A DNA stretch of 64,000 nucleotides from Polaribacter sp. L3A8 (GTDB lineage Bacteria > Bacteroidota > Bacteroidia > Flavobacteriales > Flavobacteriaceae). The position numbers and the translations under genes are program-made. The DNA lies in the NCBI RefSeq assembly GCF_009796785.1, contig NZ_CP047026.1:496001-560000 (forward strand), written 5' to 3'. The notes beneath the pieces were generated by a model. It saw nothing but the letters and a program-made list of their open reading frames with translations. It was not told the DNA's origin and searched no databases. Below are positions 1-64,000 of the stretch, one piece after another; the stretch's first letter is position 1, and every line of letters begins with the position of its first letter.

Positions 1-810
1 TACGAACTAGAATTTTTTAACAAAGAAACACAAAGTAGTTGGACGCTTAAGGCGAATAAAATTATACTTGCCATGCCTCGCAGATCTTTAGAATTGTTAG
101 ATCAAAACAACTTCTTTTTTAACCAAGATTCGCAAAAAGTATTACAAAAAAACATGGCTTCGGTAATAAAAGAACCTTCTCTTAAAATATTAATGGGTTT
201 TGAAACGCCTTGGTGGAGAACAGATTTTAATACCATGGCAGGTCATTCTATTACAGATTTACCTTTACGTCAGTGTTATTATTTTGGTAAAGATCCAAAC
301 GACAGTCATTCTTTATTTTTAGGTAGTTATAATGATATGCAAACGGTTACTTTTTGGCAAGCTTTAGCCAACTCTAAAAGAGAAGGCGGAATCTTTAGAA
401 AGTTATTTCAGCCAAAAGCAACCGATAAAGTTGCAGCAACAGCATTTAGCAAAAGACTTTTATCAAATCAGGCAACACAAGTTATGGTTTCTGAAGCGAT
501 GAATCAAATAAAAGAATTACATGGACGTAAAGAAATTCCGATGCCTTATGTAACTTGGTATAAAGACTGGAGTATGGATCCTTATGGAGGTGGTTATCAT
601 GCTTGGAAAGCAAATTATAATATTGCAAACACCATGAAATATATGAGAAACCCAATAGCAGAAGAATCAATTTATATCTGTGGAGAGGCGTATTCTGATC
701 AACAAGGTTGGGTAGAAGGGGCATTTTGTGTTGCAGAAAGAATGTTACAAAGCTATTTTGAATTGAAAAGACCAACATGGATTTCTAGTGATTATTATTT
801 AGGTTGGTAA
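1..810 (+). CDS. Flavin monoamine oxidase-type FAD oxidoreductase, 3' part
   Basis: The reading frame is open from base 1, so the gene starts upstream of the window and only about 269 C-terminal residues are seen. The C-terminal signature GEAYSDQQGWVEGA is the FAD-contacting motif of the flavin amine oxidase family (monoamine oxidase, amino acid oxidase), where a Gly-Glu pair binds the ribityl or pyrophosphate part of FAD. A Trp- and Gly-rich stretch before it is typical of the aromatic cage side of the active site. The family oxidises amines with O2 and releases H2O2. The substrate cannot be told from this fragment. The next gene is 70 bp downstream on the same strand and may be co-transcribed. 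The N-terminal Rossmann fold lies outside the window. Confidence 0.82.
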   Translation, partial: YELEFFNKETQSSWTLKANKIILAMPRRSLELLDQNNFFFNQDSQKVLQKNMASVIKEPSLKILMGFETPWWRTDFNTMAGHSITDLPLRQCYYFGKDPNDSHSLFLGSYNDMQTVTFWQALANSKREGGIFRKLFQPKATDKVAATAFSKRLLSNQATQVMVSEAMNQIKELHGRKEIPMPYVTWYKDWSMDPYGGGYHAWKANYNIANTMKYMRNPIAEESIYICGEAYSDQQGWVEGAFCVAERMLQSYFELKRPTWISSDYYLGW

Positions 811-880
811 TCCATCTAAAAAAAACGTAAAACGATTATTTATTTAACCAAATAAAAAATATAAACTAAAACTATTACTG

Positions 881-1951
881 ATGTCAAAACAAAAAGAATA
901 TTCTCCTGCCGTGTTAAAATTACCAGCAGATTATGGAGTATTAAAACAATTAGAAGGTACTTGGGTAAATCATAATCCAGATAACAATACTACGGGTTGG
1001 GGTTTGCATACTACTTGTATGCCTTCTCCAGGTACTAACTCAGAAACAACTCCTGGTAAATATCACTTTTTATGTGAAGATTATACCGAAGAGCTTACAT
1101 TTACCTTGGTAAAAGGTAGTGTACGTAATAGAGGAGGAGCAAACGAACAGTTTGCAGGAGCAGTAGAATACAAAACAGCTATTAACGATTTAAATGGAAA
1201 CCCGCTACATGCAGAAAATGGTATGTATTTGTGGTTGAGTGATGTATACAATCATCCTGCGAGTGTAGAATCTGTAAAAACAGACATTGGCCAACCTGAA
1301 TTAAAACCAGGTGATGGTGCTAACGGCCCCAATTTTGTGCCGTCTTACTCCGTTTCTAGAAGTGGTACAATTCCGCATGGTAGTACTATTTTACTATTCG
1401 GAAAAGATGAAGAAAAAGAAGGGAAACCAGTGTTTCCTTCAGGCACAAATACTTGGGAACCTGGTTTTTTAGCAATTTCTCAGAGTATGGGTGGCGCAGA
1501 CATACCGCCAGATGCTCCAATAAATTTAGACAAACCAGCACCTGCTTGGGTACATGACACCAGCATTCCAATAAAGCAACCAAGCTCTAACAAAGCTTAT
1601 ACACAACGTATTTTAGCTCATAATTTATACCCATATTCTGTAAGACCAGATTTACGATTGCGTGATGCTCTTAATAGTCAAGAAGTAAAAAAACATGTTC
1701 TTATAGAAATGAATACAACAGAAACTGGTGGTCCACAAGGTGGCGTTTTAAACAATCCTTTTGTATCTAGATTTGCTCCTGTTCAAGAAATGAAAATGAG
1801 AATGTGGATTGAAACGATTGTAGAAAACGGAGAAGAAATTCTTCAATTGCAATACGAACAGATTATGTTTTTTCAATTTCAATTTGGTACAGATGGTGGC
1901 GAAACACGCTGGCCACATATTCAAATAAATACACTACGTAAGAAAAAATAA
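881..1951 (+). CDS. Conserved protein, possibly heme-binding beta-barrel (nitrobindin/FABP-like)
   Basis: A 356-residue protein without signal peptide or membrane segment. Near the N-terminus, residues about 24-29 read LEGTWV. This resembles the GTW-type opening of nitrobindin/THAP4-like and lipocalin-like beta-barrels, and the rest is rich in Gly, Asn, Thr and aromatic residues, as expected of beta structure. I do not recognise a catalytic motif. It lies 70 bp after the flavin oxidase gene on the same strand and ends at a strong terminator, so the two probably form one transcription unit. A role linked to the oxidase, such as heme-dependent use of its peroxide, is only a guess. The heme-binding assignment is weak. 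Confidence 0.5.
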   Translation: MSKQKEYSPAVLKLPADYGVLKQLEGTWVNHNPDNNTTGWGLHTTCMPSPGTNSETTPGKYHFLCEDYTEELTFTLVKGSVRNRGGANEQFAGAVEYKTAINDLNGNPLHAENGMYLWLSDVYNHPASVESVKTDIGQPELKPGDGANGPNFVPSYSVSRSGTIPHGSTILLFGKDEEKEGKPVFPSGTNTWEPGFLAISQSMGGADIPPDAPINLDKPAPAWVHDTSIPIKQPSSNKAYTQRILAHNLYPYSVRPDLRLRDALNSQEVKKHVLIEMNTTETGGPQGGVLNNPFVSRFAPVQEMKMRMWIETIVENGEEILQLQYEQIMFFQFQFGTDGGETRWPHIQINTLRKKK

Positions 1952-1968
1952 GCTTATTGTCTAATAAA

Positions 1969-2009
1969 AAAGATAGTATCCAAAAGTTGATTGTGGATAC
2001 TATCTTTTA
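1969..2009. terminator. Bidirectional intrinsic terminator
   Basis: A perfect 13-bp inverted repeat (AAAGATAGTATCC at 1969-1981, complement at 1995-2007) with a 13-base loop lies between two convergent genes. T-rich and A-rich flanks occur on both sides, so it can end transcription from either direction. Confidence 0.85.
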
Positions 2010-2059
2010 TTTGTTAAATCGCTTATTGTAAGTGTGTTGTGTATAGAGGTATGATGTAT

Positions 2060-2941
2060 TTAACTAACACAAGTGCTGCGTTTTAAAAGCATGTATTCTC
2101 CATTTTTTTTAAACTCACGTATCGATACTCCTTCATAACGTTTAAAGGTTTTAGAAAGGTGACTTACATCTGTAAAACCTAAATTTTCTGCAATTTGAGT
2201 TAAGGTGAAATTAGAATTTAACAAACGAATTTCTACCAATTTAAGTTTCGCTTTTATAATGTATTCTCTTAAAGGCATGTTTACTTGTTTCTTAAAAAAT
2301 TCGCTAACATAAGTAGGAGACATCATAAAAACATCCGCTAAATTTTCAACCTTTAAAAGTTCACTTTTGTCAATGTTTTTATTGATATAATTCAGCATAT
2401 TGGTAATACGGTCATCAGAATGCTTAGGAAGTTCAAAAAAACGACCTTTATTAATATTTCTAATAAGTATTTCTAAAATACAGGTCATTAAGTTGATAAT
2501 AAGATTGATAGAATCCTTGCCGTAATTATGAGATTCCTTTAAAATCATGGTTAATAAACAATCTAAATGAGTTCTATCGATATCATTTTTAACAATATCT
2601 CCGGGTAGTTGATTATAATTCGATAAAACATAAGACGCTTCTTTAAACCACTCATTTCTATCTATGGCTATTTGATTTGCATCTTTAAAAAAGGAATCTG
2701 TAAATTTTAAGAAAACAAATTTAGTAGGTTTTTCTATGGTAAAAGAATGACATTTTAAAGGAGGTAATAAAAAAATACTTCCTTTACTATACTTGTATTC
2801 ATTATAGTTGATGCATTGTGTACCTTCACCAGATTTTACTAAAACCAATTCGAAAAAGTTATTTTTAACAGGGCGTTGTTTCCATGCTGTTAATTCTATC
2901 TCTTGTATTTCAAAAGGTTTATATGTTTCTAATATTTGCAT
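2060..2941 (-). CDS. AraC-family transcriptional regulator
   Basis: A 293-residue DNA-binding regulator. The C-terminal part, about residues 178-283, carries the double helix-turn-helix of the AraC/XylS family. The second recognition helix region reads IAENLGFTDVSHLSKTFKR, the usual family signature. The N-terminal part, about residues 1-110, looks like the AraC cupin-type ligand-binding domain, with a PP-x-x-CHSF turn. It is transcribed away from the nitroreductase gene that starts 200 bp upstream, so it may control that gene and itself. The inducer is unknown. Length and domain order are normal for the family. Confidence 0.9.
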   Translation of the reverse strand: MQILETYKPFEIQEIELTAWKQRPVKNNFFELVLVKSGEGTQCINYNEYKYSKGSIFLLPPLKCHSFTIEKPTKFVFLKFTDSFFKDANQIAIDRNEWFKEASYVLSNYNQLPGDIVKNDIDRTHLDCLLTMILKESHNYGKDSINLIINLMTCILEILIRNINKGRFFELPKHSDDRITNMLNYINKNIDKSELLKVENLADVFMMSPTYVSEFFKKQVNMPLREYIIKAKLKLVEIRLLNSNFTLTQIAENLGFTDVSHLSKTFKRYEGVSIREFKKNGEYMLLKRSTCVS

Positions 2942-3063
2942 TTTGTACTTAATTAATAATAATGTGATGTAAAATTAGGTAAAAAGTAGTTGTGTTTCAT
3001 TTTTAAATGATAAAAAACCTTTTAAAATACATTAAATACATTTTAAAGAGACGCTTGTATATT

Positions 3064-3071
3064 TATCTTTG
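3064..3071 (+). promoter_or_regulatory. Bacteroidota -7 box before the nitroreductase gene
   Basis: TATCTTTG matches the Bacteroidota TAnnTTTG consensus about 70 bp before the ATG at 3140. It lies downstream of the upstream TTG-type codon at 3080 only by 9 bp, which supports the later ATG as the true start. The -33 region is only weakly recognisable. Confidence 0.5.
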
Positions 3072-3139
3072 CCGCATAATTGATAAAAAACAAAACTCCT
3101 AAAAACAGGAAACTTAAAAATATATTTAAAAAAACAAAC

Positions 3140-3814
3140 ATGAGCACACCAAACATTGCAAAAGAAGACATCCTTAATGCGTTTAACTTTAGACATGCAA
3201 CAAAAGAATTTGATGCTACTAAAAAAGTTTCAGATCAAGACATAAAATTTATTTTAGAAACAGCACGTTTATCACCAAGTTCTTTTGGTTTTGAACCTTG
3301 GCACTTTGTAGTTGTACAAGACAAAGAATTACGTGAATTATTAAAACCTGTAGCTTGGGGAGCGCCTTTAAAATTAGATACTGCAAGTCATTTTGTACTA
3401 GGTTTAAGTATGAAAGCACCCATGGTAAAACACGATGCTGATTACATTATGCACATGATGAAAGGTGTAAAAAAATTACCACAAGAAGTTATTGAAATGT
3501 ATTCTAAATTTTATAGAGAGTTTCAAGAACGTGATTTTGATTTAGATACAGACAAAAAATTATTTGATTGGGCTTCTAAACAAACTTATATTGCTTTGGG
3601 TAATATGATGACTGCCGCAGCTTTAATAGGAATTGATTCTTGTCCTATTGAGGGATTTCATCAAGAAAAAGCAGAAGCATTATTAAAAGAAAAATTTGGT
3701 ATTGATACCGATAAGTATGGATTATCATTTATGACTGCTTTTGGATATAGAAAAACAGATCCAGAATTTGGTAAATCAAGAAGAAATTTTGAAGATATCG
3801 TTACCTTTAAGTAA
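3140..3814 (+). CDS. Nitroreductase-family NAD(P)H oxidoreductase
   Basis: From the ATG at 3140 this is a 224-residue FMN enzyme of the nitroreductase family (NfsB/PnbA-like). The family reduces nitro groups, quinones or enones with NAD(P)H. The early FNFRHATKEFD motif matches the R-x-S/A-x-R/K FMN phosphate contact, followed by LSPSSFGFEPWHFVVV, the conserved FMN-binding strand. A late GIDSCPIEGF segment is typical of the family. An upstream start at 3080 is possible, but its first 20 residues are lysine-rich and unlike the family. The gene is divergent from an AraC regulator. Its last 39 bp overlap antisense with the read-through end of an IS1595 transposase gene. Confidence 0.9.
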   Translation: MSTPNIAKEDILNAFNFRHATKEFDATKKVSDQDIKFILETARLSPSSFGFEPWHFVVVQDKELRELLKPVAWGAPLKLDTASHFVLGLSMKAPMVKHDADYIMHMMKGVKKLPQEVIEMYSKFYREFQERDFDLDTDKKLFDWASKQTYIALGNMMTAAALIGIDSCPIEGFHQEKAEALLKEKFGIDTDKYGLSFMTAFGYRKTDPEFGKSRRNFEDIVTFK

Positions 3815-4738
3815 GATTTCAAAAGAATTATAAAACATAAAAAAACCTATCAATATAATTTTGTGATGTTCTACTTTCTCCTTTTCAACCATTTTAGTTA
3901 TTAAGTTATTGAATATTGTTGCTTTACTTTGTGATCGATTAATTCTAAAACAAAATTCATTAAAATATCTATTTAGATTAAAGTCACTAACCCAAGAATA
4001 CGTTGTTCTTATCCAAGATTTCACTTGATGAATCATTGTATGAAGTGCTTTAAAATTCATACCACCATTACTTTCTATTTGAGTAATATTATAAACTTTA
4101 GCAATAGGCCTGTAACCTCTCCATTTGTCGGTTATCACTTTAGCTTTTCGACTGATATGATTCACAAAAATATATTGCAAAGAACTAGCTGAAAAATCTT
4201 CGATTCTCATGGCATACATTCTTTTAACTTTTCCATCTTGAGTTAGTTCAACAGCAGTTATAGCTTTCTTTTTCTTAGCATTATAACTTCTTCCTACTTT
4301 ATCTTTTTCTCGTCCACCCAAAACAAATTCATCCACATGAACAATACCAGTCATAGGACTATTTCCACTACTTTCCATTGCTTCTCTAATTTTGAGCATA
4401 AATAAACGGGCTGTCTTTTCTGTTACGCTAAAACGAACTGCAACATAACTAGCAGAAAGGCTTTTAGTACTTGTACTCATTTCAAAAACAATAAAAAAAG
4501 CTTTTCTAACACCAAACTTTACCTTGTGAAAAAGTGTGTTTGAGGTAGATGATTCTTGATGAGAACAAATATTACATGTACGTGAAAAATCTTTTCTTAT
4601 TTGAGCCTTGTTATGACCACATTTAACACATTGAAATCCATCTTTCCATTTAATATCTGCCAAGTATTTCTTGCAATCTTCATCCGTTTTAAACCGATCA
4701 GCAAACTCTAGAAGATTTTGTCCTTTAAATATATTCAT
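3776..4738 (-). CDS. IS1595-family (ISXO2-like) transposase, 3' end altered
   Basis: A 320-residue transposase with an N-terminal zinc ribbon (CVKCGH near residue 38, CNICSH near 56) and an ISXO2-like DDE domain (HVDEFVLGG, then ITDKWRGY). It is nearly identical to the second copy at 16064-16957, with scattered substitutions. It has about 23 extra C-terminal residues because the element's end is missing and translation runs into flanking DNA, overlapping the nitroreductase gene end antisense. The catalytic residues look intact. The element probably cannot move by itself because one terminal repeat is absent. Confidence 0.92.
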   Translation of the reverse strand: MNIFKGQNLLEFADRFKTDEDCKKYLADIKWKDGFQCVKCGHNKAQIRKDFSRTCNICSHQESSTSNTLFHKVKFGVRKAFFIVFEMSTSTKSLSASYVAVRFSVTEKTARLFMLKIREAMESSGNSPMTGIVHVDEFVLGGREKDKVGRSYNAKKKKAITAVELTQDGKVKRMYAMRIEDFSASSLQYIFVNHISRKAKVITDKWRGYRPIAKVYNITQIESNGGMNFKALHTMIHQVKSWIRTTYSWVSDFNLNRYFNEFCFRINRSQSKATIFNNLITKMVEKEKVEHHKIILIGFFMFYNSFEILLKGNDIFKISS

Positions 4739-4791
4739 AATAATACTCTATTTATTGACTTTAAAGATATGAATTTAAATACTGACCTCTA
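3853..4791 (-). mobile_element. IS1595-type element copy A, one inverted repeat deleted
   Basis: The right end carries the terminal repeat CTGACCTCTA ending at 4791, the same as in copy B at 16011-16970. On the other side the match to copy B stops at about 3853, exactly 21 bp short of the full 960-bp length (939 bp remain). The 3'-side inverted repeat is therefore gone, and no target duplication can be recognised. This looks like a one-ended, trapped copy. Confidence 0.85.
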
Positions 4792-4876
4792 TATAATTAT
4801 ATAATACTAATATTGGTACATTTTTACTTTGTAAAGCATATCAAAAAAATCTATATTTTAAATAGTTAATGATATT

Positions 4877-7258
4877 TTACAAGTTAGACGTTTTAGGAAG
4901 TGTAAAATAAAAAGTAGTTCCTTTGGCAACTTCACTTTCTACCCAAACTTTTCCTTTGTAAAAATGGATGACTTTTTTAACAATAGAAAGTCCAATTCCA
5001 GATTTTGTTTCACTGTCATCAATACTTTGAAAAAGCTCAAATATTTTTTTAAAGTATTTTTCTTCAATTCCTTTTCCGCTATCTTTTACGTAGAATTCCC
5101 AAAATTCTGGAGTTTCTTTTACTCCGATTTCTATTTGTCCCGTTTCATTGGTAATGCTTTTTATGGCATTCTGAATTAGGTTTTGAAACACTTGAAGAAT
5201 TCGATGCTTATTTCCTTTAATAATAGGAAGGTTGGCATCTATTTTAATTTCGATAGATTTAGGTACTAGAATTAATTTTACAATCTCATTAACCAAGTCG
5301 TGCGTGTTAATATCGTATTCAGCCATTTTATCATCGTCTATACTAGAATAACTTAAAATTCCGGTAATTAGAGACTCCATTTTTTCTAGGTTATCTAAAA
5401 TCAATTGAGAGTACATTTTACTTTCTTCAGTTAATGTATTTTCAGGTTCTTCTTGAATCCAATTTAATAAGGTATAAATGCTTCGTAAAGGCGATTTTAA
5501 ATCGTGAGAAACAATATGTGCATAGTTGTTTAACTCGCTATTTTTGTGCTCTAAATTGGTTAAAAGTTCTTCTCTGGCTTTGTTGGCTTTTAAAATATCT
5601 TCCGATTGTTTTTCTATGTATTTTACTAAATTGATAGATTCATTAATTTCAGAAATATTTTCTACAGAATCAATTTGTAAAACTTTTGCAATATAATCAA
5701 GGCTTTTAATTACTTTTTTAAGGTTTCTAGTTTCTCTTTGTGCGTCTTTACGTTCTGTAATATCACTAACAGCACCAATTACATTGATAATTTCATTTTC
5801 TTTATTTAGTAATAAAGAAACATTTAAATCTCCCCAAATAACCGATTGATCTTTACGGACATATCGCTTTTCTATGTTGTAAGAATCGATTTCTCTTTTT
5901 ATTAGTTTATTAAATTGAATCATATCAGATTCTAAATCATCTGGATGTGTAAAATCAGCAAAGGTCATTTGTTTTAGTTCACTTTCTGAATACCCTAAAA
6001 CGTCTAACAATTTTTTATTTGTAAATACGGGTTTTCCTTTTAAATCTATTAACGTAATTCCGATACCTGCATTATTAAAAATTGAATAAAACTTTCTTTC
6101 GGTCAATTTTAATTCATCAAGTTTAATACTTAAAGTTTCTTGCAGTTTATTTTTTAAATTTTCTAATTCATCATTTTTACCTAATAACGATTTATTTTGA
6201 ACATGTAGTTTGTTGTTGTAATATTGAATACCAATTAAAACCAATAGAATTAAAAATGTTATAATCGTAAACGAAATCCATTTGTAAATAATGTAAATAA
6301 ATTGAGAATCTTGTACCTTATCTAAATCTATTTTATTAATTAATATTAGTGCTTTTTGGTCTTTGTCGTGCTTATTTTTTGTGCTATTGTTATCTATGGT
6401 TAATTTATTAAATAGATAAATAACATCTTTAGAAGCATAGCTACCAGTAGATTCTTTCTCAATTTTACTCCATAATTCTTTATGAGTATTATACAACGCC
6501 AAACTGTCTGACGCAGATGTAATATGACTAAAATCTTTATGATTACCTTCCGAAATTAAACTAAATCCTTCTTCGGTTTTTAATTCAAAAGAAGCATATT
6601 TTAAGTTATTTTGTGTATTTAGTTTATAAAACAAATCATTCATAAAATAATTGATGACTATTAAACCATTCCACGTTCCGTTAGAAGTATATACTTTTTT
6701 AGCGACTCTTAATACGGGGTTATACGGAACTTCAATTTTTCCATATTCCATATTTAAATCAATATTAGAAAAATAGATATCACCTTTTTCTAGTTTTTTT
6801 GCATTCTTAAAATAATAGCGATTACTTTTATCTTGTAACTTATCAAAATCTTTAATTTTTACAGAATTAATGCTGTCAAAATCAACACGAATAATTTCAT
6901 GCCCTAAAGTATCTATAAATCGTACTTGATCGTAAGTGGTTTGTAAGGTTGATAAATGAAGAAAAAAGTCTTTTAACTTGTTTTTATCTGGCTGTATATC
7001 TTGCGCAAAGTCCTTATTAAATTCCCAGTGAATAATATCAATATCCGTGGCAAGATATTTATACATATCATTAATTAAAATTCCTTTAGAATTTAAATCA
7101 TTAGCTGCTCCATTTTTTATAATCTCCAATTGATTTTCGGTAATAATCGTATAATAATTATTGATAATTGAATACGTTATTACAGCTAATGGGATGAAAA
7201 AAAGGAGTAGTTTTTTAATATTTATAAATTTCATTCTTACTATTTTACGGAAATACAA
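4877..7258 (-). CDS. PAS-domain membrane sensor histidine kinase (orphan)
   Basis: A 793-residue two-component sensor. One membrane helix lies at about residues 15-35 and a second near 325-348, enclosing a roughly 290-residue periplasmic sensing domain (Cache-like by layout). A coiled coil follows, then a PAS domain at about 385-505 ending in the PAC-type GAVSDITERK. The phospho-acceptor is His585 in SHDLKSPLRS. The HATPase part shows the N box NLIQNAIKS near 700 and DSGKGIEE near 730. A second start, Met9 at 7234, is equally possible and would give a cleaner N-terminus. No response regulator gene is adjacent, so its partner is elsewhere. Confidence 0.9.
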   Translation of the reverse strand: MYFRKIVRMKFINIKKLLLFFIPLAVITYSIINNYYTIITENQLEIIKNGAANDLNSKGILINDMYKYLATDIDIIHWEFNKDFAQDIQPDKNKLKDFFLHLSTLQTTYDQVRFIDTLGHEIIRVDFDSINSVKIKDFDKLQDKSNRYYFKNAKKLEKGDIYFSNIDLNMEYGKIEVPYNPVLRVAKKVYTSNGTWNGLIVINYFMNDLFYKLNTQNNLKYASFELKTEEGFSLISEGNHKDFSHITSASDSLALYNTHKELWSKIEKESTGSYASKDVIYLFNKLTIDNNSTKNKHDKDQKALILINKIDLDKVQDSQFIYIIYKWISFTIITFLILLVLIGIQYYNNKLHVQNKSLLGKNDELENLKNKLQETLSIKLDELKLTERKFYSIFNNAGIGITLIDLKGKPVFTNKKLLDVLGYSESELKQMTFADFTHPDDLESDMIQFNKLIKREIDSYNIEKRYVRKDQSVIWGDLNVSLLLNKENEIINVIGAVSDITERKDAQRETRNLKKVIKSLDYIAKVLQIDSVENISEINESINLVKYIEKQSEDILKANKAREELLTNLEHKNSELNNYAHIVSHDLKSPLRSIYTLLNWIQEEPENTLTEESKMYSQLILDNLEKMESLITGILSYSSIDDDKMAEYDINTHDLVNEIVKLILVPKSIEIKIDANLPIIKGNKHRILQVFQNLIQNAIKSITNETGQIEIGVKETPEFWEFYVKDSGKGIEEKYFKKIFELFQSIDDSETKSGIGLSIVKKVIHFYKGKVWVESEVAKGTTFYFTLPKTSNL

Positions 7259-7443
7259 AATGTTTGGGGCTTCTAAAAAGCCGAATTTACTTTAAAAGAA
7301 TGTGAATTTAGCTAAATTTTAAAATTATTAAAAAATTTAATTCATCATAAATACTATTAAAAATTATAGGACAGTAGGTTTTTTCTGTAATTAGAAATAC
7401 CAAATTTCTGTATCATTTATTTTTATCAAGGTTTGTAAGAATT

Positions 7444-7479
7444 AAAAAAGCACAAGTTTTTATAACTCGTGCTTTTTTT
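7444..7479 (-). terminator. Intrinsic terminator after the NmrA-like gene
   Basis: A stem of A6GCAC-type sequence (7445-7456) pairs with CTCGTGC and a T tract (7466-7478). The fit is near perfect with one mismatch. It lies 25 bp past the stop of the minus-strand oxidoreductase gene ending at 7504 and has a T-rich tail in that direction. Confidence 0.75.
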
Positions 7480-7503
7480 GATTAAAAAATATTTTTTTAA
7501 AGA

Positions 7504-8136
7504 TTAATATCCTATTGTAAAACGTTTTTTTATATGTTTAGGATTTTCTATTTCATTGATAATTCCTACTGCGAAATCTTCCATAGAAATAGAGCTTTCT
7601 CCTTTATCATTTGCAATTAATTTATCTTCTGCGGTTCTAAATTTATTGGTTCTTTCTCCTTCAAAAATATAAGCAGACGGAGAAACGTTTGTCCAATTTA
7701 CAGCGTTTTCTTTTAAATACACTTCTTTTAAAACTTTTCTATGTGAAAGCGCAGCAGGTTTATAAGCTTCCGGAAAATCTTTAGAATCTACTAAATCTAA
7801 ATCTTCACTTAGTTTTAAACTACCAGCGCCACCAACAGAAATTAATCTAACATTAGCTTTTTTAGAAGCCTCTAGTAAAGATTTTGATGCTTCTAAAATT
7901 AAATCTGTATTTTCTGCTGGTGGAGCATAAGCACTTATTACTACATCGCTATCTTTAAATATTTCTGCTAAGGCATCGGTATCTAAAATATCTGCTTTTT
8001 TTGTAGTAATGTCTTTCAAATTAAAAAAACTTTTCTCTTTAGAAGTTACTAATTGTAGTTCATGATTTCTTGTTGCTGCTTCTTTTGTAATTCTTTGTCC
8101 GATGTTTCCACCAGCTCCAATTATGGTTACTTTCAT
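7504..8136 (-). CDS. NmrA/SDR-type NAD(P)-binding oxidoreductase
   Basis: A 210-residue single-domain Rossmann protein that begins MKVTIIGAGGNIGQRI, the NAD(P)-binding GxGGxxG motif of atypical short-chain dehydrogenases (NmrA-like or YwnB-like). It lacks a clear YxxxK catalytic pair, as many members do, so it may act as a redox sensor or flavin-reductase-like enzyme. It lies 66 bp after an Rrf2 regulator gene on the same strand, a common pairing in which the regulator responds to electrophile or redox stress and controls the oxidoreductase. A terminator follows. Confidence 0.85.
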   Translation of the reverse strand: MKVTIIGAGGNIGQRITKEAATRNHELQLVTSKEKSFFNLKDITTKKADILDTDALAEIFKDSDVVISAYAPPAENTDLILEASKSLLEASKKANVRLISVGGAGSLKLSEDLDLVDSKDFPEAYKPAALSHRKVLKEVYLKENAVNWTNVSPSAYIFEGERTNKFRTAEDKLIANDKGESSISMEDFAVGIINEIENPKHIKKRFTIGY

Positions 8137-8202
8137 TTTTATTGTTTTTATTTGTTTATTTTATAGTGTAATTATTTTTGTGACAGTTTGTGTTAAAAAA
8201 AA

Positions 8203-8613
8203 TCAAAACTGATTTTTAAATTCTTCTAATGTTTGTTTATCTAGTTCCTCACTAATAGCAGTATCTATGTTGTTCATTATAGACACTAATTTTGTATTAA
8301 TATTTTTACCAACCGAACACTTAGGGTTTGGTGTGTTTTTAAGTAATGATAAAACTGTGTCACATCCTTTTATGATATTAAATATGTCTGATAATCGTAT
8401 ATTTTTAGCGTCTTTTAGTATTTTAATTCCACCATTTTTACCTTCTTTACTCTCAACAAGCCCTCCTTCTTTAAGCGTTTTTAACTCCTTTCTAACCAAT
8501 ACAGGATTCATGTTTAAACTTCCTGCTATATAGGTAGATGTTAACCAATCGTCTTTATGTAAGGCCAATAAAGTCATAATATGTAAGGCGATAGAGAAAC
8601 GAGTTTTAATCAA
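8203..8613 (-). CDS. Rrf2-family transcriptional regulator
   Basis: A 136-residue winged-helix repressor of the Rrf2 family. The N-terminal HTH region MIKTRFSIALHIMTLLAL and the wing with KNGGIK are typical. Only two cysteines are seen (near residues 84 and 99), not the three-cysteine set of IscR/NsrR, so an iron-sulfur cluster is unlikely and a thiol-sensing YwnA/YwgB-like role is more probable. It heads a two-gene unit with the NmrA-like oxidoreductase. A palindrome overlapping its promoter, at 8639-8652, suggests autoregulation. Confidence 0.88.
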   Translation of the reverse strand: MIKTRFSIALHIMTLLALHKDDWLTSTYIAGSLNMNPVLVRKELKTLKEGGLVESKEGKNGGIKILKDAKNIRLSDIFNIIKGCDTVLSLLKNTPNPKCSVGKNINTKLVSIMNNIDTAISEELDKQTLEEFKNQF

Positions 8614-8638
8614 AATAAACTGTATTGTTTTTTATTAC

Positions 8639-8652
8639 AGTACAAATGTACT
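8639..8652 (-). promoter_or_regulatory. Palindromic operator overlapping the rrf2 -7 box
   Basis: AGTAC-AAAT-GTACT is a perfect 5-bp inverted repeat 26 bp before the rrf2 ATG. On the minus strand it contains TACATTTG (8643-8650), a match to the TAnnTTTG -7 consensus. A regulator bound here would block the promoter. Confidence 0.55.
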
Positions 8653-8770
8653 AAAATATTTTAACTAGAACGATTTTTATTTAAAAATTAATAAAATAAC
8701 ATCATAAATAAAGATTCATAGAAAGTAGAAGTGGAGAAGTTGTTGTAATTTTCCTTTTTTAAAAAAAACA

Positions 8771-9550
8771 ATGCTATATATAATCACCATTATTTTATTA
8801 CTTTTTATTCTATACTTAAGTTTTAGGTCTAATAAAAAAAGAAAAAATATATCACTACAAAAAGTTACAATTCCTACACATTGGCATGCAATACTTTTAG
8901 ACAATGTGTTGTTCTATAAAAACCTAACCACCAATGAGCAACAAGAATTTTGTGTTAAAATGTTCCGTTTTTTAGAAGTAACAAACGTAGAAGCAGTTCA
9001 TTTTAAGCTAGAAGAATTAGATTGTTTGTTAATTGCAGCAAGTGCCATAATTCCGGTTTTTAGATTTAAAAATTGGCAGTACACCAACTTAACTACGGTT
9101 TTAATTTATCCTGATTATTTTGATGAAGATTTACAATTTAGCGATAAAACTGCCGATAGAAATATAGGTGGTTTGGTGGGTACAGGAAGGTTTGAAAATC
9201 AAATGATTCTGTCTAGAAAAGCCTTGCATCTTGGGTTTAGTAATAAAACGGACAAAGGAAACACTGCTATTCACGAATTTATTCATCTTTTAGATAAAGC
9301 AGATGGTGTTATAGATGGCATTCCGGCTGTTTTGTTAGACAAACCATATACCATTCCGTTTTTACAATTGGTACATAAAGAAATGGAGGCAATTAATAAT
9401 AACAAATCGGATATTAGAAATTACGGTGGTACTTCTGAAATTGAATTTTTAGCCGTTGCAGGAGAATATTTTTTTGAAAGACCAAAGTTGATGAAAAGAA
9501 AACATCCAGCATTGTATAAAATGCTGGATGCTTGTTTTATAAAATCGTAA
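8771..9550 (+). CDS. mtfA: MtfA-like zinc-dependent peptidase (M90)
   Basis: A 259-residue protein with an N-terminal hydrophobic anchor (residues 1-17) and the zinc motif HEFIH at residues 168-172, followed by LLDKADG as in MtfA/DgsA-anti-repressor-type peptidases of family M90. A later Glu (SEIEFLAVAGEYFFERP) matches the third zinc ligand region. In enterobacteria MtfA modulates the glucose phosphotransferase regulator Mlc. That regulator system is not expected here, so the target is unknown. The 3' end of the coding sequence contains a perfect hairpin that can serve as terminator. The next gene converges. Confidence 0.85.
   Translation: MLYIITIILLLFILYLSFRSNKKRKNISLQKVTIPTHWHAILLDNVLFYKNLTTNEQQEFCVKMFRFLEVTNVEAVHFKLEELDCLLIAASAIIPVFRFKNWQYTNLTTVLIYPDYFDEDLQFSDKTADRNIGGLVGTGRFENQMILSRKALHLGFSNKTDKGNTAIHEFIHLLDKADGVIDGIPAVLLDKPYTIPFLQLVHKEMEAINNNKSDIRNYGGTSEIEFLAVAGEYFFERPKLMKRKHPALYKMLDACFIKS
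9503..9540 (+). terminator. Terminator hairpin inside the 3' end of mtfA
   Basis: CATCCAGCATT (9503-9513) and its perfect complement (9520-9530) form an 11-bp stem with a 6-base loop, followed by a T-rich CTTGTTTTAT. The hairpin lies within the last codons of the peptidase gene rather than after it. Confidence 0.6.
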
Positions 9551-9576
9551 GATTGTAAAATAGGGCAGTTGCTACT

Positions 9577-10101
9577 TTATTTTTTCATCACAAATTGATT
9601 TGTAATATTTTCTACATCTCTAGCCGTAACTTTTTTGGCAGATTTTTTTATCTTATTAATAAATACGGTTACTTCTTCTGGGGTTCCAGGACCGCCTAAA
9701 TTCTGACCATTTTCATCAAAAGAATTGGTAATTACCTTTAAATCTGCATCTAAAATAACCCAAAAAGGCAAACCTGCTGTATCACCACTGTATTGCTTTA
9801 ATAAATTGGTAGAACCTGGGTTTTCTAAATGTTCTTTTCCTTTAGATTCTTTAACCACTACAGGCACCATTACATAATTGTCTGCAAAGAATTTTTTGGT
9901 ATGTTCCGCTTTCATATCTTTGATCATTTTATGACACCAACCACACCAAGAGGCTTCAAATTTTATAAAAATAGCTTTCCCTTCTTTTTTAGCTATTGCT
10001 TGTGCATTTTTTAATAAGACATCGGTACTTTCTTGTGCAGATGTTTGTAAATTAACGGCTAATAATGCGGTGATAAAAAGGGTTACAATTTTAATTTTCA
10101 T
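9577..10101 (-). CDS. Secreted thioredoxin-like protein
   Basis: A 174-residue protein with a signal peptide (residues 1-22, cut near SAQ) and a thioredoxin fold. The active site is Cys53-Gly-Trp-Cys56 in SWCGWCHKM, a CxxC type seen in SoxW/DUF255-like and DsbD-gamma-like proteins. It should act in the periplasm on thiols or disulfides. The gene starts 35 bp after the peroxiredoxin-like gene on the same strand, so the two likely form one redox-stress operon. The partner that reduces it is not in view. Confidence 0.86.
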   Translation of the reverse strand: MKIKIVTLFITALLAVNLQTSAQESTDVLLKNAQAIAKKEGKAIFIKFEASWCGWCHKMIKDMKAEHTKKFFADNYVMVPVVVKESKGKEHLENPGSTNLLKQYSGDTAGLPFWVILDADLKVITNSFDENGQNLGGPGTPEEVTVFINKIKKSAKKVTARDVENITNQFVMKK

Positions 10102-10136
10102 GAATCGTTTTTTTAAGTATGTTTAAATGTAATTAA

Positions 10137-10787
10137 TTATGATATTTTTTTTAAAGCTTCAATAATTTCTTCTGGTTCAGAACGTGTTCTGTAGTCTACA
10201 TTTACATAGTTCCAAGTAACAACGCCATCTTTCCCTAAAATAAAAGTAGCAGGAATAGGCAATATGCTTCCATCTCCGTTATTTACTTTGTCTAAATCTA
10301 AACCTCGGTCTGCACGCATGTGTTCTGCTAAAAATTCTGGCACTTTCCAAGCAACACCATATACTGTAGCTACTTTTGCATCTTGGTCAGACAATACCGT
10401 AAAATCCATTTCGCTAATTTCACTTTTGGTTAAGGAACCGTCTGGTACTTGCGGACTAATAGCTACCAAGCTTGCGCCAAGTGCATCAATTTCGGGTAAT
10501 CTAGCTTGTAATGCTCTTAATTGTAAGTTGCAATACGGACACCAATCACCACGATAAAATGTAATTACCAACGGACCTTTTTCTAATAAAACATCTAACG
10601 AAATTAATTTTCCATCAGGATTTGGTAGTGAGAAATTGGGTGCTTTTTCGCCAACTTTAAGTGCATTTTTTCCTTCTTCAAAAGCTTTTGCTTTCTCTAT
10701 AACGGCATCAACACCTTTCATAAAGTCTGGTTTTGCATTTCGTCCTGCCGCTATTTTAGCATCTGTTTGTTCTCTTAAAGTTTTCAT
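10137..10787 (-). CDS. Peroxiredoxin-like (AhpC/TSA) protein
   Basis: A 216-residue thioredoxin-fold protein of the peroxiredoxin-like group. The motif FYRGDWCPYCNLQL places Cys83 and Cys86 in a CxxC arrangement, where classic AhpC has a single peroxidatic Cys preceded by Thr. Many bacterial relatives are annotated redoxins and reduce peroxides using a thiol donor. It has no signal peptide and should be cytoplasmic. It is first in a two-gene unit with the secreted thioredoxin-like protein 35 bp downstream. Confidence 0.85.
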   Translation of the reverse strand: MKTLREQTDAKIAAGRNAKPDFMKGVDAVIEKAKAFEEGKNALKVGEKAPNFSLPNPDGKLISLDVLLEKGPLVITFYRGDWCPYCNLQLRALQARLPEIDALGASLVAISPQVPDGSLTKSEISEMDFTVLSDQDAKVATVYGVAWKVPEFLAEHMRADRGLDLDKVNNGDGSILPIPATFILGKDGVVTWNYVNVDYRTRSEPEEIIEALKKIS

Positions 10788-10979
10788 TTTTTTTGTCTTT
10801 ATATGTGGTATACTCAGTGTAATTTTCTAAAAATACTCCTCAAAATTAGGAGTAAGCATTAACGAATTTAAGGTTTTTTATACAGAAAGTAGTAAGTATT
10901 AAGGCTCTTAAGTAAGTTTTAACAAAGCGTAGAAATAGCATTGCATAAAACACTACGAATTAATGAATTACATTTATTT

Positions 10980-11699
10980 TTATTCAAAAATAACACGTCT
11001 TTCTGTAGGTTTTTTATACAGGTTCTTAGAAATTTCTGTACTGTTTTCTGTAGCGCAATAGTTTTTATGAGTTGGGTCTAGCGTATATTCTAGTTGATAG
11101 GCTATCATTTTTTCAAAAGGAATTAAAAAGTCTTTGGTATCGCATTTTTCTAATTCGGCTTTCTTTAATAAATTTAAGACCGTATACACCGACTCAATAG
11201 TACTTAAACAAAGAGGATCTGGCTGCTGTTTGATAATAAATTTTGATATGATCTTGTTATCAAAACTAACTCTTTTTAAGGCTTGCAAGTTTTTACTTAG
11301 TTTTAGCATTTTTCTAGCACAAGGCCATGTACCATCTAAAATAAAAATGTTTGCATTGTTCCCAATAACCGTTTGTATTTCTGCACTTTTTCTTGTTGAT
11401 AAATTAAAACTGTCCTTGCCAGGATACAATAAAAATGAGGTACTATTTTCTTCAGTAAGTATCTCATTGATACGTTTATGATTCGTAAAATCGACACCAA
11501 CGATGATTTCTGAATTTTCAAGTTGAAGATGCGTCATAAATCCCGTTCCTTTTTTTTCTTTTTTGTACTCCTTTGGATGCATCAAAATAATAAAACGTGT
11601 CTTGGTCTGCAAAGAACTAATGTATTTACAAATACAGGTGCTTAAAGATCGCATGCATTTGTAACATTTTATTCTTGGTTGATTTATGGTTAGTGGCAA
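10980..11699 (-). CDS. DTW-domain tRNA-uridine aminocarboxypropyltransferase
   Basis: A 239-residue member of the DTW family (TapT/YfiP, TuaA). It has the N-terminal cysteine cluster Cys12, Cys15, Cys22, Cys24, the central Asp122-Gly-Thr-Trp125 motif that names the family, and the later PDPLCLSTIE motif. Characterised members transfer the 3-amino-3-carboxypropyl group of S-adenosylmethionine to uridine in tRNA (acp3U). Its position just downstream of the broken NTPase gene on the same strand is probably coincidental. It is a single copy of normal length. Confidence 0.85.
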   Translation of the reverse strand: MPLTINQPRIKCYKCMRSLSTCICKYISSLQTKTRFIILMHPKEYKKEKKGTGFMTHLQLENSEIIVGVDFTNHKRINEILTEENSTSFLLYPGKDSFNLSTRKSAEIQTVIGNNANIFILDGTWPCARKMLKLSKNLQALKRVSFDNKIISKFIIKQQPDPLCLSTIESVYTVLNLLKKAELEKCDTKDFLIPFEKMIAYQLEYTLDPTHKNYCATENSTEISKNLYKKPTERRVIFE

Positions 11700-12010
11700 G
11701 GTGAGGGTATTTTGTTTTTTAATTGATTTAAAGTTTGTTGAATATTTTTAAATAACTTAAAATACAGTTATTTGTTATTTTCTTTTATGATTCACTCTTA
11801 AACCAAATAATCCATCAGAAAAACTTGAAATGTAATCTTTTCGGCGCAAATTAGTTAATAATTCTCTGTTATCAGGATTGTCTTGAATTTTTGCTTTTTT
11901 ATCTTTATTTGTGATTTTTTCATAACTGTTACCTAAATTGTTTAAGAATTTTTCTATGAAAGCTTCATCAGTGCTATAAAGATTCTTATTGAATAGTTTA
12001 ATTCTATTTA

Positions 12011-13031
12011 ACGTGAGTTCGAGCTAATCAATCGCAATATTCGGTAACATATTCGGGATTTTTATAGAAGGTTTTTTAGGTAAAAAAGAATATGCAATTA
12101 ATCCAGAGATCATATTTGTTATGAAATTATCAAAAGATCTATGTCTAGAATGTTCAATTTGGCAAGTGTTTTTTAGTACATCATTTACTGTTTCGATGAT
12201 TGCTCTTTTTCTTAGGATAACTTTATCCATATAGTCCATTGCTTTCTTTTTCATGTTTTTTCGAACTTTAGTTATTAAATGAATTCCGTCTACAAAAAGT
12301 CTTTCAAATAAATCTTTCCCAATATATCCTTTGTCTCCAAAAATTTTTCCAAATAATTTGTCGTGAAACTTCTTTTGTTTGAGAGGGAATCTGTCGTCTA
12401 CATTGGCTGGAGTGAACATAAAATCAATAATTTCTCCTTTGTCATTGCAGACAATATGTAGTTTAAATCCAAAATACCACCCCATAGTTCCATAGCTTTT
12501 TTTGGCAATATCTTTAAATACTTGATGTTGTTTTTCTCTTTTATAGTGACATACTTTTAAAGGAGTAGAATCAATAAAAGAGATACCTGTGCAATCGCCT
12601 AAACAATACATTTTCATAAAAACGGCTAAAGGTTGTGTAACCTTTTTTTGAAGTTCTACAAATCTATTATAAGAAACACAATCTGGAAACAGATCTTGTC
12701 TGTATTTACAAATATGGTTTAAGTAAAAGTGTTTAAGGTTTCGGTAAGACTTTAGGTGAAATATAACAAGTATGGTCATCACTTCACTATCATACATTTT
12801 GAACTTTCTATTACGTTTTTTAGTTGTTGAACCATCAGAAATGCTGTTTTTATTAAGAATTAAGTTAAATTCTTTCATAAAATCATCTAAAGAACAGAAA
12901 ATTTCTATAATTTTACTATCAGAAATCATAAGCAGGATATTTATTAATATATTAGAATTCAGTACTTTAATATACTAAATATTCTGCTTTTTTTATAGGT
13001 TTAATTAAAATTTCTTACATCGAACTCACGT
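12011..13031 (-). mobile_element. IS982-family insertion sequence, complete
   Basis: A 1021-bp element bounded by the inverted repeat ACGTGAGTTCGA (12011-12022, complement 13020-13031) and flanked by the direct repeat TATTTA (12005-12010 and 13032-13037). It interrupts the 3' part of the NTPase gene. All parts look intact, so it is a recent, potentially active insertion. Confidence 0.92.
12024..12929 (-). CDS. IS982-family transposase
   Basis: A 301-residue DDE transposase. The three acidic residues are visible in SFIDSTPLKVCHY, IFGDKGYIG and RAIIETVNDVLKN. Length and order match IS982 family enzymes. The gene fills almost the whole element: its stop is 13 bp from the left end, and about 100 bp lie between its start and the right end. 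No frameshift or early stop is seen, so it should be functional. Confidence 0.95.
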   Translation of the reverse strand: MISDSKIIEIFCSLDDFMKEFNLILNKNSISDGSTTKKRNRKFKMYDSEVMTILVIFHLKSYRNLKHFYLNHICKYRQDLFPDCVSYNRFVELQKKVTQPLAVFMKMYCLGDCTGISFIDSTPLKVCHYKREKQHQVFKDIAKKSYGTMGWYFGFKLHIVCNDKGEIIDFMFTPANVDDRFPLKQKKFHDKLFGKIFGDKGYIGKDLFERLFVDGIHLITKVRKNMKKKAMDYMDKVILRKRAIIETVNDVLKNTCQIEHSRHRSFDNFITNMISGLIAYSFLPKKPSIKIPNMLPNIAID

Positions 13032-16002
13032 TATTTACAATCGATACATTTTTGTTTATTATTAAATCATTGAAAAGCTGCTCATTTATTCGAAATGAAT
13101 TATCATTTAATAAAATTTGACTTATTAACTTAAAATTCTCAAAGTTTGATGCAATGGTATTATTAGAACAAGATTCTAAAAATTTGAGTTTTTCTATATT
13201 GTTTAAAACTGTAGATTTCAAGATTAACTCTAAATCATTTTCATCTAAAACAAGCTCTTCAATTAGTTTTATAAATTCAGACTTATATTTCTCTAACAAC
13301 TCAATGGCTGACGTCTGATATTTTTCTTTTAAAATATTAAAACTTTCAATTGTTGGACTAATTACTTCATTCTTGATTAATGAGTTAACTTTTTCTTTAT
13401 CAAGATTAGCAATATTTAATCCGCTATAGCTCCAAGGAATTGAGTTTGTAATTAAATCAAAGGATTTATTTTCGATATCGTTTGATAGGATTAAAAGTTC
13501 ACAGAATACACCAAAAATGTTTTCATCATTAACTTTAGTTGGTATTTTTACTTTTGATAATTTGTTCGCATTTTCAATATTATTAATGAAGTCAATAGTT
13601 GAGTCTAATATTTTATCTTCAGACTTTATGAAAAAGGACAATAAGTTTTCCCATTTAGGCTCTATTTTATTATTTTCAATAATATATGACAACAAATTAG
13701 CATCTTCAATAGGTGAAATGTCAGATATTTTTGTAACTACTTTTTTAATGACTTCTTTTTTAAGCTTTAAACTTAATTCTGAGTGATTTAATAATTCTAA
13801 ATAAGCTTTTTGTTCCTCATTAATATTCGTCTCAAGCTTTAAGTAAATATTTTTTATGTAGTCATTTATGTTAGCTTCTATATAATTAATAAGACTATCA
13901 GATTTTGAGTTTTTAAGAGAAGAGTAATTAGAATTATCAAAACTCACTTGTTCAAATTCACCATATTTTTTTACAATTTTACGAACTATTTTTGCGTTAA
14001 ATTCATAATGGTTATTCTCGTAAATAAAGTCTAGAATGTTTTCTGGAGAATTTTCAAAGTTTAAATCAATAAACTTTAATTGTAATTCAGAGATGACACT
14101 TATTAGTTTATCATTGTTGGAAGTGATGTTTAAAATTTCAGGGTCTTTTGTTAGATGATTTTTTAGATTAGATTGTTTATCTATTTTAATTATAGATTCA
14201 ATATCTGCATATTCTATGATGTATTTTAATGTTTTATTTACTTGTTCATCAGAATACAAAACATCATTCACATAATATCCCCAAATACCAATCCAATAGC
14301 TACATAACGTTTTAATAAATAGATTTAAATTTTCTGTTCTCTCAATAAAACCATTTATGAATAGAATAGAAGCAGAGGATTCATCTTTTAATTTTGTAAA
14401 AATATATTCTAAAGGAATTTTATTAGTTCTATGGTATTTAAGTAAGAAGTCTAATAAATCATAATTTAAGATGTATTCAGAGTTAAAATCAATAGGATTT
14501 ATTTTTGATTTTACTTTATCAATTTTTGAAAGCTTATAATCAAACTCTAATTTTTGTCTATTTCTTACATTGATAACGAATTTATGGTCATTTCTTGTTA
14601 TACTACCTTCGTGAAACAAAGAAATGTAATCAATATAATCTTCTGATATATATCCATTTCTAATTAATGTTGTAATGAAATCTTTATCTAGACTTTCATT
14701 GATGTTTAAATCAATTTCTTTATTTGATTGTAGTAACTCAGATATTTTTAAATTTCTAGTTGTAATTTTTTGTTTTTCAAGCTCTTGAATTTCTTTTCTT
14801 AAAGAGTTTGATTTATTTGATTTAATATCTAGTATTTCTTGTTCTCTAGCCTTATATGATTTATTAGAGTTTACTAATTTTTCAATTTCAGAAAATGAAA
14901 TTGGTACTTTTTTTATTGAATAATCAAGTCTGTTATTATAATAATTATTAATGGGAGTTCGATAGTAAATTTTATTCTCCTTAAAATATTCAAAGTTTTC
15001 GTCTTTTAATAAATCATCAATAGTGATAGTTTCGTTATTAATGACAAAAGAATTAAAATTATCTAATGTTTCTATTACTCGAATTATATATAATTGTCGA
15101 AGTTCTTTAATGCTTTTGATATTTATCAATTCGAGGTTTTTAACCTCTTCTTTAAAAATAGATATTTTGTCTTCTATTCGATTGACTTCTTGACTTACAT
15201 ATTTTGATTTGGAGTTTAGAATATTGTATAAGTCACCTTCATTTTTACTTAAAGAAACAAAATCATTAGGGTATTTATTTTTATAAGTAATAATCGCAAA
15301 TAATTTATCTTGATTTAATGGGGTTTCACCTTGTTTTACTTTATACAAGTAAAATTCATTAGTGATATTATGAAGTAATCGCATATCGTCTATAAAAAAG
15401 GATATGTCCTCAATAAAAGTATCTGTTAAATGATAATTATATTTTTTCTTTTTTTGTAGTAAAATTTCACTCGAATTTGAAGAATTAATTACTGGTATGA
15501 CAGGAATTATAAAATCAAAAAACTTTATTCTTTCATTGTCTGAAAACATATCATCTCTAACGGCATATAAGAAGACAATATTTTTTTTCTTTGTTTTTTC
15601 GGAGTTATTTAAAAGGAGGTTAATTTCTCTAAGTTTTGTAAATATTTCAGTTTCTTCAAAACGGTCAAGGTCTTCAATGATTACGACATTATAGGGTCTT
15701 ATTGTAAAGAAGTAAAGGATTTCATCTAAATGGTGATTTAGGATTGATTTATTAATACTTTCTCCAATTCCAATCTCAGCATTTTGAAATTTAAGTTTGT
15801 TTATTGTTACAGAACTAATAATTCTAATGGACTTATAAACTAAAAAGAAAATGCCAATTATAATTATTAAAATACTACTGTAGTGCAATGTATTGCAGGT
15901 AAAAAAGCTTAAAGAGGTGTCTTTGAAAACACTTTGTATTATATATGGATTAAAATAATTTAATAGAGCTATTATGAATAGTGAAATACCGATTGAAGTA
16001 AA

Positions 16003-16978
16003 TAAAAGTTTAGAGGTCAGTATTTAAATTCATATCTTTAAAAACAACAAATACAGTAATATTATGAATATATTTAAAGGACAAAACCTTCTAGAGTTTG
16101 CTGATCGGTTTAAAACGGATGAAGATTGCAAGAAATACTTGGCAGATATTAAGTGGAAAGATGGATTTCAATGTGTTAAATGTGGACATAAAAAGGCTCA
16201 AATAAGAAAAGATTTTTCACGGACATGTAATATTTGCTCTCATCAAGAATCATCTACCTCAAACACACTTTTTCACAAGGTAAAGTTTGGTGTTAGAAAA
16301 GCTTTTTTTATTGTTTTTGAAATGAGTACAAGTACTAAAAGCCTTTCTGCTAGTTATGTTGCAGTTCGTTTTAGCGTAACAGAAAAGACAGCCCGTTTAT
16401 TTATGCTCAAAATTAGAGAAGCAATGGAAAGTAGTGGAAATAGTCCTATGACCGGTATTGTTCATGTGGATGAATTTGTTTTGGGTGGACGAGAAAAAGA
16501 TAAAGTAGGAAGAAGTTATAATGCTAAGAAAAAGAAAGCTATAACTGCTGTTGAACTAACTGAAGATGGAAAAGTTAAAAGAATGTATGCCATGAGAATC
16601 GAAGATTTTTCAGCTAGTTCTTTGCAATATATTTTTGTGAATCATATCAGTCGAGAAGCTAAAGTGATAACCGACAAATGGAGAGGTTACAGACCTATTG
16701 CGAAAGCTTATAATATTACTCAAATAGAAAGTAATGGAGGTATGAATTTTAAAGCACTTCATACAATGATTCATCAAGTGAAATCTTGGATAAGAACAAC
16801 GTATTCTTGGGTAAGTGACTTTAATCTAAATAGATATTTTAATGAATTTTGTTTTAGAATTAATCGATCACAAAGTAAAGCAACAATATTCAATAACTTA
16901 ATAACAAAAATGGTTCAAAAGGATAAAGTAGAGCAGCACAAAATTATATGTAACTAACTACTGACCTCTATAAAAGTT
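16003..16978 (+). mobile_element. IS1595-family insertion sequence copy B, with target duplication
   Basis: A 960-bp element (16011-16970) with termini TAGAGGTCAGTA, perfect for 12 bp then imperfect. The 8-bp direct repeat TAAAAGTT lies at 16003-16010 and 16971-16978. An 8-bp duplication is the IS1595 family rule. It splits the NTPase gene between its Walker A motif and its first membrane helix. Confidence 0.93.
16064..16957 (+). CDS. IS1595-family (ISXO2-like) transposase, full length
   Basis: A 297-residue transposase with an N-terminal zinc ribbon (CVKCGH, CNICSH) and a DDE domain (HVDEFVLGG, ITDKWRGY, then WVSDFNLNRYFNEF near the end). It is the intact version of the copy at 3776-4738, which differs by a few residues and a foreign C-terminus. 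It ends 13 bp before the right terminal repeat of its element. No defects are visible, so the element is probably active and could drive the trapped copy only at its one remaining end. Confidence 0.95.
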   Translation: MNIFKGQNLLEFADRFKTDEDCKKYLADIKWKDGFQCVKCGHKKAQIRKDFSRTCNICSHQESSTSNTLFHKVKFGVRKAFFIVFEMSTSTKSLSASYVAVRFSVTEKTARLFMLKIREAMESSGNSPMTGIVHVDEFVLGGREKDKVGRSYNAKKKKAITAVELTEDGKVKRMYAMRIEDFSASSLQYIFVNHISREAKVITDKWRGYRPIAKAYNITQIESNGGMNFKALHTMIHQVKSWIRTTYSWVSDFNLNRYFNEFCFRINRSQSKATIFNNLITKMVQKDKVEQHKIICN

Positions 16979-17524
16979 TTTTTCCGCTGTAACTTTTAAT
17001 CTTTTTAAACCTAGAATCTGGAATTTTTTTATCTTCTTCGTGATAAAATATTTGTTGTAAAATACTTGTTTCTATTAGTCTTAAAAGGTCTTTTTTAATA
17101 GGGTTTTCTTGTTCATCAAACTTCGGTTTTTCTTCTTTAAATGTTGCTAAAGAAATATTCAGAAATTCTAATTCAGCTCCTTTGTAATTTTTTTGAAAAG
17201 TTTTAAGAATTGTACTTTTACCTGAGCCATATGACCCAGTAAGTGCAATGTTTTTTATATCTTCTTCTTCACGGTTTTCAAGAGCCCATTGTAAAGCTTT
17301 AGAGTAGTGACCATTTTCGTCACCATTATCAATTGGAGATAAGGAAGTGTAATCTAATTTCTCTGAATTTCTTTCAGATAATTTAAAATGTAATTTTTCA
17401 ATTTCTTTTGAAGCAATTAATAAGAAATCAAGTAGTTTTTCTTTCATAGCTATATTTTTCTAAAAATTAGACCTAATTAAACATTGGTATAACCTCTGTT
17501 TTAATAGTTTATATTAGAATCTAA

Positions 17525-17558
17525 CAAATTTAACCTTTTCCCTTCAATAATTTCAAAA
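17525..17558 (-). promoter_or_regulatory. Promoter of the disrupted NTPase gene
   Basis: On the minus strand TTTTG (17554-17558) and TAAATTTG (17525-17532) are separated by 21 bases, matching the Bacteroidota -33/-7 pattern. The first codon at 17447 lies about 70 bp downstream. Confidence 0.5.
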
Positions 17559-17660
17559 GTAAAAAAACAGGTTATAACAACTTATCAACCAAAACCTCCT
17601 TCCAAATCCCCATCAACAAAAACCAATAAAACTTTTCTGTCCTTTTCCTAAATGAGGTAG

Positions 17661-17668
17661 TATCTTTG
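17661..17668 (+). promoter_or_regulatory. -7 box before the radical SAM gene
   Basis: TATCTTTG is a full match to TAnnTTTG, 15 bp before the ATG at 17684. The implied mRNA leader is very short. Confidence 0.6.
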
Positions 17669-17683
17669 CACTTTATTTTATTT

Positions 17684-19543
17684 ATGTCTGTAAACACACT
17701 TCTAGTAACTCCACCATTTACACAGTTAAATACTGCGTATCCTGCAACTGCCTACATTAAAGGATTTTTAGATTCTAAAGAGGTACCAACAACACAAATA
17801 GATTTAAGTATCGAGTTGTTTACCGCAGTGTTTACCAAAGAATTTATAGATGCCATTTTTAAACAAGCAGAAATGCTGGGTGGTAAAGAATTGCCTTTGG
17901 TTTGGCAACAAAAAGAAGATTACATCAATAAAGTAGACTCTGTAATGAATTATTTGCGTGTGCAAGAAGTTACGGCAGCGTATCAAATTGTGCATAAAGA
18001 TTATTTACCACACGGACACCGACGCATAAAACTAGACAAAGATTTAAGTACCGAATTTGGAAAATTAGGAATCTTAGACAAAGCCAAACATATTGCCACG
18101 TTGTTTGTAGAAGAATTAGGCGATTTTATAAACGCCAATGTAGACGAGTTTTTCTCATTTACCCGTTATGCCGAACAAATTGGTAGAGCAGCCTCTAGTT
18201 TCGATGAGTTAGACGACTGTTTGCAGTTTGAAACGACGCTGATAGAAGACGAAATGTTGTATTTGTTAGACCAAGAATTACAAGAAAACAAGTACGATTT
18301 AATCTGTTTTACAGTTCCTTTTCCTGGTAATTTGTTTTCTGCGTTGCGATGCGGGCAGTTTATCAAACAGAATTATCCGAACATTAAAATAGGAATGGGT
18401 GGCGGTTATTGCAACACCGAATTAAGACGTTTGTCGGATCCTAGAATTTTCGATTTTGTAGATTTTATCACCTTAGATGATGGCGAAGGTCCGTTGTTAA
18501 GAATCACAGAATTTTTAGACGGAAAAATAGGCGAGGAGCAGCTAGAAAGAACCTATATCTGTAGAAATAACGAAGTTGTATATGCAAATAAATTGCCCAA
18601 CACGATATTTCATCATAAGAATTTACCAGCACCAAGTTATATTGGTTTGCCAACGGCAAAATATTTGTCTTTTTTAGATGTAATGAATCCGATGCATAGA
18701 ATGTGGTCTGACGGAAAGTGGAATAAACTTACCATTTCTCACGGTTGTTACTGGAAAAAATGTTCTTTTTGTGATGTAAATCTAGATTATATCAGCAATT
18801 ACCAAAACACCACAGCCGATGATTTGGTGGATAAAATTGAACAAATAATATCAGAAACCGGAATTACAGGTTTTCATTTTGTAGACGAAGCAGCGCCACC
18901 AAAAATGTTAAGAGCCTTGGCAAACAAGTTGCTAGAACGCAAAGTGTACATTACTTGGTGGACCAACATCCGTTTCGAGAAAACGTTTAATGCAGAATTG
19001 TGCGCATTATTATCTAAATCTGGTTGTATTGCGGTTACTGGCGGATTAGAAGTTGCCTCTGATAGATTGTTAGAGAAAATGAAAAAAGGGGTTGACATCG
19101 GACAAGTTGCAAGGGTAACCAAAGCCTTTTCTGATGAAAATATTATGGTACATGCCTATTTAATGTTTGGTTTTCCTACAGAAACAGCGCAAGAAACCAT
19201 CGATTCTTTAGAAGTGGTACGTCAGTTATTTTACAACAATTGCATTCAGTCTGCTTTTTGGCATCAATTTGCGTGCACAAGCCACAGTCCGGTTGGTAAA
19301 AACCCAGACGAATTTGAAATTAATATTATTGGTCCAGAATTTAAAGGATTTGCAGAAAACGATTTATATCACGAAGATCCAACAGGAGCAGAGCACCATT
19401 TATATAGTGAGGGTTTAAATTCAGCTTTAAACAACTACTTAAATCACAAAGGATTTGAAATTCCGCTGCACAAATATTTCGATTTTAAGGTTCCTAGAGT
19501 TACTGTTAATAGTACTATGATTGAAAAATGTTTGAAAGAGTAG
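17684..19543 (+). CDS. B12-binding-domain radical SAM protein
   Basis: A 619-residue radical SAM protein. The N-terminal third resembles a cobalamin-binding Rossmann domain (LVTPPFTQLNTAYPA, later GMGGGYCNTELRR), and the radical SAM core starts near residue 350. The cluster cysteines are Cys355, Cys360 and Cys363 (SHGCYWKKCSFCD), a CX4CX2C spacing instead of the usual CX3CX2C. A TATCTTTG -7 box at 17661-17668 shows that the true start is the ATG at 17684 and not the in-frame TTG at 17666. Substrate is unknown. An interspersed 100-bp repeat with a hairpin follows the stop by 7 bp and may act as terminator. Confidence 0.85.
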   Translation: MSVNTLLVTPPFTQLNTAYPATAYIKGFLDSKEVPTTQIDLSIELFTAVFTKEFIDAIFKQAEMLGGKELPLVWQQKEDYINKVDSVMNYLRVQEVTAAYQIVHKDYLPHGHRRIKLDKDLSTEFGKLGILDKAKHIATLFVEELGDFINANVDEFFSFTRYAEQIGRAASSFDELDDCLQFETTLIEDEMLYLLDQELQENKYDLICFTVPFPGNLFSALRCGQFIKQNYPNIKIGMGGGYCNTELRRLSDPRIFDFVDFITLDDGEGPLLRITEFLDGKIGEEQLERTYICRNNEVVYANKLPNTIFHHKNLPAPSYIGLPTAKYLSFLDVMNPMHRMWSDGKWNKLTISHGCYWKKCSFCDVNLDYISNYQNTTADDLVDKIEQIISETGITGFHFVDEAAPPKMLRALANKLLERKVYITWWTNIRFEKTFNAELCALLSKSGCIAVTGGLEVASDRLLEKMKKGVDIGQVARVTKAFSDENIMVHAYLMFGFPTETAQETIDSLEVVRQLFYNNCIQSAFWHQFACTSHSPVGKNPDEFEINIIGPEFKGFAENDLYHEDPTGAEHHLYSEGLNSALNNYLNHKGFEIPLHKYFDFKVPRVTVNSTMIEKCLKE

Positions 19544-19550
19544 GTTGTTT

Positions 19551-19650
19551 TTTTGAAGCTATTTCCAGCTTTCACTACTCGCTTTTTTTATTCCGAAAAA
19601 GAATAAAAAAGAGCTCAAACAGACCGTTCAATCTGGGCTAGACTTGTTTG
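19551..19650 (+). repeat. 100-bp interspersed repeat with hairpin, copy 1
   Basis: This sequence recurs almost unchanged at 32261-32360. It holds a hairpin (CTTTTTTTATTC at 19582-19593 pairing with GAATAAAAAAG from 19601), then GAGCTCAAAC and a conserved GGGCTA-ACTTGTTTG end. Both copies start just after a plus-strand stop codon. Confidence 0.8.
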
Positions 19651-19671
19651 TCAACGGTATTTATTTCCATT

Positions 19672-19807
19672 GTCAGTTCGAGCGCAGTCGAGAACTAAGT
19701 ACTTCTTAAAACATCTCAATTGTCATTTCGACGATAGGAGAAACCACATAACAATAACCACAACAACAGCATCACTTTATGAGATTTCTCCCAAAGGTCG
19801 AAATGAC
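19672..19807. repeat. REP-like palindromes, type B (GTCATTTCGA)
   Basis: A half element at 19672-19696 (GTCAGTTCGAGCGCAGTCGA) is followed by a full inverted pair: GTCATTTCGACGATAGGAGA at 19722 and its complement-type arm ending TCGAAATGAC at 19807. The same family occurs at 21863-21947 and 22145-22170. No gene is supported in the 324-bp gap. Confidence 0.8.
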
Positions 19808-19867
19808 AAAACTGTGTGCTTTAATTCTAACACAAAACAAACCTCCATTATTCCTAACAACTAATTC

Positions 19868-20800
19868 CTAATTTAAAATCCAATTCATTAAATTCTCTGT
19901 ATCAATAATAGACCAACTATGTGGATGTCTGTCTCCATTTGCTCTGTAGCCTTTATTTTTTGTAGTAATGTATGCAACGTTTTTAAAATCGCGTTTTTTT
20001 AAAGATTCAGATAATTGTTGAATGTAATAAGCATTGGTTTGCTCAAAATTAGTCTTTCTATTTACTTTCCACCAATTTACATCTGGCTCTGTGTAGAATC
20101 TAATTTTTGTGTTTTTTAAATTACTAAGGTTTGCCGTGTAATTAGATGCCGATGTAAATACGGCATATTTTTCATAATTAGAAATTCCGTCTTTTGGGTT
20201 TCCTAATTCTTTATCAAATAAATTTTTAATCCAAGTACTTTCCTGAACAGCAATATCAGAAAAATTTCTTTCTATATTTATTAAGGAAGCCTCATATAAA
20301 GCTAAAAGATCGATAGGCGAGTCTACAATAAAAACCCCTTTAGGTTGTATATGGAACTCTTTTAGACCTGTAATGTAATCACTAATTAATAAGCTTACAA
20401 TTCCTCCGCTAGAAAAACCACCAATATAAATATCATTAGTACTTAAATTATGTTTCTCTAAAGTATTTTGTAAAAGCGTAGCTAGATTTTTTTTATCACG
20501 TTCTTCCAACCAAAGTTTATCGCTATAATTCATTAAAACCAAACTGATTTGATTCTTTTTAGCAATGTCTACAATTTGGAATTCCCTTTTTATATCAGCA
20601 GGTTTTTCTCCAAAACCTCCAAATAAAATTAATACCGCTTTAGAATTTTCTGTCGGTTTTATAATTTCAAAAAGATCAGTAACAATGGTTTCTGTTTTAG
20701 CTTCCTTCTGAACTTCTTTATGTACAGGATTTTTCTTTTCTGATTTACAAGAAATAAAAATAGTTAAGAGAAATAGTATAAGTAAACTGTTATTCTTCAT
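19868..20800 (-). CDS. Lipoprotein of the alpha/beta-hydrolase type
   Basis: A 310-residue protein with a lipoprotein signal (LLTIFISCKSE, lipid-bearing Cys at residue 18). The mature part looks like an alpha/beta hydrolase: a VLILFGGFGEKPAD oxyanion-side strand and a nucleophile elbow GGFSSGGIVSLL with Ser in GFSSG. A late His in NGDRHPHSW could complete the triad. It should sit in the outer or cytoplasmic membrane facing the periplasm. Substrate is unknown. It is transcribed alone, with a repeat-filled region downstream. Confidence 0.72.
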   Translation of the reverse strand: MKNNSLLILFLLTIFISCKSEKKNPVHKEVQKEAKTETIVTDLFEIIKPTENSKAVLILFGGFGEKPADIKREFQIVDIAKKNQISLVLMNYSDKLWLEERDKKNLATLLQNTLEKHNLSTNDIYIGGFSSGGIVSLLISDYITGLKEFHIQPKGVFIVDSPIDLLALYEASLINIERNFSDIAVQESTWIKNLFDKELGNPKDGISNYEKYAVFTSASNYTANLSNLKNTKIRFYTEPDVNWWKVNRKTNFEQTNAYYIQQLSESLKKRDFKNVAYITTKNKGYRANGDRHPHSWSIIDTENLMNWILN

Positions 20801-20862
20801 TTTTAGCTGGTATAAACTTTACGCTGAATTATTCAACGTAAAGCAGCTAAGTTACTAGTTTT

Positions 20863-21375
20863 TTACTTTGCATAGGCACCAGAAGAATAGGTTAATTCGT
20901 AACTATGCGTGTACACTTCAAAAACAATTCCGAAAGGATCTTCTACATAACACATTTTAAAAGGCTTGTCTTTTGGGTAATATTCTCTAATTGGCATTCT
21001 TTGTTTTCCTCCGTAAGCAACAATTTTATCGACCAATTCTTCTATATTAGGATCTTGAATACAAAAATGAAAAAGACCTGTATTAAAAGGACTAAATTCT
21101 GGTGCTTCTTTAATTCCGTTCGGAAAACAAAACAACTCAACACCAATACCATCTGAAGTAGATAAATGTGCAATTTCAAATTCGGTCCAATCTTCACCAA
21201 AAACGTCAATACACATTTTACCAATGGCAGTTTCAGTTTCTTTTTTAACTGTAGAAGGTTCCATAATAATGTACCAGCCCATTACTTCTGAATAAAATTT
21301 TACAGCTTCTTTAATGTTAGGAACGGTAAGACCAATATGTGAGAATGATTTTGGGTAATTTTTATTTTCAGTCAT
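20863..21375 (-). CDS. VOC-family (glyoxalase/bleomycin-resistance) protein
   Basis: A 170-residue protein from the ATG at 21375. A longer version from 21435 adds residues unlike the family and would start inside the promoter. The VOC fold is visible: FSHIGLTVPNIKEAVKFYSEVMGW at the start and VEDPFGIVFEVYTHSY at the end, with His and Glu in metal-ligand positions. It is divergent from an HxlR-type regulator 120 bp away, which probably controls it in response to a reactive carbonyl or similar stress. The reaction is not known. Confidence 0.85.
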   Translation of the reverse strand: MTENKNYPKSFSHIGLTVPNIKEAVKFYSEVMGWYIIMEPSTVKKETETAIGKMCIDVFGEDWTEFEIAHLSTSDGIGVELFCFPNGIKEAPEFSPFNTGLFHFCIQDPNIEELVDKIVAYGGKQRMPIREYYPKDKPFKMCYVEDPFGIVFEVYTHSYELTYSSGAYAK

Positions 21376-21393
21376 AATTTCTAATTTAGACTG

Positions 21394-21401
21394 CAAATTT
21401 A
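21394..21401 (-). promoter_or_regulatory. -7 box of the VOC gene
   Basis: On the minus strand TAAATTTG matches TAnnTTTG 19 bp before the ATG at 21375. It supports this later start and lies in the divergent control region shared with the HxlR-type regulator. Confidence 0.5.
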
Positions 21402-21496
21402 ACTTATATTTGCCTTTATAGCAATAACTTACCAAAAAGTAGTATAGTTACCTAAACGAGTAAATTAATGATTATCAGCATTATAAAAATATAAAT

Positions 21497-21808
21497 TTGA
21501 TAGAAAAAATTACATGTCCGTTAAATTACACCATGAATTTAATAGGTACAAAATGGAAACCTTTAATATTATTCCACTTATTAGAAGGTGGTTTGCGTTC
21601 TGGAGTGTTGCAAAAACACATTATAGGTATTTCTAACAAAATGTTTACACAAACGGTAAGAGAGTTAGAAAAAGACGGACTAATTTCTAGGAAAGTATAC
21701 CCTGTTGTTCCGCCAAAAGTAGAGTATACGCTAACAGAAAGAGGGCAATCTTTAGAAGCAATTCTAAGAAGTTTAGATGCTTGGGGTTTAAAAGATATTG
21801 CAGAATAA
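21497..21808 (+). CDS. HxlR-family transcriptional regulator
   Basis: A 103-residue winged-helix protein with the HxlR signature: CPLNYTMNLIGTKWKPLILF near the N-terminus, with Cys7 before the helix, and RELEKDGLISRKVYP in the recognition region. The start is a TTG codon at 21497. The frame is closed by a stop at 21461 and offers no ATG between. HxlR proteins often sense aldehydes or quinones through the N-terminal Cys. It is divergent from the VOC gene, its likely target. Confidence 0.87.
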   Translation: MIEKITCPLNYTMNLIGTKWKPLILFHLLEGGLRSGVLQKHIIGISNKMFTQTVRELEKDGLISRKVYPVVPPKVEYTLTERGQSLEAILRSLDAWGLKDIAE

Positions 21809-21862
21809 TTATAAGGATTTTGTTTTATTTATTTTAAAACGCAAAACAAAACCACCCCAATT

Positions 21863-22170
21863 GTCATTTCGAGCGCAGTCGAGAAATCACATAACAAAAA
21901 ACACAACAATGTCATCACTTTATGGGATTTCTCCCAAAGGTCGAAAAAACAAAACCCCATTTGTCATTGCGAGGTTACGAAGCAATCTGTTAATTTGTAA
22001 CTCAGAATAAACAGATTACTTCGTCCTATCGTCCTCGTAATGACGGTAGGTTTGTCATTGCGAGGAACGAAGCAGTCTCTTTATCTAAACAAAGATTACT
22101 TCATTCGTACCTCATTCGTAATGACACTCGAAACAATCCCCAATTGTCAGTTCGAGCGCTGTCGAGAACT
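21863..22170. repeat. Cluster of REP-like palindromes, types B and A
   Basis: Four elements in a row: type B pair 21863-21947 (GTCATTTCGAGCGCAGTCGA), type A pairs 21963-22044 and 22054-22125 (GTCATTGCGAGG arms with GAAGCAATCTG), and a type B half at 22145-22170. They fill the 458-bp gap after the HxlR gene. Short open frames here are translations of repeat sequence and not genes. Confidence 0.85.
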
Positions 22171-22266
22171 AAATGCTTCTATAATTTAAAAATTCGATTT
22201 TACTACTGCTTGAAAACAATAGTAAAACCGAATTAAAAAATTAAGCTGCTTAACGTTTATTGGGTG

Positions 22267-22782
22267 TTAAATAAACAATAGAATAATGGTTAGCACAATT
22301 CCGCCAACCGTAAAATACATTCCTTTTTTAAAAATAGGCATTTTTGGTGTGTACATCCAAAAAGCAGAAAAAACAAAAAATAATAAAGACACTCCAAAAA
22401 AGATGTTTAAAAAATAGAGTGGACTATTGGTGTTTGCTTTGTGCAAATGTTCCATTTTATCAAGAATAAATGGCAATTGCATTTTTTTGATATTAGCTAC
22501 ACCTGTTGTTTGATTGTAACTACCATTTCTTAAGTATAATACATCTCCTTTTTGACTTAAAACTTTTGCTCCTTTTTTAAATATCGGAGCTAAATCTCTA
22601 GCGGTTAAATTTGGAGCTAATTTTTTTTCTGTGATAACTTCTGTTTTTAGAAAATCGGTATCTCTAAAAACCATTATAATTCCACTTAATGCGTACACAA
22701 ACATAATTCCGGCTAAAAAATAACCTAAATATCTGTGAATAATTCTAATTTGAAATGAGAACGGAGTCTTTCTTTTTGCCAT
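22267..22782 (-). CDS. PepSY-associated membrane protein
   Basis: A 171-residue membrane protein with hydrophobic segments near residues 16-35, 119-140 and 150-170. The opening FQIRIIHRYLGYFLAGIMFVYALSG is typical of PepSY-associated TM proteins (iron-uptake-linked or reductase-like), which carry His residues in the first helix that may bind heme. A small extracytoplasmic domain lies between helices one and two. It is transcribed alone. Function is not established. Confidence 0.75.
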   Translation of the reverse strand: MAKRKTPFSFQIRIIHRYLGYFLAGIMFVYALSGIIMVFRDTDFLKTEVITEKKLAPNLTARDLAPIFKKGAKVLSQKGDVLYLRNGSYNQTTGVANIKKMQLPFILDKMEHLHKANTNSPLYFLNIFFGVSLLFFVFSAFWMYTPKMPIFKKGMYFTVGGIVLTIILLFI

Positions 22783-22961
22783 GACGCTATGTAATTTAAA
22801 TGTCTACAATACAGACATAAATTTACGACAAAGGTTTAACGTAAAAGTTACTTTTATTTAAAAATATAGTGCTTTTTTAAAATTTGTTTTCGGTATAAAT
22901 AGGCTTGTTTTAGTCACTATTTTAATACTAAAAATCATCTTAAGCAGAAGGTTGTTGCTTT

Positions 22962-23792
22962 CTAGCTCTGTTTTATGTGTACATCCATTTGCGGAAAAGG
23001 AATGGCAATATTGTTTTCCATAAATTTACGTCTAATAATTCTGCGGATATCACTTTTCATTCTATCCGAACCAAAAATAGTGCTGCTATAAAATAACACC
23101 TGAAAATTTAAGGACGAATCGCCAAAACTAACCAATCGTGCTTCTATCAATTTTTTATGATCTACTTCTACATGTTCTTTGGCACTTTCTTCTAGCATTT
23201 TAATTACAAATTCTACATCACTATCATAAGAAACTCCAATATCAATTCTAAAACGATTTAAATGCGTTTGATGGCTCCAGTTAATAACTTTATTAGTAGT
23301 AATTAAAGAATTAGGAATGATAATAGAAATATCATCTGTATTTAATCCTTTAGAAGTTCGTAAACCAATTTCTTGAATTTTTACAATATCTCCATCTATT
23401 TCTAAAACGTCAGAAACTCTAATAGATCTTTCTGAAAGTAAAATAATACCAGAAATAATATCGTTAAAGGTTTGTTGCAATCCCAAACCAACACCTACTA
23501 ATAATGCTGCAGAACCCGCAATTAAAATGGTTACTTTAATGCCAAATGCTTCTAAAATAAAAGCAAAGGCAATTACCCAAATAACATATTTTATAATTTG
23601 AAATAAGGAATAGATGTTTCCTTCATTAAATTCGTTAACACCTTTATTTCTAAACAAAGATTTTTTAAGCAACCATAAAACAACTTTAGTGATGATAAAA
23701 ATAAGGAGCACCATAAATAAGGCACTAATCTTTAAACTATAGTTAGCGACATTAAAGAGTTCGAATTCTAAAATTTTTTGTAATAAATCCAT
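22962..23792 (-). CDS. MscS-family mechanosensitive ion channel
   Basis: A 276-residue small-conductance mechanosensitive channel. Helices lie at about residues 20-40, 63-82 and 88-108. The pore helix shows the Gly/Ala pattern ILIAGSAALLVGVGLGLQQTFNDIISGI, as in MscS TM3, followed by the beta domain (VLEIDGDIVKIQEIGLRTS). It opens under membrane tension to release solutes. It lies 16 bp downstream of the DUF3037 gene on the same strand and may belong to the same transcript, though a functional link is not evident. Confidence 0.92.
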   Translation of the reverse strand: MDLLQKILEFELFNVANYSLKISALFMVLLIFIITKVVLWLLKKSLFRNKGVNEFNEGNIYSLFQIIKYVIWVIAFAFILEAFGIKVTILIAGSAALLVGVGLGLQQTFNDIISGIILLSERSIRVSDVLEIDGDIVKIQEIGLRTSKGLNTDDISIIIPNSLITTNKVINWSHQTHLNRFRIDIGVSYDSDVEFVIKMLEESAKEHVEVDHKKLIEARLVSFGDSSLNFQVLFYSSTIFGSDRMKSDIRRIIRRKFMENNIAIPFPQMDVHIKQS

Positions 23793-23808
23793 TTACTTTA
23801 TATTAAAA

Positions 23809-24192
23809 TTATAACACATACTTTTCAAAAATATCTTTTAATTCTTTTTCTGGCTCAGAACACAAGCCAGGATGCGTTTTAGAACTTTGTATTATGGTAC
23901 TTCTACAAGCTGCTAACCATCTAAATCGATCAGAAATTTCAAATTCACCAATTTTACCTCCAGTGGTTTTTCCTTCACAAATTAATTTCCAAGCGTTTAA
24001 ATAATCGTTTAAGAATTCTAACTCTAATTCTGGTGCCAATGCTTTTAGTTTATCTGCATTGATATGATATTTCATATCCAAGAATTTTTTACGTTTCGAA
24101 AACAAAATAACTCCCACGTTAAAGAATTCTTCGCGTTCTACTTTAGGTACCAATCTAATAATGGCGTATTCAAAGGTAACTTTATCTTGCAT
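23809..24192 (-). CDS. DUF3037 protein
   Basis: A 127-residue cytoplasmic protein with the DUF3037 pattern: FEYAIIRLVPKVEREEFFNVGVILFS at the start, then FRWLAACRSTIIQSS. Its function is unknown. The gene overlaps the HipA-like kinase gene by 11 bp (24182-24192), which means translational coupling. This pairing of a HipA-like kinase with DUF3037 recurs in bacteria, so the two products probably work together, possibly as kinase and modulator. That role is inference. Confidence 0.85.
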   Translation of the reverse strand: MQDKVTFEYAIIRLVPKVEREEFFNVGVILFSKRKKFLDMKYHINADKLKALAPELELEFLNDYLNAWKLICEGKTTGGKIGEFEISDRFRWLAACRSTIIQSSKTHPGLCSEPEKELKDIFEKYVL

Positions 24193-24961
24193 CTTCAGCT
24201 TCTTTTACTAATTCATCAATCATAGAAAGTTTTGCGTTTAAAAATTGAATATACGCTGCTCTCATTTCATCGGGTGTTAAAACTTCTCCCTCGCTTAACA
24301 GCCAATCTTCTGGAATGTTAGAAACGATTTCAGTAATTACATCAATATTTATAAGTTGTTTTATTTCTTCTGATGCTTTTTTAAGATTTGTTGCTTTAGG
24401 TAAAAGCACGTGGTCTTTTATTAAAGGGAAGGTTCTTGTTAAGTGATTTTTCCAAGTAGTCCAATTATGATGAAAGTAAAAACTTGCTCCGTTGTCTATT
24501 ACCCAAAGCTCATTATTCCAATTTAATAGATTGGTGTTTTTTGCAGTTCTATCTATATTGCTAATTAAACTATCTAGAATAACCACTTTAGAAGCCGTTA
24601 ATGCATCTGCAGTAGAAACTAAAGGATCATAAGTAATGGCACTCGATAAAAAATGCAATCCTAAATTTAAACCAATACTAAATTTTAGCAAATCCTGAAT
24701 TTCTTCATCGGGTTCTGTTTTGCTAAAAGAGTCGTCTAAATTCATAAACACCAACTCTGGCACTTTTAAGCCAATCGCTCTAGCGAGTTCTCCTCCAATA
24801 AATTCTGAAATCAATGCTTTTTTACCTTGTCCTGCACCTCTAAACTTAAGTACATATAAAAAACCATCATCTGCTTTTACAATTGCAGGCAAAGAACCAC
24901 CTTCTCGTAAAGGTTGTAAATACTGAACAACATTTACAGTTCTAATATCAATTTTATTCAT
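24182..24961 (-). CDS. HipA-like kinase
   Basis: A 259-residue protein of the HipA/PI3K-like kinase fold (HipA_2 type), without the N-terminal subdomain of classical HipA. Visible motifs are VLKFRG for the ATP-binding lysine strand, SLISNIDRTAKNTNLL for the catalytic loop (Asp and Asn) and WVIDNGASF for the metal-binding Asp. Classical HipA phosphorylates glutamyl-tRNA synthetase as a toxin. For this short type the substrate is unknown. An XRE regulator gene lies 80 bp upstream on the same strand, similar to the HipB position, and a DUF3037 gene overlaps the 3' end. Confidence 0.82.
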   Translation of the reverse strand: MNKIDIRTVNVVQYLQPLREGGSLPAIVKADDGFLYVLKFRGAGQGKKALISEFIGGELARAIGLKVPELVFMNLDDSFSKTEPDEEIQDLLKFSIGLNLGLHFLSSAITYDPLVSTADALTASKVVILDSLISNIDRTAKNTNLLNWNNELWVIDNGASFYFHHNWTTWKNHLTRTFPLIKDHVLLPKATNLKKASEEIKQLINIDVITEIVSNIPEDWLLSEGEVLTPDEMRAAYIQFLNAKLSMIDELVKEAEDAR

Positions 24962-25041
24962 AAAGACTAAATTATGCTATTTATCTAAATTGAAGATAAA
25001 AGAGGAATATTTGTTTTGATCTCCTTTTGTTAAAGTTTTTA

Positions 25042-25395
25042 CTATTTCTGATATTCATCAAAAGTTCCATCAGAATAAAAAACAACAATACGTTGTATTT
25101 TTTTTCCAACAGTTTCAGCCGAAGTCTCATTAAAAAAAGTTGGAGTAGCTGCAACCTTCGTTTCCGCATTTTTAGGAAAACTTCCTTTTCCGTTTAACAG
25201 CCAATACATATCTACATCAACAAATTCTGATGTTACTTTTAGAATAAAATCTAAACTTGGTTTATTTCTTCCAGACAAAATATGAGAAATACTAGAACGT
25301 TGCACACCCACTTTGTCTGCAAACATAGAGGCAGATAATTGGTGAAAATCCATTACTTTCTTAAGTCGTGTTGTAAATTCAGATATGTTTACCAT
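25042..25395 (-). CDS. XRE-family helix-turn-helix regulator
   Basis: A 117-residue protein with an N-terminal Cro/C1-type HTH (residues about 8-65, FADKVGVQRSSISHILSGRNKPS). A linker leads to a conserved C-terminal tail (RIVVFYSDGTFDEYQ) seen in other flavobacterial regulators of this kind. It has the position of an antitoxin-type regulator before the HipA-like kinase, but it is also followed by a gap, so separate transcription is possible. The upstream 470 bp contain a dense set of TTACAnnTGTAA-like sites that are probable operators. Confidence 0.9.
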   Translation of the reverse strand: MVNISEFTTRLKKVMDFHQLSASMFADKVGVQRSSISHILSGRNKPSLDFILKVTSEFVDVDMYWLLNGKGSFPKNAETKVAATPTFFNETSAETVGKKIQRIVVFYSDGTFDEYQK

Positions 25396-25720
25396 TGTAA
25401 CATTATTGTATTATACAAATGTAACCAATCTAATCACAGCAACAAAGTATATAATTGTAAATAAGAAATAATGTGATTTTAATATTAAACTAAAGCTTTA
25501 AGTAAATATCGTAAATATCTAAAATAAAGTTAATTAAAAATAATACATAAGAAATGTTTATGTAAGGAAGAGGGGTGATTAAATAGAATTGATTGGTTAC
25601 AGTTTACAATTTACAACAGTAACATTTGTAATTCAATCTTGATTTTACATTTGTAACATTAATGTGATTTACAATTGTAATCTTTTGTAAAGTGACAATT
25701 GTAAACATTAAAATGACAGT
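25396..25720. promoter_or_regulatory. Dense cluster of TTACAATTGTAA-type operator sites
   Basis: The region upstream of the XRE gene holds many copies of TTGTAA/TTACAA. The clearest is the perfect 12-bp palindrome TTACAATTGTAA at 25669-25680. Near matches lie at 25645-25657 (TTACATTTGTAA), at about 25694 (GACAATTGTAAA), at about 25410 (ATACAAATGTAA) and at about 25454 (AATTGTAAA). No gene is supported in the whole 473-bp gap. Confidence 0.6.
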
Positions 25721-25868
25721 GCTTTTAACTACTTATAAACATGAAATAAAATGTGGACTTATGAAGTTTAAGCTTACATTATTTTATAAATAAATATGAT
25801 TTGATTAATTATAAATGATAGCTAACTTTTAAAATTTCTCTATTTTTGAAAAAAAATACCAGCATAAT

Positions 25869-26927
25869 ATGAATAGTTTACCAATCGGTTTTTTAGAAAA
25901 TATATACGCAGCGCAAAAAGAAAATACTTTGCATGGAAAATGGATTACATATAAAGACATAGAAAACCTTTTCTCTAAATACGAATCTAAATTTGAAGTT
26001 TCTCAAATTGGTACATCCGAAGAAAACCGACCGATTCATCAATTAAAAATTGGGAATGGTTCTAAGAAGATATTATTATGGTCTCAAATGCATGGAAATG
26101 AAAGTACGGGTACAAGAGCTTTATTCGATCTTTTTAACTGTATTTTAAATAGTACAGACGCTGTTTTTTCTAAAATACTAGAAGAATGTACGTTGGTTTT
26201 TATACCAATGTTAAATCCTGATGGAGCACAAGCCTATACTAGGGTAAATGCAAATAATGTAGATCTTAATAGAGATGCCGTAAATAGAGTTGCTACAGAA
26301 AGTAAGCTGTTACGTAGTATTCTAGAAGAATTCAATCCGCAGTTTTGTTTTAACCTGCACGATCAAAGAACTATTTTTAGTGTAGAAGGCACTAAAAACC
26401 CAGCTACTATTTCTTTTTTAGCTCCTTCAGAGGAGGTTACAAGAGGTCTTACAAAGGGTAGAATTGCTACCATGGATGTTATTGTTAGCATGAATGCGAT
26501 GTTGCAAAGTGCAATTCCTAATTTTGTTGGTAGATATACGGATGAATTTTATCCGACTGCTACAGGAGATAATTTTCAGAAATTGGGCTACAATACAATT
26601 TTAATAGAATCTGGGCATTATCCTGATGATTATGATAGAGAAGAGGTTAGAAAATACACCTTTTACTCGTTATTACAAGGACTTCATCATATTGCAAATA
26701 CAACAAGCTTTATAAATTATGAGGATTACTTTAATATCCCTAATAATGATATAATTTTCTATGATGTTATTCACAGATACCCTGATACTAAAAATGATGT
26801 TGCTTACCAATATGTGGACCAAATTATAGATGGTAAGTTTGTTTCAAAATTAAACAAAGTAGACGAAAATAGTTTAATTTCTAAAGTTGGACATCACGAA
26901 ATCGTTTTCGAAAGAGAAAATATTTAA
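25869..26927 (+). CDS. M14-family zinc carboxypeptidase
   Basis: A 352-residue peptidase of the M14 fold. The first zinc pair is His-x-x-Glu in LWSQMHGNESTGTRA, the third ligand is His in CFNLHDQ, and the substrate-binding MLNPDGAQAYTR and NNVDLNRD segments are conserved. The catalytic Glu lies in the C-terminal third, around TILIESGHYPDD. No signal peptide is seen, so it should act in the cytoplasm, trimming peptides or amide-linked substrates. A Lrp-type regulator gene follows 76 bp later on the same strand. Confidence 0.88.
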   Translation: MNSLPIGFLENIYAAQKENTLHGKWITYKDIENLFSKYESKFEVSQIGTSEENRPIHQLKIGNGSKKILLWSQMHGNESTGTRALFDLFNCILNSTDAVFSKILEECTLVFIPMLNPDGAQAYTRVNANNVDLNRDAVNRVATESKLLRSILEEFNPQFCFNLHDQRTIFSVEGTKNPATISFLAPSEEVTRGLTKGRIATMDVIVSMNAMLQSAIPNFVGRYTDEFYPTATGDNFQKLGYNTILIESGHYPDDYDREEVRKYTFYSLLQGLHHIANTTSFINYEDYFNIPNNDIIFYDVIHRYPDTKNDVAYQYVDQIIDGKFVSKLNKVDENSLISKVGHHEIVFERENI

Positions 26928-27003
26928 GTATTTGTTAGGTTTATGGTGGTTTAATTAAATTAAATTCATAAATTTGCACAGGAATTTGAATAATACGTAA
27001 AAA

Positions 27004-27483
27004 ATGAAAAAATTTATATTAGACGAAATTGATCATCAAATATTAGATGTGTTAATTGAAAATGCAAGAACACCATTTACTGATATTGCGAAACAATTAT
27101 TAGTTTCTGCAGGTACAATTCACGTACGTGTTAAAAAAATGGAGGATGAAGGTATTATTCAAGGATCTACACTTACCTTAAACTACGAAAAAATGGGCTA
27201 TTCATTTATAGCACATGTGGGTATTTACTTAGAAAAAACTTCTATGACTCAAAACGTAATTACAGATCTAAGAAGTATACCAAATGTAACTGTAGCTTAT
27301 GTTACTGCAGGTAAATACAATATCTTCTGTAAAGTAAGAGCAAAAGGAACTAATGACGCAAAAGATATTATTTATAGAATAGATGATATTAATGGAGTTA
27401 ACAGAACAGAAACAATGATTGCTTTAGAAGAAAGCATCAATGATAAAAAGAGAATGATGCACGAAATTTTTCAGCAGTTGTAA
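27004..27483 (+). CDS. Lrp/AsnC-family transcriptional regulator
   Basis: A 159-residue regulator: N-terminal winged HTH (LDEIDHQILDVLIENARTPF, then AKQLLVSAGTIHVRVKKME) and a C-terminal RAM ligand-binding domain (residues about 70-150, VTAGKYNIFCKVRAKG). Lrp-type proteins form octamers and respond to amino acids. It is followed by a strong terminator and then by a branched-chain-ketoacid-type dehydrogenase gene, which is a plausible but unproved target. Confidence 0.92.
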   Translation: MKKFILDEIDHQILDVLIENARTPFTDIAKQLLVSAGTIHVRVKKMEDEGIIQGSTLTLNYEKMGYSFIAHVGIYLEKTSMTQNVITDLRSIPNVTVAYVTAGKYNIFCKVRAKGTNDAKDIIYRIDDINGVNRTETMIALEESINDKKRMMHEIFQQL

Positions 27484-27506
27484 TACTTCTTTTTTATAAT
27501 ATGTAT

Positions 27507-27541
27507 AATCCTTATCAATAAAATGATAAGGATTTTTTTTT
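27507..27541 (+). terminator. Intrinsic terminator after the Lrp-type gene
   Basis: A perfect 10-bp stem, AATCCTTATC (27507-27516) with GATAAGGATT (27525-27534), 8-base loop, followed by a run of eight or more T. Confidence 0.92.
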
Positions 27542-27599
27542 GTAGATTATACACCTGTTACCACTATGTTAGTTTGTATAATTATGAAATCTGCAATTT

Positions 27600-29591
27600 A
27601 TGACTTCTAAAATTGATTTTAATAAAGATTCTTTCCGTAACGGCATGCTATTAAGTTTGTATAAAAGTATGCTAAAACCTCGCTTAATTGAAGAGAAAAT
27701 GCTGATTCTTTTAAGGCAAGGAAAAATATCGAAATGGTTTTCTGGTATTGGGCAAGAAGCAATTTCTGTAGGTGTTACCGCTGCTTTAGATAAAGACGAG
27801 TATATTTTACCAATGCATAGAAACTTAGGGGTTTTTACAACGAGAGAACTTCCGTTATATCGATTGTTTTCTCAATGGCAAGGTAAAATGAATGGTTTTA
27901 CAAAAGGTAGGGACAGAAGCTTTCATTTTGGTACACAAGAATATCATATTGTAGGCATGATTTCTCATTTAGGTCCGCAACTAGGTGTCGCAGACGGCAT
28001 TGCATTAGGTTATAAGTTAAAAAACAACCACAAGGTTTGCACTGTTTTTACGGGAGAAGGTGGTACAAGTGAAGGTGATTTTCACGAAGCCTTAAATATA
28101 GCTGCCGTTTGGAGTTTACCTGTATTATTTTGTGTAGAAAATAATGGGTATGGTTTATCTACACCAACTTCAGAGCAGTTTAAATGTGAAAATATTGCAG
28201 ATAAAGGAATTGGTTACGGTATAGAAAGCCATATTATTGATGGAAATAATATTTTAGAAGTCTACACAAAAGTTAATGAGTTAGCAAAAAGTGTCCGTAA
28301 AGAACCAAGACCCATTTTATTAGAGTTTAAAACCTTTAGAATGCGCGGTCATGAAGAGGCAAGTGGTACAAAATATGTTCCGCAAGCGGATTTAGATTTT
28401 TGGGGAGCCAAAGATCCTTTAGAAAATTATCAAGAATTTCTTAAAAATGAAGGAATTTTATCCGAAGAAATAGAGGTTTCATATAAAGAAGCAATTATTC
28501 ATGAAATAAATGAACATCTTCAAATAGCTTTTAAGGAAGAAAAAGTGATCCCCAATTTAGAAACCGAATTAAAGGATGTGTACAAAAAGCACCATTACAA
28601 GGCAATAATACCTGCTGGTAAGAAGGAAAACATTCGTTTTATAGATGCTATTTCTCAAGGATTAGAACAGTCTATGGAAAAGTATGATGATTTAATTATC
28701 ATGGGACAAGATATTGCAGAATACGGAGGGGCTTTTAAAATAACAGATCAATTTGTAAAGAAATTTAGCAAAGAGCGCGTTAGAAATACGCCAATTTGCG
28801 AATCTGCCATTGTTTCTGCGGGTTATGGTTTGTCTGTAAATAACATAAAATCTGTTATAGAAATGCAATTTGCAGATTTTGTGTCGTCGGGCTTTAATCC
28901 AATTGTTAATTTATTAGCAAAATCGCATTATAGATGGGGGCAAAATGCAGATATCGTGGTAAGAATGCCTTGTGGAGCGGGAGTTGGCGCAGGTCCTTTT
29001 CACAGTCAAACCAATGAAGCTTGGTTTACCAAAACACCTGGTTTAATTGTGGTGTATCCTGCATTTCCGCAAGACGCAAAAGGTTTATTAATTGAAGCGA
29101 TTAATAACCCGAATCCTGTGCTTTTTTTCGAACACAAAGCACTGTATAGGTCTGTTTATCAGGAGGTTTCTGAAAATTATTTTTCAACAGAAATAGGAAA
29201 AGCAGCACTTTTAAAAGAAGGAGATCAACTTACAATAATTAGTTACGGAGTGGCAATTCATTGGGTTTTAGCTGTTTTAGTAAACTTAAAAAACATTGCA
29301 GTAGATGTTATCGACTTAAGGACTTTACAACCTTTAGATGTTGAGACCATTTATGCTTCGGTTAAAAAAACAGGTAAAGCGGTTATTGTGCAAGAAGATT
29401 CCCTGTTTGGTGGTATTGCAAGTGATATTTCTGCTTTAATTAACGAGCACTGTTTCGAGTATTTAGACGCGCCTGTAAAGCGTATTGCAAGTTTAGAAAC
29501 TCCAATTCCGTTTGATAAGGGTTTAGAAGATCAATATTTGGTAGGTAAAAACGGACTAGAAAAACAAATTTTAGACTTGTTGAGTTATTAA
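27600..29591 (+). CDS. Branched-chain 2-oxoacid dehydrogenase E1, fused alpha and beta subunits
   Basis: A 663-residue thiamine diphosphate enzyme. Residues 1 to about 330 match E1 alpha: [15 protein letters not shown] and the TPP motif [15 protein letters not shown] ending in [10 protein letters not shown]. Residues from about 345 match E1 beta: [17 protein letters not shown], then the transketolase C-terminal domain. A fused alpha-beta chain is the common form in Bacteroidota. It catalyses oxidative decarboxylation of 2-oxoacids, with branched-chain substrates most likely, in a complex with E2 and E3 encoded elsewhere. It is transcribed alone and ends before a bidirectional terminator. Confidence 0.92.
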
Positions 29592-29623
29592 AATTTATTT
29601 TAAAAAAAATAAAGCGCATAAAA

Positions 29624-29649
29624 AAAGAGGAAAAATAAATTTCCTCTTT
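29624..29649. terminator. Bidirectional intrinsic terminator
   Basis: A perfect inverted repeat AAAGAGGAAA (29624-29633) and TTTCCTCTTT (29640-29649) with a 6-base loop lies between the convergent E1 gene and metallopeptidase gene, with A-rich and T-rich flanks. Confidence 0.85.
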
Positions 29650-29682
29650 AAAAACAATTAACTGATTTGGTTAGTTGATAAT

Positions 29683-30546
29683 TTATTTAGATTCTAAGTT
29701 AGAGAATTCTTCTTCAGAAATTTCGCCATTATTGATTTTAGTTAATTCATCAATTTTAGATAGTATAAAATTATCTAATTCAGGTGTAATTCCTTTAGGT
29801 TTAGCAACTTCTTGTTTAAGCAATCCTCCTAAAACATACTGATTATAGTAGTAGAAAAAGTATTGATCAAGTTGTGCAGGAGTAAATGTACCATAAGTTT
29901 GGGCCATCCACCATCCTAATCTAAACGCAGAACGTCTTTGTGGAGCAGAACCATGAGATGAACCGCTTGCCCCGGCAATTGCTTGTGCAAAACTGTAAGC
30001 TGATGATACACTATTCCAGTTAGTTGAATACGTTTTATAAAGAGCGTAACCAGAAAAACCGTCTGCTTCAAGTTCTACCGCACTAACATTGTTACTACTT
30101 GGTATTCCGTAGTTTCTAAACTGAACTTGGTGTCCCATTTCATGTGCTGCAACATAAGCTATAGCTGCATTTCCATAGTTTTTAGCAGCTTGCAAAAGCT
30201 CTTGACCCCATACAATATAGTTGTTTGGTGGTCCATAAGATAATGCATTGTAAGTACCAGATCCTGCCGCAAAATAAATAGGCACATTGCCTAAAGCAAA
30301 TAAATTTGCTGAGCTATTATGGTAAGATTTTAATCGGTTTGTTGTATTTACATCAACAATCCAACTTGCCCAATAAGAGTTTTGTCCAAATTGACTCACA
30401 GTGTAATTGGCAGACTCTCCTTCAAGGTTGGTTGGACTAGTAACCCCTTGAGGTTCGTTTACTTCGACGTTTCTTTCTTCATTTTCACAATTTTGAAATG
30501 AAAAAGCAATAGCAAGTACTATTGATAATTTTTTTAGGTTATTCAT
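29683..30546 (-). CDS. Zinc metallopeptidase lipoprotein
   Basis: A 287-residue protein with a lipoprotein signal (AIAFSFQNCENEE, Cys20). The zinc motif is HEMGHQVQF, and a downstream ELEADGFSGYAL supplies the third ligand. This pair resembles YpfJ-type neutral zinc peptidases (HExxHHVQ and ELQADCFAG). It is probably exported and anchored in the outer membrane. A C-terminal acidic, lysine-rich tail follows the catalytic part. The substrate is unknown. It is a single-gene unit with a 500-bp AT-rich gap upstream. Confidence 0.8.
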   Translation of the reverse strand: MNNLKKLSIVLAIAFSFQNCENEERNVEVNEPQGVTSPTNLEGESANYTVSQFGQNSYWASWIVDVNTTNRLKSYHNSSANLFALGNVPIYFAAGSGTYNALSYGPPNNYIVWGQELLQAAKNYGNAAIAYVAAHEMGHQVQFRNYGIPSSNNVSAVELEADGFSGYALYKTYSTNWNSVSSAYSFAQAIAGASGSSHGSAPQRRSAFRLGWWMAQTYGTFTPAQLDQYFFYYYNQYVLGGLLKQEVAKPKGITPELDNFILSKIDELTKINNGEISEEEFSNLESK

Positions 30547-31055
30547 AATATATTAAGTTTGTGTTAATTGTTTTTCGTTTTCTTAAAACTCTTAAAAACA
30601 AGAAACTTCACAAGTATATTGCGAAAGTTAGTTGTTGTAAATAGTGGGGGAGTTATTGGTTTTTTATTTGTAAAACAAAAGTTAAAAAAAAGCGGTATTC
30701 GTATTTTTTTAAATCTATTTTGAAATATTTTATAAAAAAACAATATTAAGTAAATTTATTTACAATTTTATATTTAACTATCCTGTAGTGTCTTGGTTCT
30801 TATTTATATCTCAATAAATAGAGAATTATAGGCTATTTTTTTGAGCAAAAAAAAAGAAGATTTCACCAGTAAATAGAGTCTTTACAAGGAAGAATTGATG
30901 GACTTATTTTTTTTTTTAAATATTTAATATATATAAACTTGTGTTTTTTATATTTTTTATTGAAATTTATATTTAATAAAAAAATAAATTAAAATTGTAT
31001 TTTAAATTTGATTGATTCTTAAAAAATACTATTTTTAGAATCTAAAATGTTAGTA
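30547..31055. other. Long AT-rich intergenic region
   Basis: About 500 bp between two divergently transcribed genes. It is extremely A/T-rich with long A and T runs. I see no supported reading frame, RNA gene or clear inverted repeat. It must contain the promoters of both flanking genes, but no full TAnnTTTG box is convincing. Confidence 0.5.
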
Positions 31056-32060
31056 ATGACCAATAAGCAAATCACCCTAAAAAATCGTCCAAAAGGAACG
31101 CCAGATAAAAATACTTGGCAAATTCAAGAAACTCCAGTTCCAGAACTAGAAGAAGGAGAAATTTTAATTCAACAACATTATGTTTCTTTAGATCCAGCAA
31201 TGCGTGGTTGGATGAATGACACAAAATCTTACATTCCTCCAGTTGCCATAGATAGCGTAATGCGTGCAGGTTCTATTGGTAAAGTAATTCAAAATAACAA
31301 CAACCCTAATTTTCAAATAGGAGATTGTGTTTCTGGTTGGGGTGGTGTACAGCAATATATTGTTTCAGACGGAGAAGGCTGTTTTAAAGTAGATGAAAAA
31401 GTAGCACCAATGCCTACTTTTTTAGGTGTTTTAGGAATGCCAGGTATGACTGCTTATTTTGGAATACTAGAAGTTGCAAATGTTAAAGAAGGAGATATTG
31501 TATTGATTTCTGGTGCTGCAGGAGCAGTTGGTAGTATTGCCGGACAAATTGCTAAACTAAAAGGTTGTAGAGTAATTGGTATCGCTGGTGGAAAAGAAAA
31601 GTGTGAATATATTAAAAACGAATTAGGTTTTGATGAAGCAATCGATTATAAATCAGAAAACATTTATACAGCATTAAAAAGAAAATGCCCAAAAGGGGTT
31701 GATGTTTATTTTGATAATGTTGGAGGCGTAATTTTAGACGCGGCTTTAAGCAAATTAAGAATGAATGCAACCGTAGTTCTTTGTGGTGCAATTTCGCAAT
31801 ACAACAACAAAACAAAGATAACAGGTCCAAGCAATTACTTGTCTTTATTGGTAACTCGTTCTACCATGAAGGGGATGGTAGTAATGGATTATACCAAAGA
31901 TTTTGGAAAAGCAGCCAAAGAAATGGCTATTTGGATGAAAGAAGGGAAATTAAAATCTAGAGAAGATATCTATGAAGGTATCGAAAACTTTCAGGAAACC
32001 TATAATAGATTGTTTACTGGAGAAAAAAATGGAAAATTAATTTTGAAAGTAATCGAATAG
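31056..32060 (+). CDS. MDR-type NADP-dependent oxidoreductase (leukotriene B4 dehydrogenase-like)
   Basis: A 334-residue member of the zinc-independent medium-chain dehydrogenases (prostaglandin reductase / CurA-like). LKNRPKGTPD at the start, YVSLDPAMRGWM and the cofactor loop SGAAGAVGSIAGQIAKLKG are family hallmarks. They use NADPH to reduce the double bond of enones and enals. The start at 31056 is preferred because MTNKQITLKNRP matches the family. An ATG three codons earlier at 31047 is possible. The downstream small gene starts on its stop codon, so the two are coupled. Confidence 0.9.
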   Translation: MTNKQITLKNRPKGTPDKNTWQIQETPVPELEEGEILIQQHYVSLDPAMRGWMNDTKSYIPPVAIDSVMRAGSIGKVIQNNNNPNFQIGDCVSGWGGVQQYIVSDGEGCFKVDEKVAPMPTFLGVLGMPGMTAYFGILEVANVKEGDIVLISGAAGAVGSIAGQIAKLKGCRVIGIAGGKEKCEYIKNELGFDEAIDYKSENIYTALKRKCPKGVDVYFDNVGGVILDAALSKLRMNATVVLCGAISQYNNKTKITGPSNYLSLLVTRSTMKGMVVMDYTKDFGKAAKEMAIWMKEGKLKSREDIYEGIENFQETYNRLFTGEKNGKLILKVIE

Positions 32061-32245
32061 TGGAGTTGGAGCATTTTTTTCAATGTCCACATTGTTGGGA
32101 AGATATTTCAATGATTTTAGATCAAAGCGTGCGCCAACAAACCTATATAGAAGATTGCGAGGTTTGTTGTAACCCCATAGAAATTACACCTTCTTTTGAG
32201 GATGGAGAGTTAATTGGTTTTAACGCACAGTCTATAGAGCAATAA
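32060..32245 (+). CDS. CPXCG-motif cysteine-rich small protein
   Basis: A 61-residue protein with a zinc-ribbon-like pair of cysteine motifs: CPHC near residue 9 and CEVC near 33. It matches the CPXCG-motif family found in marine bacteria. The start is a GTG whose G is the last base of the preceding TAG stop (TAGTG), so translation is coupled to the oxidoreductase. The function is unknown. A 100-bp hairpin repeat follows 15 bp after the stop. Confidence 0.8.
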   Translation: MELEHFFQCPHCWEDISMILDQSVRQQTYIEDCEVCCNPIEITPSFEDGELIGFNAQSIEQ

Positions 32246-32260
32246 GTTTTGAAACTTTTT

Positions 32261-32360
32261 TTTTGAAGCTATTTCCTGCTTTTAGCACTCGCTTTTTTTA
32301 TTCCGAAAAAGAATAAAAAAGAGCTCAAACAATTGCTGCAATCAGGGCTACACTTGTTTG
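32261..32360 (+). repeat. 100-bp interspersed repeat with hairpin, copy 2
   Basis: Second copy of the element at 19551-19650, exactly the same length, with the same A/T stem (CTTTTTTTATTC / GAATAAAAAAG), GAGCTCAAAC block and GGGCTACACTTGTTTG end. It again lies directly after a plus-strand gene. Confidence 0.8.
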
Positions 32361-32411
32361 CTAGCTTTTTGTGTTTATTAAAAAATTCAGTTCTCACACA
32401 TAAAAAAACTT

Positions 32412-33227
32412 ATGAAAAAACATATTTTTTACTTATTCATCATAATTCTAACTGCTAGTTGTAAAAATAGCGCAACAGTTTATAATGACCCGATTCCAAA
32501 ACATGACAGTTTAAAAATAAACTCAAAATTCACTAATGAAGAACGAGTAATAAATGTTTGGACACCTCCAAACTATAATGCTTCTAAAGATAGCTTAACA
32601 GTAATCTACATGCCAGATGGTGGTATAAAAGAAGATTTTCCGCATATAGCAAACACATTAGATACGTTAATTAAACAAAATAAAATTCCTAATGTAATAT
32701 TGGTTGGTATTGAAAATACGGAAAGAGGAAGAGATTTAACAGGACCATCAAACATTGAATACGATTTAAAATTTATTAAAAATCCAGGAGGAGCAGATAA
32801 TTTTAGAAAATTTATTAAAAATGAATTATTTCCTGTAATAGATAGAAAATATAGAACATCAAACAAAAAGGTAATTATAGGCGAGTCTTTGGCTGGTTTA
32901 TTTGTTATTGAAACATTCATTTTAGAACCAAACATGTTTGACTATTTTATAGCAATGGATCCTTCTTTATGGTTTAATGAAAATTACTTGGTTAAAAATT
33001 ACGAAAACTTAACCAAAGAAAATAATTATAAAAACAAAAGGCTTTGGTATGCTGGTTCTAGTGTTGCTGATATATCTACTTTTACAAATAAATTAAACCA
33101 GAAATTAAAAAAGACTAAAGGTGAATTAATCTGGAAATATGAAGACGAACCTAATGAAAAACATAATACTATTTTTAGAGCAACAAAAGACAAAGCTTTA
33201 ACATGGATTTTTAGTGAAAATAAATAA
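32412..33227 (+). CDS. Esterase-type alpha/beta-hydrolase lipoprotein
   Basis: A 271-residue lipoprotein (signal IIILTASCKNS, Cys17) of the esterase D / enterochelin-esterase-like group. TVIYMPDGG is the oxyanion strand, and the nucleophile elbow is IGESLAGLF with Ser in GESLAG. Family members hydrolyse ester bonds of siderophores, acyl sugars or similar compounds in the periplasm. The substrate cannot be told here. It is transcribed alone. Confidence 0.85.
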   Translation: MKKHIFYLFIIILTASCKNSATVYNDPIPKHDSLKINSKFTNEERVINVWTPPNYNASKDSLTVIYMPDGGIKEDFPHIANTLDTLIKQNKIPNVILVGIENTERGRDLTGPSNIEYDLKFIKNPGGADNFRKFIKNELFPVIDRKYRTSNKKVIIGESLAGLFVIETFILEPNMFDYFIAMDPSLWFNENYLVKNYENLTKENNYKNKRLWYAGSSVADISTFTNKLNQKLKKTKGELIWKYEDEPNEKHNTIFRATKDKALTWIFSENK

Positions 33228-33367
33228 CGTTTTATTTATCCCTTGTTCTATTTAATTTTTTACAGAACTTCTGTATACAATCTCATAATTTTACTACGAG
33301 TCAGGTTTAGAGGTCATAAAATTTTTAAAGAATAAAAATAGTGATTAAACTGCATAATTAAAACCCA

Positions 33368-33997
33368 ATGAGATCAAATACTATTCCAGTTGAATTAAGG
33401 ACTTTAATAAGTCCTGAACAAGCCGATTTTATAATTAAAAGCGCTAGAAATTATCCAAAAAAGAAAGGGTTATTTCTTTTGTTCTTCTCATTATTCTGGA
33501 ATGCTTTTGTTAGTATTTTCGTAATTGCCTTTATAGTACCTGTGTTGTCAGGAAAAGAAGTTCATTTTAAAGAGAATGATGTGCCAACATCTGGAAGCTT
33601 AGATAATTGGGAGCCAATATTAGTACCAAGTTTGGTAATTGGTTTGTTTGTAGTTGTTGGTATTGGGTTATTTATTTGGGCATTCGTGCAGCTTTTTCAA
33701 AAAGGAGGGTATTTTGTTGGAACAGAGACCAGGTTTATAAAATATAGAACTGGTGAATTAATCGTTAAAGACTGGGAACAGTTTTCTGGAAATATAAAGA
33801 TGAGTAGTAATAAATCTGGAATCGGAGAATTAGAGCTAGAATTAAGAACAGGAAAAATGCAAAGCAGAAATAAAGGTGCCGACAGGTTTGTGCCTGATGT
33901 GGTATATATATCTGGAATAAAAAATGTGTTTGAAATTGAAAAGAAAATTAGAAAAAGAATCAAAGAAAATGACCCAACACCAAAGATAACTACATAG
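33368..33997 (+). CDS. Two-helix membrane protein of unknown function
   Basis: A 209-residue protein with two membrane helices (about residues 33-58 and 84-108), enclosing a short hydrophilic loop, then a soluble C-terminal half with beta-type pattern (YFVGTETRFIKYRTGELIVKDW). The layout recalls DUF3592 or PH-domain-like membrane proteins, but I do not recognise a motif. The stop codon lies inside the stem of the following terminator. It is a single-gene unit. Confidence 0.6.
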   Translation: MRSNTIPVELRTLISPEQADFIIKSARNYPKKKGLFLLFFSLFWNAFVSIFVIAFIVPVLSGKEVHFKENDVPTSGSLDNWEPILVPSLVIGLFVVVGIGLFIWAFVQLFQKGGYFVGTETRFIKYRTGELIVKDWEQFSGNIKMSSNKSGIGELELELRTGKMQSRNKGADRFVPDVVYISGIKNVFEIEKKIRKRIKENDPTPKITT

Positions 33998-34024
33998 GTT
34001 TTTATTTCTATAAATAAAAACCTA
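33995..34024. terminator. Bidirectional intrinsic terminator
   Basis: TAGGTTTTTATTT (33995-34007) pairs perfectly with AAATAAAAACCTA (34012-34024). It lies between convergent genes, and the plus-strand stop codon forms its first bases. Confidence 0.85.
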
Positions 34025-34030
34025 CCAAAA

Positions 34031-34735
34031 TTAATCTAACGGGTTTCTCCAAGAAAAAGCTTTAAATAACGCAATCCAATCTTTTGGAAAAGAAGCTTTT
34101 AAAATAAGGTCTTTTTCGGTAAAAGGGTGCTTAAATTCTAATTTTCCAGCATGTAGAAACATGTTTTTCCAACCAAAATTTTCCTCAAACATAACATCAT
34201 GATTCTTGTCTCCGTATTTTGTGTCTCCAATTAAAGGGTGACTTATTTTGTTAGAATGCACACGTAATTGATGCATTCTTCCTGTTTTAGGCAATAACGC
34301 TACCAAACTATAACGAGAAGAATCATACGGTTTTACAGGAATATCTAAAGTAACTTGTTCTAAGGTTCTTAAATGTGTTAAAGCTTCTTTGTGAACGTTT
34401 GCATCTCTTCCTTTTACAGGAGAATCAATAATTTTCGTTTCAGGAGAAAAACCACGAACAACTCCATAATACGTTTTCTGAATTTCGTTTGCAGTAAACA
34501 AATCTTGAAACTTAGAAACATACTGAGTTTCTTTGGCAAGTAATATAATTCCAGATGTTTTTCTATCCAATCGATGAATCGGATAAAATTTACCACCTAT
34601 TTGCTCATCTAATAGTTGCAAAAGAGATTTTTCATCAGCCACATTTCTAGAGTGACGAGCATGATGTACTAATATATTATTTGGTTTTGCAACACAAATG
34701 ATAAAGTCATCTTGATAAACAATAGGAATTTCCAT
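34031..34735 (-). CDS. RluA-family pseudouridine synthase (TruC-like)
   Basis: A 234-residue enzyme with the RluA-family catalytic motif HRLDRKTSGIILLAK (catalytic Asp in RLDR, near residue 57). The later KTGRMHQLRVH motif is also typical. It lacks an S4 domain, and the short length fits tRNA pseudouridine synthase C (position 65) more than the rRNA enzymes. It starts 6 bp after the stop of the TlpA-like gene and is probably co-transcribed with it. Confidence 0.88.
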   Translation of the reverse strand: MEIPIVYQDDFIICVAKPNNILVHHARHSRNVADEKSLLQLLDEQIGGKFYPIHRLDRKTSGIILLAKETQYVSKFQDLFTANEIQKTYYGVVRGFSPETKIIDSPVKGRDANVHKEALTHLRTLEQVTLDIPVKPYDSSRYSLVALLPKTGRMHQLRVHSNKISHPLIGDTKYGDKNHDVMFEENFGWKNMFLHAGKLEFKHPFTEKDLILKASFPKDWIALFKAFSWRNPLD

Positions 34736-34741
34736 AAAAAA

Positions 34742-35863
34742 TTATAATAATTTTTGAAGTTGATACTCTAATTCTGTAATTGAAATTTTTTCTTTAATAA
34801 CGCCACCGTTGCCATCAATTAAAACCATATAAGGTATGGTGCGAATGCCATGCATGGTAGAAATTCTACCATAATCATCAAAAATATGATACCAACTTAA
34901 CATACCGTCTTGCTCGATGCCTCTTTTCCAATCCTCTTTATTTTTATCTTCAGAAACCGTAAGAATTGTAAAGCCTTTGTTTTTATATTTATGATATAAT
35001 TCTTTAACCCTAGGAGTTACCAATCGACAAGGACCACACCAACTTGCCCAAAAATCGACTAAGATTACTTTTTTACCTTTTATAATAGTTTCTAAGGAAA
35101 TTAATTCTCCTTTTAAACCGTCTCCACTAAACATTATGGCCGGTTTTCTATAAACTTTTTTGGCAGCTGCAATTTTATTTTTTTCAGCCAGTTCCTCGTC
35201 AACAATTTTCTGCAACTTAGAAATTTCATCATCTAAAAGGCTTGTTAAAGTATTTGTTTTAACTACTTCCGTATTATTTTTAATTTCTTTAAGTTCTTCT
35301 AAATTAAAGTTTTGAATGGTAGGGAATAGGGTAGAAGACAATACATTATTTGCATTGGATATTAAAAAACTTTTAGCAATTTCTTTCTTCTCTAATTCAA
35401 TTGCTTTAATTGATTTTTGCAAGCTATCTAGCTTTATTTCTTCTTTTATAAAAGCATTTAGAGATACTAGCTTTTTAGTATCTAAGTCGTTTTGTAAATT
35501 AGAATAATCAACTTGTTTATTATTTAGATTTCCGCCAGAAATAGTTGCTTTATCATCATTTATAAGTATTGTGTACTTACTATTTTCTAAGACGATAGCA
35601 TGTTTCTTCGGTTTATTTTTTAACTGTAGATGATGTGTTTTAGTTGTAGTTACTATTCCTTTAAAAGAAAACGTATTATCGATTACAATAGAAGAATCTA
35701 TCTTTTTATCCTGCTCATTGATAAGATAAACAATAGGGGTATCCGTAGTTGATAAAACACCTTTAATGGTATAGCCTTTATGGTTTTCTTCTTTTTTATC
35801 AACTGAATTACAAGAAGTTAAAAAAATAAAAAAGCTACCTATTAGGAATAATAATTTACGCAT
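34742..35863 (-). CDS. TlpA-type thiol-disulfide oxidoreductase lipoprotein
   Basis: From the ATG at 35863 this is a 373-residue lipoprotein (FFIFLTSCNSV). The N-terminal part looks like DUF4369 (GYTIKGVLS...), the middle is coiled-coil-like and Lys/Glu-rich, and the C-terminal thioredoxin domain carries FWASWCGPCR. It should act in the periplasm in disulfide reduction, as with many Bacteroidota TlpA proteins. A longer start at 35884 puts residues before the signal peptide and is less likely. A pseudouridine synthase gene follows after 6 bp. Confidence 0.88.
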   Translation of the reverse strand: MRKLLFLIGSFFIFLTSCNSVDKKEENHKGYTIKGVLSTTDTPIVYLINEQDKKIDSSIVIDNTFSFKGIVTTTKTHHLQLKNKPKKHAIVLENSKYTILINDDKATISGGNLNNKQVDYSNLQNDLDTKKLVSLNAFIKEEIKLDSLQKSIKAIELEKKEIAKSFLISNANNVLSSTLFPTIQNFNLEELKEIKNNTEVVKTNTLTSLLDDEISKLQKIVDEELAEKNKIAAAKKVYRKPAIMFSGDGLKGELISLETIIKGKKVILVDFWASWCGPCRLVTPRVKELYHKYKNKGFTILTVSEDKNKEDWKRGIEQDGMLSWYHIFDDYGRISTMHGIRTIPYMVLIDGNGGVIKEKISITELEYQLQKLL

Positions 35864-35959
35864 AAAAACATATTTATTGTTCAAATAAATTTAAGAACCG
35901 TGCAAAATACTATAATTTTAAGAATTTTAAATACTTTTTAAGATAATAGCGTAGTTATC

Positions 35960-37153
35960 TTAATTTTTTTTAAGTTTCAGTAACATTATTAAAGCTAAAG
36001 AAATAATACCGCAGACAAAAAAACCAATAAAAAGAGGTAAAGCTGTTTGGTCTATAAAACTCCCAATATACGTTGCAATGGGTACCGCCATAATTGTAGA
36101 AACAAAACCATTAATTGCGGCTCCAACTCCTGCAATATGACCAATAGATTCCATGGCCAATGCTCTGGTATTTCCAAAAAGAAAACCTATAGAAAAGAAT
36201 TGTATGGCAAAAAATGCGATAATAACATAGATACTAGGATTATTTTCTCCAGAAAATAATAACAGATAAATAATAGGAACTACTGTAAAAATTACAGTAA
36301 ATATAGAGACTAACTTAAACATCCCAAACCTTACAACCAATTTTCCGTTTAAAAACGTAGCCAAACCAATACTAATAGCAAGACCTGCAAAAATATAAGG
36401 AAACTCTTCTTTTAAATGATATTGCTCTTCAAATATTCGTTGACTTGCACTTAAATACACCATAAAAGAACCGGTTATAAAACCAGAAAATATAGTGAAA
36501 ATTACAGCATACTTATGTTTAAAAAACTCTTTAGATCCCTCAATAAAAAGGGATAATTTAAACTTTTTTCGATTTTCTATTTTTAAGGTTTCTGGTTGTC
36601 GCTTCCAGACCCATAGCATGATAAAAAAGCCAATAATTAATTGACCATAAAAAATAGATCTCCAACCATATAAATCTAAAACAAGTTTACCAACAGCAGG
36701 TGCAATTACAGGTACTAAAATGAAAATAACCACAATAAAAGACATCACTTTAGCCATATAATTACCGCTAAAACGGTCTCTAACCATAGCAATACTAATG
36801 GTTCTTGGGGCAGAAAGCCCAATTCCTTGTAAAAGCCGACCAAAAATCATCATTTCTAGACTGTCCGCAAAAACACAGATAAAACTAGCAAAGGCAAATA
36901 CAATAAAACCAACATAAATAACTGGTTTTCTACCAAAACTATCAGATAAAGGTCCAGAAATAAGTTGTCCAAAACCCAATCCTAAAAAAATCATAGTTAT
37001 AAATAACTGATTGTCTTTTGGATCTACTATATGTATTGTTTTACTAATATCTGTAATTGCAGGCAATAATGCGTCTATTGCAAAAGCAACCAAAGACATT
37101 AAAGATGCCATTACAATAATAAATTCTGATTCTGATTTTTGTCTAATTTTCAC
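35960..37153 (-). CDS. Bcr/CflA-family drug efflux MFS transporter
   Basis: A 397-residue major facilitator with 12 predicted membrane helices. The N-terminal FAIDALLPAITDI segment and GPLSDSFGRKPVIYVG (MFS motif A after helix 2) are characteristic of the Bcr/CflA drug:proton antiporters, as is the GIGLSAPRTISIAMVRD region of helix 4. It probably exports amphipathic toxic compounds from the cytoplasm. It is transcribed alone. No regulator gene is adjacent. Confidence 0.9.
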   Translation of the reverse strand: MKIRQKSESEFIIVMASLMSLVAFAIDALLPAITDISKTIHIVDPKDNQLFITMIFLGLGFGQLISGPLSDSFGRKPVIYVGFIVFAFASFICVFADSLEMMIFGRLLQGIGLSAPRTISIAMVRDRFSGNYMAKVMSFIVVIFILVPVIAPAVGKLVLDLYGWRSIFYGQLIIGFFIMLWVWKRQPETLKIENRKKFKLSLFIEGSKEFFKHKYAVIFTIFSGFITGSFMVYLSASQRIFEEQYHLKEEFPYIFAGLAISIGLATFLNGKLVVRFGMFKLVSIFTVIFTVVPIIYLLLFSGENNPSIYVIIAFFAIQFFSIGFLFGNTRALAMESIGHIAGVGAAINGFVSTIMAVPIATYIGSFIDQTALPLFIGFFVCGIISLALIMLLKLKKN

Positions 37154-37212
37154 TGCACAAAAGTAGGTTTATTTAAACGCTAAGTGAGCTAATAACTCTT
37201 AAAAAAAACAAA

Positions 37213-37239
37213 AAAAGGTTGCTAAATCAGCAACCTTTT
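37213..37239 (-). terminator. Intrinsic terminator after the DUF805 gene
   Basis: AAAAGGTTGCT (37213-37223) pairs with AGCAACCTTTT (37229-37239) over a 5-base loop. On the minus strand it follows the DUF805 stop and ends in a long T run. Confidence 0.88.
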
Positions 37240-37260
37240 AACATATCTTTTGAAATATTT

Positions 37261-37662
37261 TTATTCTTTACCTATTTGATCTATCGTAGCGTTGTTACCA
37301 GTTCCTTTTGGGTTATCTCCCCATTTATTTGTACCGTTTTGAGAATCTGTATAATAAATAACTAATAACCATATACTACCAACTAATGGAATTAATGAAA
37401 CTAAATAAAACCATCCACTTTTTCCTGTATCGTGTATTCTTCTAACAGCTAATGCTAAACTTGGTATAATTATACCTAAAATATAAATATATGATATAAA
37501 TAGTATTGATGGTGTTTCCAATAATGCAGCAATACCTCCAAAAACAATCATTATAACGATGATCGCTAGAAAATTGAATAATTGAAACATCCAAAATTCT
37601 TCTCTTCTTGCTCTTCCATTAAAATCTGCGTAATGTGTTCTTTTAATACTTTTAAATACCAA
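37261..37662 (-). CDS. DUF805 membrane protein
   Basis: A 133-residue membrane protein of the DUF805 (YhaH) family: an opening with GRARREEFWMFQLFNFL, helices near residues 27-50, 55-75 and 90-110, and the motif AVRRIHDTGKSGWFYLVSLIPLVGSIW. The family is widespread and its function is not known. It is a single-gene unit closed by a strong terminator. Confidence 0.92.
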   Translation of the reverse strand: MVFKSIKRTHYADFNGRARREEFWMFQLFNFLAIIVIMIVFGGIAALLETPSILFISYIYILGIIIPSLALAVRRIHDTGKSGWFYLVSLIPLVGSIWLLVIYYTDSQNGTNKWGDNPKGTGNNATIDQIGKE

Positions 37663-37716
37663 TTCATTCTTTAAGTTTTATAGTTAGTTAATTAAGCAGA
37701 CAAATATATGTTTTAT

Positions 37717-39051
37717 TTAAAATAATCCCCTAGATTTTAACTCTAAATACTTGTTAATCGTATCTCCTGTTAAGTTTTCTGGTTTTGTTAAAACAGACTG
37801 AATTCCGTATTTTCTGAGTTCTTTTACAATACTTTTCTTTTCGTACATAAATTTTTCAGCAATAATACTGTCATACACATCTAAAACAGCATCACTTTTT
37901 GTTGTAGTTAATGCTTCTAACGCGGTATTTTCGAAAAAGACAACCAATACCAAATGGTTTTTTGCCAAGGCACGTAAATAGGGGAGTTGTCTATTTAAAC
38001 CATCCATAGTTTCGAAATTTGTATATAAAATAAGTAAACTTCTTTGTGTAATTTTCCTTTTAACAACTGAGTATAACGTACTAAAGTCCGATTCTGAGAA
38101 ATCTGTTTTTATGTTATGTAGCGCTTCGGAAATTAAACTCATTTGTGAGTTCCTTTTTTCTGCAACCACCCAATCCTCCAACTTTGTTGAAAAAGACAAC
38201 ATACCTGCTTTGTCTTGTTTCCTAAGAACAACATTGCTAATTGCCAATGTAGCATTAATGGCATAATCTAATAAACTTAAATTATGAAAATGCATTTGCA
38301 TAGCACGACCTTTATCAATAATGGAATACACCGGTTGCGATTTCTCTTCTACATATTGGTTGATCATCAACTGACTTCTCTTTGCCGTCGCTTTCCAGTT
38401 TAAAGAGCGAATATCATCACCAGAAACATATTCTTTAATTTGCTCGAATTCTAATGAATGTCCGATTCTACGTACTTTTTTTGTTCCATAAGAAATAGCA
38501 TCATTATTAAAGGCTCTAAAATCGAATTCTCTCAATTTTAAAAAAGAGGGATAACATTTTAGTTCTTTTTCCTCGCCTAAAACATATTTTTTAGTAGCCA
38601 GTTGCAAAGGTGAACTCGCAAATACATTGATATTTCCAAATAAATAAACACCTCTTTCAGTTGGAGTTAAATCGTAATGAATTGTTTTTTCTTCTTTGTT
38701 GGCTAAAATTAAAGGAAAGATAAAATCTCTTTTTTGAAACTGATACGGAATTTCCTCAATAATAGAGATATGCGCATTAAATCCGTAGGTGTTTTTTAAT
38801 TGCAACGATATTTTATTAGCATCTCCGTTCGATAATCTTTCTGGTAAATACCTGTTTACGGTAATTGCATCTTTTGTTTTATATAAAATAAAAATATCAA
38901 CCAAAAGCAACACCACTACGATAAAAAGTAACACTTTAGAAACTTCAAAAAAGATAGGTATAAAAAAACCAACCACAAAAAGGAGCGCAATTCCTCCTAG
39001 AATGTAAAAAAATCGGTTGTTTAAGAATAAAGTGTTGTAAAAATGTTTCAA
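37717..39051 (-). CDS. DUF58 protein of the MoxR cluster
   Basis: A 444-residue protein with two N-terminal membrane helices (about 14-50) and a DUF58 region: GTKKVRRIGHSLEFEQIKEYVSGDD-IRSLNWKATAKR is the family core, followed by a VWA-like domain (IDKGRAMQM). DUF58 proteins act together with MoxR AAA+ ATPases, often in assembly or stress pathways at the membrane. It is separated from the moxR gene upstream by 421 bp of palindromic repeats, unlike the tight packing of the rest of the cluster. Confidence 0.9.
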   Translation of the reverse strand: MKHFYNTLFLNNRFFYILGGIALLFVVGFFIPIFFEVSKVLLFIVVVLLLVDIFILYKTKDAITVNRYLPERLSNGDANKISLQLKNTYGFNAHISIIEEIPYQFQKRDFIFPLILANKEEKTIHYDLTPTERGVYLFGNINVFASSPLQLATKKYVLGEEKELKCYPSFLKLREFDFRAFNNDAISYGTKKVRRIGHSLEFEQIKEYVSGDDIRSLNWKATAKRSQLMINQYVEEKSQPVYSIIDKGRAMQMHFHNLSLLDYAINATLAISNVVLRKQDKAGMLSFSTKLEDWVVAEKRNSQMSLISEALHNIKTDFSESDFSTLYSVVKRKITQRSLLILYTNFETMDGLNRQLPYLRALAKNHLVLVVFFENTALEALTTTKSDAVLDVYDSIIAEKFMYEKKSIVKELRKYGIQSVLTKPENLTGDTINKYLELKSRGLF

Positions 39052-39103
39052 TATTTTGTGTAATTGTTTATTTGTTTAATCGTGTAATTGTTTGTTTTTC
39101 TCT

Positions 39104-39398
39104 GTCATTCCTTTTAAAACAGGTATTCATGCTTACTTGGTTATGGATTCCTGCCTACGCAGGAATGACAAACTGTACTTATTTCATCTTACGCCTGTCA
39201 TTCCGAACGAAGTATGAGGAGGAATCTCATTTGAAATTACTTTCAATATTAGATTTCTCAATCGTTCCTCATTTCGAAATCACATAAAGATTAACTTATA
39301 ATCTCTACATTGTTAATTACTTGCTTTCCTTTGTCATTCCTGTGAAAACAGGAATCCAGACTTACTTTGTTATGGATTCTTGCCTACGCAGGAATGAC
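39104..39398. repeat. REP-like palindromes, type C (GTCATTCC)
   Basis: Three elements: 39104-39169 and 39333-39398 share arms of GTCATTCCT and GGATTC-TGCCTACGCAGGAATGAC. Between them, 39197-39283 is a related GTCATTCCGAACGAAG pair. They fill the gap between moxR and the DUF58 gene. No gene is supported here. Confidence 0.82.
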
Positions 39399-39472
39399 AA
39401 ACTGTACTTGCAATTACTTTACTGTTGACTGTGTACTGCAAACTGCTTACTTTACACCGCCTACTAAAAAAA

Positions 39473-40477
39473 CTACCTCGGAATCTCCACCGCTTCAATA
39501 ATCTGTTCTATAATTTGTTTGCTTGTTAAACCTTCCATTTCTCGCTCTGGCGTTACAATAACTCTGTGTTCTAAAACCGGAATGGTTGCTCTTTTAATAT
39601 CTTCTGGAGTTACAAAATCGCGTCCTTCAATCGCTGCAAAAGCTTTTGATGCACCTAAAATAGCAATACTTGCTCTTGGTGAAGCGCCTAAATATAAAAA
39701 CGAATTAGAACGCGTATTCACCACAATATTGGCAATGTATTTTAATAAATTATCTTCAATTTTAATCTGATTGACTAAATTTCTAAACTCAACAATTTTT
39801 TTACCTGTAATTACTGTTTCTATTTTACTTGCTTTGGTGGTGTTTTCTAAGGCTTGTTCTTTTAAAAGAATCTCTAATTCCTCTTTAGCATTTGGGTAAT
39901 CTACATTTATTTTAAATAAAAAACGATCTAATTGTGCTTCTGGCAATCTATAAGTTCCTTCTTGTTCTATAGGGTTTTGTGTAGCTAACACCACAAAAGG
40001 TTCTTCCATTTTAAAGGTTTGTCCGTCTATAGTAATTTGCTTTTCTTCCATCACCTCAAACAAAGCAGCTTGTGTTTTTGCAGGCGCTCTATTAATTTCA
40101 TCAATTAAAATCATGCTAGAAAAAATAGGGCCTTTTTTAAACTCAAATTCAGATGTTTTTACATTAAAAACAGAAGTTCCTAAAATATCCGAAGGCATTA
40201 AATCTGGTGTAAACTGAATTCTACTAAAGCCAACATCAATAGTTCTTGCAAGCAATTTAGCGGTAATGGTTTTTGCTACTCCAGGAACACCTTCTATTAA
40301 AACATGACCATCTGCAAGGAGGGAAACGATTAATAAATCCATCATGTCTTTTTGCCCCACAATTACCTTTTGCAATTGCTTTTTAATCTTAAAAACACTC
40401 TCTTGTAATTCCGATAAATCTATTCTATTTTCGAATGATAAATTTTCTTGTACTTCCTCGTTATTTGGTACTTCCAT
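39473..40477 (-). CDS. MoxR-family AAA+ ATPase
   Basis: A 334-residue ATPase of the MoxR family. Walker A is GVPGVAKTITAKLLA near residue 80, Walker B is ILIDEINRAPAKTQAA, and sensor-type LATQNPIEQEGTYRLPEAQLDRF follows, as in all MoxR proteins. It probably remodels membrane-associated partners encoded next to it (DUF58, DUF4350, DUF4129 proteins). It lies 3 bp after the DUF4350 gene stop, in one operon of four tightly packed genes. Confidence 0.95.
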   Translation of the reverse strand: MEVPNNEEVQENLSFENRIDLSELQESVFKIKKQLQKVIVGQKDMMDLLIVSLLADGHVLIEGVPGVAKTITAKLLARTIDVGFSRIQFTPDLMPSDILGTSVFNVKTSEFEFKKGPIFSSMILIDEINRAPAKTQAALFEVMEEKQITIDGQTFKMEEPFVVLATQNPIEQEGTYRLPEAQLDRFLFKINVDYPNAKEELEILLKEQALENTTKASKIETVITGKKIVEFRNLVNQIKIEDNLLKYIANIVVNTRSNSFLYLGASPRASIAILGASKAFAAIEGRDFVTPEDIKRATIPVLEHRVIVTPEREMEGLTSKQIIEQIIEAVEIPR

Positions 40478-40480
40478 ATC

Positions 40481-41692
40481 TTATTTATTAAAGAAATTTT
40501 CAATAATTTTATGCAACACAACTAATTCTTCCTCAGAACATTCTGACTTTTTATTTAAAGTGATAATTGTATTTACTAAATATTTTGTTCTTTGCAATTC
40601 ATTTCCAGATTTAGACGCTAATTTCTCTATAAAATCAGCATTTAAATTAGCCGTACTTAACAAGTATTTAGAACGGATTTTTTCTAAAAAATAGGCTATT
40701 TTTTTATCAACTAAATTGGTATGGTCTTGTTCTTTTAAATACAAATTGGCAATGGTTTGTGTAAATGCAACAGTAGAGTTTTTTAAAGGGGCTATAATAG
40801 GAATCGGACGTTGTTTTCTTCTAGCGTTAAAAAGCATAAACAATAATAACCCAATTAAAGAGACAAACAAAAACCACGTTAAAGTTTTATGTGCTAAGAA
40901 AAATTTAAATACGTTGGTATTGTCTTCTTTTTCATCTTGATATTTACTCGACTTTATCTGCGGATCCCAAATTACAGGTGCATTTGGTAAATAAGAAAGC
41001 ACATTTGCTGCATACGCTTCGTTTCCGTTTAATAAATTGTAATTGGTAAACGCAATAGGTTGTGTGTGTAGGTAAAAAGCCCCTTTACCATGATGAATTT
41101 TAATAAAATTAGGTACTTTTTCTCCATCAACTTCCATGGTTCCTAAAACAGTGGTAGCGTTTTCATTGTATTGTAAAAAGTAATTTCTACGGATGTTTCT
41201 ATCAAACGTAAAAGAGGTTTTAGAAAATTGAGTATTCTTTAACTGAAAAGTTCCTTTTAATTTTTTTAGCGCTTTTATAGCATATACATCCTTATCTAAA
41301 TTATTGGTTGTAAACTTTAAAGACGCTTTTAAAGTATCTCTAAAATTGTTAAAAGCCAAAAACACATTATTTCCTTTAGCTACAAAATTTAAAAGCTCTG
41401 CTGTGGTTCCGTTTGTGTATTTATACCCACTGTGTTTTATAGATACATAATTTTGAGTTTTAGTACTGTCAATTAGGGACTCAAACATTAAATAATCGTA
41501 AATGTTCTGTTTTAATAAAGTAACGCTATCCTTCTTAAAAAGTGTGGAGGCTTCGTTATAAATGATGTAATTACCAAACGGACTTTTCTCTTTTTCTTTA
41601 AAATTTTCTGTCCAATCTGTTTTATTACAGCTTATTAGTGCAAAAAAGAACAGGAGCGGAGCGTATTTTTTAAACTGTTGAAGTAGCATCAT
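40481..41692 (-). CDS. DUF4350 protein of the MoxR cluster
   Basis: A 403-residue protein with a lipoprotein-like signal (FFFALISCNKTDW). An extracytoplasmic domain (residues about 30-260, including NNVFLAFNNF and KIHHGKGAFYLHTQP) matches the DUF4350 pattern. One membrane helix lies at about 275-293 (TWFLFVSLIGLLLFMLF), and a cytoplasmic helical tail follows. It overlaps the upstream DUF4129 gene by 4 bp and precedes moxR by 3 bp. It should be a membrane partner of the MoxR-DUF58 system. The exact role is unknown. Confidence 0.82.
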   Translation of the reverse strand: MMLLQQFKKYAPLLFFFALISCNKTDWTENFKEKEKSPFGNYIIYNEASTLFKKDSVTLLKQNIYDYLMFESLIDSTKTQNYVSIKHSGYKYTNGTTAELLNFVAKGNNVFLAFNNFRDTLKASLKFTTNNLDKDVYAIKALKKLKGTFQLKNTQFSKTSFTFDRNIRRNYFLQYNENATTVLGTMEVDGEKVPNFIKIHHGKGAFYLHTQPIAFTNYNLLNGNEAYAANVLSYLPNAPVIWDPQIKSSKYQDEKEDNTNVFKFFLAHKTLTWFLFVSLIGLLLFMLFNARRKQRPIPIIAPLKNSTVAFTQTIANLYLKEQDHTNLVDKKIAYFLEKIRSKYLLSTANLNADFIEKLASKSGNELQRTKYLVNTIITLNKKSECSEEELVVLHKIIENFFNK

Positions 41693-42408
41693 TTTAAAGA
41701 GTTTTTAAAAGATTTATACTTGTTTTCAGCCAGTTTAAAGTTGGTTTCATCTATTGGAAAATCTCCATACCAAACATACGAATAGACATACGATAAATAG
41801 GAAAAATCGGTTCTGGTTTGGGTATTTTCAATTTCGAAAAGGTATTCTGAATTGGTTTTATCTTTATGATAATCAATTAGTTTCTTGTTAGATAATACTT
41901 TTAAGACAGACAAATAGTAATACCGAACTGCCAATCTGTATTCTTTACTATGAATAGCTTCTTGTAACAAGCCATCAATATCTGTTTCGTGGATATCTTC
42001 GTCTTCGTAAATTAATTTTTTGGCAACTTTCTTTTTTGGGTTTTTAAAATTCCAGAAACTGGCATCTGTACCTAAAAATGTTTTAAGAATGATAAAAATG
42101 ATAATTCCGCCTAATAAAAAAGGAAAAATGTTACTAATAAAATAAAGGATGGCACCAACAATAGCAGCACTTACGGCCGAATCTTCTTTTTTCTCTTTCT
42201 TTTTTTCTGCTTCTTCTGTATATACAAACTCTTTATCGTTGTATTTTTCTTTTAAATCTTCTTTAAAAGTCCGTTTTTGTGCAAATTCAATCGTTTTTTC
42301 ATACTGAATCGTGTCTTTTTCTAAAAGAAGAAGACTATCATTTTTAATCTGCCCAAAACCAATGGTTGCAAAAAAAAGTAAGAAAAGAAATATTCTTTTT
42401 TTCATCAA
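41689..42408 (-). CDS. DUF4129 protein of the MoxR cluster
   Basis: A 239-residue protein with a signal peptide (cut near IGFG-QIK) and a membrane helix at about residues 85-110. The C-terminal cytoplasmic DUF4129 region follows, with LLQEAIHSKEYRLAVRYYYLSVLK and a late YVWYGDFPIDETNF. It overlaps both neighbours by 4 bp (SpoIIM-type gene upstream, DUF4350 gene downstream), which indicates coupled translation. Function is known only by association with MoxR clusters. Confidence 0.85.
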   Translation of the reverse strand: MMKKRIFLFLLFFATIGFGQIKNDSLLLLEKDTIQYEKTIEFAQKRTFKEDLKEKYNDKEFVYTEEAEKKKEKKEDSAVSAAIVGAILYFISNIFPFLLGGIIIFIILKTFLGTDASFWNFKNPKKKVAKKLIYEDEDIHETDIDGLLQEAIHSKEYRLAVRYYYLSVLKVLSNKKLIDYHKDKTNSEYLFEIENTQTRTDFSYLSYVYSYVWYGDFPIDETNFKLAENKYKSFKNSLK

Positions 42409-43370
42409 CGTACATTGTATTTATTGGCCACCTTAAAAGGTAAAATTAGGTAGTAATAACTAATAGAAACCAAACTAAAACCAATTATAGCAAAACAGAT
42501 AATAGTGGGCATTGTATTAGAATATCTTGTAATATAACCTTCTAAAAAAGCCGCCATTAAGGTAAACGGAATGGTGCTTATAAAGATATAAAAGCCAGCT
42601 TTCATGCCACGTTTAAAAGATTCGAAGCGTTTGTAAGCTCCCGGAAATAAAATACTTGCGCCAACAATATAACCGGCTGCAGCTTCTATAATCATACTAA
42701 AAATCTCGTAGGTTCCATGAATCCAAATTCCTTTTAAACTATCAAACAAACTATTATTTTGATAAAAAAAAGCTTGAAAAACCGCCACCATAATGGCATT
42801 ATAAACTACATAAAAACCAGTGCCTATTCCTATAAATAATCCAGATAGAAACATATTTAAGCCTACACGTTGGTTATTGTCATAAATACCTATAAAACTC
42901 CCCCAATTACTGCCGCCTTTGTAAATAGCCATGGCATCGCCACTTTCTATGTTTTCTAGCGTTTTGTCTATATAAGTATCGCCTAAAATTTGACGTGCAA
43001 AAGAAACATCGTTCAAAGTAGATAATAAACCGATGAAAAAGCAGGCAAAAAAGACAATAAAAGATAAGTAAATATATTTTCTGTATTGGTAGGCGAGTAG
43101 TGGTACTTTATCAAAAAAGAAATATAAAAATACGTTTTTATCGCGCCTTTTAGAGTGATACACCTTGTCAAAACTAGACTTTGCTAATTTGTTTAAATAT
43201 AAGGTAACTTTACTTTTTGGATAGTAGGTTTGGGCATATACCAAATCGTTCATGATTTTTATATGCAGGTTGGCGATGTCATCTGGACTTTTTTTCTCTT
43301 TATTTGAAAAACCTTGTTCAAATTCGAGCCATTTTTCTTTATTTTGCTTTATAAAAGCGACCTCTCTCAT
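42405..43370 (-). CDS. SpoIIM-family membrane protein
   Basis: From the ATG at 43370 this is a 321-residue protein of the stage II sporulation protein M family, here in a non-sporulating lineage. REVAFIKQNKEKWLEFE is the usual start in Bacteroidota. Several membrane helices follow from about residue 100, with the loop GNSWGSFIGIY-like (GGSNWGSFIGIYDNNQRVGLN) and KGIWIHGTYEIFSMIIEAAAG. An upstream extension to 43487 would run through the RDD gene and is rejected. It is first in the operon leading to moxR. The divergent RDD gene starts only 22 bp away. Confidence 0.88.
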   Translation of the reverse strand: MREVAFIKQNKEKWLEFEQGFSNKEKKSPDDIANLHIKIMNDLVYAQTYYPKSKVTLYLNKLAKSSFDKVYHSKRRDKNVFLYFFFDKVPLLAYQYRKYIYLSFIVFFACFFIGLLSTLNDVSFARQILGDTYIDKTLENIESGDAMAIYKGGSNWGSFIGIYDNNQRVGLNMFLSGLFIGIGTGFYVVYNAIMVAVFQAFFYQNNSLFDSLKGIWIHGTYEIFSMIIEAAAGYIVGASILFPGAYKRFESFKRGMKAGFYIFISTIPFTLMAAFLEGYITRYSNTMPTIICFAIIGFSLVSISYYYLILPFKVANKYNVR

Positions 43371-43392
43371 TACGAGCGAATTTAAACATTGC

Positions 43393-44205
43393 ATGAAAAG
43401 ACTCCAAATAAAAACAGCACAAAATGTAAACATCAATTTTACCCTTGCAAATGTGGGGCAAAGGCTCTTGGCGTTTGGTTTAGACAATGTAATTAAATTT
43501 GCTTATCTCTATTTTGCTATCAAGTTTTTAGACTTTAAAATGTTCGATGCTGCTGTAAACGGAGATTCTTGGTCATTGCGTGCCATAGATGTAATGCTAT
43601 TTTTACCTGTTACCTTTTATTCTTTATACACAGAATTATTGTTAGACGGGCAGACAGTAGGTAAAAAATTATTAAATTTAAAAGTGATTAATGTTGATGG
43701 TTTTAAACCCTCAACCACAGATTTTATGATCCGTTGGTTTTTAAGAATGGTAGATTTTAACTTATTTACCTTGTTGTTTGTCTATGTTGCCTCACTGGGG
43801 TTAGACAGTGAAATAGCCTTATTAATGTTGCTTTTTTTCTTTGGAAAAATGATTGGTTTCTTTCTAGTCTTATTTACAGATAATAACCAACGTTTTGGTG
43901 ATATCATTGCCAATACGGTAGTTATTTACCTAAAGGATGATGTAAAATTTTCTGAAACCATTTTAGAAAACATTTCAAATACCTACGTACCCACGTATCC
44001 GAACGTGATTAAATTGTCTGATAATGATGCTCGTATAATTAAAAGTACGTTTCGTTCTGCTAAGAAATTTAACGATTATAAAACTCTAATTAAGCTACGT
44101 ACTAAAATTTTAGAAGTCACCGAAATTAAATCGGTTCATCAAAACGATAAAGAATTTATAGATGTGGTTTTAAAAGATTACAATTTTTATACACAAAACA
44201 TGTAA
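43393..44205 (+). CDS. RDD-family membrane protein
   Basis: A 270-residue protein from the ATG at 43393. It has the RDD signature: NVGQRLLAFGLDNVIKF (Arg-Asp near the first helix), then GQTVGKKLLNLKVINVDG and DNNQRFGDIIANTVV. Two to four membrane helices lie in residues 30-180, followed by a soluble C-terminal tail. RDD and SpoIIM proteins commonly border MoxR-DUF58 clusters in this phylum. The longer frame starting at 43252 is antisense to the SpoIIM gene and is not used. Confidence 0.88.
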   Translation: MKRLQIKTAQNVNINFTLANVGQRLLAFGLDNVIKFAYLYFAIKFLDFKMFDAAVNGDSWSLRAIDVMLFLPVTFYSLYTELLLDGQTVGKKLLNLKVINVDGFKPSTTDFMIRWFLRMVDFNLFTLLFVYVASLGLDSEIALLMLLFFFGKMIGFFLVLFTDNNQRFGDIIANTVVIYLKDDVKFSETILENISNTYVPTYPNVIKLSDNDARIIKSTFRSAKKFNDYKTLIKLRTKILEVTEIKSVHQNDKEFIDVVLKDYNFYTQNM

Positions 44206-44368
44206 TTAGCATTTTAAATTTCATAAAATTGAGTATATCTCATTTTAAAGCCCTAAAAATAGTGTTATAATAAATATTAGCCGATTATCTCTTTTTTATT
44301 ATTTTATTAAAAGGGACATTCTCTAACATCCATAGTATATTTAAAAACTTTAACAATTAAATATATTT

Positions 44369-45625
44369 ATGTATTCAACTATTACCCCAGTAGTAACAGA
44401 ACAACCAGAATTAATTAACGCAATAGACACTATTTGGGTGGCTATTTGTGCAGCCATTATCTTCTTTATGGAAGGTGGTTTTGCCTTATTAGAAGCCGGG
44501 TTTGTACGATCTAAAAATGCCATGAGCATTATTGCAAAGGTTATTATTGATATCACTTTTGGAGGTATTGCCTTTTATATATTAGGTTTCGGAATTGCTT
44601 ACGGAAACTCTAACGGTTGGTTTGCTTTTGATGTTGGAATTACAACAGAAGATTTAGGCTTAGGTTTAACCGTTTCTAACAAGCTTTTTTGGTTTATTCA
44701 ACTAGGGTTTGCAATCGCTTCGATCTCTATAGTATCGGGCGCTGTAGCAGAGCGTATGAAAATTTGGAGCTACGCAATTTATGTGTTTATATTCTGTTCG
44801 GTAATGTATCCGTTAGTTGCCAATTGGGTATGGAATCCTAATGGTTGGTTGGCTTTAAAAGGTTTTAATGACTTTGCAGGTTCTGCAGCTGTGCATGCCA
44901 TGGGTGGTTTTTCTGCTTTAGCAGCAGCCATTGTTTTAGGCCCAAGAATAGGGAAGTACCAAAAAAATGGAGAAGCAAATGCTATTCCTGGTCATAATTT
45001 ACCATTGGCAGCAGTGGGTGCTTTTATCTTGTGGTTTGGTTGGTTTGCCTTTAATCCGGGTTCTACTTTAGGTGCCGTTGGTAATTGGGAATTAATTGGA
45101 ACTGTTGCAGCAAATACTTTTTTAGCTTCTGCAGCCGGTGGAATTTCTACCATGTTTTATACCTATTTTAAATACGGACAAATAGATATTACCATGACTA
45201 TGAATGGTGTGCTAGCTGGTTTAGTGGCTATTACAGCAGGTTGTAACGTTGTAGACACCAATGCTGCCATTATTATTGGTTTAATTGCGGGTGTTTTAGT
45301 AGATGTTGCTGTATTATTTATTGATAAATTAAAAATTGATGATCCTGTTGGAGCCATTGCTGTGCATGGTGTTAATGGTTTATTTGGTGCGTTAGCAGTG
45401 GGTTTATTTGCAACTGATGGTGGTTTGTTTTTTGGAGGTGGAGCTGCCATGTTAGGAGTACAGGCATTGGGTATTTTAGTAATTGGTGCTTTTTCTTTTA
45501 CTTTAACATACATTATTATGATCATTATGAAAAAGACTATTGGTATTAGAATTTCTAAACAAGAAGAATCTGCAGGAATTGATGCAGTTTCATTTGGTGT
45601 AGAAGCATATTCTACTTTTGAGTAA
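44369..45625 (+). CDS. amt: Ammonium transporter (Amt family)
   Basis: A 418-residue ammonium channel with 11 membrane helices. Family motifs are clear: FMEGGFALLEAGFVRSKNAM at the first helix, AGSAAVHAMGGFSALAAA with one of the pore-lining His residues, and GAIAVHGVNGLFGALAVG with the second. It moves NH4+/NH3 into the cell. The PII gene lies 26 bp downstream, the classic AmtB-GlnK pair in which PII closes the channel when nitrogen is rich. No leader peptide is evident. Confidence 0.95.
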   Translation: MYSTITPVVTEQPELINAIDTIWVAICAAIIFFMEGGFALLEAGFVRSKNAMSIIAKVIIDITFGGIAFYILGFGIAYGNSNGWFAFDVGITTEDLGLGLTVSNKLFWFIQLGFAIASISIVSGAVAERMKIWSYAIYVFIFCSVMYPLVANWVWNPNGWLALKGFNDFAGSAAVHAMGGFSALAAAIVLGPRIGKYQKNGEANAIPGHNLPLAAVGAFILWFGWFAFNPGSTLGAVGNWELIGTVAANTFLASAAGGISTMFYTYFKYGQIDITMTMNGVLAGLVAITAGCNVVDTNAAIIIGLIAGVLVDVAVLFIDKLKIDDPVGAIAVHGVNGLFGALAVGLFATDGGLFFGGGAAMLGVQALGILVIGAFSFTLTYIIMIIMKKTIGIRISKQEESAGIDAVSFGVEAYSTFE

Positions 45626-45651
45626 TTATAAATCAACTAAAAACGAAAGAC

Positions 45652-45993
45652 ATGAAAAAAATTGAAGCAGTTATAAGACCCTCAAAATTAAAAGATGTTC
45701 AGCTTGGTTTAAAAGCAGCAGGAATTCCTTGTAATACGGTAATTCCTGTAAAAGGAAGCGGAATGCAAAAAACATATAAAGAACGATATCGTGGTACTGA
45801 ATTATCTATGATTCTACAAACTAGAATTATGATTATCTGTATTGTTAGTGATGCTAATTTAGAAATAGCCATTAATGTAATTCTAGACAATGCATCTGAA
45901 GGTTTGGTGGGCGATGGAAAAATATTTGTATATCCTGTAGAAGACGCAATAAGAATTAGAACAAGAACCAGAGGAATAGAGGCTATTAAATAA
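45652..45993 (+). CDS. PII nitrogen regulatory protein
   Basis: A 113-residue PII protein. The start MKKIEAVIRPSKLKDVQLGL and the C-terminal GKIFVYPVEDAIRIRTRTRG are diagnostic. The T-loop carries the RYRGTEL segment, in which the Tyr corresponds to the uridylylation site of enterobacterial GlnB/GlnK. The family binds ATP/ADP and 2-oxoglutarate and controls partners such as Amt. Linkage to the amt gene 26 bp upstream argues for a GlnK-type role. Confidence 0.93.
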   Translation: MKKIEAVIRPSKLKDVQLGLKAAGIPCNTVIPVKGSGMQKTYKERYRGTELSMILQTRIMIICIVSDANLEIAINVILDNASEGLVGDGKIFVYPVEDAIRIRTRTRGIEAIK

Positions 45994-46316
45994 ACGTCAT
46001 AATTATAAAAGAGTGTATTCATTTACTTTCTTTTATAAAGTCTATTTAACATAATATAAATTATAGTACATATTTGTATAATGCAATTTTGCGATAATAT
46101 TTAAAGTTAATTGTGTTCTATGATTGTAGAATAAATGTTATAGATTCTATCCAACAATAAATAATATAAGAAATAACACCAAATCCGTTTTTCTAGTTGG
46201 CACTAGAATTGAATATTCGGTACAATGGTCAAATAAATTTCAAATACGCGATTCTACAGATAGTAATATTCTAAATTAATTTGAATAAAAACGAGGTCAA
46301 TATTGAAGGTTATAAA
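45994..46316. other. Intergenic region without recognised features
   Basis: A 323-bp AT-rich gap between the PII gene and the convergent hsdR gene. I see no reading frame, strong hairpin or known repeat in it. Confidence 0.5.
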
Positions 46317-49190
46317 TTATGCAGTCATTCCTGTAACAAATACATCAATAAATTTTTTCATTTTAGAGATAATTCTTTCACCAATTTCACGAGCCTTTAA
46401 AATACTTGGTCTATTTTCTAAACATTTAAAAACGTCTTGTCTAATGGGTTCTTGTCCGTTATACACATAGCTATCAATTAAAGAATTGAATTGTTGTTGA
46501 TCTAAGTTTTCTTCATCACAAATTTTTGATAATGCTAAAACTCGTTCTTGTTGCCAAAATTTTTCAAATTCATCAGTAATAGCATCTACATCATTAATAT
46601 GCGGTAAATTTTCTTCTATGAATTTTTCTATGAGTTCTTTTTTACTTCTTAATTTTACATCACCACCTAATAAATCTATAATTGCTTTTTTCTGTTTTTG
46701 AGCTTCTGTTTTATCTTTTACTTTTATTTTAGATAATAACTGTAAAATATAAACGATATTTATTTCATCCCTATGAATTAATTCTAACTCAAAATCTACA
46801 TCGTTTAAAATTGATGTTTTATGAGTTCTTCTTTGTTCGTCTACAAAATCTTTAATATCTAAATATTCGCTTTTATAGTTTTCAAATGTTTGCTCATCAA
46901 TATCTAAAGTTTTCCAGTCGAAATCTACATAAGATTCTAGAACGTTTTTTGCTCTTAAAAGCCTTCTAAACGCTTGTACAAATTGAAATTTCTGCTCCTC
47001 TCCTACTAAATTATCTACACTTTGGTGAGTTGGTGCAATTGTTAATAATGCTTTTAAGGTTTCATCAAATTTTGTAGCAATATCTTCATAAGGTGGCACA
47101 ATTATAGTTTCATTGGCTTCTTTATTAGAAAACAATGTAATGGCTTCATCTGTAGCCTTTTTTAAGTTTCTAAAACATACAATATTACCTTGAGATTTCT
47201 TTTCTCCTAATATTCTATTGGTTCTAGAAAAAGCCTGAATTAAACCATGTTGTTTTAAATTTTTGTCTACATACAAGGTATTTACTTTTTTAGCATCAAA
47301 GCCAGTAAGCATCATATTTACAACAATAACAATGTCTAAACGGTCTTTAGCATCATTAAAATTCTTCTTTTCTCGTTCTTTTAAACGTTTGCTAATGTCT
47401 TTAAAATACTCTTCAAATAATTTACTGTCTTTTGTAGAAAAACTAGTGTTGTACATCTGGTTATAATCTACAATGTATTCATCTAATTTTTCTCTAGAAT
47501 GGCTAGATTTATAGCTTAATTCACTTTCTGCAGCAACATCAAATTCATCGTCTGGTAAATTATCTTGCGCATCTTCATTTGCTTCATTTGCTCCATAAGA
47601 AAAAATAGTTGCAATTCTTAAATTGTGCTCTCCAGCTAATTTTTTAGCTTTAAAAATATCGTAATATTTAATTAAACTTTTAATATTACTTACAGCAAAC
47701 AAGGCAGAAAAATGTTTATTATCTGTTTTTGTACTGTGGTATTTTATAATATAATCTGCAATTTTTTCTAAACGTTTTTCGTCTTTAAAAACTTCTGTTT
47801 TGTCTATATCTTCTACATCAATATCTAGTAATGTGTTGCTTTTCTTTTTGTAACGTCCTATATATTCTATTCCAAATTTTAATACATTATCATCTCCTAT
47901 TGCATCTGTAATTACATATTTGTGCAAACAGTTGCCAAATAAGTCTTTGGTGGTTCTTTTTCCTAAATCGTTTTTAGATGCATTGTCTGCAAAAATGGGT
48001 GTTCCTGTAAAACCAAATAATTGCGAATTTGTAAAGTAGTCGGTAATTAGTTTGTGCGTTTCTCCAAATTGACTTCTATGGCATTCATCAAAAATAAGTA
48101 TTACGCGCTTATTCTTTAACGTTGTTAATTTCTTCTTATACTGTTCTTTAGAAATAGCATTGTTTAATTTCTGAATGGTTGTTAACACTAATTTAGAATC
48201 GCTTGCGAGTTGTTTTACTAGGTTATTGGTGTTTTTGGTAACATCTACACTATCTTTTTTAAAAGAATTAAATTCTTTCATGGTTTGATAGTCTAAATCT
48301 TTTCTATCTACCACAAACAACACTTTATCTACAGATGGCAAATCCATAATAATCTGACTCGCTTTAAATGATGTTAAGGTTTTACCAGAACCCGTTGTGT
48401 GCCATATATATGCGTTGTCTGTATTGTTTTCTACTTGCGCTACTAGTTTTTCTACTGCATAAAATTGGTATGGTCTTAACACCATTAAAATTTTATGTGT
48501 TTGGTTTCTTACAATATACTTGGCAATCATTTTGCCTAAATGATTTGTATTTAAAAAAGCAGCAGTAAAATGGGTTAATTCTCTAATGTTTTTATTCTGT
48601 ACATCCGACCAGAAAAAGGTTTGTTTTACAGACTGTAACTCATTATTAGCAAGGTATTTTGTGTTTACTCCGTTGCTAATTATAAATAGTTGTACGTATT
48701 GAAATAACCCATGATTAGACCAAAAAGAATGTTTTTGATAACGATTAATCTGATTAAATGCTTCTTTTATTTCTAAACCACGTCTTTTTAATTCTATTTG
48801 TACCAATGGCAAACCATTGACTAATAAAGTAACATCGTATCTATTTTTATAAGTACCTTCTTGGGTGATTTGGTTGGTAACTTGAAACAAATTCGCATTC
48901 CAATTTTCACTATCAAAAAAACGAATATAAGTAGCTTCTCCGTTATCATTTACAAACTGAAAACGACCTCTTAACGTTTTGGCTTTATCAAAAACATTAC
49001 CTTTTTCTAAATGATTTAAAATGGCAGAAAATTCTTTATCTGAAAATGTAAGTTGATTAAACGCTTCTAACTGCCTTTTTAAATTAGAAACCAATGAAAC
49101 AACATCTGTTACAGTTACTTTATGATAGCCTAAACCAACTAATTGTTTAATTAGATTGTTTTCTAGTTGAAGTTCTGATTGTTTGCTCAT
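46317..49190 (-). CDS. hsdR: Type I restriction enzyme, HsdR subunit
   Basis: A 957-residue motor-nuclease subunit. The PD-(D/E)xK nuclease shows Asp119 (RYDVTLLVNG) and QIELK at 131-135. The helicase part has Walker A HTTGSGKT near 264-271, DECH at 368-371 and FGFTGTPIF after it, with the last helicase motif in HGLIQAFSRTNRI. The C-terminal helical region for contact with HsdM follows. With HsdM and HsdS it cuts DNA lacking the host methylation after ATP-driven translocation. The frame is intact. It starts 8 bp after the fic gene on the same strand. Confidence 0.95.
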   Translation of the reverse strand: MSKQSELQLENNLIKQLVGLGYHKVTVTDVVSLVSNLKRQLEAFNQLTFSDKEFSAILNHLEKGNVFDKAKTLRGRFQFVNDNGEATYIRFFDSENWNANLFQVTNQITQEGTYKNRYDVTLLVNGLPLVQIELKRRGLEIKEAFNQINRYQKHSFWSNHGLFQYVQLFIISNGVNTKYLANNELQSVKQTFFWSDVQNKNIRELTHFTAAFLNTNHLGKMIAKYIVRNQTHKILMVLRPYQFYAVEKLVAQVENNTDNAYIWHTTGSGKTLTSFKASQIIMDLPSVDKVLFVVDRKDLDYQTMKEFNSFKKDSVDVTKNTNNLVKQLASDSKLVLTTIQKLNNAISKEQYKKKLTTLKNKRVILIFDECHRSQFGETHKLITDYFTNSQLFGFTGTPIFADNASKNDLGKRTTKDLFGNCLHKYVITDAIGDDNVLKFGIEYIGRYKKKSNTLLDIDVEDIDKTEVFKDEKRLEKIADYIIKYHSTKTDNKHFSALFAVSNIKSLIKYYDIFKAKKLAGEHNLRIATIFSYGANEANEDAQDNLPDDEFDVAAESELSYKSSHSREKLDEYIVDYNQMYNTSFSTKDSKLFEEYFKDISKRLKEREKKNFNDAKDRLDIVIVVNMMLTGFDAKKVNTLYVDKNLKQHGLIQAFSRTNRILGEKKSQGNIVCFRNLKKATDEAITLFSNKEANETIIVPPYEDIATKFDETLKALLTIAPTHQSVDNLVGEEQKFQFVQAFRRLLRAKNVLESYVDFDWKTLDIDEQTFENYKSEYLDIKDFVDEQRRTHKTSILNDVDFELELIHRDEINIVYILQLLSKIKVKDKTEAQKQKKAIIDLLGGDVKLRSKKELIEKFIEENLPHINDVDAITDEFEKFWQQERVLALSKICDEENLDQQQFNSLIDSYVYNGQEPIRQDVFKCLENRPSILKAREIGERIISKMKKFIDVFVTGMTA

Positions 49191-49198
49191 AAACTGAT

Positions 49199-50728
49199 TT
49201 AAAAAATTTGCTTATAATTTAATTCTATAGCTTTAATTTCAGTAGCTTTTAATGCTGAAAACTCCTTTTGTAAAGCTCTTTTTGATAATATACCTTCGTT
49301 TTGTTCTAGAAAACGAACCAATAATGCAACCATTTTATCAGGCATTTCAAAATGATTATCTATATACTTTTTAAATACATCATATTTTTGTAAATAGTTT
49401 ACTTCTTCCGGAATTACTCTTTCTAAAGTATCTTCTACACAGTCATATAAAAATTCTGCTTGTTTTGTTGCATTAAAATAACGGTAAAAATCAATGGTTT
49501 TATTTGCAACTTCTACACTATGGTCTTTCGTTTCTTTCCAAGAAATATAATCTAACAAAGGATGTGAATATTCTTCTAAAACATTTTTATAATCGTTTAT
49601 ATGATCTAATATTGATGATGATACGGGAAAAATTACGCCTTGTTGTGTAAACGCCTTTTTTGCTAAAACATGATGAATTATATACCGATGTAAACGACCA
49701 TTACCATCTACAAAAGGATGCATAAAAACAAAACCAAATGCTATAGTAGTAGCTGCTAAAACTGCGTCATAAGTTTCATCTTGTAAAATCTCATTTGTTG
49801 CCGTTAACCCATTTAATAATGGTGTTAAATCTTCATATTTTGCAGAAATATGATCTGGAATTGGTTCTCCTGTACTTCTATCATGTTCACCTATAAAACC
49901 ACCTTCTGTGCGCAAACCCATTTTTGTAAAGCGGCTATTTTCTATGACTATTTGTTGTAAACGTTCTAATTCTGAAATACTTAATTTTTTAGAACCTGCT
50001 TGTCCAATTGCTTTTCCCCAACGAATTGCTCTATTGTTTGTGGGTTTTTCTCCCTCTATGGTAAAAGATGCTTTAGAGTCTTTTAGTAACAAAAATGAAG
50101 ATGCTCGTTGTAATACGTCTTTATGAATACTATTTAGAAAAACATTTTTTTTACTAGCAACATTGGCGCTAATATGATTTTCTAGTTTTTCGGTTTTAAA
50201 AATTAACGGACAAAAATCTACTGTTCCTGGAAGATTATTTACAATACGATGTCTAGAAGATCTTATTCCTTTTACACCATATTGTAATTTTTTATCTAAT
50301 AAAGAAACAAAGTTCCCACTAGTTAAATCTTTTATATTTAATTTAATTCCAAAAAACCATTCGTACAAAAACCAAATTCTACGACTATATTGTCCTAATA
50401 ATTCTAAAGTAATAATGTTTTCTATTTCTTGTTGTGGTATTTTTTCGAATAGTTTTTTTAAGACTAATAAGTTAACTCCTTCATATTTTAAGGCAAATAT
50501 AAGTTGCTTGTAAAGTGTTTCTTCTGGTTGATGTCTAGATGTAAATACTTTAAAATTTTCTGTAGTGTACTTTCTCTTTTTAAAACTAATTAATGCCAAT
50601 TGATTTGGTATTGGCACTTCTAAATTATAGGCTTCAATAATAGCTCCATAACCTACTAAATAGGCTTCTTCTGGTGCTGTTTTACCGCGAAAAACAGTTA
50701 TTTTAAGTGAAAAAGGCTTATTATTCAT
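49199..50728 (-). CDS. Fic-family protein in the type I R-M locus
   Basis: A 509-residue protein from the ATG at 50728. The Fic motif HPFVDGNGRLHR begins at about His337, with all key residues for AMP transfer present. A possible N-terminal inhibitory motif FTIEGEKPTNN (the S/TxxxE/G N type) lies upstream. A C-terminal winged-helix-like region may bind DNA. Fic proteins between hsdS and hsdR recur in Bacteroidota, but their role is not settled. It could modulate the R-M complex or another target. An upstream frame to 50830 only translates short tandem repeats and is rejected. Confidence 0.88.
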   Translation of the reverse strand: MNNKPFSLKITVFRGKTAPEEAYLVGYGAIIEAYNLEVPIPNQLALISFKKRKYTTENFKVFTSRHQPEETLYKQLIFALKYEGVNLLVLKKLFEKIPQQEIENIITLELLGQYSRRIWFLYEWFFGIKLNIKDLTSGNFVSLLDKKLQYGVKGIRSSRHRIVNNLPGTVDFCPLIFKTEKLENHISANVASKKNVFLNSIHKDVLQRASSFLLLKDSKASFTIEGEKPTNNRAIRWGKAIGQAGSKKLSISELERLQQIVIENSRFTKMGLRTEGGFIGEHDRSTGEPIPDHISAKYEDLTPLLNGLTATNEILQDETYDAVLAATTIAFGFVFMHPFVDGNGRLHRYIIHHVLAKKAFTQQGVIFPVSSSILDHINDYKNVLEEYSHPLLDYISWKETKDHSVEVANKTIDFYRYFNATKQAEFLYDCVEDTLERVIPEEVNYLQKYDVFKKYIDNHFEMPDKMVALLVRFLEQNEGILSKRALQKEFSALKATEIKAIELNYKQIF

Positions 50729-50825
50729 TGATTTTGGTGAAAAATAGTTTTTTAAATTTTGGTGAAAAACACTTACAATTAGTGAAAAACACTTATAATT
50801 TACAGTAATTGGTGAAAAATACTTA
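50706..50825 (-). repeat. Five phased GTGAAAAA repeats at the fic start
   Basis: Copies of (G/A)GTGAAAAA begin at 50706, 50736, 50761, 50781 and 50811, spaced 30, 25, 20 and 30 bp. Most continue CACTTA or TACTTA. They cover the promoter region and the first codons of fic and could bind a regulator in phase with the helix. Confidence 0.6.
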
Positions 50826-50895
50826 TTCAAATATAACTAAAAAACGTGCGAAACTCTTAAAAAAGATGCGTAAAACATTGTTTTTCTTTCCTTCT

Positions 50896-51095
50896 GTCAT
50901 TGCGAGGCTTTTTTGCCGAAGCAATCTGTTTGAGTCCTCTGTTATTGCGAGTTAGTTATTGCGAGGTACGAAGCAAAGCAATCTGTTTGTTGGGTTTCCT
51001 ACTCTTGTTTTAACCCGTATGCATTTTCTGTATGTTTTTACTCTTGCGTTCTCACTCTTGCGTGGGATTGCTTTGTCGTGCCTCCTCGCAATGAC
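50896..51095. repeat. REP-like type A elements left of the GIY-YIG gene
   Basis: Several arms of GTCATTGCGAGG and GAAGCAATCTG (from 50896 and from about 50955), then an inner GTTGGGTTTCCT stretch and a closing arm GGGATTGCTTTGTCGTGCCT ending CGCAATGAC at 51095. The closing arm ends 8 bp from the GIY-YIG stop codon. Confidence 0.85.
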
Positions 51096-51102
51096 GAGTA
51101 CG

Positions 51103-51390
51103 TTAACACTCATAAAACAATTCCTCCCATTCCGGATTCATACTTTCTATTAATGCAATTTTTTGCGCTCTATTTCCTCCTTTTAACTGCTTTTCTCTTG
51201 CAATTGCATCACCAATCATTTGAAAAGATTCATAATAAACTAATTTACTTAAATTATATCTGGCTGTAAAAGATTTTTTATCAATTTTAGATTGATGTTG
51301 TTTTATTCGCTGCTCTAAATCGGCTGTAACACCAATGTATAAAGTGGTGTTGTTTTTGTTGGTTAGTATGTAAATGAATCCTGGTTTCAT
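51103..51390 (-). CDS. Small GIY-YIG nuclease, bracketed by REP arms
   Basis: A 95-residue GIY-YIG domain protein (UvrC N-terminal/YhbQ-like). FIYILTNKNNTTLYIGVT carries the two Tyr of the GIY-YIG motif, followed by a catalytic-type Arg in DLEQRIKQH and Glu in AIAREKQLKGG, so all main active-site positions are filled. It should be a single-strand nicking-type nuclease. A REP arm ends 8 bp beyond its stop, and REP sequence resumes about 12 bp before its start. This arrangement recalls REP-associated transposases (RAYT), with a different nuclease fold. Whether it acts on REPs is inference. Confidence 0.85.
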   Translation of the reverse strand: MKPGFIYILTNKNNTTLYIGVTADLEQRIKQHQSKIDKKSFTARYNLSKLVYYESFQMIGDAIAREKQLKGGNRAQKIALIESMNPEWEELFYEC

Positions 51391-51426
51391 AATCTAATAC
51401 GTCATTGCAAATAAACTTAATTAACA

Positions 51427-52134
51427 CTCGTCATTGCGAAGAATGAAGCAATCTGCTCGTTGGGTTTCCTGCATTTTATTAAACAAACATCTGTTGCAAC
51501 AACCTTTTTTTAAACGCTTGTGTTCTCACTCTTGTGTGGGATTGCTTCATTCTTCGCAATGACACTCATGCGCTCGTCATTGCTTTAAAACTCGTCATTG
51601 CGAGGCACGAAGCAATCTGTTCGTTGGGTTTCCTGCATTTTATTTAACAAACATCTGTTGCAACAACCTTTTTTTAAACGCTTGTGTTCTCACTCTTGTG
51701 TGGGATTGCTTCATTCTTCGCAATGACACTCATGCGCTCGTCATTGCTTTAAAACTCGTCATTGCGAAGAATGAAGCAATCTGTTCGTTGGGTTTCCTGC
51801 GTTTTATTAAACAAACATTTGCTGCAACAACCTTTTTTTAAACGCTTGTGTTCTCATTCTTGTTTGGGATTGCTTCATTCTTCGCAATGACACTCATGCG
51901 CTCGTCATTGCTTTAAAACTCGTCATTGCGAGGCACGAAGCAATCTGTTCGTTGGGTTTCCTGCATTTTATTTAACAAACATCTGTTGCAACAACCTTTT
52001 TTTAAACGCTTGTGTTCTCACTCTTGTGTGGGATTGCTTCATTCTTCGCAATGACACTCATGCGCTCGTCATTGCTTTAAAACTCGTCATTGCGAAGAAT
52101 GAAGCAATCTGCTCGTTGGGTTTCCTGCTCTTTC
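51427..52134. repeat. 164-bp tandem array built from REP arms and hsdS tails
   Basis: Four full units start at 51427, 51591, 51755 and 51919, and a fifth runs into the hsdS 3' end from 52083. The period is exactly 164 bp. Each unit has an opening arm GTCATTGCGA, GTTGGGTTTCCT, a 46-bp copy of the hsdS 3' end including the stop, and a closing arm GATTGCTTCATTCTTCGCAA. Units 2 and 4 appear identical, and units 1 and 3 have fully complementary arms. Nothing here looks like an independent gene. Confidence 0.9.
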
Positions 52135-53523
52135 TTAAACAAACATTTGCTGCAACAACCCTTTTTTAAACGCTTGTGTTTTTTCTATTTGTGTTTGTAC
52201 ATTTTCTATTTTTGTATCGATAGCACTTAAATAAGTAGCTATTTTTTGTTGTTCTTTTAGGGATGGAACAGATATTTTTAATAATTTTATATCTTTTCCA
52301 CTAACGGCTGTAAACGTACTTCCTTGTTCTAAACTAATCCATTTTAATTCATAGCTTAATAAAAATTGATATAAAAACTCAATATTAGAATTTTTATTAT
52401 TTTTAATAGAACAAACTCCTCTACCAATACAAGCATTATGTAAAGATTTAGCTATTGAACCAACAGGTGCTCTAACAGTTAAAATTAAATCACCTATTTC
52501 ACAAGTTTTTGTAGGTTCATTTGTCCATTGTCTTGGGCTTGTAATTCTTCCTTTAATATCTGCGTTTCCTTGGATTAGAAAAGAACCTTTACCTTTTTCA
52601 TTATATGATTTTGAGTCTGGTGATTGCCCCATAGTTATTATAGAAACCTCCCCCAACTTCTTCTCTTCCCAATCAGGGAAAGAGGTTTGTGCATTTTTCG
52701 AATTAGAGATTGCTTCGTCCTTTGTCCTCGCAATGACGTTTGTATTGGTATCCTCTGGTTTAAAACGCAATTGCTGACTAAACAATTGTTGCATTGCACC
52801 TTTTTTATAGTTTTCTAATAACTGCTTTTTAGTGGTGAGTTGTTGTATTTTGGTATCTACGGATGTTAAAAATGATGCTATTTTATGTTGTTCTGGAATA
52901 CTCGTTAATTTAACAAAGACTTTACTCAAACTATCTTGACCAACATTATATCTTGTACTGCCTCCACTTTTTGTAGTTACTTCCTTTCTTGCTGATGAAG
53001 TTTTTAGTAAATAATTCATAAAATATGGATTATAATCTACTTTTTTTCTTCCTCTAATCACAAATCCACCAAATACAGCTCTTTTATTTTCATCAACATA
53101 AACATTGGCTTGTCCTACTTCTTCCCTTGTTTCTGAGCTTCTTTGAAAAAGTACATCACCATAAACTACTTCATTTTTTTCCAGTTCTTTTTCTGTAACT
53201 TCTACTTTTCCTATAATTGAATTATAAGTAATTACAGATTCACCAATAATATCAAGGACATTAATAAATTTTATACCAGAACCATATTTTTCTTTATCAG
53301 AATTTAAACCATTTTTAAAAGTGAATAAATTTCCTAAAGTGGTTTCTTCCCAATCACCATCAAATTCCTTAAAGCGAAGTTTAGGAATTAAAGAAACAGA
53401 TTGCTTTGTCGTTCCTCCTCGCAATGACAAAACCTCTTGCAATTCGTCATTGCGAGGCACGAAGCAATCTGTTTGTTGATTACTTGTATTCTTTATTGTT
53501 ATTTTGTTTTCGTCTTTCATCAT
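52135..53523 (-). CDS. hsdS: Type I R-M specificity subunit HsdS with in-frame REP insertions
   Basis: A 462-residue specificity subunit with two target recognition domains: TRD1 about residues 55-200 and TRD2 about 285-415. Each opens with the WEE-x-x-LG motif and is followed by a conserved helical spacer (QKIASFLTSVDTKIQQL and QQKIATYLSAIDTKIENV). Residues about 18-43 (CFVPRNDE, then LSLRGGTTKQS) and about 263-273 (VIARTKDEAISN) are translations of REP palindromes. Each sits just before a TRD. The frame stays open throughout. It lies 52 bp after hsdM. The last 46 bp recur in the downstream tandem array. Confidence 0.92.
   Translation of the reverse strand: MMKDENKITIKNTSNQQTDCFVPRNDELQEVLSLRGGTTKQSVSLIPKLRFKEFDGDWEETTLGNLFTFKNGLNSDKEKYGSGIKFINVLDIIGESVITYNSIIGKVEVTEKELEKNEVVYGDVLFQRSSETREEVGQANVYVDENKRAVFGGFVIRGRKKVDYNPYFMNYLLKTSSARKEVTTKSGGSTRYNVGQDSLSKVFVKLTSIPEQHKIASFLTSVDTKIQQLTTKKQLLENYKKGAMQQLFSQQLRFKPEDTNTNVIARTKDEAISNSKNAQTSFPDWEEKKLGEVSIITMGQSPDSKSYNEKGKGSFLIQGNADIKGRITSPRQWTNEPTKTCEIGDLILTVRAPVGSIAKSLHNACIGRGVCSIKNNKNSNIEFLYQFLLSYELKWISLEQGSTFTAVSGKDIKLLKISVPSLKEQQKIATYLSAIDTKIENVQTQIEKTQAFKKGLLQQMFV
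52705..52737 (-). repeat. REP type A arm inside hsdS, before TRD2
   Basis: AGATTGCTTCGTCC...CCTCGCAATGAC lies in the coding sequence, in frame, in the linker between the first spacer and TRD2. Confidence 0.85.
53396..53472 (-). repeat. REP type A inverted pair inside hsdS, before TRD1
   Basis: Both arms are present: ACAGATTGCTTTGTC...CGCAATGAC at 53396-53428 and GTCATTGCGAGGCACGAAGC at 53446-53472. They are translated as the N-terminal extension ahead of TRD1. Confidence 0.88.
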
Positions 53524-53526
53524 AAA

Positions 53527-53565
53527 CAGATTGCTTCACTTTCACTGCGTTTCGTTCGCAATGAC
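53527..53565. repeat. REP type A remnant between hsdM and hsdS
   Basis: CAGATTGCTTCACTTTCACT to CGCAATGACG is a diverged REP arm that fills most of the 52-bp gap between the two genes. Confidence 0.75.
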
Positions 53566-53575
53566 GCGTATAAAA

Positions 53576-55150
53576 TTAAAAAGGAGTTTCAATATTTAAT
53601 TCTTTACAAAAATCTGATATCGTTGCATCAGTTACTGCAATATCTTTTTCTAATGCTTTTAAATCCGCAGAAATACTTAAAAGGTCAATTGCTTCTTCCT
53701 CTTCAAACGTATCTACATAACGTGGTATGTTTAAATTGTAATCGTTTTCTTGTACTTCTTCTAAACTGGCAACATAACTATATTTGTCTTTGGTTTGTCT
53801 TGTTCTGTAGGTATCTATAATTTCTTGTAAATGCGCATCTGTTAATACATTTTGCGTTTTTACTTTATCAAAATGATTGCTTGCATCAATAAATAAAATA
53901 TTTCGACTGCGCTCAATATGACTGCTTCTGTCTTTTTTTAATACCAATATACATGTGGGAATACTTGTACCAAAAAAGATGTTAGACGGCAAACCAATAA
54001 CGGCATCTAATTGGTTTTTATCTTCAATTAAATACTTTCTAATATGTCCTTCTGCTGCACCTCTAAACAAAACACCATGCGGTAAAACGCACGCCATGGT
54101 TCCGTTTTCATCTAACTGATGAATCATGTGTTGTACAAAGGCAAAATCTGCTTTACTTTTTGGCGCCATTTTACCATACGGAGAAAAACGTTCGTCACTA
54201 ATAATACTATCTGGATTCCAATTGGCAGAAAAAGGCGGATTTGCTACAATGGCTTCAAAACGTTTGTCTATGTGTTTTGGTGATGGATTTACTAAGGTAT
54301 CTTCATTATAAATATCAAACTTTTTATAATGTACATCATGCATAATCATGTTCATTCTGCATAAGTTGTACGTAGTTGGGTTGCTTTCTTGTCCGTAAAA
54401 GCCACCAACCTCTTTTACTTCTTTAGAAACTCTTAATAGTAAAGAACCAGAACCACAGGTTGGGTCGTACACAGATTTTAAACGTTCTTTATCTGTAGTT
54501 ACAATTTGTGCTAATATTTTAGAAACTTGTTGCGGTGTATAAAATTCTCCCGCTTTTTTTCCTGCTCCAGAAGCAAACTGACCAATTAAATATTCATACG
54601 CATCGCCTAACAAATCATTTTCATTGTTTTCTAAATCAAAATCAATGCCTTCTAAATGCGTTAATACTTTTACAATCAATTCATTTTTAGATTCTTCTGT
54701 TTTTCCTAGTTTACTACTTGTTAAATCTAAATCTTCAAAAAGGTTTCCAAAATCGTCTTCACTTTCACTTCCCATAGTGCTTTGCTCTATGTTGGTGAGT
54801 ACTTTTTGTAAATCTTCTAAAATAAATTTATTGGTTCCACCAGAGTTTCCTCTTTTGGCTAATTCGCTAAATAATTCTGTAGGTTTTAAATAATAACCCA
54901 ACGCATCTAACGCATCTAACTTTATTTCTTGTAATAAGATTTCTTCTGCTTCATGTCCTATCACTTCGTGATATTCTAAACCATCTGGTTTTAAAATTAC
55001 ATTAGCGTGTAAAGACATTTTTTTACTTAAATACTTGTAAAAGATAAAGCCTAGTATATAATCTCTAAAATCATCAGCATCCATATTACCTCTTAAATCG
55101 TTGGCAATACTCCATAAAGTTTGATGCAATTGTAATTGGTTTTCTGACAT
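53576..55150 (-). CDS. hsdM: Type I R-M methyltransferase subunit HsdM
   Basis: A 524-residue N6-adenine methyltransferase. An N-terminal helical HsdM_N domain comes first, then the SAM-binding motif DPTCGSG near residue 230 and the catalytic NPPF at residues 304-307. It methylates adenine in the sequence chosen by HsdS and protects host DNA. Residues about 409-418 (SSHIERSRN) are a translated type B REP arm inserted in a surface region after VLKK. The family normally passes directly from LVLKK to ILFIDAS here. It is first in the hsdM-hsdS transcript. Confidence 0.94.
   Translation of the reverse strand: MSENQLQLHQTLWSIANDLRGNMDADDFRDYILGFIFYKYLSKKMSLHANVILKPDGLEYHEVIGHEAEEILLQEIKLDALDALGYYLKPTELFSELAKRGNSGGTNKFILEDLQKVLTNIEQSTMGSESEDDFGNLFEDLDLTSSKLGKTEESKNELIVKVLTHLEGIDFDLENNENDLLGDAYEYLIGQFASGAGKKAGEFYTPQQVSKILAQIVTTDKERLKSVYDPTCGSGSLLLRVSKEVKEVGGFYGQESNPTTYNLCRMNMIMHDVHYKKFDIYNEDTLVNPSPKHIDKRFEAIVANPPFSANWNPDSIISDERFSPYGKMAPKSKADFAFVQHMIHQLDENGTMACVLPHGVLFRGAAEGHIRKYLIEDKNQLDAVIGLPSNIFFGTSIPTCILVLKKDRSSHIERSRNILFIDASNHFDKVKTQNVLTDAHLQEIIDTYRTRQTKDKYSYVASLEEVQENDYNLNIPRYVDTFEEEEAIDLLSISADLKALEKDIAVTDATISDFCKELNIETPF
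53898..53923 (-). repeat. REP type B arm inside hsdM
   Basis: ATATTTCGACTGCGCTCAAT and ATGACT match the complement of the type B arm (GTCATTTCGAGCGCAGTCGA) seen at 19672 and 21863. It is in frame and adds about ten residues. Confidence 0.75.
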
Positions 55151-55173
55151 ATATATGTATAATTCTAATTATA

Positions 55174-55200
55174 AGATTGCTTCATTATATTCGCAATGAC
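55174..55200. repeat. REP type A remnant upstream of hsdM
   Basis: AGATTGCTTCATTATATTCG followed by CAATGAC lies 24 bp before the hsdM start and marks the edge of the REP-rich R-M locus. Confidence 0.75.
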
Positions 55201-55374
55201 GTCTAAAATTAGTGTGATAAACAAGCAATTTATTTTTTGTTTAAAATTACATTTTTTGATGGATTTGACAAGTGAAAACTAGATAGATTTATAGTAAAGG
55301 AACATATTTGAAATTTCTAGGTAAACATTACAAAATATGAAATTAAAGGCTTTAAGAATACTTTAAATAGATTA

Positions 55375-55512
55375 TCAATTCTTAGTTGATTTACTCGGTT
55401 TTAACGAGGGTTTGTTACCTGGTGTACTTTTATTGTCTCTTCTTCTTTTATCAAGCGTACCGTCTTGTTTCTTAGGTTTTGGTCCTGGTTTAATAGCTTC
55501 AATTATTTTCAT
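55375..55512 (-). CDS. Small basic protein, 45 residues
   Basis: A short frame (MKIIEAIKPGPKPKKQDG at the start) with no cysteines, about one third Lys or Arg, and Pro-rich. Its composition resembles small basic nucleic-acid-associated proteins seen in flavobacteria. I do not recognise a family. It is isolated in a 730-bp gap. The rest of that gap (55201-55374 and 55513-55909) shows no other supported feature. Confidence 0.5.
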   Translation of the reverse strand: MKIIEAIKPGPKPKKQDGTLDKRRRDNKSTPGNKPSLKPSKSTKN

Positions 55513-55909
55513 ACTATTTTTATTTAACTATTAGAAATTAAAAGTAAACAGTTGATATGATAAATCTTTACGGAAATCCATAACTAATAAAAAAATATAT
55601 AATAATCCAATCTCGTATTTGGTATTATTCAATAATATTTTTTAAATACGTTATTCTAATAAACATTCGAACTATAATAATTTGTAGCCATAATTAGACA
55701 TGGCGCTTGTACAGAACTTGTTGAAGTATTAAATTGCCTCTTGCCAAAATCGCTCGATTGTTTTATTAAAAATAATTATGCTACGCAGTAATTTTTTTAA
55801 ACACAATTTTCCAACTACTTAATTATTCTTTTATTTAAATTTCACAGTAAAGCCCATAAAAACTATATATTATTCAATATTTTTGTTTTTCAAAAAAAAC
55901 AAATTTAAA

Positions 55910-57367
55910 ATGCAAAACCTACAACCTATAATGTTAGTTGGTACTGGCTCTGATGTTGGTAAAAGCTGGATAACAACTGGAATTTGTAGATGGCTTAAAC
56001 AAAAAGGGTATCAGCCTGCTCCGTTTAAAGCTCAAAATATGTCTTTAAATAGTTTTTCTACACCAGATAATCTTGAGATTGGCAGAGCTCAAGCAGTACA
56101 AGCAGAAGCTTGTGGCATTCCGCCAACGGTAGAAATGAACCCTATTTTATTAAAACCGTCTTCGGTAAATAAATCGCAAATTATTTTACACGGAAAGCCT
56201 ATTGGCGATCAAACTGCTAAAGAATATTTTTTAGGTGATAATAAAAAACACCTTTTCGAAGAAGCTAAAAATTCATTTAAACAATTAGCTTCAAAACACA
56301 ATCCTATTGTAATGGAAGGTGCTGGTAGTATTAGTGAACTAAACTTAAAACATAGAGATATTGTAAACATGAGAATGGCCGAAGCAGCCAATGCTTGTGT
56401 TTATTTAATTGCAGACATCGACAAAGGTGGCGTATTTGGTAGTGTTTACGGTACTATTGAATTACTAGAACCTTGGGAACGTAAACTTATAAAAGGTGTT
56501 ATTATTAATAAGTTTAGAGGAGACCCTGCTTTGTTTGTTGATGGTAGAAAAAAACTAGAAGAATTAACAGGTGTGCCAATTTTAGGCGTTTTACCTTATG
56601 ATAAAAGCATTATAATTGAAGAAGAAGATTCCGTAGCTTTAAATAATAGAAACACAACAGCTGTAGAAAATAAATTAAACATTGCAATTATAAGATTGCA
56701 TTATATGTCTAATTATACTGATTTTCAGTCTTTAGAACAAGAACCTTTAATCAACCTATATTTTACAAGAGATTCTGAGGAAATAAATAAAGCTGATGTT
56801 ATCATAATTCCTGGAACAAAAAATACCATCGAAGATTTAATTAGTTTAAAAGAAGATGGTCTTGATACAATTATTAAAAATAAATACAACCAAACACCTA
56901 TAATCGGAATTTGTGGTGGTTATCAAATGTTAGGAAAAAATATTAAAGATCCTTTTTCTGTAGAAAGTACTATTAAATCTGTAGACGGATTGGATTTATT
57001 CGATATAGAAACAACACTTTCTAAAACCAAACAAACTGTTCAACGTAATTTTCTTTTTAAAGATTTAAAAGAAATTTTTGAAGGTTACGAAATTCACATG
57101 GGAGAAACATCAGTTCCAATAAACAAACACCTGAATCTTATCAACGGAAAAGAAGAAGGTTATTTTGATGGAAATAAAAGTTGGGGAACCTATTTACACG
57201 GCATTTTTGATAATCAAGAAATAGTTACCGAATTACTACAATTAAAATACCCTAACGCTAAGGCCATAAATTACAAAGCTTTTAAAGCAGCACAATTTGA
57301 TAAGTTAGCAGATTGGATAGATAATAACTTAGATATGGCAACCATCTTAAAAAATAGCGCACAATAA
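55910..57367 (+). CDS. cobQ: Cobyric acid synthase
   Basis: A 485-residue amidotransferase from the ATG at 55910. The in-frame TTG at 55883 would add a lysine-rich stretch and is not used. The N-terminal P-loop-like LVGTGSDVGKSWITTGI and FKAQNMSLNSF match the dethiobiotin-synthetase-like ATP domain. The glutaminase triad Cys is in IGICGGYQMLG, with GTYLHGIFDN supplying His near the end. It amidates adenosylcobyrinic diamide at b, d, e and g. It is first in a four-gene operon with overlapping stops and starts. No riboswitch was found before it. Confidence 0.93.
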   Translation: MQNLQPIMLVGTGSDVGKSWITTGICRWLKQKGYQPAPFKAQNMSLNSFSTPDNLEIGRAQAVQAEACGIPPTVEMNPILLKPSSVNKSQIILHGKPIGDQTAKEYFLGDNKKHLFEEAKNSFKQLASKHNPIVMEGAGSISELNLKHRDIVNMRMAEAANACVYLIADIDKGGVFGSVYGTIELLEPWERKLIKGVIINKFRGDPALFVDGRKKLEELTGVPILGVLPYDKSIIIEEEDSVALNNRNTTAVENKLNIAIIRLHYMSNYTDFQSLEQEPLINLYFTRDSEEINKADVIIIPGTKNTIEDLISLKEDGLDTIIKNKYNQTPIIGICGGYQMLGKNIKDPFSVESTIKSVDGLDLFDIETTLSKTKQTVQRNFLFKDLKEIFEGYEIHMGETSVPINKHLNLINGKEEGYFDGNKSWGTYLHGIFDNQEIVTELLQLKYPNAKAINYKAFKAAQFDKLADWIDNNLDMATILKNSAQ

Positions 57368-58374
57368 TGTTAAACGGACATGGTGATGACCTTCATTTAA
57401 TTAAAGGAGAAATTAAACACAACTTTAGCTCTAACGTGTATTATAAAGGTTGTCCAAAAGCATTACTCAACGAGGTATCAAAAAACATTCATCAAATTGA
57501 AAGTTACCCCTCGCCTATTGCCAATGAATTAAATATTTTGGCGGCTAAGAAATTCCGACTTAATAGCAATCAATTTTTATTCACCAACGGTGCAACAGAA
57601 GCATTTTATCTTATCGCTCAATTATTTTCTGATAAAAAAGCAGCTATCGTAGCTCCTACTTTTGCAGAATATGAAGATTCTTGTAAAATCTTCAATTTGA
57701 ATTATAAATTAATCTCTAGATCAGAAATAAAAGAAACCAAAGCAGACCTAATATATATATGTAACCCAAATAATCCTACTGGTGACATATTTTCTAATGA
57801 TGAATTAGAACTTTTATTTCAACAAAAACCTGAGACTACCTTTATTATTGACGAAGCTTATATCGAATTTACGAATAAATTAATATCAATCGTATCGTTA
57901 ACTAAAACATACTCGAATTTAATTATTGTCCGTTCGTTAACCAAAACATTTACGATTCCTGGTTTACGTTTAGGGTATGTTATTTCTGATTCATCAAACA
58001 TAGAAAAACTATTGGAATTAAAAATGCCTTGGAGCGTAAACACGCTTGCTATTAAGGCAGGTGAATATATTTTCAATAACTACAAAAAAATCCAGTTTAA
58101 CGCTTCAGAATTAATAACAGAAACTACTATTTTTAAAGAGCAGTTAGCTACATTAAAAGATATAAGAGTTTGTGATAGTAATACTTCTTATTTTTTAGTC
58201 GAATTATTACATCATTCTGCAAAAGAATTAAAGGAACACTTAATTGTCAACCATCAAATTTTAGTTAGAGATGCAACTAATTTTAATAAACTAGAAGGAG
58301 AATATATTCGTGTAGCTACACAAAGTAAAGAAGCCAATAGCATTCTAATCAAAGCCTTAAAAGAATGGATTTAA
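57367..58374 (+). CDS. CobD/CobC-like PLP enzyme (threonine-phosphate decarboxylase type)
   Basis: A 335-residue class I/II aminotransferase-fold protein. NGHGDDLHLIKGEIKHNFSS at the start resembles the GHGG/DFS opening of L-threonine-O-3-phosphate decarboxylase. The PLP lysine is in VRSLTKTFTIPGLRLGY. That enzyme makes aminopropanol phosphate for the nucleotide loop of cobalamin. The start codon shares its A with the cobQ stop (TAATG), and the 3' end overlaps cbiB by 10 bp. A histidinol-phosphate aminotransferase role is the alternative but is less fitting in this context. Confidence 0.87.
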   Translation: MLNGHGDDLHLIKGEIKHNFSSNVYYKGCPKALLNEVSKNIHQIESYPSPIANELNILAAKKFRLNSNQFLFTNGATEAFYLIAQLFSDKKAAIVAPTFAEYEDSCKIFNLNYKLISRSEIKETKADLIYICNPNNPTGDIFSNDELELLFQQKPETTFIIDEAYIEFTNKLISIVSLTKTYSNLIIVRSLTKTFTIPGLRLGYVISDSSNIEKLLELKMPWSVNTLAIKAGEYIFNNYKKIQFNASELITETTIFKEQLATLKDIRVCDSNTSYFLVELLHHSAKELKEHLIVNHQILVRDATNFNKLEGEYIRVATQSKEANSILIKALKEWI

Positions 58375-59297
58375 GTACTATTTACATATTAATTATTGCT
58401 TTTCTTTTAGATTTAATTATTGGAGATCCCAAAAAACTACCACATTTAATTATCGCTTTTGGAAATAGTATTTCTTTAGGAGAAAAATTACTCAATAAAA
58501 ACAAGTCTAAGTTTTTAAAAGGTGCTTTATTAACCATTTTATTAGTTAGTACTTCTTTTATTACGCCGTATTTCATCATAAAATATCTAAACGCTTATGA
58601 TTTTCAATTTATAGCAATTGCTTTTTCTGTACTTATGCTATTTTATTGTTTAGCCAATAAAACACTAGTAAAAGAAGGAAATGCTGTTTTTAATGTTTTA
58701 AAAAAGGAAGGTTTAGAAGCCGGGAGTAAACGTTTATCATGGATTGTAGGGAGAGAAACTAGCAAGTTAAGCGAACAACAAATTAGAGTAGCTACTTTTG
58801 AAACGATGGCAGAAAATTTAAGTGATGGTGTAATTGCTCCATTATTTTATTTTCTAATTTTAGGAGTGCCTGGTGCAATGGCTTATAAAATGATTAACAC
58901 ACTAGATTCTATGATAGGTTACAAAAGTGACCGTTATTTTTTCTTCGGAAAATTTGCAGCAATATTAGATGATGTTGCTAATTATATTCCTGCAAGAATT
59001 ACGGGAGTATTAATGTTAGTTGTTACCTTTAAATTAAAAGGATTCTCATTTATTTTTAAAGAAGGAAAGAAACATAGCAGTCCGAATGCAGGGTATCCTG
59101 AAGCTGCTTTAGCATATATTTTAGACTGTCAATTTGGTGGACCTAATTATTATCATGGTAAATTGGTTGACAAACCTTTTATAGGAAGCAACAATCGAAC
59201 AATTGAACATGAAGAAATTAAAACAGTAAGTAACATAAATTACACAACAAGCATACTCTTTTTTCTTTTGATGATTGGATTGTTACTACTATTCTAA
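58365..59297 (+). CDS. cbiB: Adenosylcobinamide-phosphate synthase
   Basis: A 310-residue integral membrane protein with an LIIAFLLDLIIGDPKKLPH start, the CbiB/CobD signature, then GREtSKL-type loop (IVGRETSKLSEQQIRVATFE), the motif SDGVIAPLFYF and late SPNAGYPEAALA. It joins the aminopropanol arm to adenosylcobyric acid. It overlaps the aminotransferase gene by 10 bp, and the next gene starts right after its stop, so translation is coupled. Confidence 0.94.
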   Translation: MDLSTIYILIIAFLLDLIIGDPKKLPHLIIAFGNSISLGEKLLNKNKSKFLKGALLTILLVSTSFITPYFIIKYLNAYDFQFIAIAFSVLMLFYCLANKTLVKEGNAVFNVLKKEGLEAGSKRLSWIVGRETSKLSEQQIRVATFETMAENLSDGVIAPLFYFLILGVPGAMAYKMINTLDSMIGYKSDRYFFFGKFAAILDDVANYIPARITGVLMLVVTFKLKGFSFIFKEGKKHSSPNAGYPEAALAYILDCQFGGPNYYHGKLVDKPFIGSNNRTIEHEEIKTVSNINYTTSILFFLLMIGLLLLF

Positions 59298-59298
59298 T

Positions 59299-59826
59299 AT
59301 GGTTAATTTTCGAAAAAAATATATTATTACAGGCGCACCAGGAACAGGTAAAACAACCTTAATAAATCTTTTAAAAGACACAGTTCCTTGTATGGATGAA
59401 GTTTCTAGAAAGGTAATTATTGATGAACAAAAAAACAACAGAGATGGAATGCCTTGGTCTAACATAAAACGTTTTACCAACCTTGTCTTTAAAAAAACAA
59501 AACAAGAATTATTAAATACCGATACAAGAATTTGTGATAGATCATTACTCGATTTAGAAGCTTATTTAACTGTAGAAAACAAAATAGTGCCTAAATATTT
59601 ACATAACTTTCCTTATTTAAAAACATACCATAAAACGGTTTTTTTTGCTCCAACTTGGTTTAATATTTACTGTCAAGATGCACAGAGATTACAAGAATTT
59701 GATTATTGTTTAAAGTTAGAAAAAGCGCTGTTAGAACAATATAAAAAAAAGGGGTTCAAAATTATAATGCTTCCAAAATCTTCTCCTATTAAAAGAAAGC
59801 AACTCATTCTAGATTCAATCTTATAA
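59299..59826 (+). CDS. Small AAA-type P-loop NTPase in the cobalamin operon
   Basis: A 175-residue protein from the ATG at 59299, just after the cbiB stop. It has Walker A ITGAPGTGKTTLINLL near the start and an ICDRSLLDLEAYL segment that resembles the AAA_28 family of small ATPases or kinases. A longer frame from 59275 overlaps cbiB and is less likely. It may phosphorylate a small molecule such as a cobalamin precursor or act in salvage. Nothing in the sequence decides this. It is last before the riboswitch. Confidence 0.72.
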   Translation: MVNFRKKYIITGAPGTGKTTLINLLKDTVPCMDEVSRKVIIDEQKNNRDGMPWSNIKRFTNLVFKKTKQELLNTDTRICDRSLLDLEAYLTVENKIVPKYLHNFPYLKTYHKTVFFAPTWFNIYCQDAQRLQEFDYCLKLEKALLEQYKKKGFKIIMLPKSSPIKRKQLILDSIL

Positions 59827-59842
59827 TTCAAAAAATTATCTA

Positions 59843-59850
59843 TACATTTG
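59843..59850 (+). promoter_or_regulatory. -7 box for the riboswitch transcript
   Basis: TACATTTG is a full match to TAnnTTTG just ahead of the cobalamin aptamer, so the second cobalamin operon likely has its own promoter here. Confidence 0.6.
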
Positions 59851-59854
59851 TCTC

Positions 59855-60080
59855 GTTATATGGTTTCTTATTCTTTAGTAATTTTTAGAATATAGAATTA
59901 AAAGGGAATTTGGTGTAAATCCAAAACTGTTCCCGCAACTGTAAAGCTTATTAAAGGCTTCATTAATAAAAACCACTGTAGTAATTAAAACTATGGGAAG
60001 GTAAATGAAAGTTAAGCTAAGTCAGGAGACCTGCCAATATTACAATGATTTATAATAGTAACTCTCGGGTAAAGAGTTAG
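59855..60080 (+). ncRNA. Cobalamin riboswitch
   Basis: The aptamer core is clear: GGGAATTTGGTGTAAATCC at 59903-59921, GTTCCCGCAACTGTAA next, CCACTG near 59973, GGGAAGG near 59995, and the B12 box AGTCAGGAGACCTGCC at 60020-60035. A hairpin TAACTCT / AGAGTTA at 60059-60079 follows and may be part of the expression platform. Binding of adenosylcobalamin should lower expression of the genes downstream. Confidence 0.93.
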
Positions 60081-60133
60081 AGAATTATGTTTTTTCATAT
60101 TTTCTTTCCCTACCTGCTTAATTTCGTTTTTAA

Positions 60134-60547
60134 ATGCAAAAATTGATTTTATGCAGTTTATGGATAACGTGTTTTTCACAATCCATATTCACGCAAAACA
60201 AAACCCTTAAAGGTAAGGTAACTGATGTTGAAACACAGTTAACAATTTTACAAGTACGTGTACAAACTACAAACAAAACACTTTTAACAACCACAAATGA
60301 AATTGTTGAATTTTCTATAACACCAGAAAATTTTTATAATGATTATGCAACCGATTTTGCTGTAAAATACGCAACTCCTAAATATCAAATAGATGTATCC
60401 GTAGAAAACATTTTTAACAATAAATGGACAGAAGCCGTATTTTATGACTCTTCACAATTAAAAGGAGAACCTGAACCTGTAGACGATATTCATTTTACAC
60501 CTGGAACTCCATTTTTAACAAAACTAAGTCTTACATATTTCTTATAA
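60134..60547 (+). pseudogene. Internally deleted TonB-dependent receptor (BtuB-like)
   Basis: A 137-residue product with a signal peptide (residues 1-20) and the first residues of a carboxypeptidase-regulatory-like domain (TLKGKVTDVETQLTILQVRV). It then jumps to what looks like the last barrel strands of a receptor: YQIDVSVENIFNNKWTEAVF and a terminal LTKLSLTYFL ending in an aromatic residue. The plug and most of the barrel, usually over 500 residues, are absent. It follows a B12 riboswitch directly, the place of a cobalamin outer membrane receptor. The frame is open through the scar, so the deletion kept frame. It may now only be a leader. Confidence 0.7.
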
Positions 60548-60550
60548 ATT

Positions 60551-61360
60551 ATGGGTAAAAACGTCGCCAACACTACACATACTTTTTTCTTCTGTGACGG
60601 AGGTTCTTGTCAAAAAGCAGGAAGTGAAAAAGTTATAAGAACAGCAAGAGCTTATTTACGTAACAATGGGCATTGGAATGATACACACACTATTAAAACA
60701 AGATGTAATGGTAGATGTGAAGACGCTCCTACTTGCATTGTGTACCCTGGGCAAAATTGGTATAAAGAACTTACACCAGAAAAAATTACGCCTATTGTAA
60801 AAAGGCATCTTGATAATGCGCCACTTGTTAATTCTGAATTGTTATACAAAAAAGGTTGGCAACAACAAGTTTCTAATAATGAAATTGCTCCTATAAAACC
60901 AAAACCGTTCGAATTAAAAAATGATACCGAATTAGGTGAATGTTTTATAACCAAAGGTTTTAGTTCTGACCAATATTTATACCCATTGTTTTTATATCTA
61001 TTAGAGAATCCTAAAGGAGTTTCTTTAATTTCTTCGGATGAAAAAAGAATTTCGTTTCAAGAGATCATCTCTTTAGACTATTCTAAAACATACACATTAG
61101 AATTACATACAGAAACAACAGCGATACCATTTACTATTGCAGCTGTTCCTAAAGAAAATAAAGAATTACAACAAGCTAAAATTTCTAGTACAGAATATTA
61201 TTTTCATAAAGAAACACAACAAACAGGTATTCGTTTTAAAAATAAATTTGGAAAAATTTTAGGTCAGATTGAATTCGATTCTCTAAATAATAAAGCTTGG
61301 GAATATTGTACTAAAATACAATTACAAAACGTACATCTAGATTTAAAAAATTATGAATAA
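60551..61360 (+). CDS. Thioredoxin-fold 2Fe-2S ferredoxin-like protein
   Basis: A 269-residue protein. The first 100 residues resemble a thioredoxin-like 2Fe-2S ferredoxin: FFCDGGSCQKAGS, then RCNGRCEDAPTCIVYPG, giving four cysteines in suitable positions. The C-terminal half (about 120-269) is beta-rich without cysteines. Such ferredoxins occur in cobalamin clusters of Bacteroidota, probably as electron donors. It lies 3 bp after the shortened receptor gene and overlaps the next gene by 8 bp. Confidence 0.8.
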   Translation: MGKNVANTTHTFFFCDGGSCQKAGSEKVIRTARAYLRNNGHWNDTHTIKTRCNGRCEDAPTCIVYPGQNWYKELTPEKITPIVKRHLDNAPLVNSELLYKKGWQQQVSNNEIAPIKPKPFELKNDTELGECFITKGFSSDQYLYPLFLYLLENPKGVSLISSDEKRISFQEIISLDYSKTYTLELHTETTAIPFTIAAVPKENKELQQAKISSTEYYFHKETQQTGIRFKNKFGKILGQIEFDSLNNKAWEYCTKIQLQNVHLDLKNYE

Positions 61361-62900
61361 ACAACATATTTCCATATTAGGATTAGGCTGGTTGGGTTTG
61401 CCACTTGCTTTGAAGCTTCAAAAAAGTGGTTATTCAATTAATGGAAGTACGGCTACATTAGCACCTTTAAAATCTCTCGCTAAATATTCTTTTCATACTT
61501 GTAGAATAAACGTTGAATCTGATACTATTATTGGAGATTGGGAATCTTTTATTGCAGAAACAACAACACTTATTATAAATTTTCCACCAAAACGAATTGA
61601 TAATATAGAAACGATACATCCATCACAAATAGCTCAGATTATAGCGCACACGCCTAAAACTACAAAGGTTATTTTTGTAAGCTCTACATCGGTATATCAA
61701 AACAACAACGAGCTTATAGATGAAACTGTAACTTGTCTTCCAGAAAAAGCATCTGGACACGCATTAGTGAAAGCAGAAGAGTTATTACAAGAACATTTTG
61801 GTAGCAACTTAACTATTTTACGATTATCCGGATTAATTGGACCTAAACGTCATCCTGGGAGATTTTTAGCGAAAAAGAGGGAACTAAAAAACCCAAACAT
61901 CCCTATTAATCTTATTCATCAAAAAGATGCTATCGGTTTAATTGAAACAATTTTAGAACAAAACTGTTTTGGAGAAATTATAAATGGTTGCGCAGATGTA
62001 CATCCTAAAAGAAAAGACTTTTATGAAAACGCAGCTATTAAATTAAACTTACCTGCTCCTATTTTTGGTTCATCAAAAGAAACCTATTATAAAATAGTTA
62101 ACAATTCTAAATCGAAATCATTACTTAATTTTAAGTATCAGTTTTCAAATCCTGAATGGATTTACACAAAAGAACATTTACCAGAAATATCTATTGTTGG
62201 TGCTGGTCCTGGTAATAAAAATCTATTAACATTAAAAGCTTTTAATGCTATTGAAAATGCTGAAATTATTTTACACGATAATTTAATTTCTGATGAAATA
62301 TTAGATATCAACACACAAGCCAAACGGATTTATGTGGGGCGTAAATTTGGCGATAAAGAAGATCAAGAAACACGCCAGAACAATATTAATAGATTGATGA
62401 AAATGCATTGTAAACAAGGAGATAAAGTTGTTCGCATAAAATCTGGTGATCCATATATTTATGGTAGAGCTGCAGAAGAAGTTCGGTTTTTAAAGCAACA
62501 TCAACTTCCGTTTACTGTTGTTCCGGGAATTTCAGCCGCTTTAGCTGCTGCAAGTTCTGCTAATATCCCTATTACTGAGAGAAGACAATCTAATGCTATT
62601 TTAATATGTACTGCCCATACCGCAGATTATTCTACTGCACAACTAAAAGGAATTGCAGAAATGTTAAATGCCGGTAATACATTGGCACTTTATATGGGCT
62701 TAAAAAGTTTAGATAAAATAATTCCTAAACTAATAGAAGTTTGTAAAAACCCAAAAATCCCCATCAATGCAATCTCTAATGTTTCTAGAGAAAACGAAGT
62801 TTTACTTTCCTCTACATTAGATAAAATAGAAGAAGATATAAAAAAACAAACGCTACAGATGCCTGTAGTATTTTTAATAGGTGTAACACCGATCAACTAA
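61353..62900 (+). CDS. cobA: Fusion of SDR-type epimerase and uroporphyrinogen-III C-methyltransferase
   Basis: A 515-residue two-domain protein. Residues 1 to about 275 form a Rossmann domain (LGLGWLGLPLALKLQ, SSTSVYQNNN), resembling YeeZ-like NAD-dependent epimerases. Residues about 279-515 are a SUMT/CobA domain: SIVGAGPGNKNLLTLKA, RIKSGDPYIYGRAAEE and VVPGISAALAAASSANIPIT. The second part makes precorrin-2 from uroporphyrinogen III with SAM. The first part may be a dehydrogenase-like step (precorrin-2 oxidation is possible but not shown). The gene overlaps the ferredoxin-like gene and lies 4 bp before cbiX. Confidence 0.88.
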   Translation: MNKQHISILGLGWLGLPLALKLQKSGYSINGSTATLAPLKSLAKYSFHTCRINVESDTIIGDWESFIAETTTLIINFPPKRIDNIETIHPSQIAQIIAHTPKTTKVIFVSSTSVYQNNNELIDETVTCLPEKASGHALVKAEELLQEHFGSNLTILRLSGLIGPKRHPGRFLAKKRELKNPNIPINLIHQKDAIGLIETILEQNCFGEIINGCADVHPKRKDFYENAAIKLNLPAPIFGSSKETYYKIVNNSKSKSLLNFKYQFSNPEWIYTKEHLPEISIVGAGPGNKNLLTLKAFNAIENAEIILHDNLISDEILDINTQAKRIYVGRKFGDKEDQETRQNNINRLMKMHCKQGDKVVRIKSGDPYIYGRAAEEVRFLKQHQLPFTVVPGISAALAAASSANIPITERRQSNAILICTAHTADYSTAQLKGIAEMLNAGNTLALYMGLKSLDKIIPKLIEVCKNPKIPINAISNVSRENEVLLSSTLDKIEEDIKKQTLQMPVVFLIGVTPIN

Positions 62901-62904
62901 AAGA

Positions 62905-63837
62905 ATGAAAAAAGGAATTTTACTTTGCGGACATGGTAGTAGAACCAAAACAGGAACTACCGCTTTTAAAGAATTGGTTGCAGCGCTACAAGCACGTTAT
63001 ACAGACTATGAAGTAGATTACGGCTTCTTAGAATTTAACCATCCTGTTTATGAAGCTTCTATTGAACGCATGTATCAAAAAGGTATTCGTGAAATTTATG
63101 CATTGCCAATTATCCTTTTTGCAGGTTCACATGCTAAGAATGATATTCCGTATGAAATGAATACCATTCAAAGCTACTATAGTGATTTAACCATAAAAAT
63201 GGGAAAACATTTAGGTGTGAATTCATTTTTATTAGAATTAGCTCAAAAAAGAGTTTTAGAAGAAGAAAGCAAACATTCTGTAATGGACAGAAAAGACGTT
63301 TGTTTAATGGTAGTTGGTAGAGGCACAACCGATACCGATGCCAATTCTGATGTTCACAAACTAGCTTGTATGCTGGGTGAAGGAATGGGGTTTGGGTTTA
63401 CAACCGTTGCCTACAGTGGTACTGCTTACCCAAGCGTTACCAAAAGTTTAGAACTCACTAGTAAAATGGAATTTAAACGTACTATTGCCATTCCTTTTTT
63501 CTTTTTCACAGGAATTCTTTTAGAACGTATTTATAAGCAAATAAGAGATTTTAGCGAAACCTCTCCTTTAGAACACGTTTACACACAAGCTTTTGGTAGT
63601 GACGAGTTAATTTTAAAAGCCTTTGATGAGCGTTTAGAAGAAGCTATTAACGGAACAGCAAACATGAATTGCCAAATGTGTAAATACCGTAAACAAATTG
63701 TAGGCCTAGAATCTGAAATAGGAAAAGAACAAATGGGACATCATTTAGGTGTAAAAGGAGTTCTGTTTGAAGAAGATGAAAAAGTGGGACAAAAAAACAG
63801 TCTATTTACTAAAATTAAAAAAGGTTTAGGAATATGA
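62905..63837 (+). CDS. cbiX: Sirohydrochlorin cobaltochelatase, long CbiX
   Basis: A 310-residue chelatase. Two CbiX half-domains can be seen: the start [14 protein letters not shown] with the metal-ligand His, [17 protein letters not shown] with the second His, and a second half beginning [17 protein letters not shown]-terminal [12 protein letters not shown] segment with two Cys and a His-rich end could hold an iron-sulfur cluster or metal, as in CbiX-long proteins. It inserts cobalt into sirohydrochlorin, which indicates the early-cobalt (anaerobic-type) route. It overlaps the next gene by 4 bp. Confidence 0.92.
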
Positions 63838-64000
63838 TGGTAGGAAAAATACAAGGCGTTTCCTTAGGACCTGGTGATCCTGATTTGATTACCCTAAAAG
63901 GTTTAAAAGCATTACAGCAAGCTGATAAAATATACTATCCAGGCTCTTTGTTTAAAGGCGGAAGAAAGGCTAGCTATTCTTTATCAATCTTAGACCATTA
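63834..64000 (+). CDS. cbiL: Precorrin-2 C20-methyltransferase, 5' part
   Basis: The frame begins with ATGATG at 63834 overlapping the cbiX stop and runs off the window end after 55 codons. The opening [20 protein letters not shown] is the SAM-binding start of cobalt-precorrin-2/precorrin-2 C20-methyltransferases (CbiL/CobI), and [10 protein letters not shown] fits as well. Only the first third or less of the protein is seen. It continues the cobalamin operon after the chelatase. Confidence 0.88.

Follow-up and report, generated by a model that had tools for sequence, protein, structure and literature searches.

Palindromic repeats with a CGTC tag at one end and AT at the first positions of the stem occur across several phyla, with Bacteroidetes among the hosts, and have been united in the CGTC superfamily of REPs (Di Nocera et al. 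2013, PMC3733652). According to the parts of that survey drawn on here, they are mostly intergenic, are often arranged as inverted dimers and are sometimes located in ORFs, many of the reported cases being DNA synthesis and repair genes, and they apparently lack a dedicated transposase as well as an association with a gene of the RAYT type. The RAYT-REP pairs, or REPtrons, treated in the same source consist of a gene for a Y1/HUH transposase bracketed by the REPs that it presumably moves, with many enzyme-less copies elsewhere. Among the repeats assigned to the CGTC superfamily by the survey are RPE-4 and RPE-6 of Rickettsia, which are translated in frame within protein genes, and dRS3 of Neisseria, arrays of which near variable genes (NIMEs) are suggested in the sections cited to promote recombination with incoming DNA (PMC3898611, PMC2911385). 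Repeats of a different kind border the recognition domains (TRDs) of type I specificity genes: in the DOMO of hsdS as outlined for Helicobacter pylori and others (Furuta et al. 2011, PMC3077401), the gene has the structure x-TRD1-y-x-TRD2-y, and TRDs are found at either position.

The window, i.e. the whole stretch of 64,000 nt of the Polaribacter sp. L3A8 genome that was analysed, contains an EcoR124-like type I R-M operon, having an HsdR with EcoR124_C, an HsdM with HsdM_N and an HsdS with two TRDs (PF12008, PF12161 and PF01420 were matched in two stretches). REPs and a small gene for a GIY-YIG nuclease are located in and around this operon as follows (window positions):

46317..49190, minus strand: hsdR with EcoR124-like C-terminal domain (PF12008 1.5e-61, PF04313)
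49199..50830, minus strand: Fic-domain gene between the GIY-YIG gene and hsdR (PF02661 1.1e-8)
50896..50926, minus strand: REP between the GIY-YIG and Fic genes
about 50955: further, degenerate REP copy between the GIY-YIG and Fic genes
51066..51095, plus strand: REP 7 bp past the GIY-YIG stop codon
51103..51390, minus strand: small GIY-YIG nuclease gene, 95 aa, with a REP on either side (PF01541 3.5e-18)
51421..52180, no strand: array of 4.6 units of 164 bp that comprise REP pairs and duplicates of the 3′ end of hsdS (..KKRLLQQMFV)
51430..51453, minus strand: REP 39 bp ahead of the GIY-YIG start, the first REP of the array
52135..53523, minus strand: hsdS, type I specificity subunit, 462 aa (PF01420 E=3.7e-31)
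52270..52671, minus strand: TRD2, approximately residues 285-418 (alignment and model)
52708..52737, plus strand: complete linker REP before TRD2, read as VIARTKDEAI
52909..53352, minus strand: TRD1, approximately residues 58-205 (alignment and model)
53399..53428, plus strand: N-terminal REP 2, inverted relative to REP 1, read as SLRGGTTKQS
53446..53469, minus strand: N-terminal REP 1, read as DCFVPRND on the coding strand
53529..53565, plus strand: REP with a long loop and both arms, located between hsdM and hsdS (arm scan)
53576..55150, minus strand: hsdM (PF02384, PF12161)
55175..55200, plus strand: REP upstream of hsdM

The units of the array copy the 3′ end of hsdS, which implies that duplication, recombination or slippage has happened at this gene; no TRD was found in the array. 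A second hsdS 3′ end is also present in a Polaribacter sp. record (L013, 10515-10589), about 450 bp downstream of hsdS and beyond an unrelated ORF. At its 5′ end, the Fic gene has a 20-bp tandem repeat (window 50762-50800), and Fic genes are located close to the GIY-YIG gene and its REPs also in G278, G455, G175 and Maribacter.

Within hsdS, three REPs of the form GATTGCTTY-n-CGCAATGAC are translated as part of the protein. The initial annotation had described an inverted REP pair ahead of TRD1 and a single REP arm ahead of TRD2, both in frame and both at the domain borders; the pair is indeed present with both members complete, and the repeat ahead of TRD2 has the position assigned to it but turns out to be an entire REP with both arms, all three keeping the reading frame of hsdS. 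A typical REP has a stop in one of its six reading frames, and the N-terminal and linker REPs of this hsdS are read in different frames. In an AF2 model of HsdS built from 30 sequences (mean pLDDT 74.6, pTM 0.58), the long segments with a pLDDT below 50 are residues 1-46 and 258-276 and correspond to the REP-encoded stretches, while two short segments of this kind, 303-311 and 395-400, fall in TRD2. With the REP-encoded residues located in low-confidence segments of this model, tolerance alone is enough to explain the position of the REPs.

Genome-wide, 54 exact copies of the REP were found when gaps of 2-12 nt were allowed (56 with gaps up to 16); 13 of the 54 lie inside the window, and 12 of those 13 at the R-M locus. 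The reversed pattern, searched as a control, had 0 matches in this genome as compared with the 54 true ones and 0 matches across 166 genomes of the genus, and the number of REP matches is beyond chance. With a CGTC tag adjoining a palindrome that begins with AT, as seen for CGTCATTGCG...GAAGCAATC in the linker alignment and the arrays, the repeat belongs to the CGTC superfamily, with which it also shares the mostly intergenic location, the frequent inverted dimers, the occasional presence in ORFs and a host from the Bacteroidetes. In contrast, families 1 to 4 of the superfamily, as characterised in the survey sections used here (PMC3733652), have stems of 8-9 bp, loops of 4-5 nt and CCA-like tails, whereas the strict stem of the present REP (ATTGC/GCAAT) comprises 5 bp, its loops are longer and variable, and its tail is CTG/CTC; it is therefore not filed under any of these families. 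The lack of a RAYT-type partner is common to both as well: no Y1/HUH transposase flanked by REPs, as in a REPtron, was found in this genome, and a RAYT was rejected as the mobilising enzyme, since the sole match to PF01797 (Y1_Tnp) has no REP of the window family in its 3.5-kb stretch.

As for the presence in genes, 32 stretches surrounding REPs located away from the R-M loci were checked. Of the 45 REPs at no more than one mismatch which they contain, 44 fall outside every ATG-started ORF of at least 100 aa, as does the REP at window position 21963, and the single exception lies 10 codons into a 203-aa ORF. As far as examined, REPs of this genome are clearly within a gene in two cases, hsdS itself and, at 641 kb, a decayed hsdS which likewise has a REP before TRD2; a third hsdS, at 2.74 Mb, has no REP at up to two mismatches. 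The RPEs of Rickettsia, though similarly translated in frame, reside in various proteins according to the parts of the literature cited, unlike the present repeat with its confinement, as far as examined, to hsdS, its relic and one possible N-terminal case. G010 has a relic that shares this TRD2 half and likewise contains stops. Such orphan decayed hsdS halves, in which the same TRD2 is combined with a REP in the linker, were seen in two species (G000:C1:640922-641542, L009; and L136, 9523-10130), apparently at the same chromosomal place, as the same gene follows.

The placement of REPs at TRD borders, as pointed out in the initial annotation, is real and recurs across genera. In a survey of 97 loci, 78 of which were recognised as type I loci with adjacent hsdM and hsdS, 17 hsdS ORFs contain REPs, 34 in all at up to two mismatches: 27 are located at ORF residues 1-59 and seven at residues 238-285, i.e. 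in the linker between TRD1 and TRD2, where all seven share one orientation, and none of the 34 lies inside a TRD or a conserved region. Under uniform and independent placement this would correspond to P of about 6e-22, a value that is far too optimistic given the relatedness of the sequences. Two of the 34 (L014, L133) are located ahead of the first Met, and a further one (L274) starts at this residue. Among the hosts are Lacinutrix venerupis, Maribacter caenipelagi and members of the window's genus, and REP-bearing hsdS were found in three genera outside the window's genus (G278, G406, G455), which may overlap with the two species named. Many of these genes have the inverted N-terminal pair; a single N-terminal REP is present in G085, G063, G064, G278, G406 and G455, and none by the REP motif in G142. 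The REP-bearing linkers that were printed begin with LRFKP, the REP-free ones with LRFK[D/N/A], apart from one exception without the motif (L273), which suggests one old insertion of a linker REP that was spread by exchange. A strict pattern of a REP arm followed by FPDWE matched six of the 166 genus genomes and, among 397 genomes of the family, only the own genome; it is too strict, as it missed the linker REP in G455, outside the genus.

A block of about 280-530 bp which is conserved downstream of hsdS in G116, G021, G077, G023 and G161 covers the GIY-YIG gene. Its product is a member of the GIY-YIG family by its PF01541 match and the conserved Y, Y, R, E and N, and the nuclease motif is intact: Y18, G20, R28, H32, E66 and N85 are retained in all 17 aligned sequences, which reach to the Proteobacteria, and Y7 in at least 90%. 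Among the matches listed from 299 genomes of the family, 11 relatives have 68-80% identity, the next ones at most 61%. When up to two mismatches are allowed, a REP is found no more than 500 bp from the gene in each of the 11; with respect to exact REPs, 18 of the 31 copies in those 11 genomes lie within 500 bp of the GIY-YIG gene where 0.011 would be expected, one genome (G178, locus L251) having none within this distance. In the nine close-relative genomes with only two or three exact REPs each, the corresponding number is 16 out of 23. The association of the nuclease gene with REPs is strong. Of the best 30 loci of the 299-genome search, counting the own one, 21 are accompanied by a REP at a distance of up to 500 bp. 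For all GIY-YIG loci looked at, the numbers are 37 with and 38 without a REP at this distance out of 75, where one of the 37 (L235) came from the REP search and was therefore bound to have REPs; the three other small GIY-YIG genes of the Polaribacter genome have no REP within 500 bp. REP-flanked copies cluster in a tree of 72 GIY-YIG proteins, with 5 changes for the REP-only group as compared to 12.3 upon shuffling.

Also hsdS and the nuclease gene are coupled. Of the type I loci, 75 extend at least 900 bp beyond hsdS; the GIY-YIG gene is found at most 1.5 kb downstream of hsdS in 13 of them, and the hsdS ORF contains REPs in 11 of these 13 but in only six of the 62 loci without the gene (p = 1.6e-7, Fisher's exact test). 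Both this test and the tree comparison still contain shared ancestry or recombination. More distant GIY-YIG genes were observed between hsdM and hsdS without the window REP (L022, 4476-4739; L024, 8633-8896), and three loci (L205, L210, L235) have GIY-YIG genes with 8-20 adjoining REPs and no hsdS in the 3-kb stretch. Elsewhere, close relatives of the gene reside in polysaccharide gene clusters (G178, G394), and others beside the gene of an SLFN-type helicase (G309) or genes of RNase_T/GIY-YIG proteins (G309, G332). GIY-YIG genes with REPs at L280 and L281 lie inside polysaccharide biosynthesis clusters, another type of fast-evolving locus. The orientation of the nearest REPs around the gene is mixed in the 37 REP-flanked Flavobacteriaceae loci, and fixed terminal inverted repeats were consequently rejected for the flavobacterial unit.

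Homologues outside the family are accompanied by CGTC hairpins of their own. A tblastn search against a plasmid collection yielded 33 records, of which 16 were fetched and examined. Hairpins with a CGTC tag, the sequence being in each case that of the respective taxon, are present within about 450 bp of the GIY-YIG gene in 12 of the 16, and on both sides in 11: Shinella (two records), Rhizobium CIAT894, S. meliloti, Neorhizobium, Sphingobium (three), Azospirillum lipoferum, Aeromonas caviae, Photobacterium, where the hairpin is on one side, and N. gonorrhoeae. As the three Sphingobium records represent one locus, this amounts to about 10 of 14 independent places. In Planktothrix, Spirosoma, R. 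tumorigenes and Sinorhizobium K101, i.e. four of the 16, there is no CGTC hairpin near the gene. For six records, 4, 4, 4, 3, 2 and 2 hairpins were counted in 1.18 kb at the gene, as compared with 2, 1, 0, 2, 0 and 1 per 50-kb control, and opposite orientations on the two sides are common in the proteobacterial records. The Photobacterium and Neisseria hairpins are common throughout the stretch, so that their nearness to the gene says little; in the gonococcal record the homologue lies inside a dRS3 array, and with almost 700 copies of dRS3 per meningococcal genome according to the part of PMC3898611 used here, nearness proves nothing for this repeat. The Azospirillum homologue is located between sufB and sufC. 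In Planktothrix (L289), the gene has a type IIL R-M gene on one side and a DISARM gene on the other. As is typical of mobile elements, the same element is found at unrelated sites, namely in the interval between hsdS and hsdR, in polysaccharide clusters, beside genes for an SLFN helicase or for RNase_T/GIY-YIG proteins, and between sufB and sufC.

A GIY-YIG partner sets the present repeat apart from the CGTC superfamily as described so far. The arrangement resembles the RAYT-REP pairs in that an enzyme gene is bracketed by REPs of which many enzyme-less copies exist elsewhere, and differs from them in the enzyme, a GIY-YIG nuclease here and a Y1/HUH transposase there. No publication joining GIY-YIG nucleases to REPs, and none on REPs in hsdS, was recognised among the open-licence papers listed.

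On balance, we consider it probable that a mobile unit of the form REP-GIY-YIG-REP, resident at hsdS, has seeded REPs into and around this gene. CGTC-tagged REPs would travel with the small nuclease gene, the unit would have its place between hsdS and hsdR of the EcoR124-like operon, and it would be the source of the REP copies within hsdS and in its surroundings. In the coding sequence, such copies would survive only in the N-terminal tail and in the linker ahead of TRD2, two long and flexible places at which additions in frame would be harmless. We infer that the nuclease might nick or cut at REPs and so spread them through break repair, and cleavage at REPs may incidentally aid the import of foreign hsdS pieces. 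In two genomes (G034, G389) the unit is present while hsdS is free of REPs, which plausibly represents an early stage of seeding; in turn, six hsdS ORFs have REPs without an adjacent nuclease gene, for which the mobile unit would have to be lost or the REPs acquired by transfer.

The direction of cause could also be the reverse, the nuclease using REPs as landing sites. According to this alternative, the REPs are older selfish or structural repeats, the GIY-YIG gene codes for a free-standing nuclease of the homing type that inserts at them, and the REPs in hsdS are unrelated neutral insertions which are tolerated like the RPEs of Rickettsia. REPs inside ORFs are known from other taxa, as mentioned in the survey sections cited (PMC3733652), many REPs of the Polaribacter genome lie away from any close GIY-YIG gene, and the gene occurs at unrelated places such as between sufB and sufC in Azospirillum. 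However, that most exact REPs of the nine REP-poor relatives are near the nuclease gene is hard to explain by pre-existing REPs, and REPs in clear ORFs of this genome are almost confined to hsdS, so that we regard this alternative as rather unlikely.

The initial annotation had proposed that the REPs are sites of TRD shuffling, where recombination among the copies in hsdS, between genes and in the downstream array would swap or invert TRDs and thereby change specificity. TRDs do turn over between genomes: the window and G116 have TRD1 in common (88% aa identity) with unrelated TRD2, and the window and G023 share neither TRD despite 94% identical hsdM DNA. REPs are located at both TRD borders in many species. 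Among related genomes the TRDs differ rather than being shared, and the REPs in hsdS are present and non-randomly placed rather than absent or scattered, the opposite of the outcome that the initial annotation had named as refuting. The duplicated hsdS 3′ ends in the array moreover testify to recombination or slippage at this very place. A comparison of break points, as recommended with the proposal, bore out the exchange between genomes but yielded a single break at the end of a REP: G077 and G085 are 94% identical until the exact CGTC end of the N-terminal REP and then diverge, and since similarity resumes briefly (PKLRFKEF) before TRD1, this break may be a further REP insertion and not a point of TRD exchange.

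One argument against shuffling by REPs is that turnover is just as complete without them. Of the 78 loci, 70 could be split into TRDs (15 of the 17 with REPs) and eight were dropped; for pairs with an HsdM identity of at least 78%, TRD1 is common to five and TRD2 to three of 85 pairs in which both hsdS have REPs, to one and three, respectively, of 62 pairs in which neither has, and to none of 30 mixed pairs for either domain. Dedicated TRD shuffling by REPs was rejected on these grounds, although the data are saturated, with almost no TRDs shared, and a modest effect on the rate could be missed. A crossover between single REPs within the window hsdS was rejected as well, because recombination of an N-terminal with the linker REP would result in a frameshift; of the REP-bearing linkers compared, those of G116 and G455 alone are in the same frame as an N-terminal REP over their entire length. 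Furthermore, no silent hsdS or TRD cassette adjoins the expressed gene at this locus, as it does in phase-variable, inverting hsdS systems, the relic at 641 kb and the unrelated hsdS at 2.74 Mb being the only other sequences of this kind, and homology is more extensive in the conserved regions CR1 and CR2, where the closest species are up to 93-94% identical in DNA along some 130-150 bp, than in a REP of 24-30 bp. As in the DOMO, repeats are found at the TRD borders and the same TRD occurs at positions 1 and 2 (at the protein level, across species and in hsdS other than those with the window's TRDs), an example being TRD1 of Maribacter and TRD2 of G077 with 68.5% aa identity; such position changes occur between REP-free hsdS, too. 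In the parts of the DOMO work cited (PMC3077401) the repeats belong to hsdS itself, whereas here a genome-wide palindrome family has been added. REP homology as the cause of TRD swaps or inversions is accordingly not borne out, and based on between-species sequence comparisons REPs are not established as a TRD-shuffling mechanism, which appears quite improbable.

Even less credible is the N-terminal pair as an RNA element in which an mRNA hairpin soon after the start codon would limit HsdS translation and balance methylation and restriction, for although the pair forms a stable hairpin (-41.7 kcal/mol, z -7.2, with 0 of 200 shuffles as stable) and is found inverted in many REP-bearing hsdS, it is not conserved, with a single N-terminal REP in six genomes and none by motif in G142, and the linker REP is left unexplained.

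Going beyond the locus, one might speculate, albeit tentatively, that CGTC REPs in general (flavobacterial, rhizobial, sphingobial, of the Neisseria dRS3 type and possibly RPE-4/6 of Rickettsia) are non-autonomous and depend on a small GIY-YIG nuclease for their mobilisation, forming a class of REPs plus nuclease on a fold unrelated to RAYTs, and that cleavage turns the loci in which they have settled, such as hsdS and polysaccharide clusters, into hot spots for the import of alleles, the element in turn gaining from fast-evolving neighbours.

Taken together, the REPs of hsdS provide a clear case of repeats translated in frame at exactly those two borders at which a modular specificity protein is flexible, and their striking position can be kept apart from the unproven claim that they drive TRD exchange. 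The GIY-YIG gene, flanked by taxon-specific hairpins in Bacteroidota as well as Proteobacteria, is a candidate partner enzyme for CGTC REPs, and with such a concrete candidate the question of the missing transposase becomes testable with one purified protein. The same pairing of nuclease and palindrome in quite different bacteria may explain the spread of such repeats.
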